Source of the DNA: Bacilli bacterium
Lineage (GTDB): Bacteria; Bacillota_I; Bacilli_A; ML615J-28; CAG-313
Length of the DNA stretch: 40,763 bases
Assembly: GCA_017501465.1 (NCBI GenBank)
Contig: JAFVWY010000014.1
Span: forward strand, 1-40,763
Direction of reading: 5' to 3'
This document shows, in pieces, positions 1-40,763 of the stretch. Every line of letters begins with the position of its first letter. Within the stretch, counting starts at the first letter, position 1. Under the pieces are notes generated by a model, which was given only the letters and a program-made list of their open reading frames with translations, was not told where the DNA came from and did not search any database. Made by a program: the position numbers and the translations under genes.

Positions 1-1043
1 TTACCATTTTGTTTAAGTCTTTCAATATTGATATTTCGTTTAATGACTCCCCCACCAGTCGCAATAACAACGTTTGACTTTTTACTTAATTGTTTTATTA
101 CTTCTTCTTCAATATCCCTAAATTCATTTTCGTTATCAATAGTTAGATAATCTTTGATTTCACACCTAATTATTTTTTCAATTTCTTTATCTGTATCAAA
201 AAATTCTCGATTTAATTTTTTTGCAACAATCTTACCTAAAGTTGTTTTTCCACAACTTGGCATGCCAATTAAAACTATATTTCTTTTTGATTTATATATA
301 TTGCTATATACTTCATCAATTAACTTAATATCTGTTTCTTTATCTAAAAAAATACTACTTGCATAAACCGCTTGAGCGACTAACATATATAACCCACTAG
401 CACATTTTAAGTTTCTTCTTTTAGCACTTTGAATAAGCTTTGTTCTTAAGGGATTATATATTACGTCTAATACTCCACAAAGTTTATCGAAATATTTAAT
501 GTCAATTATTAAATCTTCATTATTAGGATACATTCCACAAGGAGTAGTATTAATAATTATTTGTGAATCACAATGATCTATAACTGCCTCATCATAAGTA
601 ATAGTACCTGGCTCATGGTTAATGGAAGCATGAATTACTTCACTACAACCCATATTTTTTACAACTGCAGTAGCAGTTTTAGATGTTCCACCAAAGCCTA
701 AGATAAGAACTTTCTTGTTGTTTATATGAATTTTTTTTCTTTCTATCAAAGATTTTAATCCAAGATAATCTGTATTATATCCATATAACTTACCATTTTT
801 ATTAACAATAGTATTTACTGCACCAATTTGTTCTGCAACAGGATCTATATAAGACAAATATGGAATTACTTTTTCTTTATAAGGAATTGTTACATTAATG
901 GCTTTAAAATCTTTATTTTCCATAAAGGTATTAAATTCATCTTGATTAAGTTCTAGTAATTCATATTTATATGATGCTATCGATTCATGTATTTCTTTGG
1001 AAAAACTATGTCCAAGTTTTCCACCAATTAATCCATATTCCAT
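1..1043 (-). CDS. aroE-aroK: Fused shikimate dehydrogenase-shikimate kinase (AroE-AroK), 3' end cut by window edge
   Basis: One frame stays open from an ATG at 1043 to the left edge (347 codons) without a stop. Residues 1-250 are AroE-like: a GHSFS shikimate-binding loop near residue 12, NVTIPYK with the catalytic Lys, NTDYLGL, a GFGGTSKTA dinucleotide loop, and NTTPCGMYP. Residues 255-347 are shikimate kinase: Walker A GMPSCGKTT at 260-268, a DTDKEIE substrate motif, then ATGGGVI. AroE reduces 3-dehydroshikimate with NADPH and AroK phosphorylates shikimate with ATP, two successive steps of the chorismate pathway. Kinases of this family are about 165 residues, so about 70 should lie off the left edge. 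It starts 8 bases after aroC with a GGTGAT ribosome site and is last of the operon seen here. The fusion was checked codon by codon across the junction near 290-360. Both domain calls are firm; bifunctionality is inferred. Confidence 0.93.
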   Translation of the reverse strand, partial: MEYGLIGGKLGHSFSKEIHESIASYKYELLELNQDEFNTFMENKDFKAINVTIPYKEKVIPYLSYIDPVAEQIGAVNTIVNKNGKLYGYNTDYLGLKSLIERKKIHINNKKVLILGFGGTSKTATAVVKNMGCSEVIHASINHEPGTITYDEAVIDHCDSQIIINTTPCGMYPNNEDLIIDIKYFDKLCGVLDVIYNPLRTKLIQSAKRRNLKCASGLYMLVAQAVYASSIFLDKETDIKLIDEVYSNIYKSKRNIVLIGMPSCGKTTLGKIVAKKLNREFFDTDKEIEKIIRCEIKDYLTIDNENEFRDIEEEVIKQLSKKSNVVIATGGGVIKRNINIERLKQNG

Positions 1044-1051
1044 AGTATCAC

Positions 1052-2140
1052 CTATCTCAAAAAGTCATCGCCATATTTTGTTTTTAGTAAATCACAAACA
1101 ACAATTGCTGTGATGCTATCAATAACAACAGCAATTCTTCTAATAATCGCTGGGTCATGTCTTCCCGTAATATTTAACTTAACATTTTCATGTGTTTCTA
1201 AATTTATAGTGTCTTGTGTTTTAGCAATTGATGGTGTTGGTTTTACACATACGTTAAATACAACTGGCATACCATTTGTAATTCCACCATTAATACCACC
1301 ATTATTATTAGTCTTAGTTTTTACTTTATTGTCTTCTAAAATTAAACCATCATTAGCACAAGAACCAACCATTTCAGCAAAATTAAATCCTGCACCGAAT
1401 TCAACACCCTTTACTCCGCCAATAGAAAATAATGCATTTGATAACATTCCTTCTACACTGCTAAACCAAGGATCACCAAGACCTATTGGTAAACCAACAA
1501 TAGCTGTTTGAATAACTCCACCTATTGAATCTTGATGTGACGCGGCTTCTTTTATTTCACTAGTTATTTTTTCTTCTAAATCATTTAGCAATTTAAAAGA
1601 CTTATTTTGTAAACTTTTTACTTCTTCTAAACAGTCGATTGAAAAATCTTTATCAATAACTTTACCACACTTTTTAATGTGTGAACCAATATATATATTT
1701 TTATGTTCTAAAGCTTTAATCAATATTGCACCAATACATACTATTACTGAAGTTAATCTACCTGAAAAATGTCCACCACCTCTATAATCGTTATAGCCAT
1801 GATATTTTTCAAATGCAACAAAATCAGCATGTGATGGTCTTGGTGTATTTTTAAAAGATTCATAATCTTGACTTCTTGTATTATTATTTTCTATTAAAAC
1901 ACATAGTGCTTCACCTGTTGTATATCCATTAAATACACCACTAATTATTTTAAAATTATCCGCTTCAACTCTAGATGTTTCAATACCTTGTTGAGGTCTT
2001 CTTTTATCTAATTGACTTTTAATAAATTCTTCATCAATTTTGATACCAGCACTTAATCCATCAATCACTCCGCCGATTGTATCATTATGACTTTCACCAA
2101 ATAAAGTAAATCGTACATTATAACCTAGTGTGTTTTTCAT
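1052..2140 (-). CDS. aroC: Chorismate synthase
   Basis: Converts 5-enolpyruvylshikimate-3-phosphate to chorismate with reduced FMN, the last step of the shared aromatic pathway. The 362 residues match the usual length of about 360. Visible family motifs are FGESH near the N terminus, RRPQQG and the following TSR-x-E stretch, RPSHAD, the glycine-rich NDYRGGGHFSGR, NGGINGGITNG, and GRHDPAI near the C terminus. The ATG at 2140 follows a GGAGG site. It lies 21 bases after aroB and 8 bases before the aroE-aroK fusion, so the genes are very likely cotranscribed. Nothing looks broken. EPSP synthase (aroA), which makes its substrate, is not in the window. Confidence 0.97.
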   Translation of the reverse strand: MKNTLGYNVRFTLFGESHNDTIGGVIDGLSAGIKIDEEFIKSQLDKRRPQQGIETSRVEADNFKIISGVFNGYTTGEALCVLIENNNTRSQDYESFKNTPRPSHADFVAFEKYHGYNDYRGGGHFSGRLTSVIVCIGAILIKALEHKNIYIGSHIKKCGKVIDKDFSIDCLEEVKSLQNKSFKLLNDLEEKITSEIKEAASHQDSIGGVIQTAIVGLPIGLGDPWFSSVEGMLSNALFSIGGVKGVEFGAGFNFAEMVGSCANDGLILEDNKVKTKTNNNGGINGGITNGMPVVFNVCVKPTPSIAKTQDTINLETHENVKLNITGRHDPAIIRRIAVVIDSITAIVVCDLLKTKYGDDFLR

Positions 2141-2161
2141 AGAAAACTCCTCCTATTAATT

Positions 2162-3154
2162 TTAAAAGTAATTTAATATTTCTTCAATAAAGATTTCTTT
2201 AAATTCAAATTCACCAATCTTATTTACACTAACAATAACGAGTTTATTATTGTTTCTTTTTTTATCTAAACAAATATATTTGTAAAGTTCTTCTTTATTC
2301 GCAATATACTGTGTTGGTAAATCATATTTATTTAATACTGTTAACAGTTCTTTTTTAACATTATCACTACACATATAAGTCATTCCAATACCAACACATT
2401 CTCCATGTAGTAAGGCACCACTATGACTTTCAATCCCATGGCCTATTGTGTGACCAAAATTTAATACTCTTCTTAAACCTAATTCATTAGGATCTAATTC
2501 CACAACATCTTTTTTGACTTGTAATGATTTTATAATAATAGTTTCGATATCTTCTAATAAATTAGTAGAGTCTTTTATTAAATTAAATAAGGTTTTATCA
2601 CATGTTAAACCCATCTTAATTGATTCAGCTAATCCAGAGTATAATTGTCTTTTATCTAAAGTCTTTAAAACTGTTGGATCAATAATAACTTTATGAGGCG
2701 GATAAAAAGCGCCTATAATATTTTTAATACCTAATTTATCAATTGCAGTCTTTCCACCAATTGAAGAATCAACTTGTGATAGTAAAGTTGTAGGAATATT
2801 GTAGAATGGAATTCCCCTCATGTAAACAGATGAAACAAATCCAGCTAAATCACCCACAACACCACCACCAACTGCAATAACACAGTCAGTTCGCGAAAAT
2901 TCATTTTTAATTAAAAAATCTAGAATCTTTTCAAAATTTATAAAGGATTTACTAGCTTCTCCTTGTAGTATTGTGTAAACATATGGTTTGAAACATTTTT
3001 TATAAACTTTATCTATATATTCATAGGGTATTCCATCATCAGTAAGAATCAAGACTTTTCGATTTAAATCTAAATATTCTTCAATGATATCTAAACTATT
3101 TTTTTGAACAACCACATCATATGTAAAATCTTTCATCTTTACTGGTAATATCAT
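2162..3154 (-). CDS. aroB: 3-Dehydroquinate synthase
   Basis: Cyclises DAHP to 3-dehydroquinate using NAD+ and a divalent metal, the second step of the shikimate pathway. The glycine-rich GGGVVGDLAGF, PTTLLSQVDSS and GGKTAID motifs are present, as are the metal-ligand region GLAESIK and the histidine motif FGHTIGHGIES. I place the start at the ATG at 3154 (330 residues): it has an AGGAG site 5 bases upstream and comes 13 bases after the pheA stop. A longer frame opens at 3190, but it would overlap pheA and adds residues unlike the family. This is the middle gene of the operon, between pheA and aroC. Confidence 0.96.
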   Translation of the reverse strand: MILPVKMKDFTYDVVVQKNSLDIIEEYLDLNRKVLILTDDGIPYEYIDKVYKKCFKPYVYTILQGEASKSFINFEKILDFLIKNEFSRTDCVIAVGGGVVGDLAGFVSSVYMRGIPFYNIPTTLLSQVDSSIGGKTAIDKLGIKNIIGAFYPPHKVIIDPTVLKTLDKRQLYSGLAESIKMGLTCDKTLFNLIKDSTNLLEDIETIIIKSLQVKKDVVELDPNELGLRRVLNFGHTIGHGIESHSGALLHGECVGIGMTYMCSDNVKKELLTVLNKYDLPTQYIANKEELYKYICLDKKRNNNKLVIVSVNKIGEFEFKEIFIEEILNYF

Positions 3155-3167
3155 ATATACTCCTTTT

Positions 3168-4250
3168 TTAGATTGTATAAGTTCCCACAATCTTTAATTT
3201 ATCACAAAAAACTTGTAATGCTCTTAACATTTCTATACCATTATTAGAATTAATATCACCTTCTAATTCTGCATAGAAATAATAATTCCATAATAGTTCT
3301 TTCATAGGTCTACTTCTTAGACTTCTCATATTAAACCCGTATGAGCCAATAATATTTAAAGTTTTAGCAAGTGCACCTGCTTCATTTTTAACTGTAAATA
3401 CTAAAATGAACTGACTGTTCATTTGGTTTTTATTTGTATTATTTAAACATCTAGTAAATGCACCAAATCTTGTTGTATTATTTCTTTTTTCATTAATATT
3501 AGATTCAATAACTTCTAAGCCATATAATTCTGCTGTATCGCTAGAGGCAATTGCAGCTATATTTTTATCTAAACTTTTTGAAACCATTTGAGCAGCTAAT
3601 GCAGTATTCTCAACTTCTGATGTTTCAAATTTGTGTTTATTGATAAATTGAGCACATTGATTTATTGCTTGTTGATGACTTATAACTTTCTTAATATCAC
3701 TTAATGTTGTTCCACTTTTAGCAAGTAAATTTTGTACTACTTCTAATTCAATTACTTGATTAATGTATAAACTTCCTGAAAATAATAAATCCATTACAAC
3801 GCCGACTTCACCAGCAAAACTATTTTCTAAAGGTAATACGCATACATCACATAATCCTTTTTCAACACTTTTGTATGCTTCTTCAAAATCATGATAAGAA
3901 ACATATGTGGCATTAGGAAACATTTTCTTTGCAGCAATATACGCAAAAGCTCCTTCTACTCCACTGTAGGCAACTTTAATTCCTTCAATAATTCTTGATT
4001 GATACTTTTTAGAAATATTCATTGTTTCTTTAAGAAAACTAATATAATATTCTTTAATTGTTTCATCTTCTATTAAAGCTGAATTTCTTTTAATCACTTC
4101 ATTTTCTCTATTACCATCAAAAATTGGCAAACCATGTTCTAACTTATATTCAGCTACTGCTTTTGAAGCATTCATTCTTTCTTCAAATAGTTTAGCTATC
4201 TGTTCATCAATCAAATTAATTTTTTTTCTTGCATCATCTAATTTATTCAT
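3168..4250 (-). CDS. pheA: Bifunctional chorismate mutase-prephenate dehydratase (P-protein)
   Basis: Turns chorismate into prephenate and then phenylpyruvate, the committed branch to phenylalanine. Residues 1-88 form an AroQ-type helical chorismate mutase (KINLIDEQIAKLFEERM). Residues 90-270 are the dehydratase domain, starting VAYSGVEGAFAY and carrying the NNTTRFGAF motif with the conserved Thr-Arg-Phe. Residues 280-360 are an ACT domain (GALAKTLNIIGSYGFNM, then LRSRP), the usual site of phenylalanine feedback inhibition. The 360-residue length fits the fused P-protein. Its ATG lies inside the end of the aminotransferase gene, an 8-base overlap, which points to translational coupling. Confidence 0.96.
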   Translation of the reverse strand: MNKLDDARKKINLIDEQIAKLFEERMNASKAVAEYKLEHGLPIFDGNRENEVIKRNSALIEDETIKEYYISFLKETMNISKKYQSRIIEGIKVAYSGVEGAFAYIAAKKMFPNATYVSYHDFEEAYKSVEKGLCDVCVLPLENSFAGEVGVVMDLLFSGSLYINQVIELEVVQNLLAKSGTTLSDIKKVISHQQAINQCAQFINKHKFETSEVENTALAAQMVSKSLDKNIAAIASSDTAELYGLEVIESNINEKRNNTTRFGAFTRCLNNTNKNQMNSQFILVFTVKNEAGALAKTLNIIGSYGFNMRSLRSRPMKELLWNYYFYAELEGDINSNNGIEMLRALQVFCDKLKIVGTYTI

Positions 4251-5445
4251 GTTTTACCTCACGAGAAAAATTTTCAATTAATTTTTTAAATTGTGGTAAA
4301 GAATTAACTATTTGTTCTTTAGACACACAATACGAAATTCTAACAAATCCGCTATATCCAAAAGAGTCACTAGGTACTAATAATAATTCATATTTTTTTG
4401 CATATTCAGAAAACTTAATAGAATCATCACCTAATGCTTTAACAAACAAATAAAAAGCTCCATCTGGTTTAATAATTTCATATCCATAACTCTTTAACTC
4501 ATTATATAAGATATTTCTGTTTTCTTCATAAATAGTTAAATCACTTGTATGTCCTAAACATCTAGCAACCAGCTTTTGGAATAAAGAAGGAGCACAGACA
4601 AAGCCTAAAGATCTGCCCGCACCACAAATCGCATAAAATACATTTTCAACATCATTCATTTTTTTTGATAATACAATATATCCAATTCTCTCACCAGGAA
4701 GTGACAAAGATTTGCTAAAAGAATAACATATGATTGAATTATCATAATAATTACTAACGAAAGGATAATCGATATCTCCATATATTAATTCACGATATGG
4801 TTCATCAGAAATTAAATATATATCATGATTATATTCAATTTGTTTTTTATTTAAAATATCAGCAATCTTTTGAATTAAATTTTTATCATAAACTATACCA
4901 GTAGGATTATTTGGAGAATTTATAATGATGGCTTTAGTATTTTCATTAATTGAATTATATAAGCAATCTAAATCAGGAAGCATTGTCTCTTTTTGTGGAT
5001 TAACAATTATAACTTTTCCATTAGCCTTTTCTATAAATACTTTATATTCTGGGAAATAAGGAGCTAAAACAATAACTTCATCGTTTTCGCTTATTATTGC
5101 ATTTAAACTAATAGTTAATGAAGCTGCCGCACCACAAGTCATATATAAATATTTTTCATCTAAATCAGCAATATATTTATTATTTAAATAATTAACAATT
5201 GCTTTTTTGACATCTGCATCACCAGATGCTGAGGTATAACCATGTAAACTAACTGAATCTGTATTTTTAATTAAATCCATTAATACTTCATCTACAATTT
5301 CAGGAGTAGCAACACTTGGGTTACCAATACTAAAATCAAAAACATTTTTTTCACCTATTAAAGCTTTTCTTATTTTGCCATATTCAAAAAGTTCTCTAAT
5401 AGCTGATGAATGAAGTCCTAATTCTTTCATTTTTGAATTTATCAT
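4243..5445 (-). CDS. PLP-dependent class I/II aminotransferase, probably for aromatic amino acids
   Basis: A 400-residue fold-type I aminotransferase. Visible features are the GNPSVATPE N-terminal motif, APYFPEY, INSPNNPTG with the substrate-contact Asn, SDEPYRELIY with the PLP-contact Asp and Tyr, and SFSKSLSLPGERIGY, whose Lys near residue 245 should form the Schiff base. The family includes aspartate, aromatic and prephenate aminotransferases, and sequence alone does not settle the substrate. Its place as first gene before pheA, with an 8-base overlap, suggests that it aminates phenylpyruvate (or prephenate) to complete phenylalanine synthesis. The ATG at 5445 follows a GGGAG site, and a good promoter lies about 30-60 bases upstream. 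Confidence 0.9.
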   Translation of the reverse strand: MINSKMKELGLHSSAIRELFEYGKIRKALIGEKNVFDFSIGNPSVATPEIVDEVLMDLIKNTDSVSLHGYTSASGDADVKKAIVNYLNNKYIADLDEKYLYMTCGAAASLTISLNAIISENDEVIVLAPYFPEYKVFIEKANGKVIIVNPQKETMLPDLDCLYNSINENTKAIIINSPNNPTGIVYDKNLIQKIADILNKKQIEYNHDIYLISDEPYRELIYGDIDYPFVSNYYDNSIICYSFSKSLSLPGERIGYIVLSKKMNDVENVFYAICGAGRSLGFVCAPSLFQKLVARCLGHTSDLTIYEENRNILYNELKSYGYEIIKPDGAFYLFVKALGDDSIKFSEYAKKYELLLVPSDSFGYSGFVRISYCVSKEQIVNSLPQFKKLIENFSREVKHE

Positions 5446-5476
5446 ATTATTACTCCCAATCTAATATTTTAGTCTT

Positions 5477-5505
5477 ATTATACTATATTTTCCTCATTTT
5501 GTCCA
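5477..5505 (-). promoter_or_regulatory. Promoter of the aromatic amino acid operon
   Basis: On the minus strand the -35 hexamer TGGACA (5500-5505) and the -10 hexamer TATAAT (5477-5482) are separated by 17 bases. Transcription would begin about 25 bases before the aminotransferase ATG. That leaves no room for a T-box or leader peptide, so any control would need a protein acting at the promoter. Confidence 0.7.
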
Positions 5506-5533
5506 TACATTAAACTTATTACAAACAAAACAA

Positions 5534-5567
5534 AAAGGAATACTTTTTTAAACAAAAGTATTCCTTT
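5534..5567 (-). terminator. Terminator of the oxaloacetate decarboxylase operon
   Basis: A perfect 14-base inverted repeat (5534-5547 with 5554-5567) and a 6-base loop, followed on the minus strand by a short T run. It lies 15 bases after the oadB stop codon. Confidence 0.88.
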
Positions 5568-5581
5568 ATTTTTAAAAGATT

Positions 5582-6964
5582 TTAACCAAAGAAATTAATT
5601 AATAATCCAGCAGCAACTGCACTACCGATAACACCGGCAACATTTGGTCCCATTGCATGCATTAATAAGAAATTAGTAGGGTCTTCTTTGACACCTTCTT
5701 TGTGAACAACTCTAGCTGCCATTGGAACAGCAGATACACCAGCTGCGCCAATCATAGGATTAATTTTACCTTTAGTCAATTTACACATTATTTTACCAAA
5801 TAATACACCAGCAGCAGTAGCAAATGAGAATGCAATAATACCTAAACCAAAGATCATTAATGTCTTAGTTGATAAGAAGTTATCTGCTGATGCAGTAGCA
5901 CCTACACAAATACCTAGTAAAATTGTAACAATGTATAGTAACGAATTTCCAGCTATTTCACAAAGTTTTGGAACAACACCAGATTCTTTAATTAAGTTAC
6001 CTAACATTAGCATACCAACAAGCGGTGCACAAGATGGAATTAATAATACAACTACAGCAGTAACTAAAATTGGGAAAATAATTTTTTCAGTTTTAGATAC
6101 CTCTCTTAATTGTTTCATCTTGATCTTACGCTCTTCTTTAGTAGTTAATAATCTAATAATAGGTGGTTGAATAAATGGAACTAAAGCCATATATGAATAT
6201 GCAGCAACAGATATTGCAGGTAGTAGATCCGGTGCAAGTTTAGTAGTAGTAAGAATTGCAGTTGGACCATCAGCACCACCAATAATACCAATAGAAGCAG
6301 CCTCAGCACCATTAAAGCCTAATAATAAAGCTCCCATGAATGTAACGAAAATACCAATTTGTGCAGCAGCACCTAATATCATACTCTTAGGATTTGCAAT
6401 TAATGGACCGAAGTCAGTAGTTGCACCAATTCCTAAGAAAATAAGACATGGATAAATTTCGTATTTAACACCTAAATAAATAACACCTAATAAACCTTTA
6501 TATTCATATGTAGTAAATACTTTAAATATGTTTAGTTGTTGAGCTTCAGTTAAACCAATTGAAGTTAAACTAGTTTGTGCTCCTTCAACCCATGCTCCAT
6601 TATTTACTAATTCAGCAACTATACTTTTTAAAGCATATGCTGCCTCAGGATCAAATCCAATGCTAGTAAATAACAATTTAGCTTGTTCTACACTTATTCC
6701 TACATAATCTGCGAATGCACTAGCAGTAAATACTGTATCTGCATTAGCAACTTGTTTTAAATAAACATCACTTTCAGGTAAGTTAACTAATAACATACCA
6801 AAAGCAATTGGTATTAATAAATATGGTTCAGCTTTTTTAAATATAGCTAAATATAAAAGAAGAATTGCAACTAGGATCATTATAAATTGTTTCCAGTTAT
6901 CTCCTTCAAATAACATTGCTATTCCAGTTGAACGCAGAAAATCTTGTACAATTTCCCAAGCCAT
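5582..6964 (-). CDS. oadB: Oxaloacetate decarboxylase beta subunit (Na+ pump)
   Basis: The membrane subunit that decarboxylates carboxybiotin and pumps Na+ outward. The 460-residue protein is hydrophobic and carries the family signatures: GIGATTDFGPLIANPKS with the functional Asp, IGIIGGADGPTAI, VAAYSYMALVPFIQPPI, a KINPMIG and SAVPMAARV segment, and FLLMHAMGPNVAG near the C terminus. Between the first helices and the DFGPL motif there is a soluble-looking stretch, about residues 65-135; at 460 residues it is a little longer than the roughly 430 of the Klebsiella protein. It follows the biotin carrier gene by 5 bases, with a GGGGT ribosome site overlapping that gene's stop. The homologous malonate, methylmalonyl-CoA and glutaconyl-CoA pumps share this subunit, so the substrate call rests on the alpha subunit. 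Confidence 0.94.
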   Translation of the reverse strand: MAWEIVQDFLRSTGIAMLFEGDNWKQFIMILVAILLLYLAIFKKAEPYLLIPIAFGMLLVNLPESDVYLKQVANADTVFTASAFADYVGISVEQAKLLFTSIGFDPEAAYALKSIVAELVNNGAWVEGAQTSLTSIGLTEAQQLNIFKVFTTYEYKGLLGVIYLGVKYEIYPCLIFLGIGATTDFGPLIANPKSMILGAAAQIGIFVTFMGALLLGFNGAEAASIGIIGGADGPTAILTTTKLAPDLLPAISVAAYSYMALVPFIQPPIIRLLTTKEERKIKMKQLREVSKTEKIIFPILVTAVVVLLIPSCAPLVGMLMLGNLIKESGVVPKLCEIAGNSLLYIVTILLGICVGATASADNFLSTKTLMIFGLGIIAFSFATAAGVLFGKIMCKLTKGKINPMIGAAGVSAVPMAARVVHKEGVKEDPTNFLLMHAMGPNVAGVIGSAVAAGLLINFFG

Positions 6965-6969
6965 TATTA

Positions 6970-7329
6970 TTACCCCACGATAATAATTGCATCTTGATTA
7001 TTAACGCTTTGACCTTTACTTACAACAACTTGTTTAACAGTACCACTTACAGTTGATACTATTTCGTTTTCTAATTTCATAGCTTCTAAGATTGCGACAA
7101 CTTGACCAGCAGCTATAGTTTGACCAACAGCAACTTTAACATCAAGAATTGTTCCTGCCATTGGAGCAACAACTTTATTTCCATCACCACTAACAACAGG
7201 TGCTGGAGCAGCTTGTTGAGTAGGAGCAGCTTGAACTTCAGGTTGAGCAATATGACCTGCTTGTTCAGTTACACTTTCAATTTCAACTTCATAAACTTTT
7301 CCGTTAACTTTAACTTTATAAATTTTCAT
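6970..7329 (-). CDS. Separate biotin carboxyl carrier protein of the decarboxylase
   Basis: A 119-residue protein carrying biotin between the carboxyltransferase (alpha) and the membrane decarboxylase (beta). It has a short N-terminal strand region (MKIYKVKVNGKVYEVEIE), an Ala/Pro/Gln-rich flexible linker at about residues 29-48, and a C-terminal biotinyl domain with EAMKLENEI. Lys85 is the predicted biotinylation site. The usual motif is AMKM, so Leu after the Lys is a common conservative variant. In many bacteria this domain is fused to the alpha subunit; here alpha ends before it. The gene starts 14 bases after oadG with an AAGGAG site overlapping the oadG stop. Confidence 0.93.
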   Translation of the reverse strand: MKIYKVKVNGKVYEVEIESVTEQAGHIAQPEVQAAPTQQAAPAPVVSGDGNKVVAPMAGTILDVKVAVGQTIAAGQVVAILEAMKLENEIVSTVSGTVKQVVVSKGQSVNNQDAIIIVG

Positions 7330-7343
7330 TTTCTTAATTCTCC

Positions 7344-7658
7344 TTATCCAATTTGTTTAATTGATACTAATCTAGCATCAGTTTCTTTTGTTTCTTCAAC
7401 AAATTCTGCTGTAGCAATTAATGCCGCAACCATCATATCTTCATCTTTGATGTCTTCAATAGTAATTCTTTTATGTTCAACTATTGGAGCTTGTACTTCT
7501 TCTTGTTTTTCTTGTGGTTTTTTGCCAATCTTAAATTTTGCTAATAACTCAACAGTTAATACTAAGAATAATAAAATAGTAAAAACAATTAATATAGCAA
7601 TAATTGAAAATACAGAACCTTCAGAAATATTAATATCTACATTTTTTAATAAAAACAT
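7344..7658 (-). CDS. oadG: Oxaloacetate decarboxylase gamma subunit
   Basis: A small membrane protein (104 residues) with one hydrophobic helix at about residues 15-37 and a charged cytoplasmic tail, as in OadG, which holds the alpha and beta subunits together. Sequence conservation in this family is low, so the call rests on size, topology and position between oadA and the biotin carrier. I chose the ATG at 7658: an AGGAGG site at 7665-7670 sits 6 bases upstream and overlaps the oadA stop codon. A frame opening at 7679 would put that site inside the gene. Coupling to oadA translation is likely. Confidence 0.82.
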   Translation of the reverse strand: MFLLKNVDINISEGSVFSIIAILIVFTILLFLVLTVELLAKFKIGKKPQEKQEEVQAPIVEHKRITIEDIKDEDMMVAALIATAEFVEETKETDARLVSIKQIG

Positions 7659-7668
7659 ATATATCCTC

Positions 7669-9042
7669 CTATCCCACAATTAGATTAACTTCAACGATTT
7701 CATTTGGATTATTTCTCTTTGTTAAGAACTTAACAGCCTTAGCTTCAAATAATGCACAAGTCAATACGTCTTCATCACTTCTAATTAAATCTTTATATTT
7801 TTCTTTAAATTCTTCGAATTGAGGATTAATCTTATCAGCTGGACGATATGTAATAACTTCATCATCACCAATAATTTTCTTTTTAACTTCTTCATTAACA
7901 GGAGCTGGTGATTTACCATAGAAACCATGTAAATATTCTTTAATTTCTTTTGGAACCATTTTATATCTTTCACCTGTTAATACATTCATAACGGCTTGAG
8001 TTCCAACCATTTGAGATAATGGAGTAACAAGTGGAGGATACCCCATATCTTTTCTAACTTTTGGTACTTCGTTTAATACAGCTTCATATTTATCCATTGC
8101 ACCTTGATCTTTTAATTGATTCATTAAGTTAGATAACATTCCGCCTGGAACTTGATATTTTAATATATTTGGATTATAACTTAAAGCTTTTGGATTTAAT
8201 AATCCATTACTTAAATATTTATCTTTAATTTTAGTTAATTTTTCAGCAGCTCTATTTAAAGCTTTTACATCTAGTCCTGGATCATATTCAGTACCTTCTA
8301 AAGAGTATTGGAATGCTTCAGTTGAAGGTTGACTTGTTCCACCAGATAAAGGAGATAAGGCAGTATCAATAATATCGATACCAGCTTCAATTGCTTTTCT
8401 GTAAGTCATTTCCATAATACCGCCAGTACAGTGACCGTGTAATTCAATAGGAAGCTTAACAGCAGCTTTTAGTCTTGATACTAATTCATAAGCATCTTTT
8501 GGTAATAAAACACCAGCCATATCTTTAATACAAATTGAGTCAGCACCCATTTGTTCAATTTCTTTAGCAAGATTAACATAGTAATCAACAGTATGAATTG
8601 GAGATGTTGTATAAGATAAAGCGATTTGACATTCGCCACCGTGTCTCTTAGTAGATTCAACGGCTTGTCTTAAATTTCTTACATCATTTAACGCATCAAA
8701 AATACGAATTACATCAATACCATTTTTTAAAGATAATTCAACAAATTTATCTACAACATCATCAGCATAGTGACGATATCCTAAAATATTTTGTCCTCTA
8801 AATAACATTTGTAATTTAGTGTTTTTACATTTTGATTTTATAAGTCTTAATCTTTCCCATGGATCTTCATTTAAGAAACTAATACATGAATCAAAAGTTG
8901 CACCACCCCAAACTTCTAATGCATAATAACCAGCATTATCAAGTTCTTCTACAACTGATAAAATTTCTTCAGTTGTCATTCTAGTTGCAAATAAAGATTG
9001 ATGTCCATCTCTTAAAGATGTTTCAACAATTTTTACACCCAT
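7669..9042 (-). CDS. oadA: Oxaloacetate decarboxylase alpha subunit (carboxyltransferase), without biotin domain
   Basis: Transfers the carboxyl group of oxaloacetate to biotin. The N-terminal TIM barrel (about residues 2-265) has TSLRDGHQSLFATRM, a MLFRGQN motif, KDMAG with the Lys expected to be carbamylated at the metal site, LHGHCTGG with the two metal-ligand histidines, and GTSQPSTEA. The conserved carboxylase domain follows to about residue 455. At 457 residues it is about 130 shorter than fused forms and stops before the biotinyl domain, which is a separate gene two positions downstream. The ATG at 9042 has an AAAGGAGG site. Pyruvate carboxylase subunit B is closely related, but the adjacent beta and gamma subunits support a decarboxylase. 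Confidence 0.93.
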   Translation of the reverse strand: MGVKIVETSLRDGHQSLFATRMTTEEILSVVEELDNAGYYALEVWGGATFDSCISFLNEDPWERLRLIKSKCKNTKLQMLFRGQNILGYRHYADDVVDKFVELSLKNGIDVIRIFDALNDVRNLRQAVESTKRHGGECQIALSYTTSPIHTVDYYVNLAKEIEQMGADSICIKDMAGVLLPKDAYELVSRLKAAVKLPIELHGHCTGGIMEMTYRKAIEAGIDIIDTALSPLSGGTSQPSTEAFQYSLEGTEYDPGLDVKALNRAAEKLTKIKDKYLSNGLLNPKALSYNPNILKYQVPGGMLSNLMNQLKDQGAMDKYEAVLNEVPKVRKDMGYPPLVTPLSQMVGTQAVMNVLTGERYKMVPKEIKEYLHGFYGKSPAPVNEEVKKKIIGDDEVITYRPADKINPQFEEFKEKYKDLIRSDEDVLTCALFEAKAVKFLTKRNNPNEIVEVNLIVG

Positions 9043-9092
9043 TTTATTTTCCTCCTTTTATTAGCTATTTAAAAAATCCAAAATTACAACTT

Positions 9093-9121
9093 ATTTTATC
9101 ACACTTAGAATTTTTTTTCAA
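9093..9121 (-). promoter_or_regulatory. Promoter of the oxaloacetate decarboxylase operon
   Basis: Minus strand: -35 TTGAAA (9116-9121), 17-base spacer, -10 TAAAAT (9093-9098) preceded by GTGA. It lies about 50 bases before the oadA start. Confidence 0.78.
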
Positions 9122-9144
9122 GAAAATTAGAAGATAAATTAAAA

Positions 9145-9167
9145 AGAGCCGTTTTTATAACGACTCT
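9145..9167 (-). terminator. Terminator of the ABC exporter operon, overlapping its stop codon
   Basis: The arms 9145-9153 and 9159-9167 pair over 9 positions, one a G-U wobble, followed on the minus strand by a T run. The stop codon of the exporter gene (9155-9157) lies in the loop. Confidence 0.8.
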
Positions 9168-10969
9168 TGATTTTCATTAAAGTGAATATTTTTTTCATAT
9201 TGGATCTTATACAATTTATAGTATTGACCTTTTGTTTGAAGTAATTCATGATGTGATCCGCTTTCAATAATTTCACCTTTAGATAAAACTATAATTTTAT
9301 CAGCATGTTGAATTGTAGATAATCTATGAGCAACCATAAGCATAGTACCAATATTCATCATTTTTTCAAGTGAAGCTTGAATTAACACTTCAGTTTCAGT
9401 ATCAATGTTTGCAGTAGCTTCATCAAGAATTATTACTTTTGGATCATGTACTAAAGTTCTAGCAAACGATAATAATTGTCTTTGACCACTCGAGAAGTTA
9501 TTACCACGTTCTCTTACAATTTCATTATATCCGTTTTCTAATTTTTGAATAAATTGATTTGCTCCAACATATTCACAAGCTTGATAAACTTGAGCATCAG
9601 TAATTGATTCTTCGTGCATTTTAATGTTATCCATGATATTTCCACTAAATAAGAATACATCCTGTAACATTTGACCAAACTTACTTCTTAATGAATCAAG
9701 TTTAATACGTTTAATGTCAATACCATCAATTAAAATTTGCCCTTTTTGAATATCATAATTTCTTACGATTAATTGTAAGATGGTTGTTTTTCCGCTACCT
9801 GTTGCTCCAACAAAAGCAACAACCTCACCAGGGTTAACATGGAAAGATACATCTTTTAATACCCAATTATCTTCTTCATAAGCAAACCAAACATTTTTAA
9901 ATTCAATCTCACCTTTAATTTCTTCTAGTTCAATTACATCATCTTCGTCATAAATAGTACTAGGTGTATCTAAAATTTCAAATATTCTTTCACTAGAAGC
10001 TAAAGCAGATTGTAAAGTATTTAATTGTTCTGCTAATTCTTGGATTGGTCCAAAAAATTTATCAATAAATAAATAGAACGCTAATAGTGTTCCAATACCA
10101 GTTAAATCTCCAGTATTTATAGCAAGTTCTAAAGCACTCTTGCCTCCAAACCAAAATACAATAAACAATGTTGCTGCATAACAAACATACATAAATGGAC
10201 GATAAATTGCCATTAACAAAATTTGATGACTATAACTTTTCTTTAATTTATTGTTACGTTCTTTAAATTCACGATATTGTTTTTCTTCAGCATTAAACGC
10301 TTGAGTAATTTTCATACCTGATAAATTTTCAGATAAACTGGCATTTAAGTGTGATAAGTTATGTCTAACCTTACGATATGCTTTTCTTGCAAAAATATCA
10401 AAGAAGAATGTTGCAAACAAAATAACTGGCATAATAATTAACATATATGAAGCTAGTCCCACATCACATGCAAACATAAAGATAATAACGCCAATAATTG
10501 TAACTACACTTCTTACAAGATTTACAATAACATCTGTAAATAGCATATTTAAAGTAGCAGTATCATTTGTAACCCTTGTAACTAATTTACCAATTGGAAT
10601 TTGATTGATTTGTTCTATTGAAGAATATTCAATATGTCTAAATACTTCATTTCGAACATTATAAACAATTCCTTGCCCTGCACGTTGTAATATCATTGCC
10701 TCAATAAATTGAATAATTGCTGTTACAATAAACACAATTACCATTAAACCAGTACATGCTAAAATTTTTCCAAGATCAACTGTATTATTAGTCATTTCAG
10801 CAGTAGCTTCTTTATAAAGTAATGGTGTAGTTAATTCTAAACCAACCGCTGCTAAGATTAAAACCAAGGCTAAAATAAAGTGTTTAATAAAAGGTTTTAA
10901 AAACACAAAAAGCTTTTTAAATAATTCACGATTGGACATTGTTCTTTCGTTATCTAATTGTTTACCCAT
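9155..10969 (-). CDS. ABC exporter half-transporter with catalytic Glu (heterodimer partner 2)
   Basis: A 604-residue type IV ABC exporter subunit: six predicted membrane helices in about residues 25-330, then a nucleotide-binding domain. Walker A GATGSGKTT is at about 388-396, the signature is FSSGQRQ near 491 (consensus LSGGQ), and Walker B is VIILDEATANID near 512 with the catalytic Glu present, followed by the H-loop AHRLST. The degenerate signature belongs with the partner's degenerate ATP site, as in asymmetric pairs such as TM287/288 and BmrCD. The start codon overlaps the partner's stop by one base (TAATG), with a GGAGGTG site, so the two are translated together. It probably exports drugs, lipids or peptides; no substrate can be read from the sequence. 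Confidence 0.93.
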   Translation of the reverse strand: MGKQLDNERTMSNRELFKKLFVFLKPFIKHFILALVLILAAVGLELTTPLLYKEATAEMTNNTVDLGKILACTGLMVIVFIVTAIIQFIEAMILQRAGQGIVYNVRNEVFRHIEYSSIEQINQIPIGKLVTRVTNDTATLNMLFTDVIVNLVRSVVTIIGVIIFMFACDVGLASYMLIIMPVILFATFFFDIFARKAYRKVRHNLSHLNASLSENLSGMKITQAFNAEEKQYREFKERNNKLKKSYSHQILLMAIYRPFMYVCYAATLFIVFWFGGKSALELAINTGDLTGIGTLLAFYLFIDKFFGPIQELAEQLNTLQSALASSERIFEILDTPSTIYDEDDVIELEEIKGEIEFKNVWFAYEEDNWVLKDVSFHVNPGEVVAFVGATGSGKTTILQLIVRNYDIQKGQILIDGIDIKRIKLDSLRSKFGQMLQDVFLFSGNIMDNIKMHEESITDAQVYQACEYVGANQFIQKLENGYNEIVRERGNNFSSGQRQLLSFARTLVHDPKVIILDEATANIDTETEVLIQASLEKMMNIGTMLMVAHRLSTIQHADKIIVLSKGEIIESGSHHELLQTKGQYYKLYKIQYEKNIHFNENQESL

Positions 10970-12741
10970 TATTGTACACCTCCTTCTTCATCATCAAGTT
11001 GTTGAAGAAGTACCATGTCTTGGTAAATCTTTGATGTGGCAAGCAATTCATTGTGCGATCCTTGAGCAACTATCTTACCTTCTTCTAAAACAATAATTAA
11101 GTCTAAATCTTTGACAGTAGAAATTCTATGAGCCACAACTAATGTAGTTTTGCCTGCTCTTTTTTCTTTTAAATAACCAATAATTTTTTCTTCTGTTTCT
11201 GTATCAACAGCTGATACTGAATCATCCATTACCAAAATCGGTGGATTTTTAATCATTGCACGAGCAATCGAAATTCTTTGTCGTTGTCCACCTGATAATG
11301 TAACACCTCTTTCACCAAGAATAGTATCATACTTAGCTGGGAAGTCTTCAATATTATCAGCAACCGCTGCGTATTCAGCATACTCTTTTGCGATATCTAA
11401 ATTATTTTCTTCTAAACCAAAACATATATTATCTTCAATAGTTTTACTAAATAAAAAGTTATCTTGTGGAACATAACCAATAGATTCTCTAAGATTATGT
11501 AAATCTATATCCATCAAATCAACTCCATCGATTAAAATTTGATTTCTATCGATATTGTATAAATGTAATAATAAATCAACCATTGTTGTCTTACCACAAC
11601 CAGTTCGGCCTAAAATTCCTACTAAAGTACCTTTTGGAATTTCTAAATTTATATTTTCCAAGACATTAATATCTCTACCTGGATATTTAAAAGTTAAATT
11701 GTTAAACTTAATAGATCCTTCGATATTAACATCAACCGGATTGTCAACTTTTATCTCAACTTCATAATCTAACATTTCATCGACACGTTTTAAACTTGCT
11801 TTCCCTTGACTTCTTAAATTAACAAGTTGAGCAATCGCCATCATTGGCCAAATAATAGTTTCAAAATATAAAATAAATTCAATAACTTTATCAGCATGGA
11901 ATACATCAGGACTTGTTGATCTAAAGTAACCTGATAGTGCTACTATTAATACAAATATTAAGTTAATCAATAAGTTCATAGACATCCAAAGAATCATGGA
12001 AAATCTAACATGATCCAAATTCTTATCATGATTCTTTTTATTGATTTTTTTAAATCTCAATAATTCCTTAGTTTCTTTAACAAATGCTTTTACAACAGTA
12101 ATACCTGAAAAATTTTCTTGCGTAAAATCACTTAATTCTGAATAAGCTTCTTGTCTTGCTTTGAACTTTGCTCGAAGAATTTTTCCTATAAAGAAACTTA
12201 ATACCGCAATTAAGCTAAGAGGTATAACTGCAAAAAATGCAAGTTTGTTATGAACCTTATACATTTTATAGAATGAATATATTCCTAAAAATAATGAATC
12301 AACTAAAGTTAAAATACCATTACTAAATGTAGCCTTTATAGCTTGTAAATCATTAGTATATAAAGCCATGTCTTCACCAACTTTATGAGTATGATAATAC
12401 TCTCTAGATAATTTACAGCTATGTAAAAACATCTCATCTCTTAAATCACTTTCAACTTTGACACCAAGGTTAAAGATTGTTATACGCCATAAAAATCTGC
12501 CGCAAAACATTATGCCCGCAATAATAGGTAATCTTAATACTAGGTCTTTTAATACTTCTATTGTTAAGTAATCAGCTTCCACTTTATCATTTGTATATCT
12601 ATTTAAGCCTCTAACAATATTACCGACTATATTTGGAATTTCTAATTGTACTACATCTACTAGAATTAACATAGCAATACCAATAACAATTAGATACCAA
12701 TACTTCAAGTAAAATTTATTTATGTGCTTTCCAAATATCAC
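10969..12741 (-). CDS. ABC exporter half-transporter with degenerate Walker B (heterodimer partner 1)
   Basis: A 590-residue half-transporter: membrane domain at about residues 15-320 and a nucleotide-binding domain with Walker A GRTGCGKTT at 378-386, an intact signature LSGGQRQRISIARAM near 480, and Walker B ILVMDDSVSAVD near 503. Asp replaces the catalytic Glu after Walker B, the classic mark of the non-hydrolytic site in heterodimeric exporters. The intact signature would complete the active site of the 604-residue partner encoded downstream. The start is GTG at 12741, supported by an AAGGTGAT site 4 bases upstream. An extended -10 promoter lies just before it. Confidence 0.93.
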   Translation of the reverse strand: MIFGKHINKFYLKYWYLIVIGIAMLILVDVVQLEIPNIVGNIVRGLNRYTNDKVEADYLTIEVLKDLVLRLPIIAGIMFCGRFLWRITIFNLGVKVESDLRDEMFLHSCKLSREYYHTHKVGEDMALYTNDLQAIKATFSNGILTLVDSLFLGIYSFYKMYKVHNKLAFFAVIPLSLIAVLSFFIGKILRAKFKARQEAYSELSDFTQENFSGITVVKAFVKETKELLRFKKINKKNHDKNLDHVRFSMILWMSMNLLINLIFVLIVALSGYFRSTSPDVFHADKVIEFILYFETIIWPMMAIAQLVNLRSQGKASLKRVDEMLDYEVEIKVDNPVDVNIEGSIKFNNLTFKYPGRDINVLENINLEIPKGTLVGILGRTGCGKTTMVDLLLHLYNIDRNQILIDGVDLMDIDLHNLRESIGYVPQDNFLFSKTIEDNICFGLEENNLDIAKEYAEYAAVADNIEDFPAKYDTILGERGVTLSGGQRQRISIARAMIKNPPILVMDDSVSAVDTETEEKIIGYLKEKRAGKTTLVVAHRISTVKDLDLIIVLEEGKIVAQGSHNELLATSKIYQDMVLLQQLDDEEGGVQ

Positions 12742-12763
12742 GTTATCACCTTCTTTTCTATAA

Positions 12764-12772
12764 ATTATATCA
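12764..12772 (-). promoter_or_regulatory. Extended -10 promoter of the ABC exporter operon
   Basis: Minus strand TGATATAAT, a TATAAT with upstream TG, 22 bases before the GTG start. No good -35 hexamer is visible. Confidence 0.6.
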
Positions 12773-12813
12773 CACTTTTAATTATGTAGTATTTATATGA
12801 TAAAACTTTTTAT

Positions 12814-12842
12814 TTGACAAAGTCAATAAAATCCTTTAGAAT
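12814..12842 (+). promoter_or_regulatory. Promoter of queT
   Basis: TTGACA (12814-12819), 17-base spacer, TAGAAT (12837-12842), close to consensus. The predicted start of transcription is about 12849, the first base of the riboswitch stem. Confidence 0.85.
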
Positions 12843-12848
12843 TAGAAT

Positions 12849-12894
12849 AATAGATGTTCCTGATAACCATCTATTAAAATAATAAAACAAGGAG
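12849..12894 (+). promoter_or_regulatory. preQ1-I type riboswitch overlapping the queT ribosome site
   Basis: An 8-base-pair P1 stem (12849-12856 with 12868-12875) closes an 11-base loop, TTCCTGATAAC. An A-rich tail follows, ending in AAAACAAGGAG. CCU of the loop can pair with AGG of the tail (CCTG with CAAGG allowing a bulge) to form the H-type pseudoknot typical of preQ1-I aptamers. The loop end (ATAAC) and the tail (AAAACAAGG) closely resemble the Thermoanaerobacter tengcongensis aptamer as I recall it. The tail includes the ribosome site of queT, so ligand binding should hide it and lower QueT synthesis when preQ1 is plentiful. Confidence 0.8.
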
Positions 12895-12899
12895 TTACA

Positions 12900-13388
12900 A
12901 TGAAATCAAACGAATTAACAAAACGCATTTCTTATAATGCGATTATTTGTGCTTTATATGTCGCACTAGTTTTTATTTTCAATTTTATGTCATATGAATC
13001 TATTCAAGTTAGAATAGCAGAAGTATTAATATTCATAGTTTTAATTAATAAAAAATATACTATTGGTATTACTATAGGATGTTTTATTGCTAACCTAATT
13101 GGTCCTTATGGATTAGTAGATGCATTAATAGGATCTTTTGCTACATATTTAAGTTGTGTGATGCTATCAAAAACTAAAATCCCATGGGCTGGTATTTTTA
13201 TTCTACCAATTTGTAATATCTTAGTAGGTTTGGAGATATCATACTTTGCAGGAGCAACATATGAAGCAAGCCTAATCATAATTTCTTTTGTAATGTTAGG
13301 TGAAATCATTACAGGTATCTTAGGTACATTAATTTATAAAGCAATTATTAAGAAACAAAACATCATTGATTTAGTTAATAGAATATAA
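12900..13388 (+). CDS. queT: Queuosine precursor transporter QueT (ECF S component)
   Basis: A 162-residue hydrophobic protein with five or six predicted helices. The stretches IQVRIAEVLIF and GCFIANLIGPYGLVDALIGS match the QueT family (formerly DUF988), substrate-binding subunits of energy-coupling factor transporters that import preQ1 or a related precursor. The shared ECF ATPases and T component are not in the window. The ATG follows an AAGGAG site that forms part of the preQ1 riboswitch, and this regulatory link strongly supports the substrate. Queuosine would modify GUN-anticodon tRNAs, such as the tRNA-Asp(GTC) at 39666. Confidence 0.9.
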   Translation: MKSNELTKRISYNAIICALYVALVFIFNFMSYESIQVRIAEVLIFIVLINKKYTIGITIGCFIANLIGPYGLVDALIGSFATYLSCVMLSKTKIPWAGIFILPICNILVGLEISYFAGATYEASLIIISFVMLGEIITGILGTLIYKAIIKKQNIIDLVNRI

Positions 13389-13416
13389 ACATATAGGTAA
13401 CTATATGTTTTTTATT
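13389..13416 (+). terminator. Terminator of queT
   Basis: An 8-base stem (13389-13396 with 13401-13408), GTAA loop and a T-rich tail, starting directly after the queT stop codon. Confidence 0.85.
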
Positions 13417-13423
13417 TTTAAAT

Positions 13424-13451
13424 AAAAAAAAGATATTTCACAAGAAATATC
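13424..13451 (-). terminator. Terminator of the tRNA-Gly gene
   Basis: Minus strand hairpin with arms 13444-13451 and 13432-13439, a 4-base loop, and eight T residues after it. It lies 13 bases beyond the tRNA 3' end. Confidence 0.85.
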
Positions 13452-13463
13452 CATTAAACTCTA

Positions 13464-13538
13464 TGGAGCGGATAATCGGGATCGAACCGACATCTTCGCC
13501 ATGGCAAGGCGACATAATAGCCATTATACGATATCCGC
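13464..13538 (-). tRNA. tRNA-Gly(GCC)
   Basis: Acceptor arms GCGGATA/TATCCGC, anticodon arm TCGCC-TTGCCAT-GGCGA with anticodon GCC, T loop TTCGATC, discriminator T and an encoded CCA. A single-gene unit with its own promoter and terminator. Confidence 0.96.
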
Positions 13539-13568
13539 GTTTCATTGCAACATTCATTTTGCATAACT

Positions 13569-13597
13569 ATTATATCAAAATAGAAAACAATAGTCAA
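13569..13597 (-). promoter_or_regulatory. Promoter of tRNA-Gly
   Basis: Minus strand: TTGACT (13592-13597), 17-base spacer, TATAAT (13569-13574), about 30 bases before the tRNA 5' end. Confidence 0.85.
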
Positions 13598-13618
13598 GTA
13601 ATTAGTACTTAAAAAAAG

Positions 13619-13650
13619 AAAAAAGATTAAATTTGTTTTAATCTTTTTTT
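13619..13650 (-). terminator. Terminator of the small membrane protein gene
   Basis: A 13-base A/T-rich hairpin (13619-13631 with 13637-13649) with T runs on either strand. It serves the gene ending at 13667 and could work in both directions. Confidence 0.7.
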
Positions 13651-13666
13651 TATTTATTCAGCAGAT

Positions 13667-14095
13667 TTATCTTTCTGTATGAGGACGATTAAAGTAATGG
13701 TGTCTTTCTTCATTATCAAGATGAGGATATATTAAGGCCATCATCCCACTAATTAAAGTAAATAAAGTTCCAATACCACCTAATAATAAATAAGGAACAG
13801 CATTCACTTTACCTATTAAAACTCCCACTACAAAATATTCAGCAACCGCAAAAAGCATTAATACTCCAGCTACTTTAGAATTTTGTAATACTATTGATGA
13901 TCCAATTAAACCTATAACAGGACCAGCAATTGCCATTATTGCAATCAATAACCACATTCTTCCAAAATCAACAATTTCAAACCCTGGAACTTTTCCACCC
14001 GTTGCTAAAAAAGCAATTATAAATCCAATAATAACTGAATAAATTGATCCAATAATTCCTAAAATCATTGGCCATCTTAACTTATAAGATTCCAT
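13667..14095 (-). CDS. Small four-helix membrane protein, DUF4064-like
   Basis: A 142-residue protein with four predicted membrane helices (about residues 8-30, 46-68, 75-95 and 100-124) and a charged His-rich tail (EERHHYFNRPHTER). The WPMILGIIGSIYSVIIGF opening and the Gly-rich helices resemble Firmicutes DUF4064 proteins, whose function is unknown. This family link is from memory of the pattern and only moderate. The ATG at 14095 has an AGGAGG site 5 bases upstream. It stands alone between the tRNA-Gly promoter and the rpsD terminator. Confidence 0.75.
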   Translation of the reverse strand: MESYKLRWPMILGIIGSIYSVIIGFIIAFLATGGKVPGFEIVDFGRMWLLIAIMAIAGPVIGLIGSSIVLQNSKVAGVLMLFAVAEYFVVGVLIGKVNAVPYLLLGGIGTLFTLISGMMALIYPHLDNEERHHYFNRPHTER

Positions 14096-14162
14096 ATAAC
14101 CTCCTATATAAGTCCACTAATATTATGGTTTTATATATTTATTATATGTATTACATTTTATG

Positions 14163-14195
14163 GTAAAAAAATAGTCTACATAACTGTAGACTATT
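14163..14195 (-). terminator. Terminator of rpsD
   Basis: Minus strand hairpin with an 11-base perfect stem (14185-14195 with 14170-14180) and 4-base loop, then a T run, 7 bases after the rpsD stop. Confidence 0.9.
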
Positions 14196-14202
14196 TAATT
14201 TC

Positions 14203-14802
14203 TTATTTGTTATAGAATTCAACGATAAGATTTTCACGAATGTCAGGTAAAACTTCACTTCTTTCAGGAAGACGTACATAAGTACCTGTCATTGTATTTT
14301 CATCATAGCTAACAAAAGCTACTCTTGAAACTGTTGCTTCTAAAGCATCTTTAACAATTTGTAAACCTTTTGAAGCTTGTTTTAAACTGATAGTTTGACC
14401 AGGTTTAACAGTAATTGATGGGATATCTGCTTTTTTACCATCTAATACGATATGACCATGATTAACTAATTGTCTAGCTTGTCTTCTAGTAGCAGCAAAA
14501 CCTAAGCGATATACAAGGTTGTCTAATCTTGATTCTAATAAGAATAAGAAGTTGTCACCTTGTTTACCAGGTAATTTAGCAGCTCTTTCAAATAAGTTTC
14601 TAAATTGTTTTTCATTAACGCCATAATAGAAACGAACTTTTTGTTTTTCTTGTAATTGTAATCCGTATTCAGATAATTTACCTCTTTTTTGGCCATGTTG
14701 ACCAGGGGCATAAGGGCGTTTTTGTAATTCTTTACCAGTTTCTAAAATAGAAAATTTTAATCTTCTTGATTGTTTCCAAGATGGTCCAGTATAACGTGCC
14801 AT
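14203..14802 (-). CDS. rpsD: Small ribosomal subunit protein uS4
   Basis: A 199-residue S4 protein, full length for the family. It starts [15 protein letters not shown] and has [17 protein letters not shown], the S4 RNA-binding domain at about residues 90-155 ([26 protein letters not shown]), and ends [11 protein letters not shown]4 starts assembly of the 30S body and in Bacillus also represses its own mRNA by binding a leader. The gene is monocistronic, with its own promoter, a long structured leader and a terminator, as in Bacillus. The ATG at 14802 has an AAAGGAG site. There is no CxxC zinc pair at the N terminus, so this is the zinc-free form. Confidence 0.98.
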
Positions 14803-14865
14803 GTTTTTTTCTCCTTTATTTTTTAAAATTTATAGTGGATAAAAAATTCAATTCTGTAATAGGAA

Positions 14866-14953
14866 AGATTATCTTATTGGTTTCACCTAAGCAGCGAGGC
14901 TACTAACATCACTAAAGTGATAATCTAGGATCTATTATTCACTGACTGCTGCT
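14866..14953 (-). promoter_or_regulatory. Structured rpsD leader with pseudoknot-type pairing, candidate S4 autoregulatory element
   Basis: The transcript starting near 14964 has a leader of about 160 bases. In minus-strand order, AGCAGC (14953-14948) can pair with GCTGCT (14895-14890), and AGATTATC (14926-14919) with GATAATCT (14873-14866). The two pairings interleave (A-B-A'-B'), giving a pseudoknot. A local hairpin, ATCACT-TT-AGTGAT (14921-14908), competes with the second one. Bacillus rpsD is known to be repressed by S4 binding its leader, and this is the likely equivalent. No T-box or ligand-riboswitch motif is visible. Confidence 0.65.
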
Positions 14954-14970
14954 TTTATCGCACCTTTAGT

Positions 14971-14999
14971 ATTATACTACTTTTTTATTAAAAAGTCAA
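14971..14999 (-). promoter_or_regulatory. Promoter of rpsD
   Basis: Minus strand: TTGACT (14994-14999), 17-base spacer, TATAAT (14971-14976). It begins 5 bases after the ylmH stop codon. Confidence 0.88.
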
Positions 15000-15003
15000 G
15001 CAT

Positions 15004-15726
15004 TTAGTGTTTTATACTCACTTCTAATATTAGTCTGTCTTTTCTTGTTATATTTACGACATCTTTGATTAATATTCTACCATAATGTCTAATACTTATT
15101 AAATCATTACTTTTCAACTGATAACTAATATTATCACATACTATATGATTAATTTGAACTAATCCTTTCTTTATTATCTCATTAGTATCATTTCTGCTTT
15201 TATTAAGTATCTTAGATATTACAGCATCTAATCTTTTACTTGCAACATTAATTAGCTGAGTTTCTTCTTTAAGCTCTGTTTTAAACTCCATCAAATCAAC
15301 AACACTACAATTAACTGCAATTTTATTAATCTCTTTCAATTGATCTAATAGTAGATTAACTATATCACTGACAACAAATATATATATTTCGTTTTCATTA
15401 ACAACTATATCACCGATTGTTTCTCTCTTAATACCAAAACTCATTAAAGTTCCCAACACATTACGATGAGATATTTCTCTAAAATCTGCTTTTAGTTTTA
15501 CTTTAATTAAAGATATTTCAAATTCATAATCTTGAGGATCCTCTTCGTTTTTATCAATAATGATTGCCCTTACTCTTTCAGACTCTATAAAGCCACCATT
15601 ATAATATACTTTAATCAAAGGGTTTTTTACCTTTCTTAAATCACTAGACTCAGTTGTATCTAAAAATTTAGTTAAAGCAAAACCCTGGATTTTTGCTTTT
15701 TTAATATAGTCATTAATTGTTGCCAT
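15004..15726 (-). CDS. ylmH: YlmH-family S4-domain RNA-binding protein
   Basis: A 240-residue protein close to the 257 of Bacillus YlmH. The N-terminal part has an RRM-like region with DPQDYEFEISLIKV and the conserved HRNVLGTLMSFGIKRETIGDI stretch. The C terminus is an S4 RNA-binding domain (about residues 165-225: SKRLDAVISKILNKSR, then a KKGLVQIN motif). YlmH binds stalled 50S subunits and has been linked to ribosome quality control, besides its usual genomic place near cell-division genes. Here it instead follows an M32 peptidase gene by 11 bases and lies directly upstream of the rpsD promoter. The ATG at 15726 has an AGAGGTTG site. Confidence 0.9.
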   Translation of the reverse strand: MATINDYIKKAKIQGFALTKFLDTTESSDLRKVKNPLIKVYYNGGFIESERVRAIIIDKNEEDPQDYEFEISLIKVKLKADFREISHRNVLGTLMSFGIKRETIGDIVVNENEIYIFVVSDIVNLLLDQLKEINKIAVNCSVVDLMEFKTELKEETQLINVASKRLDAVISKILNKSRNDTNEIIKKGLVQINHIVCDNISYQLKSNDLISIRHYGRILIKDVVNITRKDRLILEVSIKH

Positions 15727-15737
15727 AACAACCTCTT

Positions 15738-17240
15738 CTATAAATTATATATATTTTTGAATTTTGTTTTTAAATATTCCACAAAATACTTGGCATCAAA
15801 CGATTCCCCAGTTGCATAATTTAAAATTTCATCTGGTGTTTTAGTTTGACCAAATCTATGTACTTTATCTTTTAACCAATCATTTATTATTTGTAAGTTA
15901 TCATTTGATAATGCTTCATTAAAATCAATATCTTTTTTCATAGAATTTAAAAATTGAGCACCATATGCACTACCTAAGGCATAAGTTGGAAAATAACCAA
16001 ATGAACCACCTGCCCAGTGAACATCTTGTAAGATACCTAATTTATCACATGGAACATCAATACCTAAATACTCTTTATAAAGTTTATTCCAAATAATTGG
16101 TAATTCGTTAACATCAATGTCTTGTTCAATAATCATTTTTTCAATTTCATATCTAACCATAATGTGTAATGGATAAGTTAATTCATCTGCCTCTGTTCTA
16201 ATAAGAGAACATTCAACATAGTTTGCGCATTTATAAAAGTCTTCTAAAGTAACATCTTTCAATTCTTCTGTAAATAAGTTTTGAAGAACTGGATAATGTC
16301 TTTTCCAAAACTCATAACTTCTTCCCACAATATTTTCGTAAAATCTAGACTGTGACTCATGCATTGCCATAGAAGTTCCACCTGTTAACAAAGTTTCATC
16401 AAGTTTACTATCACATTGTTGTTCATAAGTGGCATGCCCTAATTCATGTATTGCTGAAAAAATACTTGATAAAATTAAATCTTCATAATAGTGATTAGTT
16501 ACACGAACATCACTTGTACCAAAGCCTGATGTGAATGGATGTTCACTTTCTTTCATTAAACCTCTTGTTTTATCAAAACACATTACTTTCATTAAATAAT
16601 CTGCAAAAACTTTTTGTTTGTTAATATCGAATAAACGATTTGATAATTTATTTTCTTGATTAGGTAAGGAATTAATTTGTTTAACTAATGGAACAATTTC
16701 TTCTTTTAATAAATTAAAGAATTTATCATATTTGTCTTTAGTCATACCTTCTTCATATTGATCAAGCAATACATTATATCCTTTTAACTCTTCTGTTTCT
16801 AAATACTTTACCATCTTTTTATTAAAATCAATAATTTCTTTTAAAGTATCTTTAAATATATTATAGTTCGAACTTAACTTAGCGTCTTTCCAAGTGCTAT
16901 GTGCCTTAGATAATAAAATACTGTATTCTACTAATTCATTCATTGGAATTTTAAGGCTTTGCATTAGTTCTTTATGTACTTTTTTTATTTCAATTTTTAA
17001 TAAATCATCTAATGAGTCTAATTCTTGATATAATTTTTTTACAATATTTATATACTCTTCTGATCTTTCAATTTCATAACTCATTTGTGATAACATACCT
17101 ATTTGTTTACTACGTTCTTCTACTGAATTAATGGGTGCTTCAGTTTCAGCATCCCAACTAATCATATATTCAGCATAACTTATAGCTTTCATTCTGTCTC
17201 GATAATCTTTATATTTTGTAATCATTTCTTTTAATTCCAT
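15738..17240 (-). CDS. M32 family metallocarboxypeptidase
   Basis: A 500-residue zinc carboxypeptidase of the Taq/BsuCP (M32) family, cytoplasmic enzymes that trim amino acids from peptide C termini. The zinc site HELGH lies at about residues 265-269 in the family context SIFSAIHELGHATYEQ. Other family stretches are HPFTSGFGTSDVRVTNHY, GTSMAMHESQSRFYEN, DELTYPLHIMVRYEIE and the C-terminal WAGGSFGYFPTYALGSAYGAQF. The length matches the family and there is no signal peptide. The ATG at 17240 has a GAGG site. It is the first gene of a pair with ylmH; a functional link is not known. Confidence 0.95.
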   Translation of the reverse strand: MELKEMITKYKDYRDRMKAISYAEYMISWDAETEAPINSVEERSKQIGMLSQMSYEIERSEEYINIVKKLYQELDSLDDLLKIEIKKVHKELMQSLKIPMNELVEYSILLSKAHSTWKDAKLSSNYNIFKDTLKEIIDFNKKMVKYLETEELKGYNVLLDQYEEGMTKDKYDKFFNLLKEEIVPLVKQINSLPNQENKLSNRLFDINKQKVFADYLMKVMCFDKTRGLMKESEHPFTSGFGTSDVRVTNHYYEDLILSSIFSAIHELGHATYEQQCDSKLDETLLTGGTSMAMHESQSRFYENIVGRSYEFWKRHYPVLQNLFTEELKDVTLEDFYKCANYVECSLIRTEADELTYPLHIMVRYEIEKMIIEQDIDVNELPIIWNKLYKEYLGIDVPCDKLGILQDVHWAGGSFGYFPTYALGSAYGAQFLNSMKKDIDFNEALSNDNLQIINDWLKDKVHRFGQTKTPDEILNYATGESFDAKYFVEYLKTKFKNIYNL

Positions 17241-17262
17241 ATATATACCTCATTACTTATTT

Positions 17263-17271
17263 ATTATACCA
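17263..17271 (-). promoter_or_regulatory. Extended -10 promoter of the M32 peptidase-ylmH pair
   Basis: Minus strand TGGTATAAT about 23 bases before the start codon; no convincing -35. Confidence 0.6.
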
Positions 17272-17340
17272 TAAAACAAGTCATTATTCTATTTAAAACA
17301 AATTATATTTTGCTTGTTAACGATTACATGATTTATTCAC

Positions 17341-17369
17341 TTGTTTTTTTAATCATTTTTCTTTACAAT
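17341..17369 (+). promoter_or_regulatory. Possible promoter of the phosphofructokinase gene
   Basis: TTGTTT (17341-17346), 17-base spacer, TACAAT (17364-17369). The predicted start near 17376 falls on the ribosome site, so the untranslated leader would be only about 10 bases; the true promoter could lie further upstream. Confidence 0.45.
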
Positions 17370-17385
17370 AATAATGGAGGTTCAT

Positions 17386-18615
17386 ATGAAAGGTGCATGT
17401 ATAGTAGGACAATCTGGTGGCCCAACTGCTGTTATTAATGCAAGTGTAGCAGGCGTTGTTTTAGCCAGTTTAAAAAATGAAAATATTACAGAAGTCTATG
17501 GAGCATTAAATGGTATAGAAGGTATAATTACTGAAAACATTATTGATTTTAGACAAGAAAGTATTGAAGAAATAGAACGTTTAAAGTATACACCTAGTGC
17601 CGCATTAGGTTCTGTAAGATTTTTCTTAGATGACTTTAAAAAGAATGAACTAGTTTATATACAAATATTAAATATATTTAAAAAATATAATATTCGATAT
17701 TTTTTCTATATTGGTGGTAATGACTCAATGGATAGTTGCCATAAAATTAACGAATATTTTAAATACATTGGTTATGAGTGTAACGTCTTTGGTATCCCAA
17801 AAACAATCGATAACGATTTACGCTTAACCGATCATACTCCAGGGTACGGATCTGCTTGTAAATTTGTAGCAACTACGATATCTGAAATATATTTAGACAT
17901 CAACGCATATAAAAAAGGACGTGTAACAATTGTTGAAGTTATGGGTAGAGACGCAGGATGGTTAACTGCTTCTGCAAAACTAGCTAGTTTGAATGGAACA
18001 GAACCTGATTTAATTTATCTACCTGAAACTAATTTTGATATTAATCATTTTTTAGAAGATATTGATACAATATATAAAGAAAAACAAAAGGTTTTTGTTG
18101 TAGTAAGTGAAGGAATTAAAGATAAGGATAGAGATTACATTTTAAAATATCGAAACTTTAATAATAATGATTCTTTTGGACACTTACAACTAGGTGGAGT
18201 TGCGGCTTTCTTATGTGAGATAATATCTCATAAATTTGGATATCCAGTTAGAGCAATCGAACTTAACTTACCTCAAAGATGTGCTTCTCACTTATCTTCA
18301 GAAGCAGATATCAATGACGCTTATATGTGTGGATTAAAAGCAGTTGAATTCGCAACAAATAATATTAGTGGCAAAATGGTGTCTATTGTAAGAAAGGATA
18401 ATAACACCTTTGATTATGACTACGTTAATCTAGAAGATGTGGCAACATTAGTAAAAGAATTTCCTTTGGAATATATAAATGATAAAGGCAATAATTTAAA
18501 TGATGACTATCTAGATTATGCTTTACCATTAATAAAAGGGGAATCACAATTAGAATTCGTTGATGGAATTCCAAGATTTGCTAAACTTAATAAAGTACTT
18601 GTAAATAAAAAATAG
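17386..18615 (+). CDS. 6-Phosphofructokinase, probably pyrophosphate-dependent
   Basis: Phosphorylates fructose 6-phosphate in glycolysis. The 409-residue protein has GQSGGPTAVINAS at the N terminus, GGNDSMD near residue 110, PKTIDND near 138, GYGSACKFVA, and VEVMGRDAGW near 185. ATP-dependent enzymes carry Gly where GGND has Asp and Gly where PKTID has Lys. This Asp and Lys pair is the established mark of the PPi-using, often reversible, form. The Asn in GGNDS replaces the more usual Asp. I start at the ATG at 17386 because a GGAGG site lies 5 bases upstream; the frame also opens at 17374, inside that context. It stands alone with its own terminator. Confidence 0.9.
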   Translation: MKGACIVGQSGGPTAVINASVAGVVLASLKNENITEVYGALNGIEGIITENIIDFRQESIEEIERLKYTPSAALGSVRFFLDDFKKNELVYIQILNIFKKYNIRYFFYIGGNDSMDSCHKINEYFKYIGYECNVFGIPKTIDNDLRLTDHTPGYGSACKFVATTISEIYLDINAYKKGRVTIVEVMGRDAGWLTASAKLASLNGTEPDLIYLPETNFDINHFLEDIDTIYKEKQKVFVVVSEGIKDKDRDYILKYRNFNNNDSFGHLQLGGVAAFLCEIISHKFGYPVRAIELNLPQRCASHLSSEADINDAYMCGLKAVEFATNNISGKMVSIVRKDNNTFDYDYVNLEDVATLVKEFPLEYINDKGNNLNDDYLDYALPLIKGESQLEFVDGIPRFAKLNKVLVNKK

Positions 18616-18637
18616 CTACTATTGTAGCTATTTTTTT
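18609..18637 (+). terminator. Terminator after the phosphofructokinase gene, likely bidirectional
   Basis: AAATAGCTAC/GTAGCTATTT hairpin with a 4-base loop centred at 18621-18622 and A/T runs on each side. It contains the PFK stop codon and also lies just after the thioesterase gene on the other strand. Confidence 0.82.
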
Positions 18638-19118
18638 ATATTTCTTTAATGTTATCTTCAATATAAATATTAACATCTTCATGATTAGATGTTGCAATTT
18701 TTTCTAAAGGAAGTTTAACATAAACCGCTTCAGCTTCAGCTAATACTATACCATCTAAAGTTTCTATTCGTCCTACCCCTTTAAATAATCGAGATTTATT
18801 CTCTATAATATTTCCTATAGCTTTTAAAGGTGTATTATATGGGACAGGTTTTCTAAATTTAGTAGTAAGGTTTGCAGTAACACCCCAAGTATTTGGTTCA
18901 TAAACCCATATTGCTCTTCCGATTGTTTCATCTAACATAGCAGTAATCATACCACCATGTGTTCTTTCTGGATAACTTTGATGAATCTCTTTAAAGTTAA
19001 ATAAAGCTATTACACTTTGATCTTCCATTTCATAAAAAGATGCTTTTACACCAGCATTAGTTTCAATGCCACATATTATACACATTTTGCTATTAGTTTG
19101 CTTCTTTAGAACTTTCAT
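18636..19118 (-). CDS. PaaI-type hotdog thioesterase
   Basis: A 160-residue single hotdog-domain protein. The motif PERTHGGMITAMLDETIGRA holds the His-Gly-Gly and the Asp/Glu characteristic of PaaI/YdiI-like acyl-CoA thioesterases, followed by TANLTTKFRKPVP. It has an N-terminal extension with two Cys (MCIICG) of unknown role. The natural acyl-CoA substrate cannot be told. I start at the ATG at 19118, which has an AAAGGA site 9 bases upstream; the frame also opens at 19136. No operon partner is evident because the tpiA terminator lies upstream. Confidence 0.85.
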   Translation of the reverse strand: MKVLKKQTNSKMCIICGIETNAGVKASFYEMEDQSVIALFNFKEIHQSYPERTHGGMITAMLDETIGRAIWVYEPNTWGVTANLTTKFRKPVPYNTPLKAIGNIIENKSRLFKGVGRIETLDGIVLAEAEAVYVKLPLEKIATSNHEDVNIYIEDNIKEI

Positions 19119-19181
19119 ATTAACACATCCTTTCATATATATTTTACTATGATTTTATAAATTGGTCAAATTTAAAAGAAA

Positions 19182-19204
19182 AACCTGATATAAGATATCA
19201 GGTT
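19182..19204 (-). terminator. Terminator of the pgk-tpiA operon
   Basis: A perfect 10-base stem (19195-19204 with 19182-19191) and 3-base loop, followed on the minus strand by a short T run, 9 bases after the tpiA stop. Confidence 0.87.
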
Positions 19205-19212
19205 ATTTTTTA

Positions 19213-19968
19213 TTAATTAATAGCAGCTTCTACAAAATAAATAAAATTATCAGCTTCTAAACTAGCGCCACCAATTAAAGCACCATCAATATTAGGTTTA
19301 GCCATTAATTCTTTAATATTATTTACTTTAACACTACCACCATATTGAATTCTAATTGCTTCACTAACTGATTCACCATATAATTCTTTAACAGTTTCTC
19401 TAATAAAACCACATGTTTCATCAGCAACTTCTGGAGTAGCAGTTTTACCTGTACCAATAGCCCAAATTGGTTCATAAGCAATTACTAATTCTTTAGCTTG
19501 TTCAACAGTTAATCCGCTTAAATCTTTTACGATTTGTTCTTTAATAACAGCTTCTGTTTGTCCAGATTCTCTATGTTCTAACATTTCTCCAACACATAGA
19601 ATTGGAACTAAACCATGATTAAATGCAGCATGTAATTTTTTATTAACTGATTCATCAGTTTCATTGAACATAGCTCTTCTTTCAGAGTGGCCAATAATAA
19701 CATATGTTACACCAGCATCAACAAGCATTTTAGGAGCAACTTCTCCAGTGTACGCACCTTCTTCAGCAAAGTGCATATTTTGAGCACCCACTTTTAAATT
19801 AGCGCCTTGTCTTTTAACCAAATCTCTTAAGTATAAAGCAGGAGCACATACAACAGAATCAACTAAATCATTTGAAGGCATTTTTTCATTTACAGCGTAT
19901 ACAAATGATAAAACTTCATCACGAGTTTTATACATTTTCCAGTTTCCGGCAATAATAGGTTTTCTCAT
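19213..19968 (-). CDS. tpiA: Triose-phosphate isomerase
   Basis: Interconverts dihydroxyacetone phosphate and glyceraldehyde 3-phosphate. The catalytic residues are visible: Lys in GNWKMYKT, His in [10 protein letters not shown], and Glu in [17 protein letters not shown]; the phosphate loop GGSVK and the LIGGASLE end are also present. The start at 19968 ([11 protein letters not shown]) gives 251 residues, the usual size; a frame opening at 19992 would overlap pgk. The ribosome site AGGATGG overlaps the pgk stop, 13 bases upstream, so pgk and tpiA are coupled. The gap, pgm and eno genes that often accompany them are absent here. Confidence 0.97.
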
Positions 19969-19981
19969 TATATTGTCCATC

Positions 19982-21211
19982 CTATTTATCATCTAGGCAA
20001 ACAACACCTGGAAGTGCTTTACCTTCAAGATATTCTAAACTAGCGCCACCACCAGTAGAAATGTGACTAAATTTCTTTTCATAACCCATTGAAATTGCTG
20101 CAGCAGCAGAATCACCACCACCAATAATAGTAGTTGCACCTTCTAAATTTGCTAAAGTTTCGCAAATTGATTTTGTACCAACAGCAAATTTTTCAACTTC
20201 AAATACGCCAGCAGGACCATTCCAAACAACTGTTTTTGCACCTTGTAATTCTTGTTTAAATACATTGATAGTTTCAGGACCGCAATCTAAACCTTGCCAA
20301 TCAGCAGGGATTTCTTTAACACTAACAACTTTAGTATCAGCACTAGCAATAGCTCCAAAGAAATCAGCTGCACATGCTTCATCAGTTGGATTAGCAACAA
20401 CTACATCAACTGGTAAAACAATCTTACCTTGAGCTTTTTCTAATAAACCTTTAGCATATTCAACGTAATCTGCTTCACATTTACTCTTACCTACTTCATA
20501 ACCTAAAGCTTTATAGAAAGTGTATGCCATAGCACCACAAATCATTATTTTATCAGCTTTATTTAATAAGTTTTCAATAACTGAGATTTTATCTGAAACT
20601 TTTGCACCACCTAAGATAGCAACAAATGGATGTACTGGATTGTCGACAGCACCACCGATAAATTGAATTTCTTTTTCTAATAAGAAACCACTAACACTTT
20701 CGCCTTTAATATTTTTAGCAATACCAGTATTTGATGCTGCATCTCTATGAGCTGTACCAAATGCATCATTAACAAAAACATCACCTAAACTTGCCCAATA
20801 AGCACCTAATTCAGGATCATTCTTAGATTCCTTTTTACCGTTTAAATCTTCATATCTAGTATTTTGGAACATTAAGATTTGGCCTTCTTCTAATTCAGCA
20901 ATAGCTTTTTCTAAAGCTTCGCCTCTAGTTGCATTAATAAAAGGAACTGGTTGTCCTAACATTTCTTCTAATTTTCTAGCAACTGGTGCTAAATCATTTT
21001 TAGCAAGATCGGCTTCATCCTTAACACGTCCTAAGTGAGAGAATACAACTAGTTTTGCACCTTGTTCTAAAGCATACTTAATAGTAGGTAATGCTTGAAC
21101 GATACGGTTAGTATCAGTAATAACGCCGCCTTTCATAGGAACGTTAAAGTCAACTCTCATTAAAACTTTCTTTCCTTTTAATTGTACATCTTTAATAGTT
21201 TTCTTTGACAT
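19982..21211 (-). CDS. pgk: Phosphoglycerate kinase
   Basis: Transfers phosphate from 1,3-bisphosphoglycerate to ADP. Visible motifs are [35 protein letters not shown], the hinge [21 protein letters not shown] and the nucleotide loop GGGDSAAA. The chosen start, ATG at 21211 ([17 protein letters not shown]), gives 409 residues and has an AAGGAGA site upstream; the frame opens earlier at 21259 but that stretch covers the promoter. First gene of the pgk-tpiA operon. Confidence 0.97.
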
Positions 21212-21249
21212 TTTAAAAATCTCCTTTTTTGTCTTTTTATCCGTTATAT

Positions 21250-21278
21250 ATTTTATCACTTTTTATTAAAAATTGCAA
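21250..21278 (-). promoter_or_regulatory. Promoter of pgk-tpiA
   Basis: Minus strand: TTGCAA (21273-21278), 17-base spacer, TAAAAT (21250-21255) preceded by GTGA. Confidence 0.8.
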
Positions 21279-21289
21279 ATATAATGTTT

Positions 21290-21664
21290 TTAATCTTTTG
21301 ATATGATACTTGCCCTTTTGATATAACTTTTAATAGTTCTAATATTTTTATCAACATTTAATATTTGATTATCTTTAAATGTTATTGTCGTACAACCAGT
21401 CAATGAAGATATTGAATGTATATTGATATAAAGGTTATTAATTGATTTTTTATTACAAATTGGTATTAAACATAATCCAAGATCAATATATATAGGAACT
21501 AGTTTTCGATAATTATACTTTTCTTTAATAGAATTTATTCTTCCTTGATATGTAGTTAAATCTTTAATTAATAAGTTATTAATATATTTTTCAAAAGTTA
21601 GGTTTATTATTTTTTTTCCATTAATTTTGATTTGTCTATTTAGTATTTCAATGTAATTTATCAT
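21290..21664 (-). CDS. comK: ComK-like competence transcription factor
   Basis: A 124-residue protein resembling ComK, the DNA-binding master activator of competence in Bacilli. The pattern is an N-terminal hydrophobic strand region, then TTYQGRINSIKEKYNYRKLVPIYID (the Y-x-GR and following basic/hydrophobic stretch), a conserved 'PI' region, an IHSI strand, and a C-terminal region where ComK has its TITFKN-like motif (TTITFKDNQILNV). It is shorter than Bacillus ComK (192) and lacks its C-terminal extension. The FPT motif of classical ComK is replaced by LIPICNKKS. No ribosome site precedes the ATG; instead a TGATATAAT -10 box ends 6 bases before it, so the mRNA may be leaderless. The family call is moderate and rests on pattern memory. 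Confidence 0.62.
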   Translation of the reverse strand: MINYIEILNRQIKINGKKIINLTFEKYINNLLIKDLTTYQGRINSIKEKYNYRKLVPIYIDLGLCLIPICNKKSINNLYINIHSISSLTGCTTITFKDNQILNVDKNIRTIKSYIKRASIISKD

Positions 21665-21670
21665 AAAGAA

Positions 21671-21679
21671 ATTATATCA
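21671..21679 (-). promoter_or_regulatory. Extended -10 promoter abutting the ComK-like gene
   Basis: Minus strand TGATATAAT; the hexamer is at 21671-21676, so transcription is predicted to start at or next to the A of the ATG (21664). No good -35 is visible. Confidence 0.6.
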
Positions 21680-21712
21680 TATAAAAGTTTTAATTTTAGA
21701 TTTTATATTTTT

Positions 21713-21747
21713 CGAAAAAAAATACTCAAGACAAAATCTTGAGTATT
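21713..21747 (-). terminator. Terminator of the LRR lipoprotein gene, overlapping its stop codon
   Basis: A perfect 11-base stem (21737-21747 with 21721-21731) with 5-base loop and a long T run on the minus strand. The stop codon (21746-21748) is at the base of the stem. Confidence 0.9.
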
Positions 21748-23320
21748 ACCGTTTTTGATCCCATAAAACTGGACATGATGGATAAACATTCCAATAAGAA
21801 GATACCCAACCTGAAGGTTTAGAGCCAGCTTCGCAATATATAGTTAACTTACTACAATTTCTAAAAGCATATGCCTCAATAATATTTACTGATATTGGTA
21901 TATATATACTTTCTAAATTCACACATAATTCAAATGCACTTGTATTAATACTTGTAATACTATCATGTAAATAAACATTTATTAGATTCTCACAATTTTT
22001 GAATAAACCTTCTTCAATAATTTCAACATTATTTGGTAGAATACATGACTTTAAATTACTACAATAAGAAAAAGCAAATTTACCAATTGTATTAACCTTA
22101 TCATTAAAATGAATTTCTTCAATATATTTGTTATTTAAAAAAGCCCCATCACAAATAATTAAAGTATTAGGATTAATTGTATAAACAGAATCCTTTTTAC
22201 TACATGGATAGCTTATTAATTGCTCTAGATTCTTTGTATATAAAACCCCATCAACCGATTCATACAAATCATTATCTAATGTTATGAACTGTTCCAAACT
22301 TAAAAGATTATTTAATGACTCAGTTCCAATGCCTTTTAATTCATTATTTATTAAGATACTAGTAACACTTTTAAAACCATATAATTGAAAATCATTTAAA
22401 TTTGTTACTTGTTGTGGAATTTCAATATTAATTAGTTCTTCATATAAATTATCATTTTTATAAAAGAAATGACTGCCATAATACATAGGAGTAGAGTATT
22501 TAGAATCTAATAAAACATTAAACCATGAATCATAATATCCATTAAAATAAACTGTTTCTAGATTTATACAATCGTAAAAAGCATTTTCATGTATTCTTAC
22601 TAATGATTCAGGCAAAACAATATTGTTTAATTGTTTACAATTATAGAAAGCATTTTTTTCAATTTCAACTAAATTTCTAACAAATTCTACAGATTCAATA
22701 TTTGTACAGTTACTAAACGCATTTTTTAAAACGTTTGTTTCTTGAGTAATTTTTATTTCTTTTAAACTATTTGGAACAGATGAACTGTTGTATGATGAAG
22801 ATTCGGCACCAAATAAATAACCGATATATCCACCATATATATATGGCATAGTAATACTTTCAATCGTATCTACACCTTTTAAAATATTCTTACCAACCAT
22901 AATAATACTATCAGGAATAATAAGTTTTTCTAAATTAACAATATTTTTAAAAGCAGCATCTTTAATGGATGTAACTGGTAGACTATTATATTCAGAAGGG
23001 ATAATAACTTTTGTATCTAAACATGAGCCAATTCCAACTACTGAATATGATAATTGATCTTCATTTAAAACATATTCTAAATTATTCGATGTATAGTCTA
23101 TTTTTTCACCACATCTTTCACATATTCCGTTTATATAAGAATGTTCTAGCTTCAATGATTCATTATCTTGATATTGGTCACCACAATCACATACATGTAA
23201 TATATACCCGTTACTTGTACAAGTCGGATTAATTACTAATTCTTTATATACATGAGTATGTTCTTCTTTACATCCTGTTAATAATAATAAAATAAATAAA
23301 AAATAAATAATCTTCTTCAT
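21746..23320 (-). CDS. Surface lipoprotein with BspA-type leucine-rich repeats
   Basis: A 524-residue exported lipoprotein. The signal peptide MKKIIYFLFILLLLTGC ends in a lipobox with the lipidated Cys17. Residues 20-75 hold a Cys/His-rich segment (HTH, then PTCTSNGY, CDCGD, a further His, and CERCGE) that could bind a metal or form disulfides. From about residue 95 to 505, irregular BspA/TpLRR-type repeats run on, with recurring pieces such as IKDAAFKNIVNLEKLIIP, EKNAFYNCKQLNNIVLPESL and HENAFYDCINLETVYF. Such proteins often mediate adhesion, but the ligand is unknown. The start is the ATG at 23320 with an AGGTGA site; an earlier GTG (23329) lies inside that site. It is a single-gene unit with its own promoter and terminator. 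Confidence 0.92.
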   Translation of the reverse strand: MKKIIYFLFILLLLTGCKEEHTHVYKELVINPTCTSNGYILHVCDCGDQYQDNESLKLEHSYINGICERCGEKIDYTSNNLEYVLNEDQLSYSVVGIGSCLDTKVIIPSEYNSLPVTSIKDAAFKNIVNLEKLIIPDSIIMVGKNILKGVDTIESITMPYIYGGYIGYLFGAESSSYNSSSVPNSLKEIKITQETNVLKNAFSNCTNIESVEFVRNLVEIEKNAFYNCKQLNNIVLPESLVRIHENAFYDCINLETVYFNGYYDSWFNVLLDSKYSTPMYYGSHFFYKNDNLYEELINIEIPQQVTNLNDFQLYGFKSVTSILINNELKGIGTESLNNLLSLEQFITLDNDLYESVDGVLYTKNLEQLISYPCSKKDSVYTINPNTLIICDGAFLNNKYIEEIHFNDKVNTIGKFAFSYCSNLKSCILPNNVEIIEEGLFKNCENLINVYLHDSITSINTSAFELCVNLESIYIPISVNIIEAYAFRNCSKLTIYCEAGSKPSGWVSSYWNVYPSCPVLWDQKR

Positions 23321-23345
23321 ATATTTCACCTACTTAATATATATA

Positions 23346-23374
23346 ATTTTAACATAATAAAAAAAAGATTACAA
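23346..23374 (-). promoter_or_regulatory. Promoter of the LRR lipoprotein gene, embedded in the upstream terminator
   Basis: Minus strand: TTGTAA (23369-23374), 17-base spacer, TAAAAT (23346-23351) with an upstream TG. The -35 lies in the 3' arm of the hairpin that ends the upstream ABC ATPase gene, and the spacer holds its T run. Confidence 0.65.
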
Positions 23375-23396
23375 CTAAATATAATTGTAATCTTTT
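23363..23396 (-). terminator. Terminator of the sugar ABC ATPase gene
   Basis: A 12-base perfect stem (23385-23396 with 23363-23374), 10-base loop, then eight T residues on the minus strand. Confidence 0.85.
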
Positions 23397-23415
23397 GATT
23401 TTTATTTAAATGAAA

Positions 23416-24636
23416 TTATTCTTCAACTGCTTCTTCTTGAGTGTCTTCAGCTTCAACAGCAACATCTTCAACAACTACTTTTGCAGTTCTTTCATAATGT
23501 TCTTTAATTCTTGGTTGTCCTTCAGCTTCCATATCGAAGAAATGACACTTATTCATGTCTAAAGCCATTGTGAACATATCATTTGTATGAACATCAGTAC
23601 GAGCTTTTACTTTTGCAGTTAATAATTGGCCAATTGAATCACGTCCTGGGAATTTAACAGTAATTTGAGATTCAGCACCTAGTAATTCAGAAACTTCAAC
23701 TTTTGCAGTTACTTTAGATTCAGGATGTTTTTCAATGAATTCAGGTTCATCATGACAATCTTCTGGACGAATACCCATTAATAATTCAACGCCTAAATAA
23801 CCTTGAGCTTCTAATACTTTATATTGTTTTTCAGGAACTTGGAATCTGAATACACCATGACGAGTTGAACCACATTCGAAGTAACCATCTTCACCAACTC
23901 TACCTTCAACAAAGTTCATTGGAGGAGTACCAATAAATCCACCTACGAATACATTATTTGGATAGTCATAAATTTCTTTTGGTGCACCAATTTGTTGAAT
24001 CCAACCATCTTTCATAACAACGATTCTAGTTGCCATTGTCATGGCTTCAATTTGGTCATGTGTTACATAGATAGTAGTAGTTTTTAAAGATTCATGTAAT
24101 TTAATTAATTCTGATCTCATTTGTACACGAAGTTTAGCATCTAGGTTAGATAGAGGTTCGTCCATTAAGAATACTTTAGCATCACGAACGATAGCACGGC
24201 CTAAGGCAACACGTTGTCTTTGACCACCTGATAATTGTTTAGGGCGACGATCTAAGTAAGATTTTAAACCTAATTTTTCAGCAGCAGCTTGAACACGACG
24301 ATCGATATCATCACGTGAGAATTTACGTAATTTTAAACCGAAAGCCATATTATCATAAACTGTCATATGAGGATATAACGCGTAAGATTGGAAAACCATG
24401 GCGATGTTACGATCTTTTGGAGCAACGTCATTCATGATTTCATCATCGATTAATAATTGACCACTTGTGATTTCTTCTAAACCAGCAATCATACGTAAAG
24501 TAGTAGTCTTACCACATCCTGATGGTCCTACGAATACGATAAATTCACGGTCACGAATTTTTAAATTGAAATCAAAAACGGCTTGAACGTTATTATCATA
24601 AATTTTATTAATATTTTTTAATTCAACAGTTGACAT
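23416..24636 (-). CDS. MsmX/UgpC-type carbohydrate ABC transporter ATPase
   Basis: A 406-residue ATP-binding subunit for carbohydrate (CUT1-type) importers. It has Walker A GPSGCGKTT near residue 38, Q-loop MVFQSYALYPHMTV, signature LSGGQRQRVALGRAI near 135, Walker B VFLMDEPLSNLD, and H-loop YVTHDQIEAMT. A C-terminal MalK-like regulatory region includes GIRPEDCHDEPEF. No permease or binding-protein gene is nearby. In Firmicutes a lone MsmX often powers several sugar importers, and that is the likely job here. The C terminus ends in an unusual acidic tail (EDVAVEAEDTQEEAVEE). The ATG at 24636 has an AAAGGAG site. Confidence 0.93.
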   Translation of the reverse strand: MSTVELKNINKIYDNNVQAVFDFNLKIRDREFIVFVGPSGCGKTTTLRMIAGLEEITSGQLLIDDEIMNDVAPKDRNIAMVFQSYALYPHMTVYDNMAFGLKLRKFSRDDIDRRVQAAAEKLGLKSYLDRRPKQLSGGQRQRVALGRAIVRDAKVFLMDEPLSNLDAKLRVQMRSELIKLHESLKTTTIYVTHDQIEAMTMATRIVVMKDGWIQQIGAPKEIYDYPNNVFVGGFIGTPPMNFVEGRVGEDGYFECGSTRHGVFRFQVPEKQYKVLEAQGYLGVELLMGIRPEDCHDEPEFIEKHPESKVTAKVEVSELLGAESQITVKFPGRDSIGQLLTAKVKARTDVHTNDMFTMALDMNKCHFFDMEAEGQPRIKEHYERTAKVVVEDVAVEAEDTQEEAVEE

Positions 24637-24667
24637 AATTAATCTCCTTTTTATTTTTTGTCATTTA

Positions 24668-24676
24668 ATTATAACA
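24668..24676 (-). promoter_or_regulatory. Extended -10 promoter of the sugar ABC ATPase gene
   Basis: Minus strand TGTTATAAT about 32 bases before the start; -35 not clear. Confidence 0.6.
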
Positions 24677-24693
24677 TATAATTACGAAAATAA

Positions 24694-24714
24694 AAATAGG
24701 CAAAATGCCTATTT
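24694..24714 (-). terminator. Terminator of the PucR-type regulator gene
   Basis: An 8-base stem (24707-24714 with 24694-24701), 5-base loop, and a T-rich tail on the minus strand, 25 bases after the stop. Confidence 0.8.
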
Positions 24715-24739
24715 ATTTTTTAAAAACATAAACTTTTTG

Positions 24740-25564
24740 TTATCTGCTATTAATTATAAATAAAATGATACATGCTATTTTAAATGATTGAATATTATAT
24801 CCTATCTCTTTAGAAATACTTTCTAAACGATTAATTAAACTATTTCGATTTAAATATAAATCTTTAGCACTTTTAGAAACATTCAGATCATTTTTGAAAT
24901 AAACATCTAATACATTTTTATTATTATTTTTATTCAAAATTGGATTAAAATAAACTTCTTTTAATTCTTTCATTAATGAGTTAACAATACTTGATTCTCC
25001 CATTAATACTAAATCAGCAAGATTAGAATAGTCTTGAATCAAACATTTAGACTTTATTAAAACACCTAAATAATGAGCTATAATTTCACCTTTTATATTT
25101 TTATTTATAATTAAACCTTCATGAACAAATATTTGTCTTCCAAAATCATCAGAAATTGTTTGAAAAACATCTGAAATATTTAACATGCCATCATCTTCAA
25201 AAAAAACAACAGAAATACCATTAAGTTTTAGAACTTCTAAATTTATAAATAAATCCTTTAATAATGTCATTACATCGTTTTCTAAAGTACCGTTAAGTAC
25301 CAAAAATCGATTTTTCTTTGAGAAAGGATACTTACCATTTTCATATATATATTTATATATTGCTTCACTTTTAGAATTACTGTGATTAATTGTTTTTTCT
25401 AAATAAAAAGATTTAATTAATTTATATTCATTAATTGTAATAGATTTTTCTATACCAAATAATCTACCATCTTCACCATAAAAATAATAATACTTAGTAT
25501 TATCAAAATCTATGGGGTTGATAACTATCTTATCTTGATATATTTTAAATAGATTATTATACAT
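24740..25564 (-). CDS. PucR/CdaR-like helix-turn-helix regulator
   Basis: A 274-residue protein whose last 60 residues match the C-terminal helix-turn-helix of the PucR/CdaR family: LDVYFKNDLNVSKSAKDLY, then LNRNSLINRLESISKEIGYNI, ending in an amphipathic segment. In this family the helix 'VSKSAKxLYxxRNSLxxRL' binds DNA. The N-terminal 200 residues are not recognisable; they could be a divergent sensor domain. The target is unknown; the neighbouring sugar ABC ATPase is a candidate. The ATG at 25564 has a GGGTGA site 5 bases upstream; the GTG at 25573 lies inside that site. A TGGTATAAT -10 box precedes it. Confidence 0.8.
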   Translation of the reverse strand: MYNNLFKIYQDKIVINPIDFDNTKYYYFYGEDGRLFGIEKSITINEYKLIKSFYLEKTINHSNSKSEAIYKYIYENGKYPFSKKNRFLVLNGTLENDVMTLLKDLFINLEVLKLNGISVVFFEDDGMLNISDVFQTISDDFGRQIFVHEGLIINKNIKGEIIAHYLGVLIKSKCLIQDYSNLADLVLMGESSIVNSLMKELKEVYFNPILNKNNNKNVLDVYFKNDLNVSKSAKDLYLNRNSLINRLESISKEIGYNIQSFKIACIILFIINSR

Positions 25565-25582
25565 AATGCTCACCCATTTACT

Positions 25583-25591
25583 ATTATACCA
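25583..25591 (-). promoter_or_regulatory. Extended -10 promoter of the PucR-type regulator gene
   Basis: Minus strand TGGTATAAT, 18 bases before the ATG. It gives a leader of about 12 bases. Confidence 0.55.
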
Positions 25592-25687
25592 TAATTTAAA
25601 AAATAAAGAAAATTAAAAATAAAAACTATTACAAATTTTTACTAAAATCATCAAATCTATTTTATACAATTAAGCGAGGTGATTAAA

Positions 25688-26017
25688 TTGAAAGAATTAA
25701 AAGAGATATCAGTATTAGATTTTTATAAATATTATCAAACTAAAAATGATTTTAGAATTATTGATGTCAGAGATCCTATGGAGTATGATAGTTTTCATAT
25801 TCACTCTTCTATAAATATACCAGCAAGTTTATTAGTGTATAAACATAACCTATTCATTAACAAACATCAAAAATATTTTATAATTTGCGGCAATGGCACG
25901 AGAAGTAAAACAGTTAGTCTTGCATTAACTTCATTAGGCTACTATATATATAATGTAGTAGGAGGTATTGAAAAATGGCCAGGCTTATTAGTTTCTAGTA
26001 AAAGATTTAAATTTTAA
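25688..26017 (+). CDS. Rhodanese-like sulfurtransferase domain protein
   Basis: A 109-residue single-domain rhodanese. DVRDPMEYDSFHI is the family's N-terminal motif, and IICGNGTRSKTVSLALTSLGY carries the active-site Cys in a CGNGTRS loop; VVGGIEKWP closes the domain. Such proteins pass sulfur or relay persulfide signals; the partner is not evident. The start is most likely TTG at 25688, since the GAGGTGAT site sits 4 bases upstream; the GTG at 25679 is part of that site. The stop codon overlaps that of spoIIE on the other strand by 4 bases. Confidence 0.9.
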   Translation: MKELKEISVLDFYKYYQTKNDFRIIDVRDPMEYDSFHIHSSINIPASLLVYKHNLFINKHQKYFIICGNGTRSKTVSLALTSLGYYIYNVVGGIEKWPGLLVSSKRFKF

Positions 26018-28200
26018 GTTGTCTTTACTTTTAGAGCAATTAGAGTTGCATCATCTTTAACTTTGATTTTATTATTCATGGTATATTGTAATATTTCATA
26101 TACAATTTTTTGAGGGGTATTCCCTCTTATTTTTTTTATAAATTCGTCTAATTGTTCATTACCTACAAGATTTTCAAAAATGCCATCACTACTCATCAAT
26201 ATTAAATCATTATCTTCAAGAATATATTCTTTGTTATCTACATAATCTTCTATTCCAAATGGCAAGTTTTGATTATATATTTTATTTATAGTTCCATTAT
26301 GTTTAATAATATAAGAAGTAGTAGCACCCATTTTAAAAAATTTAGCAAGCTTAGTGTGTCTATTGATTTCTAATAAATCTAGTGTAGAATATCTTTCTAG
26401 ATACTCTTGTATAGCATAATAGGTATTTAAAATTTCAATAGCAGTAGATGCCTCTAAATTTTGTTCTAAAACCGTTGATACTAAATTTAAAGTTTCATTA
26501 CTTTCTTTAAAAGCATTAAATCCGCTTCCCATACCATCAGATATTGCAGTAATAAACTTCCCATTACATGTTTCTTTGATGATATAATTATCTCCACATA
26601 TATTGTTATTGTTAGCTGATAAAGTACCAAAACCATATTGTATATTTATTTTTATTTCAGGAACAATTTTAAAATAAGAGATATCTTGATCTTTTTTTTG
26701 AAAAATAACACTTACTCTTTCTTTTAAAACATTATTAATTATTTTTGTTAAGTTATTAATAACCTCATTTTCTTCTTCTTTGTGAATACCAATTTCAATG
26801 ACATAATCATCATCAAATGGTTTAATAACTTCTATATACGTAAGATCATACCCAAAATTTAAAATATCTTTTTTAATTTCAAAAATAACTTTAGCATCTA
26901 GCTCTTTCTTTGAAACAATATCTATCGCATATTTTCGAAGAGAATTAGAAACCCCTATCAATTGAACAATTAAACTAGAATTATGCATTGATAATGAATC
27001 TAAACTGAATCTTTTAGAAAGAGTATTAGATAAAGTAGTTAGCTCATTTAATTTAATACAATTCTTTTTGAAATATAAATATTCCTCATTATTATTTTCT
27101 TTTTTTAGTAACATTTGTTTAAATATAATATATAAATTAGATTTAAAATAGCTTTTACATTCTTTAAATTGAGAGCATTGTTGACAACAATTATTCATCA
27201 TTGTTTGAATTGAATTATGAATTAATTTATTATATTCGTTTGAGTCTTTAAAATTCATTATGAATTTATCCAAAAAGCTTGCAAATCCAAGTACTTCGTT
27301 TGTAATATTTGAAGTGATTTGAGAATATAATTTACTAATCACTAATTCATCACTTAACTGATCTTTAATCAAAAAGCGCTTTAAAACTTCAAATATTATA
27401 CTGACAACCATAATACTTAATAATAGTTCCTGATTAAAATTTGTTGGTATAAAAATCATCATTGTTGAAAAAAGTGTTGTTAGTATAATAGGATAACTAA
27501 ATTTTGATATATAAAAAGAGCTAATTACTAAAATTAATAACGCATCTAATTCTTTATAAATAAACATTAAAATAAAAGTACTTATTAAAGCATACAACGT
27601 TGAATATATATTTTTATAATTCATTCCAAAATACATTGAAAAATAAATGCCAACAATTATACCTAAATTTATATTAAATAGTTTAAATTGGGCAGCTCCA
27701 ACAATTGCTATAACACTTATTATAATGCTTACATACGCATTATTATAAAAATTATTGTTAGGCGAAATAGAATCAATTAAATTTTTTTCTAAAAACAAAT
27801 ATAATAAACAACTAATACCAAGATAAATTAAAAAAGGTAATAATTCATCAATTCCTTTAAAGTAAATGAACTGCATAAAAATATTTATAATTACTATGAA
27901 TAAATAAACAAAATACGATTTTGAAATTTTATTTAGAATCCATATAACTAAATACATAATAATCATCAAAAGTAAAAACGGAACTAAGATCGATATTAAT
28001 AACTTTTGAATATTTTCTATGTTATTTAAGAAAGATAAAATTAAGCTTGTTATCCCCGATATTGTAAATATATAAATATTTTTAATATTTCTGATTAAGT
28101 AATAAAACAATAATGGTATATATAACATATATCCAATCTTTGTATAAATAGTTAAAATAGAAAAACACCCAATTAAAAACACGTTTATTTTTTTATACAT
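26014..28200 (-). CDS. spoIIE: Stage II sporulation protein E (membrane PP2C phosphatase)
   Basis: A 728-residue protein with three parts, as in SpoIIE. Residues 1-275 hold about ten membrane helices. A middle region contains the Cys motif CCQQCSQFKECKSYF near 337. The C-terminal PP2C-type phosphatase (about 525-728) has metal-site motifs SDGMGSG at 554-560, MSSDGIF near 670, and KDDATLIAL near 713. SpoIIE dephosphorylates SpoIIAA to activate sigma-F in the forespore and acts at the polar septum. It is about 100 residues shorter than the Bacillus protein. The ATG at 28200 has a GGTGAT site; a weak TATAAT lies at 28216-28221. The sigma-F genes are not in the window, so sporulation itself is inferred. 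Confidence 0.9.
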   Translation of the reverse strand: MYKKINVFLIGCFSILTIYTKIGYMLYIPLLFYYLIRNIKNIYIFTISGITSLILSFLNNIENIQKLLISILVPFLLLMIIMYLVIWILNKISKSYFVYLFIVIINIFMQFIYFKGIDELLPFLIYLGISCLLYLFLEKNLIDSISPNNNFYNNAYVSIIISVIAIVGAAQFKLFNINLGIIVGIYFSMYFGMNYKNIYSTLYALISTFILMFIYKELDALLILVISSFYISKFSYPIILTTLFSTMMIFIPTNFNQELLLSIMVVSIIFEVLKRFLIKDQLSDELVISKLYSQITSNITNEVLGFASFLDKFIMNFKDSNEYNKLIHNSIQTMMNNCCQQCSQFKECKSYFKSNLYIIFKQMLLKKENNNEEYLYFKKNCIKLNELTTLSNTLSKRFSLDSLSMHNSSLIVQLIGVSNSLRKYAIDIVSKKELDAKVIFEIKKDILNFGYDLTYIEVIKPFDDDYVIEIGIHKEEENEVINNLTKIINNVLKERVSVIFQKKDQDISYFKIVPEIKINIQYGFGTLSANNNNICGDNYIIKETCNGKFITAISDGMGSGFNAFKESNETLNLVSTVLEQNLEASTAIEILNTYYAIQEYLERYSTLDLLEINRHTKLAKFFKMGATTSYIIKHNGTINKIYNQNLPFGIEDYVDNKEYILEDNDLILMSSDGIFENLVGNEQLDEFIKKIRGNTPQKIVYEILQYTMNNKIKVKDDATLIALKVKTT

Positions 28201-28215
28201 ATAATCACCATATTT

Positions 28216-28221
28216 ATTATA
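28216..28221 (-). promoter_or_regulatory. Possible -10 box of spoIIE
   Basis: TATAAT on the minus strand 16 bases before the spoIIE ATG, without a clear -35. In Bacillus spoIIE is driven by Spo0A-P and sigma-A with unusual spacing, so a weak -35 is not surprising; no clear Spo0A box was found. Confidence 0.35.
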
Positions 28222-28248
28222 AATTAATGGATTTGTAGTAATATGTAA

Positions 28249-28280
28249 AAAAAGAGAATAAAATCACTTATTCTCTTTTT
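28249..28280 (-). terminator. Terminator of the mnmG-parA-DUF951 operon
   Basis: A 13-base perfect stem (28268-28280 with 28249-28261) and 6-base loop, then T residues on the minus strand. The DUF951 TGA stop codon sits in the loop. Confidence 0.9.
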
Positions 28281-28464
28281 TGATTTTCATTCTTTTATAA
28301 ACATCTAATCTGGAAATCATAATTTGATGTTTACATGTAGTACATTCCAATTTAAAATCAATTCCAATTCTTAGAACTTTCCATTCAAATCCACCACATG
28401 GATGGGGTTTTTTAAAAGTTATAATATCATTAACATGAATGTTTTTATCTTCTTGTGTTAGCAT
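28264..28464 (-). CDS. DUF951 protein (YyzM-like)
   Basis: A 66-residue protein with the DUF951 pattern: FKKPHPCGG, a W-x-V-LRIG strand, CTTCKH and ISR. The Cys/His residues suggest a small zinc-binding fold, but the function is unknown. In Bacillus the homologous small gene also lies in the soj-spo0J neighbourhood. It overlaps parA by 20 bases and has no strong ribosome site of its own, so it is probably translated by coupling to parA. It is the only gene here that ends in TGA. Confidence 0.85.
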   Translation of the reverse strand: MLTQEDKNIHVNDIITFKKPHPCGGFEWKVLRIGIDFKLECTTCKHQIMISRLDVYKRMKIKKENK

Positions 28465-29215
28465 CTTTTTCTAATAATTCCTTTGCTAATTCTCTGTATT
28501 CTTTAGAACCTCTAGAATTATATGAGAATTGAATTACACTTTTGCCATGCATTGGAGCTTCTTGAATATGGCTTGAAACACTAATAACTGTTTCAAATGT
28601 ATTATAAGGGAACATAAACTTAACTTGTTCAACTATTTTATAACCTATAGTGTTTCTATTATCTAACTTAGTCAATAGGATTCCTTCAATTTCTAAAGTT
28701 TTTACTTTTTGAACTTCATTAATTTTATTTACCATTTGAGTTAAAGCGTCATATGCGTAAAAACTACATTCAACCGGTATAATCACTGAATCACTTGCGT
28801 ATAACGCATTATCAATAATTAAACCAAAAGCAGGAGGACAATCAATCAATATGTAATCATATATATCTTTTAGAGAACTTAATTTATTGCTTAATAAAAA
28901 TTCTTTATTTTCTACTTGATGAGCCATTTGATCTAAATTAGAAATTCTTAATGATGCACAAACTAAATGTACATTATCAACATCAGTGTGAATAATGTGC
29001 TCAATACTAAGATTTTCATCAAATAAAAAATCTACAATATCTTTTTGAACGTCATCTCTTTTAATTCCTAATGTAATTGTTGCGTTGGCTTCTTGATCAA
29101 AATCTATGATTAAAACTTTTTTATTTTCTAAAGATAATGATACTCCTAAATTAACAGTTGTAGTAGTTTTCCCTACTCCGCCTTTTTGATTAACAATTGA
29201 TATAACTTTACCCAT
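28445..29215 (-). CDS. parA: Chromosome partitioning ATPase ParA/Soj
   Basis: A 256-residue deviant-Walker ATPase with KGGVGKTTTTVNLG at the N terminus, a DFDQEANATITLGI stretch (Walker A' context), and ILIDCPPAFG (Walker B), then PVECSFYAYDAL. ParA binds nucleoid DNA as an ATP dimer and moves ParB-parS complexes; in Bacillus Soj also acts on DnaA. It follows rsmG by 9 bases, as in Bacillus. The expected downstream parB (spo0J) is missing and DUF951 follows instead. The ATG at 29215 has a GGAG site upstream. Confidence 0.95.
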   Translation of the reverse strand: MGKVISIVNQKGGVGKTTTTVNLGVSLSLENKKVLIIDFDQEANATITLGIKRDDVQKDIVDFLFDENLSIEHIIHTDVDNVHLVCASLRISNLDQMAHQVENKEFLLSNKLSSLKDIYDYILIDCPPAFGLIIDNALYASDSVIIPVECSFYAYDALTQMVNKINEVQKVKTLEIEGILLTKLDNRNTIGYKIVEQVKFMFPYNTFETVISVSSHIQEAPMHGKSVIQFSYNSRGSKEYRELAKELLEKDANTRR

Positions 29216-29224
29216 GTCGATCTC

Positions 29225-29893
29225 CTATAATGGTTGTTTTAATATTTTTGCATATGCTCTTGGGTATTTTGGATGATTAGCTTTTGTTTTTGTAAATTCT
29301 ATAATAACTCTCTTACCTAGATTATTAGGTAAATCAAAATGATATATATGTTCAATATTTAAATTCAATTCTTTAATTGCAAATTCTGAAGCCTCTAATT
29401 CCTCTTGATATGAACTTCCCTTTAAACTATAAAACTTGCCACCTACTTTTAATAGTGGAGCAATTAGTTCTATTAAAATATTTAAAGGAGCAACCGCTCT
29501 TGCAGTAGCATAACTATATGATCCCTTAATATTTTCTGCTCTATCTGCAATTACTTTAATATTTGTTAGATTTAATTCTTTTTTAACATTTTCTAAAAAA
29601 TTAGCTCTTTTTTTAGTAGGTTCCAATAATGTAATTTTTAAGTTTGGATTATTGATTGCTAAAACCATGCCTGGAAAACCAGCACCGCTTCCAACATCAA
29701 TAATGTCATCTAAATTATTATTACATTTATTTAATAATAGTGAATCATAAAAATGCTTAATATATACATCTTCATAATTTGTTATTGATGTAAGATTCAT
29801 GACCTTATTTGTTTCAACTAGTAAATTATAATATCTATCATAAAGTTCATACGTATCACTTGTAATATTAAATTCTTCTAATAGATTATTCAT
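29225..29893 (-). CDS. rsmG: 16S rRNA (guanine-527-N7) methyltransferase
   Basis: A 222-residue class I SAM methyltransferase acting on G527 of 16S rRNA (E. coli numbering). The motif [15 protein letters not shown] forms the SAM site, [18 protein letters not shown] follows, and [16 protein letters not shown] is the typical RsmG substrate-side motif. Loss of this enzyme is known to give low-level streptomycin resistance. Its start overlaps the mnmG end by 8 bases (ATGAATAA), the conserved mnmG-rsmG coupling. Confidence 0.96.
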
Positions 29894-31772
29894 GTTTATT
29901 CCAACTTTCTAAAAAAACAAGTAATATAGATATATCAGCAGGATTAACACCACTAATTCTCATCGCTTGTGAAATTGTTCTAGGTCTAATCTTAGTTAAC
30001 TTTTCCCTTGCTTCGCTTGCAAGATTAGGAATTGCATAATAATCGATTGTATCAGGTATTAATCTAGATTCTAACTTCAAAACCTTATCTGCATCTTTAT
30101 AAGCTTTATCAATATATCCTTTATATTTAATTTCAATTGTAATTTGATCCTCTATTTCTTTTGTAACATAGTCTTTCTTTTCAAGATTAGCCATTATATA
30201 TATATCATTATAATCAACTTCCGGACGTTTCATTAAAACATCTGCATATATACCATCTAATAAAGGACTAGATGATTTAGATTCTAAATATAAATTAACA
30301 TCCTTTTTAGGTGTAATTTTTAAAGTTGATAAAAACTCTTTTTCTTCTTTGATGATTCTTTTTTTATCTAAAAAGCGTTGATATCTTTCCTCTTTAATTA
30401 GGCCAACTTGATGACCATATTCAGTTAAGCGTTGATCAGCATTATCATGTCGAAGTAACAAACGATATTCAGCTCTAGATGTTAGCATTCTATAAGGATC
30501 ATTAACACCTTTAGTAACAATATCATCTATTAGTACACCAATGTATGCCTCATCTCTTCTTAAAACTAAAGGATCTAAGTTTCTTAATTTTAAACTTGTA
30601 TTTATACCAGCCATTAAACCTTGTGCAGCTGCTTCTTCATATCCACTAGTACCATTAACTTGCCCTGCAAAAAATAATCCTGAAACTTTTTTAGTTTCTA
30701 AATTTGGTTTTAATTCTAATGGATCAATTGCATCATACTCAATTGCATATGCATATTTTAATATTTCAGCATTATCAAATCCTGGTAAACTCTTAATCAT
30801 TTGATCTTGTACATATTCTGGCATACTAGTAGAAAAACCTTGTATATATGTTTGAGAAAAATCACTAGATTCTGGTTCTAAGAAAATTTGATGTCTTTCT
30901 TTATCAGAAAATCTAACCAATTTATCTTCAATTGAAGGACAATATCTAGGTCCTACTCCCTCAACAATTCCTGAATACATACTAGATTCGTTTAAATGTG
31001 CTTTTATAATTTCATGTGTTAATGGTGTTGTATATGTTAGATAACATGGAACTTGTTTTTCAAATGGTAACGTATCTTCTGGTTTTGTTTCATAACTAAA
31101 GAAAGCATCCAAATTTGTTCCTGGTTCTAATCTTGACTTTGAAAAATCAATTGTACTCGATTTAATTCTAGCTGGGGTTCCTGTTTTTAATCTTAAAAGT
31201 TTAAAACCAATTGATAATAAAGATTTAGATAAACCATAATTAGTTTTTTCTCCATCAGGACCAGCTGGATAATATTCTTTTCCTCTTAAAATTCTACTTG
31301 ATAAAAATGTTCCTGTTGCAATTATTACAGATTTTGTGGCATATTTAGTTTGATCTTCTAATACTATACCACTTATACTATTGTCTTTAACAATAAGTTC
31401 ATCAACAAACCCTTCATGTATATCTAGATTGGCAGTATTGCTTAAAACATTTTGCATATACTTTGAATATGCTGGTTTATCAGATTGAACTCTTAAAGCT
31501 TGAACAGCAGGACCTTTAGATAAATTTAACATCTTAAATTGAATAGCAGTTTTGTCTGCAGCTTTGCCCATTTCTCCACCTAAAGCATCAATTTCTCTTA
31601 CAAGAATTCCTTTGGCTGGACCACCTATAGAAGGATTACAAGGCATATTACCTACTTTTTTAAAGTTTCCACAAACAAGAAGGGTTTTATGTCCTAATCT
31701 TGCAGTTGCTAAACAAGCTTCTATTCCCGCATGACCTGCACCGATAACTACTACATCATATTGTTTTAACAT
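29886..31772 (-). CDS. mnmG: tRNA uridine-34 carboxymethylaminomethyl synthase subunit MnmG
   Basis: A 628-residue FAD protein that with MnmE modifies the wobble uridine of tRNAs such as Lys(UUU) and Leu(UAA), both present in this window. The FAD loop [20 protein letters not shown] is at the N terminus, followed by [34 protein letters not shown] and, in the middle, [14 protein letters not shown]. The C terminus has the helical domain [20 protein letters not shown]. The length is normal. The start overlaps the preceding zinc-ribbon gene's stop by one base (TAATG). MnmE is not in the window. Confidence 0.97.
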
Positions 31773-31996
31773 TATAAAATTACCACAACTACTACAATAA
31801 CAATAATTATTGCAAGTAAAGCGGCTACCATCCCAAATATTTTATCTTTACTATTTTTTAACTTTTGTTGTCGTTCAAACTTTTCTTTCTTTTTAATTAG
31901 TTTTTGTCTTTCTTCTGTCATTGGAAGTTCTTCCATACAAAAATCACAAGTTAAGTTAGTATCTGGGTTTACATTATGACATCTTGGACACAACAT
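31772..31996 (-). CDS. Small zinc-ribbon membrane protein
   Basis: A 74-residue protein: an N-terminal zinc ribbon ([18 protein letters not shown], two CxxC pairs), a Lys/Glu-rich helical stretch (about 30-50), and a C-terminal membrane helix made of Ile/Val/Ala. The arrangement is that of a tail-anchored zinc-ribbon protein, with the ribbon in the cytosol; the function is unknown. The ATG at 31996 with GGTGAG 5 bases upstream is preferred over the GTG at 32005, which would instead use the AAAGGA site. It is the first gene of the operon and is coupled to mnmG by a one-base overlap. Confidence 0.78.
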
Positions 31997-32038
31997 TTGC
32001 CTCACCGAATCCTTTCTTTAAACATTTCATTATTGCTT

Positions 32039-32068
32039 ATTATATCACATAATCTTTTTTTTGTTTAA
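32039..32068 (-). promoter_or_regulatory. Promoter of the zinc ribbon-mnmG-rsmG-parA operon
   Basis: Minus strand: TTAAAC (32063-32068), 18-base spacer, TATAAT (32039-32044) with an upstream TG (TGATATAAT). Confidence 0.65.
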
Positions 32069-32087
32069 TATTTGTTAAATAAATTAA

Positions 32088-32113
32088 AAAGACTTTAGTT
32101 AACTAAAGTCTTT
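32088..32113 (-). terminator. Terminator of pduL
   Basis: A perfect 26-base palindrome (13-base arms meeting at 32100/32101), 5 bases after the pduL stop, with a weak T-rich tail on the minus strand. Confidence 0.72.
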
Positions 32114-32118
32114 AAATA

Positions 32119-32691
32119 CTATTTTACGATTTGTCCTAAAGTTCCAGGGGCAACTAAACCAGCGTTAGATTCATCAGTATCAATATGCATTGCAAGAGCA
32201 TAAGAATCACTTACTCTAACTACAACATCACCAAAAATAATGTTTCTGCCTTCAGATTCAACTTGAACAGATACAATTTCTTTATCAACAACATTTAATT
32301 CTTCAGCGTCTTTTACAGTTGCATGAATATGTCTTTTAGCAACAATAACACCCTCTTCAATAGTAATTTCACCACAAGGACCTTGAATAGTACAGCCAGG
32401 AGTACCTTCTAATACACCAGATTCTCTAACAACAATTGGTAAACCAATGCTTCTAGCGTCAGTTGCAGATAATTCAACTTGAGTTTGTTTTCTAAAAGGA
32501 CCAAGGATTGATACGCCAGCTAAAGATTTTTTAGGACCAACAACAGTTACTCTTTCTTCACAAGCATATTGTCCAGGTTGTGATAAAGCCTTTTTAACTG
32601 TTAATTGAGCATTTTCTCCAAATAAAATTTTGAAATGTTCTTCAGTAATATGAATATGACGTGCTGAAGTTTCAACTAATACTTTTTTCAT
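32119..32691 (-). CDS. pduL: PduL-type phosphate acyltransferase
   Basis: Exchanges CoA and phosphate on an acyl group (acetyl-CoA or propanoyl-CoA to acyl phosphate). The 190 residues carry both PduL zinc motifs: SARHIHITEEH near the N terminus and AKRHIHATVKDAEEL near residue 125; a GPFRKQTQVE stretch and GTPGC follow the family. There is no microcompartment-targeting extension at the N terminus and no shell protein nearby, so this is likely a soluble housekeeping phosphotransacetylase. The acetate kinase partner is not in the window. The ATG at 32691 has an AAAGGAG site, and a TGTTATAAT -10 box (32723-32731) lies upstream, divergent from rimO. Confidence 0.94.
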   Translation of the reverse strand: MKKVLVETSARHIHITEEHFKILFGENAQLTVKKALSQPGQYACEERVTVVGPKKSLAGVSILGPFRKQTQVELSATDARSIGLPIVVRESGVLEGTPGCTIQGPCGEITIEEGVIVAKRHIHATVKDAEELNVVDKEIVSVQVESEGRNIIFGDVVVRVSDSYALAMHIDTDESNAGLVAPGTLGQIVK

Positions 32692-32722
32692 TTTATTAAT
32701 CTCCTTTTTCTTAATTCAATTA

Positions 32723-32731
32723 ATTATAACA
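32723..32731 (-). promoter_or_regulatory. Extended -10 promoter of pduL
   Basis: Minus strand TGTTATAAT, 32 bases before the start. It is divergent from the rimO promoter about 50 bases away. Confidence 0.58.
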
Positions 32732-32776
32732 TAATTAAATATTTTTTTCTATTATTTAAACTTATTATTTTAATTA

Positions 32777-32785
32777 TGATATAAT
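32777..32785 (+). promoter_or_regulatory. Extended -10 promoter of rimO
   Basis: TGATATAAT; the hexamer is at 32780-32785, 28 bases before the rimO ATG. No consensus -35 was found. Confidence 0.58.
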
Positions 32786-32813
32786 ATATATAAATGCGAG
32801 GTGATAGTATTTT

Positions 32814-34112
32814 ATGAAACTAGGACTTATATCTTTGGGTTGTGCAAAAAACAAAATTGACTCTGAATTATTTTTAGGTCTAGCAAAGAAATATCAAATT
32901 GAAATTACAAATAATATTAATGATGCAGATATTATTGTTGTTAATACTTGTGGATTTATTGAATCATCTAAACAAGAATCATTAGACACTATTTTTGAAG
33001 TTTTAGACTATCAATCTATTGGAAAAAAAATAGTTGTAATGGGGTGTCTTGTTGAAAGATATCTAGAAGATTTAAAAAAAGAAATACCTGAAGTGGATTA
33101 TTTTATACCAATTAAAAACTATAATGAACTGCACAACTTCTTTAAAGAGATTACTTCATCAACTGATATATATAAATTTAATTATGAAAATAGAATAATT
33201 TCTACACCAGAAAATACTGCATATTTAAGAATTGGTGATGGTTGTAATAATAAGTGTAATTATTGTGCTATACCATTGATTAGAGGATCATATAGAAGTC
33301 GACCTTTTGAAGACATTATGGCAGAAGCCAACATGTTGGCGGATAAAGGGATCAAAGAATTAACTTTAATTGCTCAAGATACTACTGCTTATGGTAGTGA
33401 TTTAAACGATATGACTTTATCAAAGTTATTATCAAGAATTGCTGAATTAAATAAATTTAAATGGATTAGAGTTTTATATTTATATCCAGATGAAATAACA
33501 TTAGACTTGTTAGAAACTTTTAAAAAGTATGATTCAATTGTTAATTACTTCGACATTCCTATTCAACATGCTAATGACAAGATATTATCAAAAATGAATA
33601 GAAGGGGTAGTAAAGCTTTAATTCATCACTTAATTACAACAATCAGAGAAATGATTCCAGATGCTATTATAAGAACAACTCTAATTGTCGGTTTTCCAGG
33701 TGAAACAAAAAAAGAGTTTGATGAACTTAAATCTTTTATTAATGAAATACAATTTGAACATTTAGGTGTTTTTACATATTCTGATGAAGATGATACTGTT
33801 GGTTTTACTATGTATCCCAAAGTTAGACAATCAACAATGGAACAAAGAAGAAACCAAATAATGTCTTTACAATTAATTATTAATACAAATAGACTATCTA
33901 AATTGATCGGCACAACCGTTGACGCAATTGTTGATCATTATGATGAAGATATTAATATGTATGCATTACGTTATTATGCTCAAGCATTAGATGATGTAGA
34001 TGGTTATATATATGTCAAACATAAATATCTAAATATTGGAGAATTCTATCAAGTCACAATTACCGATTTTGATGATTATGATTTAATAGGAGAAATAAAA
34101 GAGGAAGAATAA
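32814..34112 (+). CDS. rimO: Ribosomal protein S12 methylthiotransferase RimO
   Basis: A radical SAM enzyme that adds a methylthio group to the conserved Asp of ribosomal protein S12. Residues 1-130 form the MTTase domain with three cluster Cys (SLGCAKN, VNTCGF, MGCLVERY). The radical SAM cluster is C144-x3-C148-x2-C151 in GCNNKCNYCAIPLIRG, whose context favours RimO over MiaB. A C-terminal TRAM domain follows about residue 370. The 432-residue length is normal. The ATG at 32814 lies 8 bases after a GAGGTGAT site, slightly long spacing. Its hairpin terminator contains the stop codon. Confidence 0.96.
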   Translation: MKLGLISLGCAKNKIDSELFLGLAKKYQIEITNNINDADIIVVNTCGFIESSKQESLDTIFEVLDYQSIGKKIVVMGCLVERYLEDLKKEIPEVDYFIPIKNYNELHNFFKEITSSTDIYKFNYENRIISTPENTAYLRIGDGCNNKCNYCAIPLIRGSYRSRPFEDIMAEANMLADKGIKELTLIAQDTTAYGSDLNDMTLSKLLSRIAELNKFKWIRVLYLYPDEITLDLLETFKKYDSIVNYFDIPIQHANDKILSKMNRRGSKALIHHLITTIREMIPDAIIRTTLIVGFPGETKKEFDELKSFINEIQFEHLGVFTYSDEDDTVGFTMYPKVRQSTMEQRRNQIMSLQLIINTNRLSKLIGTTVDAIVDHYDEDINMYALRYYAQALDDVDGYIYVKHKYLNIGEFYQVTITDFDDYDLIGEIKEEE

Positions 34113-34129
34113 TCTTCCTCTTTTTTTAT
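34098..34129 (+). terminator. Terminator of rimO, likely shared with the opposite gene
   Basis: An 11-base stem (34098-34108 with 34113-34123), ATAA loop (holding part of the rimO stop) and seven T residues. The A run on the other side lets it end the MgtC-like gene too. Confidence 0.9.
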
Positions 34130-34857
34130 TGCATCTCTTCAATATGACTTACATATTCTAAGCTTTTTAATGCAGTAATTATTTCACTGTGTGTTTTATA
34201 TTTTTTTAATTCTTTACTAAAAATTGAAACTGATACAGAGTATACACTAAGACCAGAATTATTGTAAGCAGGATTTGATTCAATATCATCAATCCTTAAA
34301 CCTAATTCTCTAATAGTAGTAACAAAGTCATGTAGATATTTAGCATTTTTAAGTTCAAGATGTATTTCAAAATGATTAGATCTGTTTTTTAAATATATTT
34401 CAATTTTAGGAAATAACGATAAGCTTAATAATAAAGCAACATAACTAATAATAGTAATGGTATAAAATCCAGCCCCTAGAGTTAAACCAATAATACCACT
34501 TGCCCATAATCCTACTGATGTAGTAAGACCTTTAATTTGACTTCTTGAAGTATAAAGTGTTGTATTAGAAGATAAAATGGCAATACCAATAACTGCACCA
34601 GCTGATAATAAATATAAACCAAATCCGTATTTTTCTAATATAAATATATCTAACATCATAACAATAGTTGTTGCCAAACTTGTAAGAATAAACGTTCTAA
34701 GCCCGGCAGCATGTCTTTTACTAGATCTTTCACACCCAATAATAGCCCCTAGAAGAATTGCTAATACAATTTTAAATAAGATACTATATATATTTTCATT
34801 ATCTTGACTCCACTCACCAAGCAATTTTGCAATTGGATCTACAACAGTATATATCAT
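34126..34857 (-). CDS. MgtC/SapB family membrane protein
   Basis: A 243-residue protein with about five membrane helices and a soluble C-terminal domain of ACT-like strand/helix pattern (about 155-240). LLGAIIGCERSSKRHAAGLRTFIL carries the family's Gly-x-Glu-Arg and AAGLRT motifs, and SAGAVIGIAILSS, then TTSVGLWASGIIGL follow. MgtC proteins help survival under low Mg2+ and inhibit F-type ATP synthase in Salmonella; SapB-type relatives in Firmicutes are less studied. It lies 2 bases after the antiporter gene with a GAGAGGT site and is surely cotranscribed. Confidence 0.92.
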   Translation of the reverse strand: MIYTVVDPIAKLLGEWSQDNENIYSILFKIVLAILLGAIIGCERSSKRHAAGLRTFILTSLATTIVMMLDIFILEKYGFGLYLLSAGAVIGIAILSSNTTLYTSRSQIKGLTTSVGLWASGIIGLTLGAGFYTITIISYVALLLSLSLFPKIEIYLKNRSNHFEIHLELKNAKYLHDFVTTIRELGLRIDDIESNPAYNNSGLSVYSVSVSIFSKELKKYKTHSEIITALKSLEYVSHIEEMQ

Positions 34858-34859
34858 AA

Positions 34860-36299
34860 TTATTTACCTCTCCACTTTCTAAATTTTTGAAAATTTAAAT
34901 TTGGTTGAACATAATCATATTGTTCTTCAGCAGCTTCATCAAAAGCAGCTTCTTCTTCAGAAATCTCAATCTTAGGAATATCTTCCCTAATTTTGTTTAT
35001 TCTTTCAATTAACTTATCAACCTCAGATTTAGTTTTTCCTTCTTCATTTAAATCGTCAACTACAACTAAATCCTCTATTTGGTTACTATAAGAACCAGAT
35101 AAATATAAAGACATTTTGGCACACAAAGGTCCAATTAATTCATTTAAAATATTCGCAGCTAAAATAATTGTTAACAAAGCGCTTCCAGTATTTTCATCTA
35201 AAGCTCTACTACCAAGTGATGCTAACCCAATTGCAACACTAGCCTGAGGAATTAGAGCTAATCCTAAATAATTTCTAATTTCCTTAGGCTTTTTTACGAC
35301 TAGACATCCTAGGAATGCCCCTAAATATTTACCTATTATTCTAACTATTAGATATAATACCCCAATAACAATTAATGGTGTACTACCTAAAGTATTCTTT
35401 TGAAACAATGCAGATAAATCAAAAGTCATACCACTTCTTACAAAAAACAATAGTAAGAACGGTGGACTAAAATAAGCTAATTGTTTAAATAGTTTATCAT
35501 CTTTTGAAATATTAGTATATATCATTCCCATTGACATACATCCAAGCAATGGAGAAATATCAAGTAATGCACAAATACCACAAAAAACAAACAATGTGCC
35601 GATTGAAATAATTAATCTATTATCTGTACTTCTAGAAGTAGGCATAAGCATTTTTAATAAAAAGCCAAATAACCCACCAATTAAAATAACTCCAATGTTG
35701 ATTAATAATGGTTCTATAATTGTAATAAAACTTAATTTTTCATCACCAACTTGGGCAACAGAAATCGCGATACTAAAAGTTAATAATGCAATAATATCAT
35801 CCAAAGCAACAACTTGTAATAGTGTATCAACAAAATTTCCTTTAGCTTTTGTCTGTCTAATAGTCATCAATGTTGATGTAGGTGCTGTTGCACTAGCAAT
35901 AGCAGCCAATATAATACTAAATGATAAACTTAAATTGAAAACTAAATACATTAATATAAAAATAACAACAGCTGAAATTAATGCTTCAAACAAAGTTATT
36001 ATAATTACATTTGGACCATTTTTCTTTAAAGATTTTACTTTAAAAAATTCTCCAGTGCCAAACGCTATGAAAGCTAAAGCAATATCTGATAAGAAATCCA
36101 TGCCATCTATTACTGTTGTTGGAACTAACTTAAAACAAAAAGGTCCAATTAATATACCAGTAATTATATATGCAGTAACAGATGGTAACTTAAGTCTCTT
36201 AGTAATTCTAGTCATTGCAAAACCAAAAAAGATCATAATTGAAATTGCAATGATAATCGTTGGAACTTGACCCATACCGTCATATATACTCAAAAACAT
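34860..36299 (-). CDS. Monovalent cation:proton antiporter (CPA superfamily)
   Basis: A 479-residue membrane protein with about 12 helices (residues 12-400) followed by a hydrophilic tail of about 75 residues. It has the Na+/H+ exchanger fold features: YIITGILIGPF near helix 2, ATAPTSTLMTIRQTKAKG, and VVALDDIIALLTF with two adjacent Asp in the ion-binding region. It probably exchanges Na+ or K+ for H+. A role in recycling the Na+ exported by the oxaloacetate decarboxylase is a guess from the pathway. There are no KTN/TrkA-N domains in the tail, which is acidic. An AAAGGAGTAG site precedes the ATG at 36299. Confidence 0.9.
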   Translation of the reverse strand: MFLSIYDGMGQVPTIIIAISIMIFFGFAMTRITKRLKLPSVTAYIITGILIGPFCFKLVPTTVIDGMDFLSDIALAFIAFGTGEFFKVKSLKKNGPNVIIITLFEALISAVVIFILMYLVFNLSLSFSIILAAIASATAPTSTLMTIRQTKAKGNFVDTLLQVVALDDIIALLTFSIAISVAQVGDEKLSFITIIEPLLINIGVILIGGLFGFLLKMLMPTSRSTDNRLIISIGTLFVFCGICALLDISPLLGCMSMGMIYTNISKDDKLFKQLAYFSPPFLLLFFVRSGMTFDLSALFQKNTLGSTPLIVIGVLYLIVRIIGKYLGAFLGCLVVKKPKEIRNYLGLALIPQASVAIGLASLGSRALDENTGSALLTIILAANILNELIGPLCAKMSLYLSGSYSNQIEDLVVVDDLNEEGKTKSEVDKLIERINKIREDIPKIEISEEEAAFDEAAEEQYDYVQPNLNFQKFRKWRGK

Positions 36300-36327
36300 A
36301 TTAACTACTCCTTTCCATTTAATTTAT

Positions 36328-36347
36328 ATCTAAATTAGAATTTAGAT
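36328..36347 (-). other. Hairpin between the DUF2779 gene and the antiporter gene
   Basis: A 9-base inverted repeat (36339-36347 with 36328-36336, loop of 2) starting directly after the DUF2779 stop codon. There is no T run on the minus strand, so it is more likely a processing or stability element than a strong terminator. The 47-base gap allows read-through to the antiporter. Confidence 0.5.
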
Positions 36348-38374
36348 TAACTATTTTTTATTTTATTTTGTAAACCCCACAATACCTCGACCATCGCCCA
36401 AGTATCTTGTTGACAATATTTTCTTAAAGCTAAATATAGTCGATTATATTCATCTACTGTTAAAGTAGGCAGTAAAGCGTAAGTTAAAATGGCCTCTGTT
36501 CCATTTTTAACTGTCAATGTACTATATGTTAAATTTGTAAATAAAGGCAAAACCTTTTTTATAGAAAAAGATCCGTGTAAACCATTATTATAATAATTAA
36601 ACAATTCACATCTTCTATTTTTTTCTTTAACGCTTAATTCATTAGGTAATAATTTAAAATTTAAATCTTTTTTCCCTTTTACGACATCCATCAAATCAAA
36701 AACAGCATTTCTTATTTTTAAAAGAGCAGGAGCCAAATCGGGAAATATAATTGCTAACTCAGCAAGTCTGGATTTTTCAAATGCAGCGTTATAAACTAAT
36801 ACGCTTCCACCATTAGATAAATCTATATATTCAATCATCTTCTCACATAATTCTCTTCTATGATCTTCATGATCTTTTGCTAAAAATTCAAAATGGTCTT
36901 TTTCCTTATCACAGAAACCTTTGTTTTTTTCAATATGAAGAGAAAATTGAAATACTGATTGAGAATAGGGATGTTCACCAATATATCTAGGAATCGGGCA
37001 GTTAAAACTCTCAAAATCTAAATGATATAACGGATAGTTAATTTCATTCATCGTCAAACTAACTAGTTCTTTATCAATGTATTCAACATTATTTTTAAGA
37101 CAGTTATATTGTAGTATTTGTTTAGGTTTTGTAATTAAATACTCTGGAACATCAAGTATACTGTGATATCCTTCTCTAATTAATTCGAATAAAGAATACT
37201 TCTCTTTTTTATCAGCAGACTCAAAACTCTTAACTGTATTTTCTAAAATGGACCCATCTTTTAAAACTTTATCAAAACAAACTTTCTTAAACTTGCATTC
37301 AGTAGTTTTCTTATTTTCACAATGTTCTGAAATACAACACTTATCAATTGTCTTTCTTTCAATGCATTCACATATATATTTCTTTTCTTCCTCTATTATA
37401 GATTGATATTCCTCGGTTATCTTATCTAAATTAAAGCATACAATTAATTCATTTCCTTTTAAATCTTTCGGATATTCTAATGTATCTGTATTAATTGTTT
37501 CAGCCAACTCATAATCAGCATTTAAAACAACCAAATAATATTCAATGTCTTTATTTGAGATTTCTTTATTAATTTTTAATGAATTTTCAACTATGAATCT
37601 TTCTATTGCAATATCATATACATACTTACCTGTACCATCAGAAGAGTATCTTTTAAAAAGTTTAGCACGATTATCAATATATTTCTTAAATTCTTTAGGA
37701 ATAACATAATCAGGGTTTGTATTTATCTCATTAACTATATAAGCTAATTCATTATCAAACTCCTCTTTAAGATAATATATTCCATTATTATTTTTTATAA
37801 AAATCGAATCATATAGTTCAGATTTCGAAATATTTAAAAGTGGATTAGCTTTTTTTGCAGCATCCAATTCTGCATTTTTTTCACCAAGTTTTAGAAATTT
37901 ACCTGATGTAGTTGCCTTTACTTCGAAAATACGAATTTTACCGTCATCACACTCATTATAAATATCTAAATAACAATAATATTCATGTTCCCCTTCAACA
38001 AAACTGAATTTCTTTTGTTCTTTAATGGATTCCCCAAAAGTTAGTTTTCCTGGGAATAACTTTTCAATTGTCTTAGCAGCCATTATTTCTAGTCTTGAAA
38101 AATATGGCATCATTGCTTCCAATTGAGCATTAGTGACTTCTGTTAAGTCTTCGCCAGTTTCTTCATCAAACATATTTGAAAATATTTCTAAAGCTTTTTC
38201 TGTTTGTTCTTCAAAGATACCAAGAGATAAATCTTCAATTCTTTTGTTTATATCTTTTTCCTCATTATAAATTCTATAAATGTGATGCATATTTCTAAAT
38301 GTATACATATCATACAAACTTGCAAAGTTATCACATCTAGATAAATTCTTAAATAAACTCTTAGAAATTTTCAT
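36347..38374 (-). CDS. DUF2779 protein: PD-(D/E)XK-like nuclease plus DnaQ-like exonuclease domain
   Basis: A 675-residue protein in three parts. Residues 1-160 resemble RecB/Cas4-type nucleases: a KSLFKNLSRC opening and, downstream, a Tyr-Leu-Asp near 137 and IFEVKAT near 148 forming the D...ExK site. Residues about 335-375 hold a Cys cluster (CEC, KCC, HC, EC, VC), possibly an iron-sulfur or zinc site. Residues 445-672 match DUF2779: YHLDFESF (exo I Asp and Glu) near 451, YNAAFEKSRLAEL near 530, and CQQDTWAMVEVL near 660, a DEDD-type exonuclease arrangement. The start at 38374 has an AGAGGTGAC site; the frame opens at 38464 but that stretch lacks a site. The role in DNA or RNA metabolism or defence is unknown. 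Confidence 0.8.
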   Translation of the reverse strand: MKISKSLFKNLSRCDNFASLYDMYTFRNMHHIYRIYNEEKDINKRIEDLSLGIFEEQTEKALEIFSNMFDEETGEDLTEVTNAQLEAMMPYFSRLEIMAAKTIEKLFPGKLTFGESIKEQKKFSFVEGEHEYYCYLDIYNECDDGKIRIFEVKATTSGKFLKLGEKNAELDAAKKANPLLNISKSELYDSIFIKNNNGIYYLKEEFDNELAYIVNEINTNPDYVIPKEFKKYIDNRAKLFKRYSSDGTGKYVYDIAIERFIVENSLKINKEISNKDIEYYLVVLNADYELAETINTDTLEYPKDLKGNELIVCFNLDKITEEYQSIIEEEKKYICECIERKTIDKCCISEHCENKKTTECKFKKVCFDKVLKDGSILENTVKSFESADKKEKYSLFELIREGYHSILDVPEYLITKPKQILQYNCLKNNVEYIDKELVSLTMNEINYPLYHLDFESFNCPIPRYIGEHPYSQSVFQFSLHIEKNKGFCDKEKDHFEFLAKDHEDHRRELCEKMIEYIDLSNGGSVLVYNAAFEKSRLAELAIIFPDLAPALLKIRNAVFDLMDVVKGKKDLNFKLLPNELSVKEKNRRCELFNYYNNGLHGSFSIKKVLPLFTNLTYSTLTVKNGTEAILTYALLPTLTVDEYNRLYLALRKYCQQDTWAMVEVLWGLQNKIKNS

Positions 38375-38467
38375 TTTGTCACCTCTAAAAATATATTTTG
38401 CTAAACAAATATTTCCTATATTAAGAGAATAAATCAAGCGTTTTTTAAAAAAATTGAAGCACAAATA

Positions 38468-39493
38468 CTAGTTATTTAAATCTACTCTATCAAAAATAAT
38501 ATGGTTATTTTTATCCAATAAAGCAATTTTTATATACGAAATATCTACCTCTTTAAACCATAAAGAACCTAAAATTTTCTCATCAAATTCAACCTTTTTT
38601 ATCTCTTTTAATAAATGATTATACACATAAATAGCATTATTTTCTACAATATAAAAATAGTTTTCTACCTTATTAAATGTCAAAATATTGTTAAATTTTT
38701 TTAATGTTTTTATCTCTAAAGTGTTATTATCAATAGAATAAATTGTATTATCATAAGTCAAAATAATAGTCTTAGAAACGCCGAAGTAATCAATTACTAA
38801 TGCTTCTTTAATGTTAGATATTGATGTTAAATAGGTGTTAATAGAAGAATTATTTATAGTTTCAGACCCTGTGATTTCATCTATAATTTTTGTTTGATTA
38901 GTCTTTTTAATATAAATTTCATCGTTTATTTTATAAATGATAACATCAGATTTATATACTGTAGAAATCTTATTATTTGTTTGAGAGTCCAAAATTGAAG
39001 ATACATATAATATATTTTTATTTTCTATGCTACTATCTATTTTTTCATCATCAGTATCAAATAAACTAACAAATTTATTAGTGCCATAGTAATAAACAAG
39101 TTCTCCAAAATCATTTTGTAAATAATTATATGAGAAATCATTAATTAATTCTTCATCAAAAGTTGCACCCTGAAGACCATTTTGATCAGAATAGAATACA
39201 ACATTATTTATATAATTATGCAGTACACAATCACGATCTTCAATAATTGTTTTGTAATTTAATTCACCTTTATATAATTTTCCTTCTCTTATCGTAATTG
39301 AATTTCCATCAATAATTTTAGTTATAAAACGATTACTTTCTCCATAACCATATTCATTTTGTAGAAATATAACTGACATTGTTTCATTATCTGCAAGCAC
39401 AACACTTTCATTAGATGTTAATGTTTTATAATAACATCCATTTAAAGTAACTAAAAACAATAACAATAAGAGAATATATATACTCTTTTTCAT
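38468..39493 (-). CDS. Orphan lipoprotein, possibly beta-rich
   Basis: A 341-residue exported lipoprotein: signal MKKSIYILLLLLFLVTLNGC with lipidated Cys20. The rest is strand-rich with recurring short patterns such as YSIDNNTLEIKTLKK and YFYIVENNAIYVYNHLLKE, which resemble propeller-type blades, but no family is recognisable. It could be a surface sensor or carrier protein. The ATG at 39493 has an AAGGTGA site; the GTG at 39502 lies in that site. It is the first gene of a minus-strand unit continuing to DUF2779, 93 bases further on, where only weak promoter signs are seen. A strong promoter precedes it. Confidence 0.85.
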   Translation of the reverse strand: MKKSIYILLLLLFLVTLNGCYYKTLTSNESVVLADNETMSVIFLQNEYGYGESNRFITKIIDGNSITIREGKLYKGELNYKTIIEDRDCVLHNYINNVVFYSDQNGLQGATFDEELINDFSYNYLQNDFGELVYYYGTNKFVSLFDTDDEKIDSSIENKNILYVSSILDSQTNNKISTVYKSDVIIYKINDEIYIKKTNQTKIIDEITGSETINNSSINTYLTSISNIKEALVIDYFGVSKTIILTYDNTIYSIDNNTLEIKTLKKFNNILTFNKVENYFYIVENNAIYVYNHLLKEIKKVEFDEKILGSLWFKEVDISYIKIALLDKNNHIIFDRVDLNN

Positions 39494-39510
39494 ACAATTC
39501 ACCTTATGTA

Positions 39511-39539
39511 ATTATAACAATTTATTCATATTTTTGCAA
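39511..39539 (-). promoter_or_regulatory. Promoter of the orphan lipoprotein gene
   Basis: Minus strand: TTGCAA (39534-39539), 17-base spacer, TATAAT (39511-39516) with an upstream TG. Confidence 0.8.
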
Positions 39540-39544
39540 GTAGT

Positions 39545-39575
39545 TAAAAAATAGAGTTCACTATGCGTGAACTCT
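39545..39575 (-). terminator. Terminator of the tRNA array
   Basis: A 9-base perfect stem (39567-39575 with 39553-39561), 5-base loop, then a T run on the minus strand, 12 bases after the tRNA-Phe 3' end. Confidence 0.9.
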
Positions 39576-39586
39576 TAATTTTCAAA

Positions 39587-39662
<76 letters not shown>

Positions 39663-39665
39663 AAA

Positions 39666-39742
39666 TGGCGGTCCCAACGAGACTTGAACTCGCGATCTCC
39701 AGTGTGACAGACTGGCATGTTAACCACTACACCATGGGACCA
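39666..39742 (-). tRNA. tRNA-Asp(GTC)
   Basis: Anticodon arm CCAGT-CTGTCAC-ACTGG, acceptor GGTCCCA/TGGGACC, discriminator G, encoded CCA. A GUN anticodon, hence a queuosine substrate. Confidence 0.97.
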
Positions 39743-39748
39743 ATTTTT

Positions 39749-39822
39749 GGTTGCGGAGGAAGGATTTGAACCAACGACCTTCGGGTTATGAGCCCGATGA
39801 GCTACCACTGCTCCACTCCGCG
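39749..39822 (-). tRNA. Initiator tRNA-fMet(CAT)
   Basis: Anticodon arm TCGGG-CTCATAA-CCCGA with the three G-C pairs of initiators, and an unpaired C1-A72 at the acceptor end, which marks the initiator. Encoded ACCA. Confidence 0.97.
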
Positions 39823-39833
39823 ATTTAAAAAAA

Positions 39834-39924
39834 TGGCGGAGAAAGAGGGATTCGAACCCCCGCGGCTGTTACACCCTGTCGGTTTTCAAGACCGATCCCT
39901 TCAGCCAGACTTGGGTATTTCTCC
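39834..39924 (-). tRNA. tRNA-Ser(TGA)
   Basis: Anticodon arm TCGGT-CTTGAAA-ACCGA, a long variable arm as in type II tRNAs, acceptor GGAGAAA/TTTCTCC, discriminator G and encoded CCA. Confidence 0.96.
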
Positions 39925-39951
39925 GTCTAAAAAATAAAAACTTTAAATATA

Positions 39952-40028
39952 TGGTGGACCTTCAGGGACTCGAACCCCGGACCGACCGGTTATGAGCCGG
40001 GAGCTCTAACCAACTGAGCTAAAGGTCC
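39952..40028 (-). tRNA. tRNA-Ile2 (CAT anticodon, lysidine type)
   Basis: Anticodon arm CCCGG-CTCATAA-CCGGT (outer pair mismatched), acceptor GGACCTT/AAGGTCC, encoded ACCA. It reads CAT but differs from both Met tRNAs beside it. Its body resembles the Bacillus tRNA-Ile whose C34 becomes lysidine, and its place between Met and Ser agrees. It could instead be a second elongator tRNA-Met. Confidence 0.85.
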
Positions 40029-40049
40029 ATTTTAAGTCGGTATCATAAT

Positions 40050-40126
40050 TGGTAGCGGCGGAGGGATTTGAACCCCCGACCTTCCGGGTATGAACCGGAC
40101 GCTATAGCCAGCTAAGCTACACCGCC
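40050..40126 (-). tRNA. Elongator tRNA-Met(CAT)
   Basis: Anticodon arm TCCGG-TTCATAC-CCGGA, acceptor GGCGGTG/CGCCGCT with G1-U72, encoded ACCA. Very close to the Bacillus elongator tRNA-Met. Confidence 0.95.
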
Positions 40127-40137
40127 ATATATTAAAA

Positions 40138-40213
40138 TGGTGGATCCAAAGGGATTCGAACCCTCGACCCCCTGCTTGCAAGGCAGGTGCTCTCCCAACT
40201 GAGCTATGGACCC
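40138..40213 (-). tRNA. tRNA-Ala(TGC)
   Basis: Anticodon arm CCTGC-CTTGCAA-GCAGG. The acceptor GGGTCCA/TGGATCC contains the G3-U70 wobble pair that identifies alanine tRNAs. Encoded ACCA. Confidence 0.97.
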
Positions 40214-40222
40214 ACAAAGAAT

Positions 40223-40309
40223 TGGTGCCTAAGGCCGGAATCGAACCGGCACGGTATTGCTACCACAGGATTTTAAGTCCTGCGCGTCTACCTGTTCCGC
40301 CACTCAGGC
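40223..40309 (-). tRNA. tRNA-Leu(TAA)
   Basis: Anticodon arm CAGGA-CTTAAAA-TCCTG, long variable arm, acceptor GCCTGAG/CTTAGGC, encoded ACCA. Confidence 0.96.
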
Positions 40310-40322
40310 ATATATTTTAAAC

Positions 40323-40398
40323 TGGTGTCCCCGAGACGATTCGAACGTCCGACCCACTGATTAAAAGTCAGTTGCTCTACCGGCTGAGCTACGAGGAC
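40323..40398 (-). tRNA. tRNA-Lys(TTT)
   Basis: Anticodon arm ACTGA-CTTTTAA-TCAGT, acceptor GTCCTCG/CGGGGAC, encoded ACCA. A wobble-uridine substrate for MnmE/MnmG. Confidence 0.97.
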
Positions 40399-40403
40399 AA
40401 AAA

Positions 40404-40479
40404 TGGTGCCGACTATAGGAATTGAACCCACAACCTACTGATTACAAGTCAGTTGCTCTACCGATTGAGCTAAGTCGGC
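40404..40479 (-). tRNA. tRNA-Thr(TGT)
   Basis: Anticodon arm ACTGA-CTTGTAA-TCAGT, acceptor GCCGACT/AGTCGGC, encoded ACCA. Confidence 0.97.
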
Positions 40480-40483
40480 ATAA

Positions 40484-40559
40484 TGGTGGAGGATGACGGG
40501 CTCGAACCGCCGACCCTCTGCTTGTAAGGCAGATGCTCTCCCAACTGAGCTAATCCTCC
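40484..40559 (-). tRNA. tRNA-Val(TAC)
   Basis: Anticodon arm TCTGC-CTTACAA-GCAGA, acceptor GGAGGAT/ATCCTCC, encoded ACCA. First tRNA of the array. Confidence 0.97.
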
Positions 40560-40578
40560 AAATATTTATGTCTTCTAT

Positions 40579-40607
40579 ATTATAACACCAATTTAAAATT
40601 TTGTAAA
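40579..40607 (-). promoter_or_regulatory. Internal promoter of the tRNA array
   Basis: Minus strand: TTTACA (40602-40607), 17-base spacer, TATAAT (40579-40584) with an upstream TG, placed between 5S rRNA and tRNA-Val. It would let the tRNAs be made without the rRNA operon promoter. Confidence 0.72.
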
Positions 40608-40637
40608 ATGATTTATTTTTTTAATTTATAGAAAGGA

Positions 40638-40745
40638 GCTGGCAGCTTCCTATTTTAGCTATTTCTAACTATCGTCGGCGTTAAAGTGCTTAACTTCTGT
40701 GTTCGGCATGGGAACAGGTGTGTCCACTTTGCTATCGCCACCAAA
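40638..40745 (-). rRNA. rrf: 5S ribosomal RNA
   Basis: Contains the conserved 5S core (CCTGTTCCCATGCCGAACAC at about 40698-40717, then GAAGTTAAGC). The ends pair: TGGTGGC near the 5' end with GCTGCCA near the 3' end. The ends are set from this helix and could be off by a few bases. It should be the last rRNA of an operon whose 16S and 23S genes lie beyond the right edge. Confidence 0.93.
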
Positions 40746-40763
40746 CTCTCTTTCAAAATTGAA

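Follow-up and report, generated by a model that had tools for sequence, protein, structure and literature searches.

Riboswitches of preQ1 class I (preQ1-I) bind preQ1 through a U in loop L1, a C in L2, and an A in L3 (PMC10622847, PMC11625349), and control of queT by members of this class is already known (PMC11625349, PMC12519234). Type I elements are marked by UC before the 3′ strand of stem P1 and type II elements by AC; those of type III by UU flanking P1, AC, and a pyrimidine-rich loop that pairs with the AAGG of the Shine-Dalgarno (SD) sequence, as worded in PMC11625349, together with a short loop (9 nt in Escherichia coli) and a host from the Pseudomonadota. The queT leaders of Listeria monocytogenes (type I) and T. 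tengcongensis (Tte; translational, type II) and the yhhQ leader of E. coli (type III) are the closest described systems, and a construct of 30 nt from the E. coli element binds preQ1 (PMC10622847). QueT and YhhQ/QPTR are unrelated importers of queuosine precursors (PMC11130926).

The window, meaning the whole stretch of DNA that was analyzed (40,763 nt; contig JAFVWY010000014.1, assembly GCA_017501465.1, Bacilli bacterium, CAG-313), contains at positions 12848 to 12894 an element that is very probably a preQ1-I riboswitch acting as a translational OFF switch of queT, with ligand binding, pseudoknot formation, and regulation expected by homology to the described systems. A preQ1 riboswitch hiding the queT ribosome site, as in the original prediction, is the best reading of the anatomy, the conservation, the P1 covariation, and the gene context. 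The element is an ordinary, well-supported member of the preQ1-I class and adds no new class or mechanism.

Anatomy and subtype of the queT leader

All features of the locus are on the plus strand. A 9-bp P1, composed of a 5′ strand at 12848 to 12856 (UAAUAGAUG) and a 3′ strand at 12868 to 12876 (CAUCUAUUA), both indicated by sequence, fold, and covariation, encloses the 11-nt loop UUCCUGAUAAC at 12857 to 12867, as read from the sequence. This loop comprises L1 (UU, 12857 to 12858; from an alignment of 68 relatives and PMC10622847), the 5′ strand of the predicted P2 as a putative anti-SD (CCUG, 12859 to 12862; CCUUG in relatives), and L2 (AUAAC, 12863 to 12867; from the same alignment and PMC11625349). 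The A-rich L3 (AAAUAAUAAAA, 12877 to 12887), the final A of which is invariant in relatives, is followed by CAAGGAG at 12888 to 12894. The predicted P2 3′ strand (CAAGG, 12888 to 12892), assigned from the sequence and the covariation analysis, overlaps the SD sequence AAGGAG (12889 to 12894), which would be the expression platform and ends 5 nt 5′ of the ATG of queT at 12900; the 3′ pseudoknot strand had been proposed to include the ribosome site, and this agrees with it. A P1 hairpin, an A-rich L3, and a P2 formed by the loop and the 3′ tail constitute, as far as the sequence can indicate, the architecture of an H-type pseudoknot. The gene downstream, queT (12900 to 13388), encodes a 162-aa ECF transporter substrate component for a queuosine precursor. 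Its product matches PF06177 (Pfam, 96.3 bits, E = 2.5e-27), and an NCBIfam search with it gave no match.

Upstream of P1, a predicted sigma-70 promoter at 12814 to 12842 (TTGACA at 12814 to 12819, TAGAAT at 12837 to 12842, 17-nt spacer) was indicated by the sequence, the scan, and the relatives, and agrees with the consensus at 11 of 12 positions. The scan of the window for such promoters was at chance level, with 7 found and 6.6 expected. Of 51 related loci, 36 had a TATAAT-like hexamer, defined by at least 5 of 6 bases, that ended 10 to 20 nt 5′ of the loop, compared to 14, 11, and 11 of the loci in control intervals of equal length further upstream. This placement of a −10 motif just 5′ of P1 was found in most close relatives, and in some of the more distant lineages it could not be clearly recognized. 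In the window, the −10 motif ends 5 bases before the 9-bp P1, or 6 bases, the number given in the original prediction, when P1 is counted from 12849. The +1 position may be at or beside the first base of P1 (12848), and the distribution of the hexamers supports the view put forward before that the aptamer would be the extreme 5′ end of the mRNA, in the family of the window and in much of its order.

The minimum free energy (MFE) fold of positions 12848 to 12905 was exactly the P1 hairpin (−7.0 kcal/mol, z = −1.54). This hairpin, taken alone, is only mildly unusual and leaves the SD uncovered. A motif rule (hairpin, UAACC, and AAAC..AGG), which was composed after the motif had been seen, found 1 site in the window and 0 in 200 mononucleotide shuffles. 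The window sequence in isolation is suggestive only, and the significance of the element rests on its conservation.

With respect to the preQ1-I types, AC precedes the P1 3′ strand in the window (A12866-C12867), as in type II, and in all 68 aligned sequences instead of the UC of type I, which excludes type I. The features of type III as worded in the literature are also present: UU flanking P1, AC, and a pyrimidine-rich loop (UUCCUG..AAC) that would pair with the AAGG of the SD (predicted pairs C12859-G12892, C12860-G12891, and U12861-A12890). The short loop and the Pseudomonadota host of type III are not; the loop has 11 nt, and the lineage is Bacilli-type. Judged by the worded criteria of the reviews, the element may be placed between types II and III.

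The element shares with the type II aptamer of T. tengcongensis the AC before P1′, the invariant U after the P1 5′ strand, the A-rich L3, the SD within the pseudoknot, the control of queT, and the G-C pair at the base of P2, and differs from it by the pyrimidine-rich loop. The Tte aptamer has the same CAAGG tail as the window element. With the E. coli yhhQ leader it has in common the UU after P1, the AC before P1′, the pyrimidine-rich loop (UUCC..), an SD AAGG paired by C-G, C-G, and U-A, and a variable A-rich tail; the placement before yhhQ is also found among the relatives of the window. It differs from this leader by the length of the loop (11 nt here and 11 to 16 nt in relatives versus 9 nt, counted from published positions), by a Bacilli/mycoplasma-type lineage instead of Pseudomonadota, and by a location mostly before queT. 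The Listeria switch also acts on translation of a queT leader, but it is of type I with UC and two ligands, whereas AC is found and one ligand is expected here (PMC12519234). The original prediction had counted the element among the smallest possible switches and had emphasized control of an importer rather than of the synthesis genes. The size of about 47 bases and the importer, QueT, stand. The emphasis on smallness does not, since such a size is ordinary for the class, in which 30 nt of the E. coli type III element suffice for binding (PMC10622847), and the emphasis on the importer was overstated, because preQ1-I control of queT was known; small size and importer control are both typical of the preQ1-I class.

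Conservation and recognition by covariance models

The upstream regions of QueT homologues carry the same element, for instance, GGGUG-UUCCUUGCCUAAC-CACCC-UAAUCAAAACAAGGAGG, with named relatives among the Bacilli, Erysipelotrichaceae, and Acholeplasmataceae. Invariant in the 68 aligned sequences were the U after the P1 5′ strand, the AAC before the P1 3′ strand, the first C of this strand, the AAAC in the tail, and GGAG. The pocket bases expected of preQ1-I, U12857, C12867, and A12887, were present and invariant as well (68 of 68). By analogy, C12867 is expected to be the specificity base that pairs with preQ1, and U12857 appears to be the counterpart of the ligand-contacting U. Compensatory changes occurred at five of the six P1 pairs of the alignment (68 sequences). 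In total, 94.9% of the alignment cells were paired, compared to 30 to 64% with slid partners, and 101 cells were doubly changed, compared to 24.8 ± 3.9 in shuffles. The covariation of P2 is thin, as its 3′ strand is constrained by the SD: one compensatory pair, U-A to C-G, was found in 11 sequences, mainly from one clade.

The loop has 11 nt in the window and in its congener (L016/L094), 13 nt in most relatives, and 11 to 16 nt overall. In the genus of the window, CCUG is opposed to CAAGG with one unpaired A, compared to five straight P2 pairs in most relatives. Two species of this genus retain the pocket bases, the long P1, the AAAACAAGG tail, and the promoter spacing, and they differ from each other by a compensatory U-A to A-U change in P1. 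Two other leaders, L127 (480 to 567; G384, before yhhQ) and L034 (about 2313 to 2397, before queT), seem to carry one more hairpin, placed within the A-rich L3 that separates P1 from the SD. Within the same family, the queT of G006 (L018) and the yhhQ of G009 (L129) are importer genes without a recognizable leader of this motif type.

A search with the Rfam model RF00522 had been proposed as a check, with the lack of a covariance hit as an outcome that would speak against a riboswitch. RF00522 did not match the window at the gathering score (cutoff of 39 bits) or, at E ≤ 10, the 171-nt and 56-nt stretches holding the motif, and it yielded only background in the whole genome of the window, with nothing above the cutoff. 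The best RF00522 matches in genus g2 of the same family are located on homologous queT leaders (G004, 27.6 bits; G003, 26.5 bits; G002, 24.9 bits), and about 24 to 26 bits were reached at the leaders of G001, G005, and G013 (genus g6). When 20 further relatives were scanned with 4227 families, 8 of the 14 sub-threshold matches were RF00522 at the motif, making it the commonest family. In L106 (27.8 bits), the only alignment inspected, the model and the motif were aligned over their full length. Its scores at the motif sites of relatives were 23 to 28 bits, and the 39-bit cutoff was reached in no relative tested. This indicates that RF00522 recognizes the leader family but that the cutoff is too strict for it. 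The window site is missed because of the sensitivity and threshold of the model, and a curated cutoff is a database threshold and no biochemical criterion. The adverse outcome was obtained literally with RF00522; it is nevertheless explained by the model threshold, and another covariance model, R1, matches the site. Clostridial queT leaders (L037, about 2935 to 2991; L045, about 1928 to 1981; L040; L052), which have a hairpin like CAGUUCGAAACCAUCCUG with a type I-like UC before P1′, were also not matched by RF00522 at the gathering score.

The 12 sequences from which model R1 was built came from other genera, with the genus of the window excluded. It matched the window site with 41.8 bits (E = 8.4e-9 in the genome), which was the best match in the 1.56-Mb genome, the next best having 27 bits. 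All 34 matches of at least 34.8 bits in the order preceded the gene for a queuosine precursor importer, QueT (31) or YhhQ/Vut_1 (3), and the next match in the order (32.6 bits, G002) was without a QueT or YhhQ gene. Among 392 genomes of the phylum, 41 possessed an R1 match at E ≤ 1e-6, and 39 of these matches precede QueT or YhhQ.

Some R1 matches need separate mention. Two further ones in the genome of the window, C19:14172 and C4:11558 (26 to 27 bits), were rejected as background; no queT or yhhQ homologue is close to either of them, and the former falls in an apparent coding sequence. A 35-bit match in G067 (L128), which is one of the 41 in the phylum, precedes a phosphoglycerate mutase gene and is a false positive, so that the R1 E-values are optimistic near 35 bits. 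Another of the 41, L110 (1501 to 1556; G420), precedes what was judged by eye to be the beginning of a QueT-like frame that is soon interrupted by a stop codon. Its leader is intact, the queT-like frame ends about 30 codons in, and a second frame for a membrane protein goes on from there; this may be a decayed gene or an assembly error under a kept riboswitch.

Gene context, ligand, and mode of action

The motif is located before genes for queuosine precursor transport, queT in the window and queT or yhhQ in all 34 strong matches of the order. It precedes YhhQ (PF02592, also a weak match to TIGR00697, “queuosine precursor transporter”) in G001, G005, and G013, three genomes in which QueT was not found. 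Within the family, queT was present in 10 genomes and yhhQ in 4, without co-occurrence, and the motif preceded yhhQ in 3 of these 4. The motif follows the substrate and not the protein family, which is strong evidence for a queuosine precursor as the ligand.

The genome of the window possesses tgt (551 bits) and queA (453 bits). The search for queC gave only short, weak PP-loop matches, none of them convincing, and queF was not found in this genome or in any family member. Since preQ0 would not be reducible without QueF, preQ1 should be the compound imported and sensed, and the organism would depend on preQ1 import. The queH gene of this genome, outside the window (L141, G000:C6:43860-44383, minus strand), matched in two frames, at profile positions 1 to 65 and 46 to 174, and looks frameshifted; either the assembly is in error here or the gene is broken.

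At low levels of preQ1, the CAAGGAG tail would be free, ribosomes would load at the ATG at 12900, and QueT would import preQ1. Plentiful preQ1 would be held between P1 and P2, paired with C12867 and read on its other edge by U12857 and an adenine of L3, and would lock the CCUG of the loop (12859 to 12862) onto CAAGG (12888 to 12892), so that the SD would be buried and QueT synthesis would stop. No terminator was found between the motif tail and the ATG of queT, an interval too short to hold one, and because the P2 3′ strand is also the ribosome site, control should be translational. Such a mechanism would match that of the known translational preQ1-I switches.

Alternatively, a preQ1-I-like aptamer may repress queT in response to another ligand, such as preQ0, queuine, or another deazapurine. 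The QPTR and QueT families vary in substrate between species (PMC11130926), the type II aptamer of Tte favors preQ1 over preQ0 only 17-fold (PMC10622847), and L2 and the loop are shortened in the genus of the window. Such a shift is nevertheless improbable: imported preQ0 could not become preQ1 in a genome with no queF, the presence of queA indicates that the imported base should be preQ1 and not queuine, and the pocket bases are unchanged. The shortening of the loop by 2 nt might instead weaken P2 to the extent that the leader is a degraded, non-functional remnant in this genus and queT is expressed constitutively. An imperfect P2 in addition to the shorter loop in both the window and the congener, and the missing RF00522 score, would fit such a decay; it is very improbable, however, considering that two species of the genus keep the pocket bases, the long P1 with its compensatory difference, the tail, and the promoter spacing, and that a short L2 is also present in the functional Tte aptamer.

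A ligand-free hairpin or thermosensor that sequesters the SD, a protein-binding leader, or a chance arrangement should be considered as well, because simple hairpins that precede an SD occur commonly in AT-rich genomes and the promoter scan and the fold z-score are weak by themselves. P1 alone does not reach the SD, though, and the invariant unpaired loop bases and the use before two importers that are unrelated but share a substrate class point to a metabolite, which renders these explanations extremely improbable. Repression of queT by preQ1 continues to be the preferred reading.

The new points are modest. Rfam misses the window copy and the related copies tested, the clade mixes hallmarks of types II and III, and it uses one switch type for two unrelated importers. 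The preQ1 importers of many uncultured, salvage-dependent Bacilli-type bacteria would carry a preQ1-I switch missed by current Rfam annotation. These leaders offer compact natural sequences in which the pseudoknot strand is nearly the whole ribosome site. It is possible, albeit doubtful, that the motif represents an undescribed preQ1-I subtype, which combines a ceiling as in type II (a basal G-C pair in P2) with complete burial of the SD as in type III, escapes Rfam, is interchangeable before queT and yhhQ, and occurs widely among gut Bacilli and mycoplasma-like lineages. Elsewhere in the window, at 39590 to 40745 on the minus strand, a 5S rRNA gene and eleven tRNA genes are arranged in a row.
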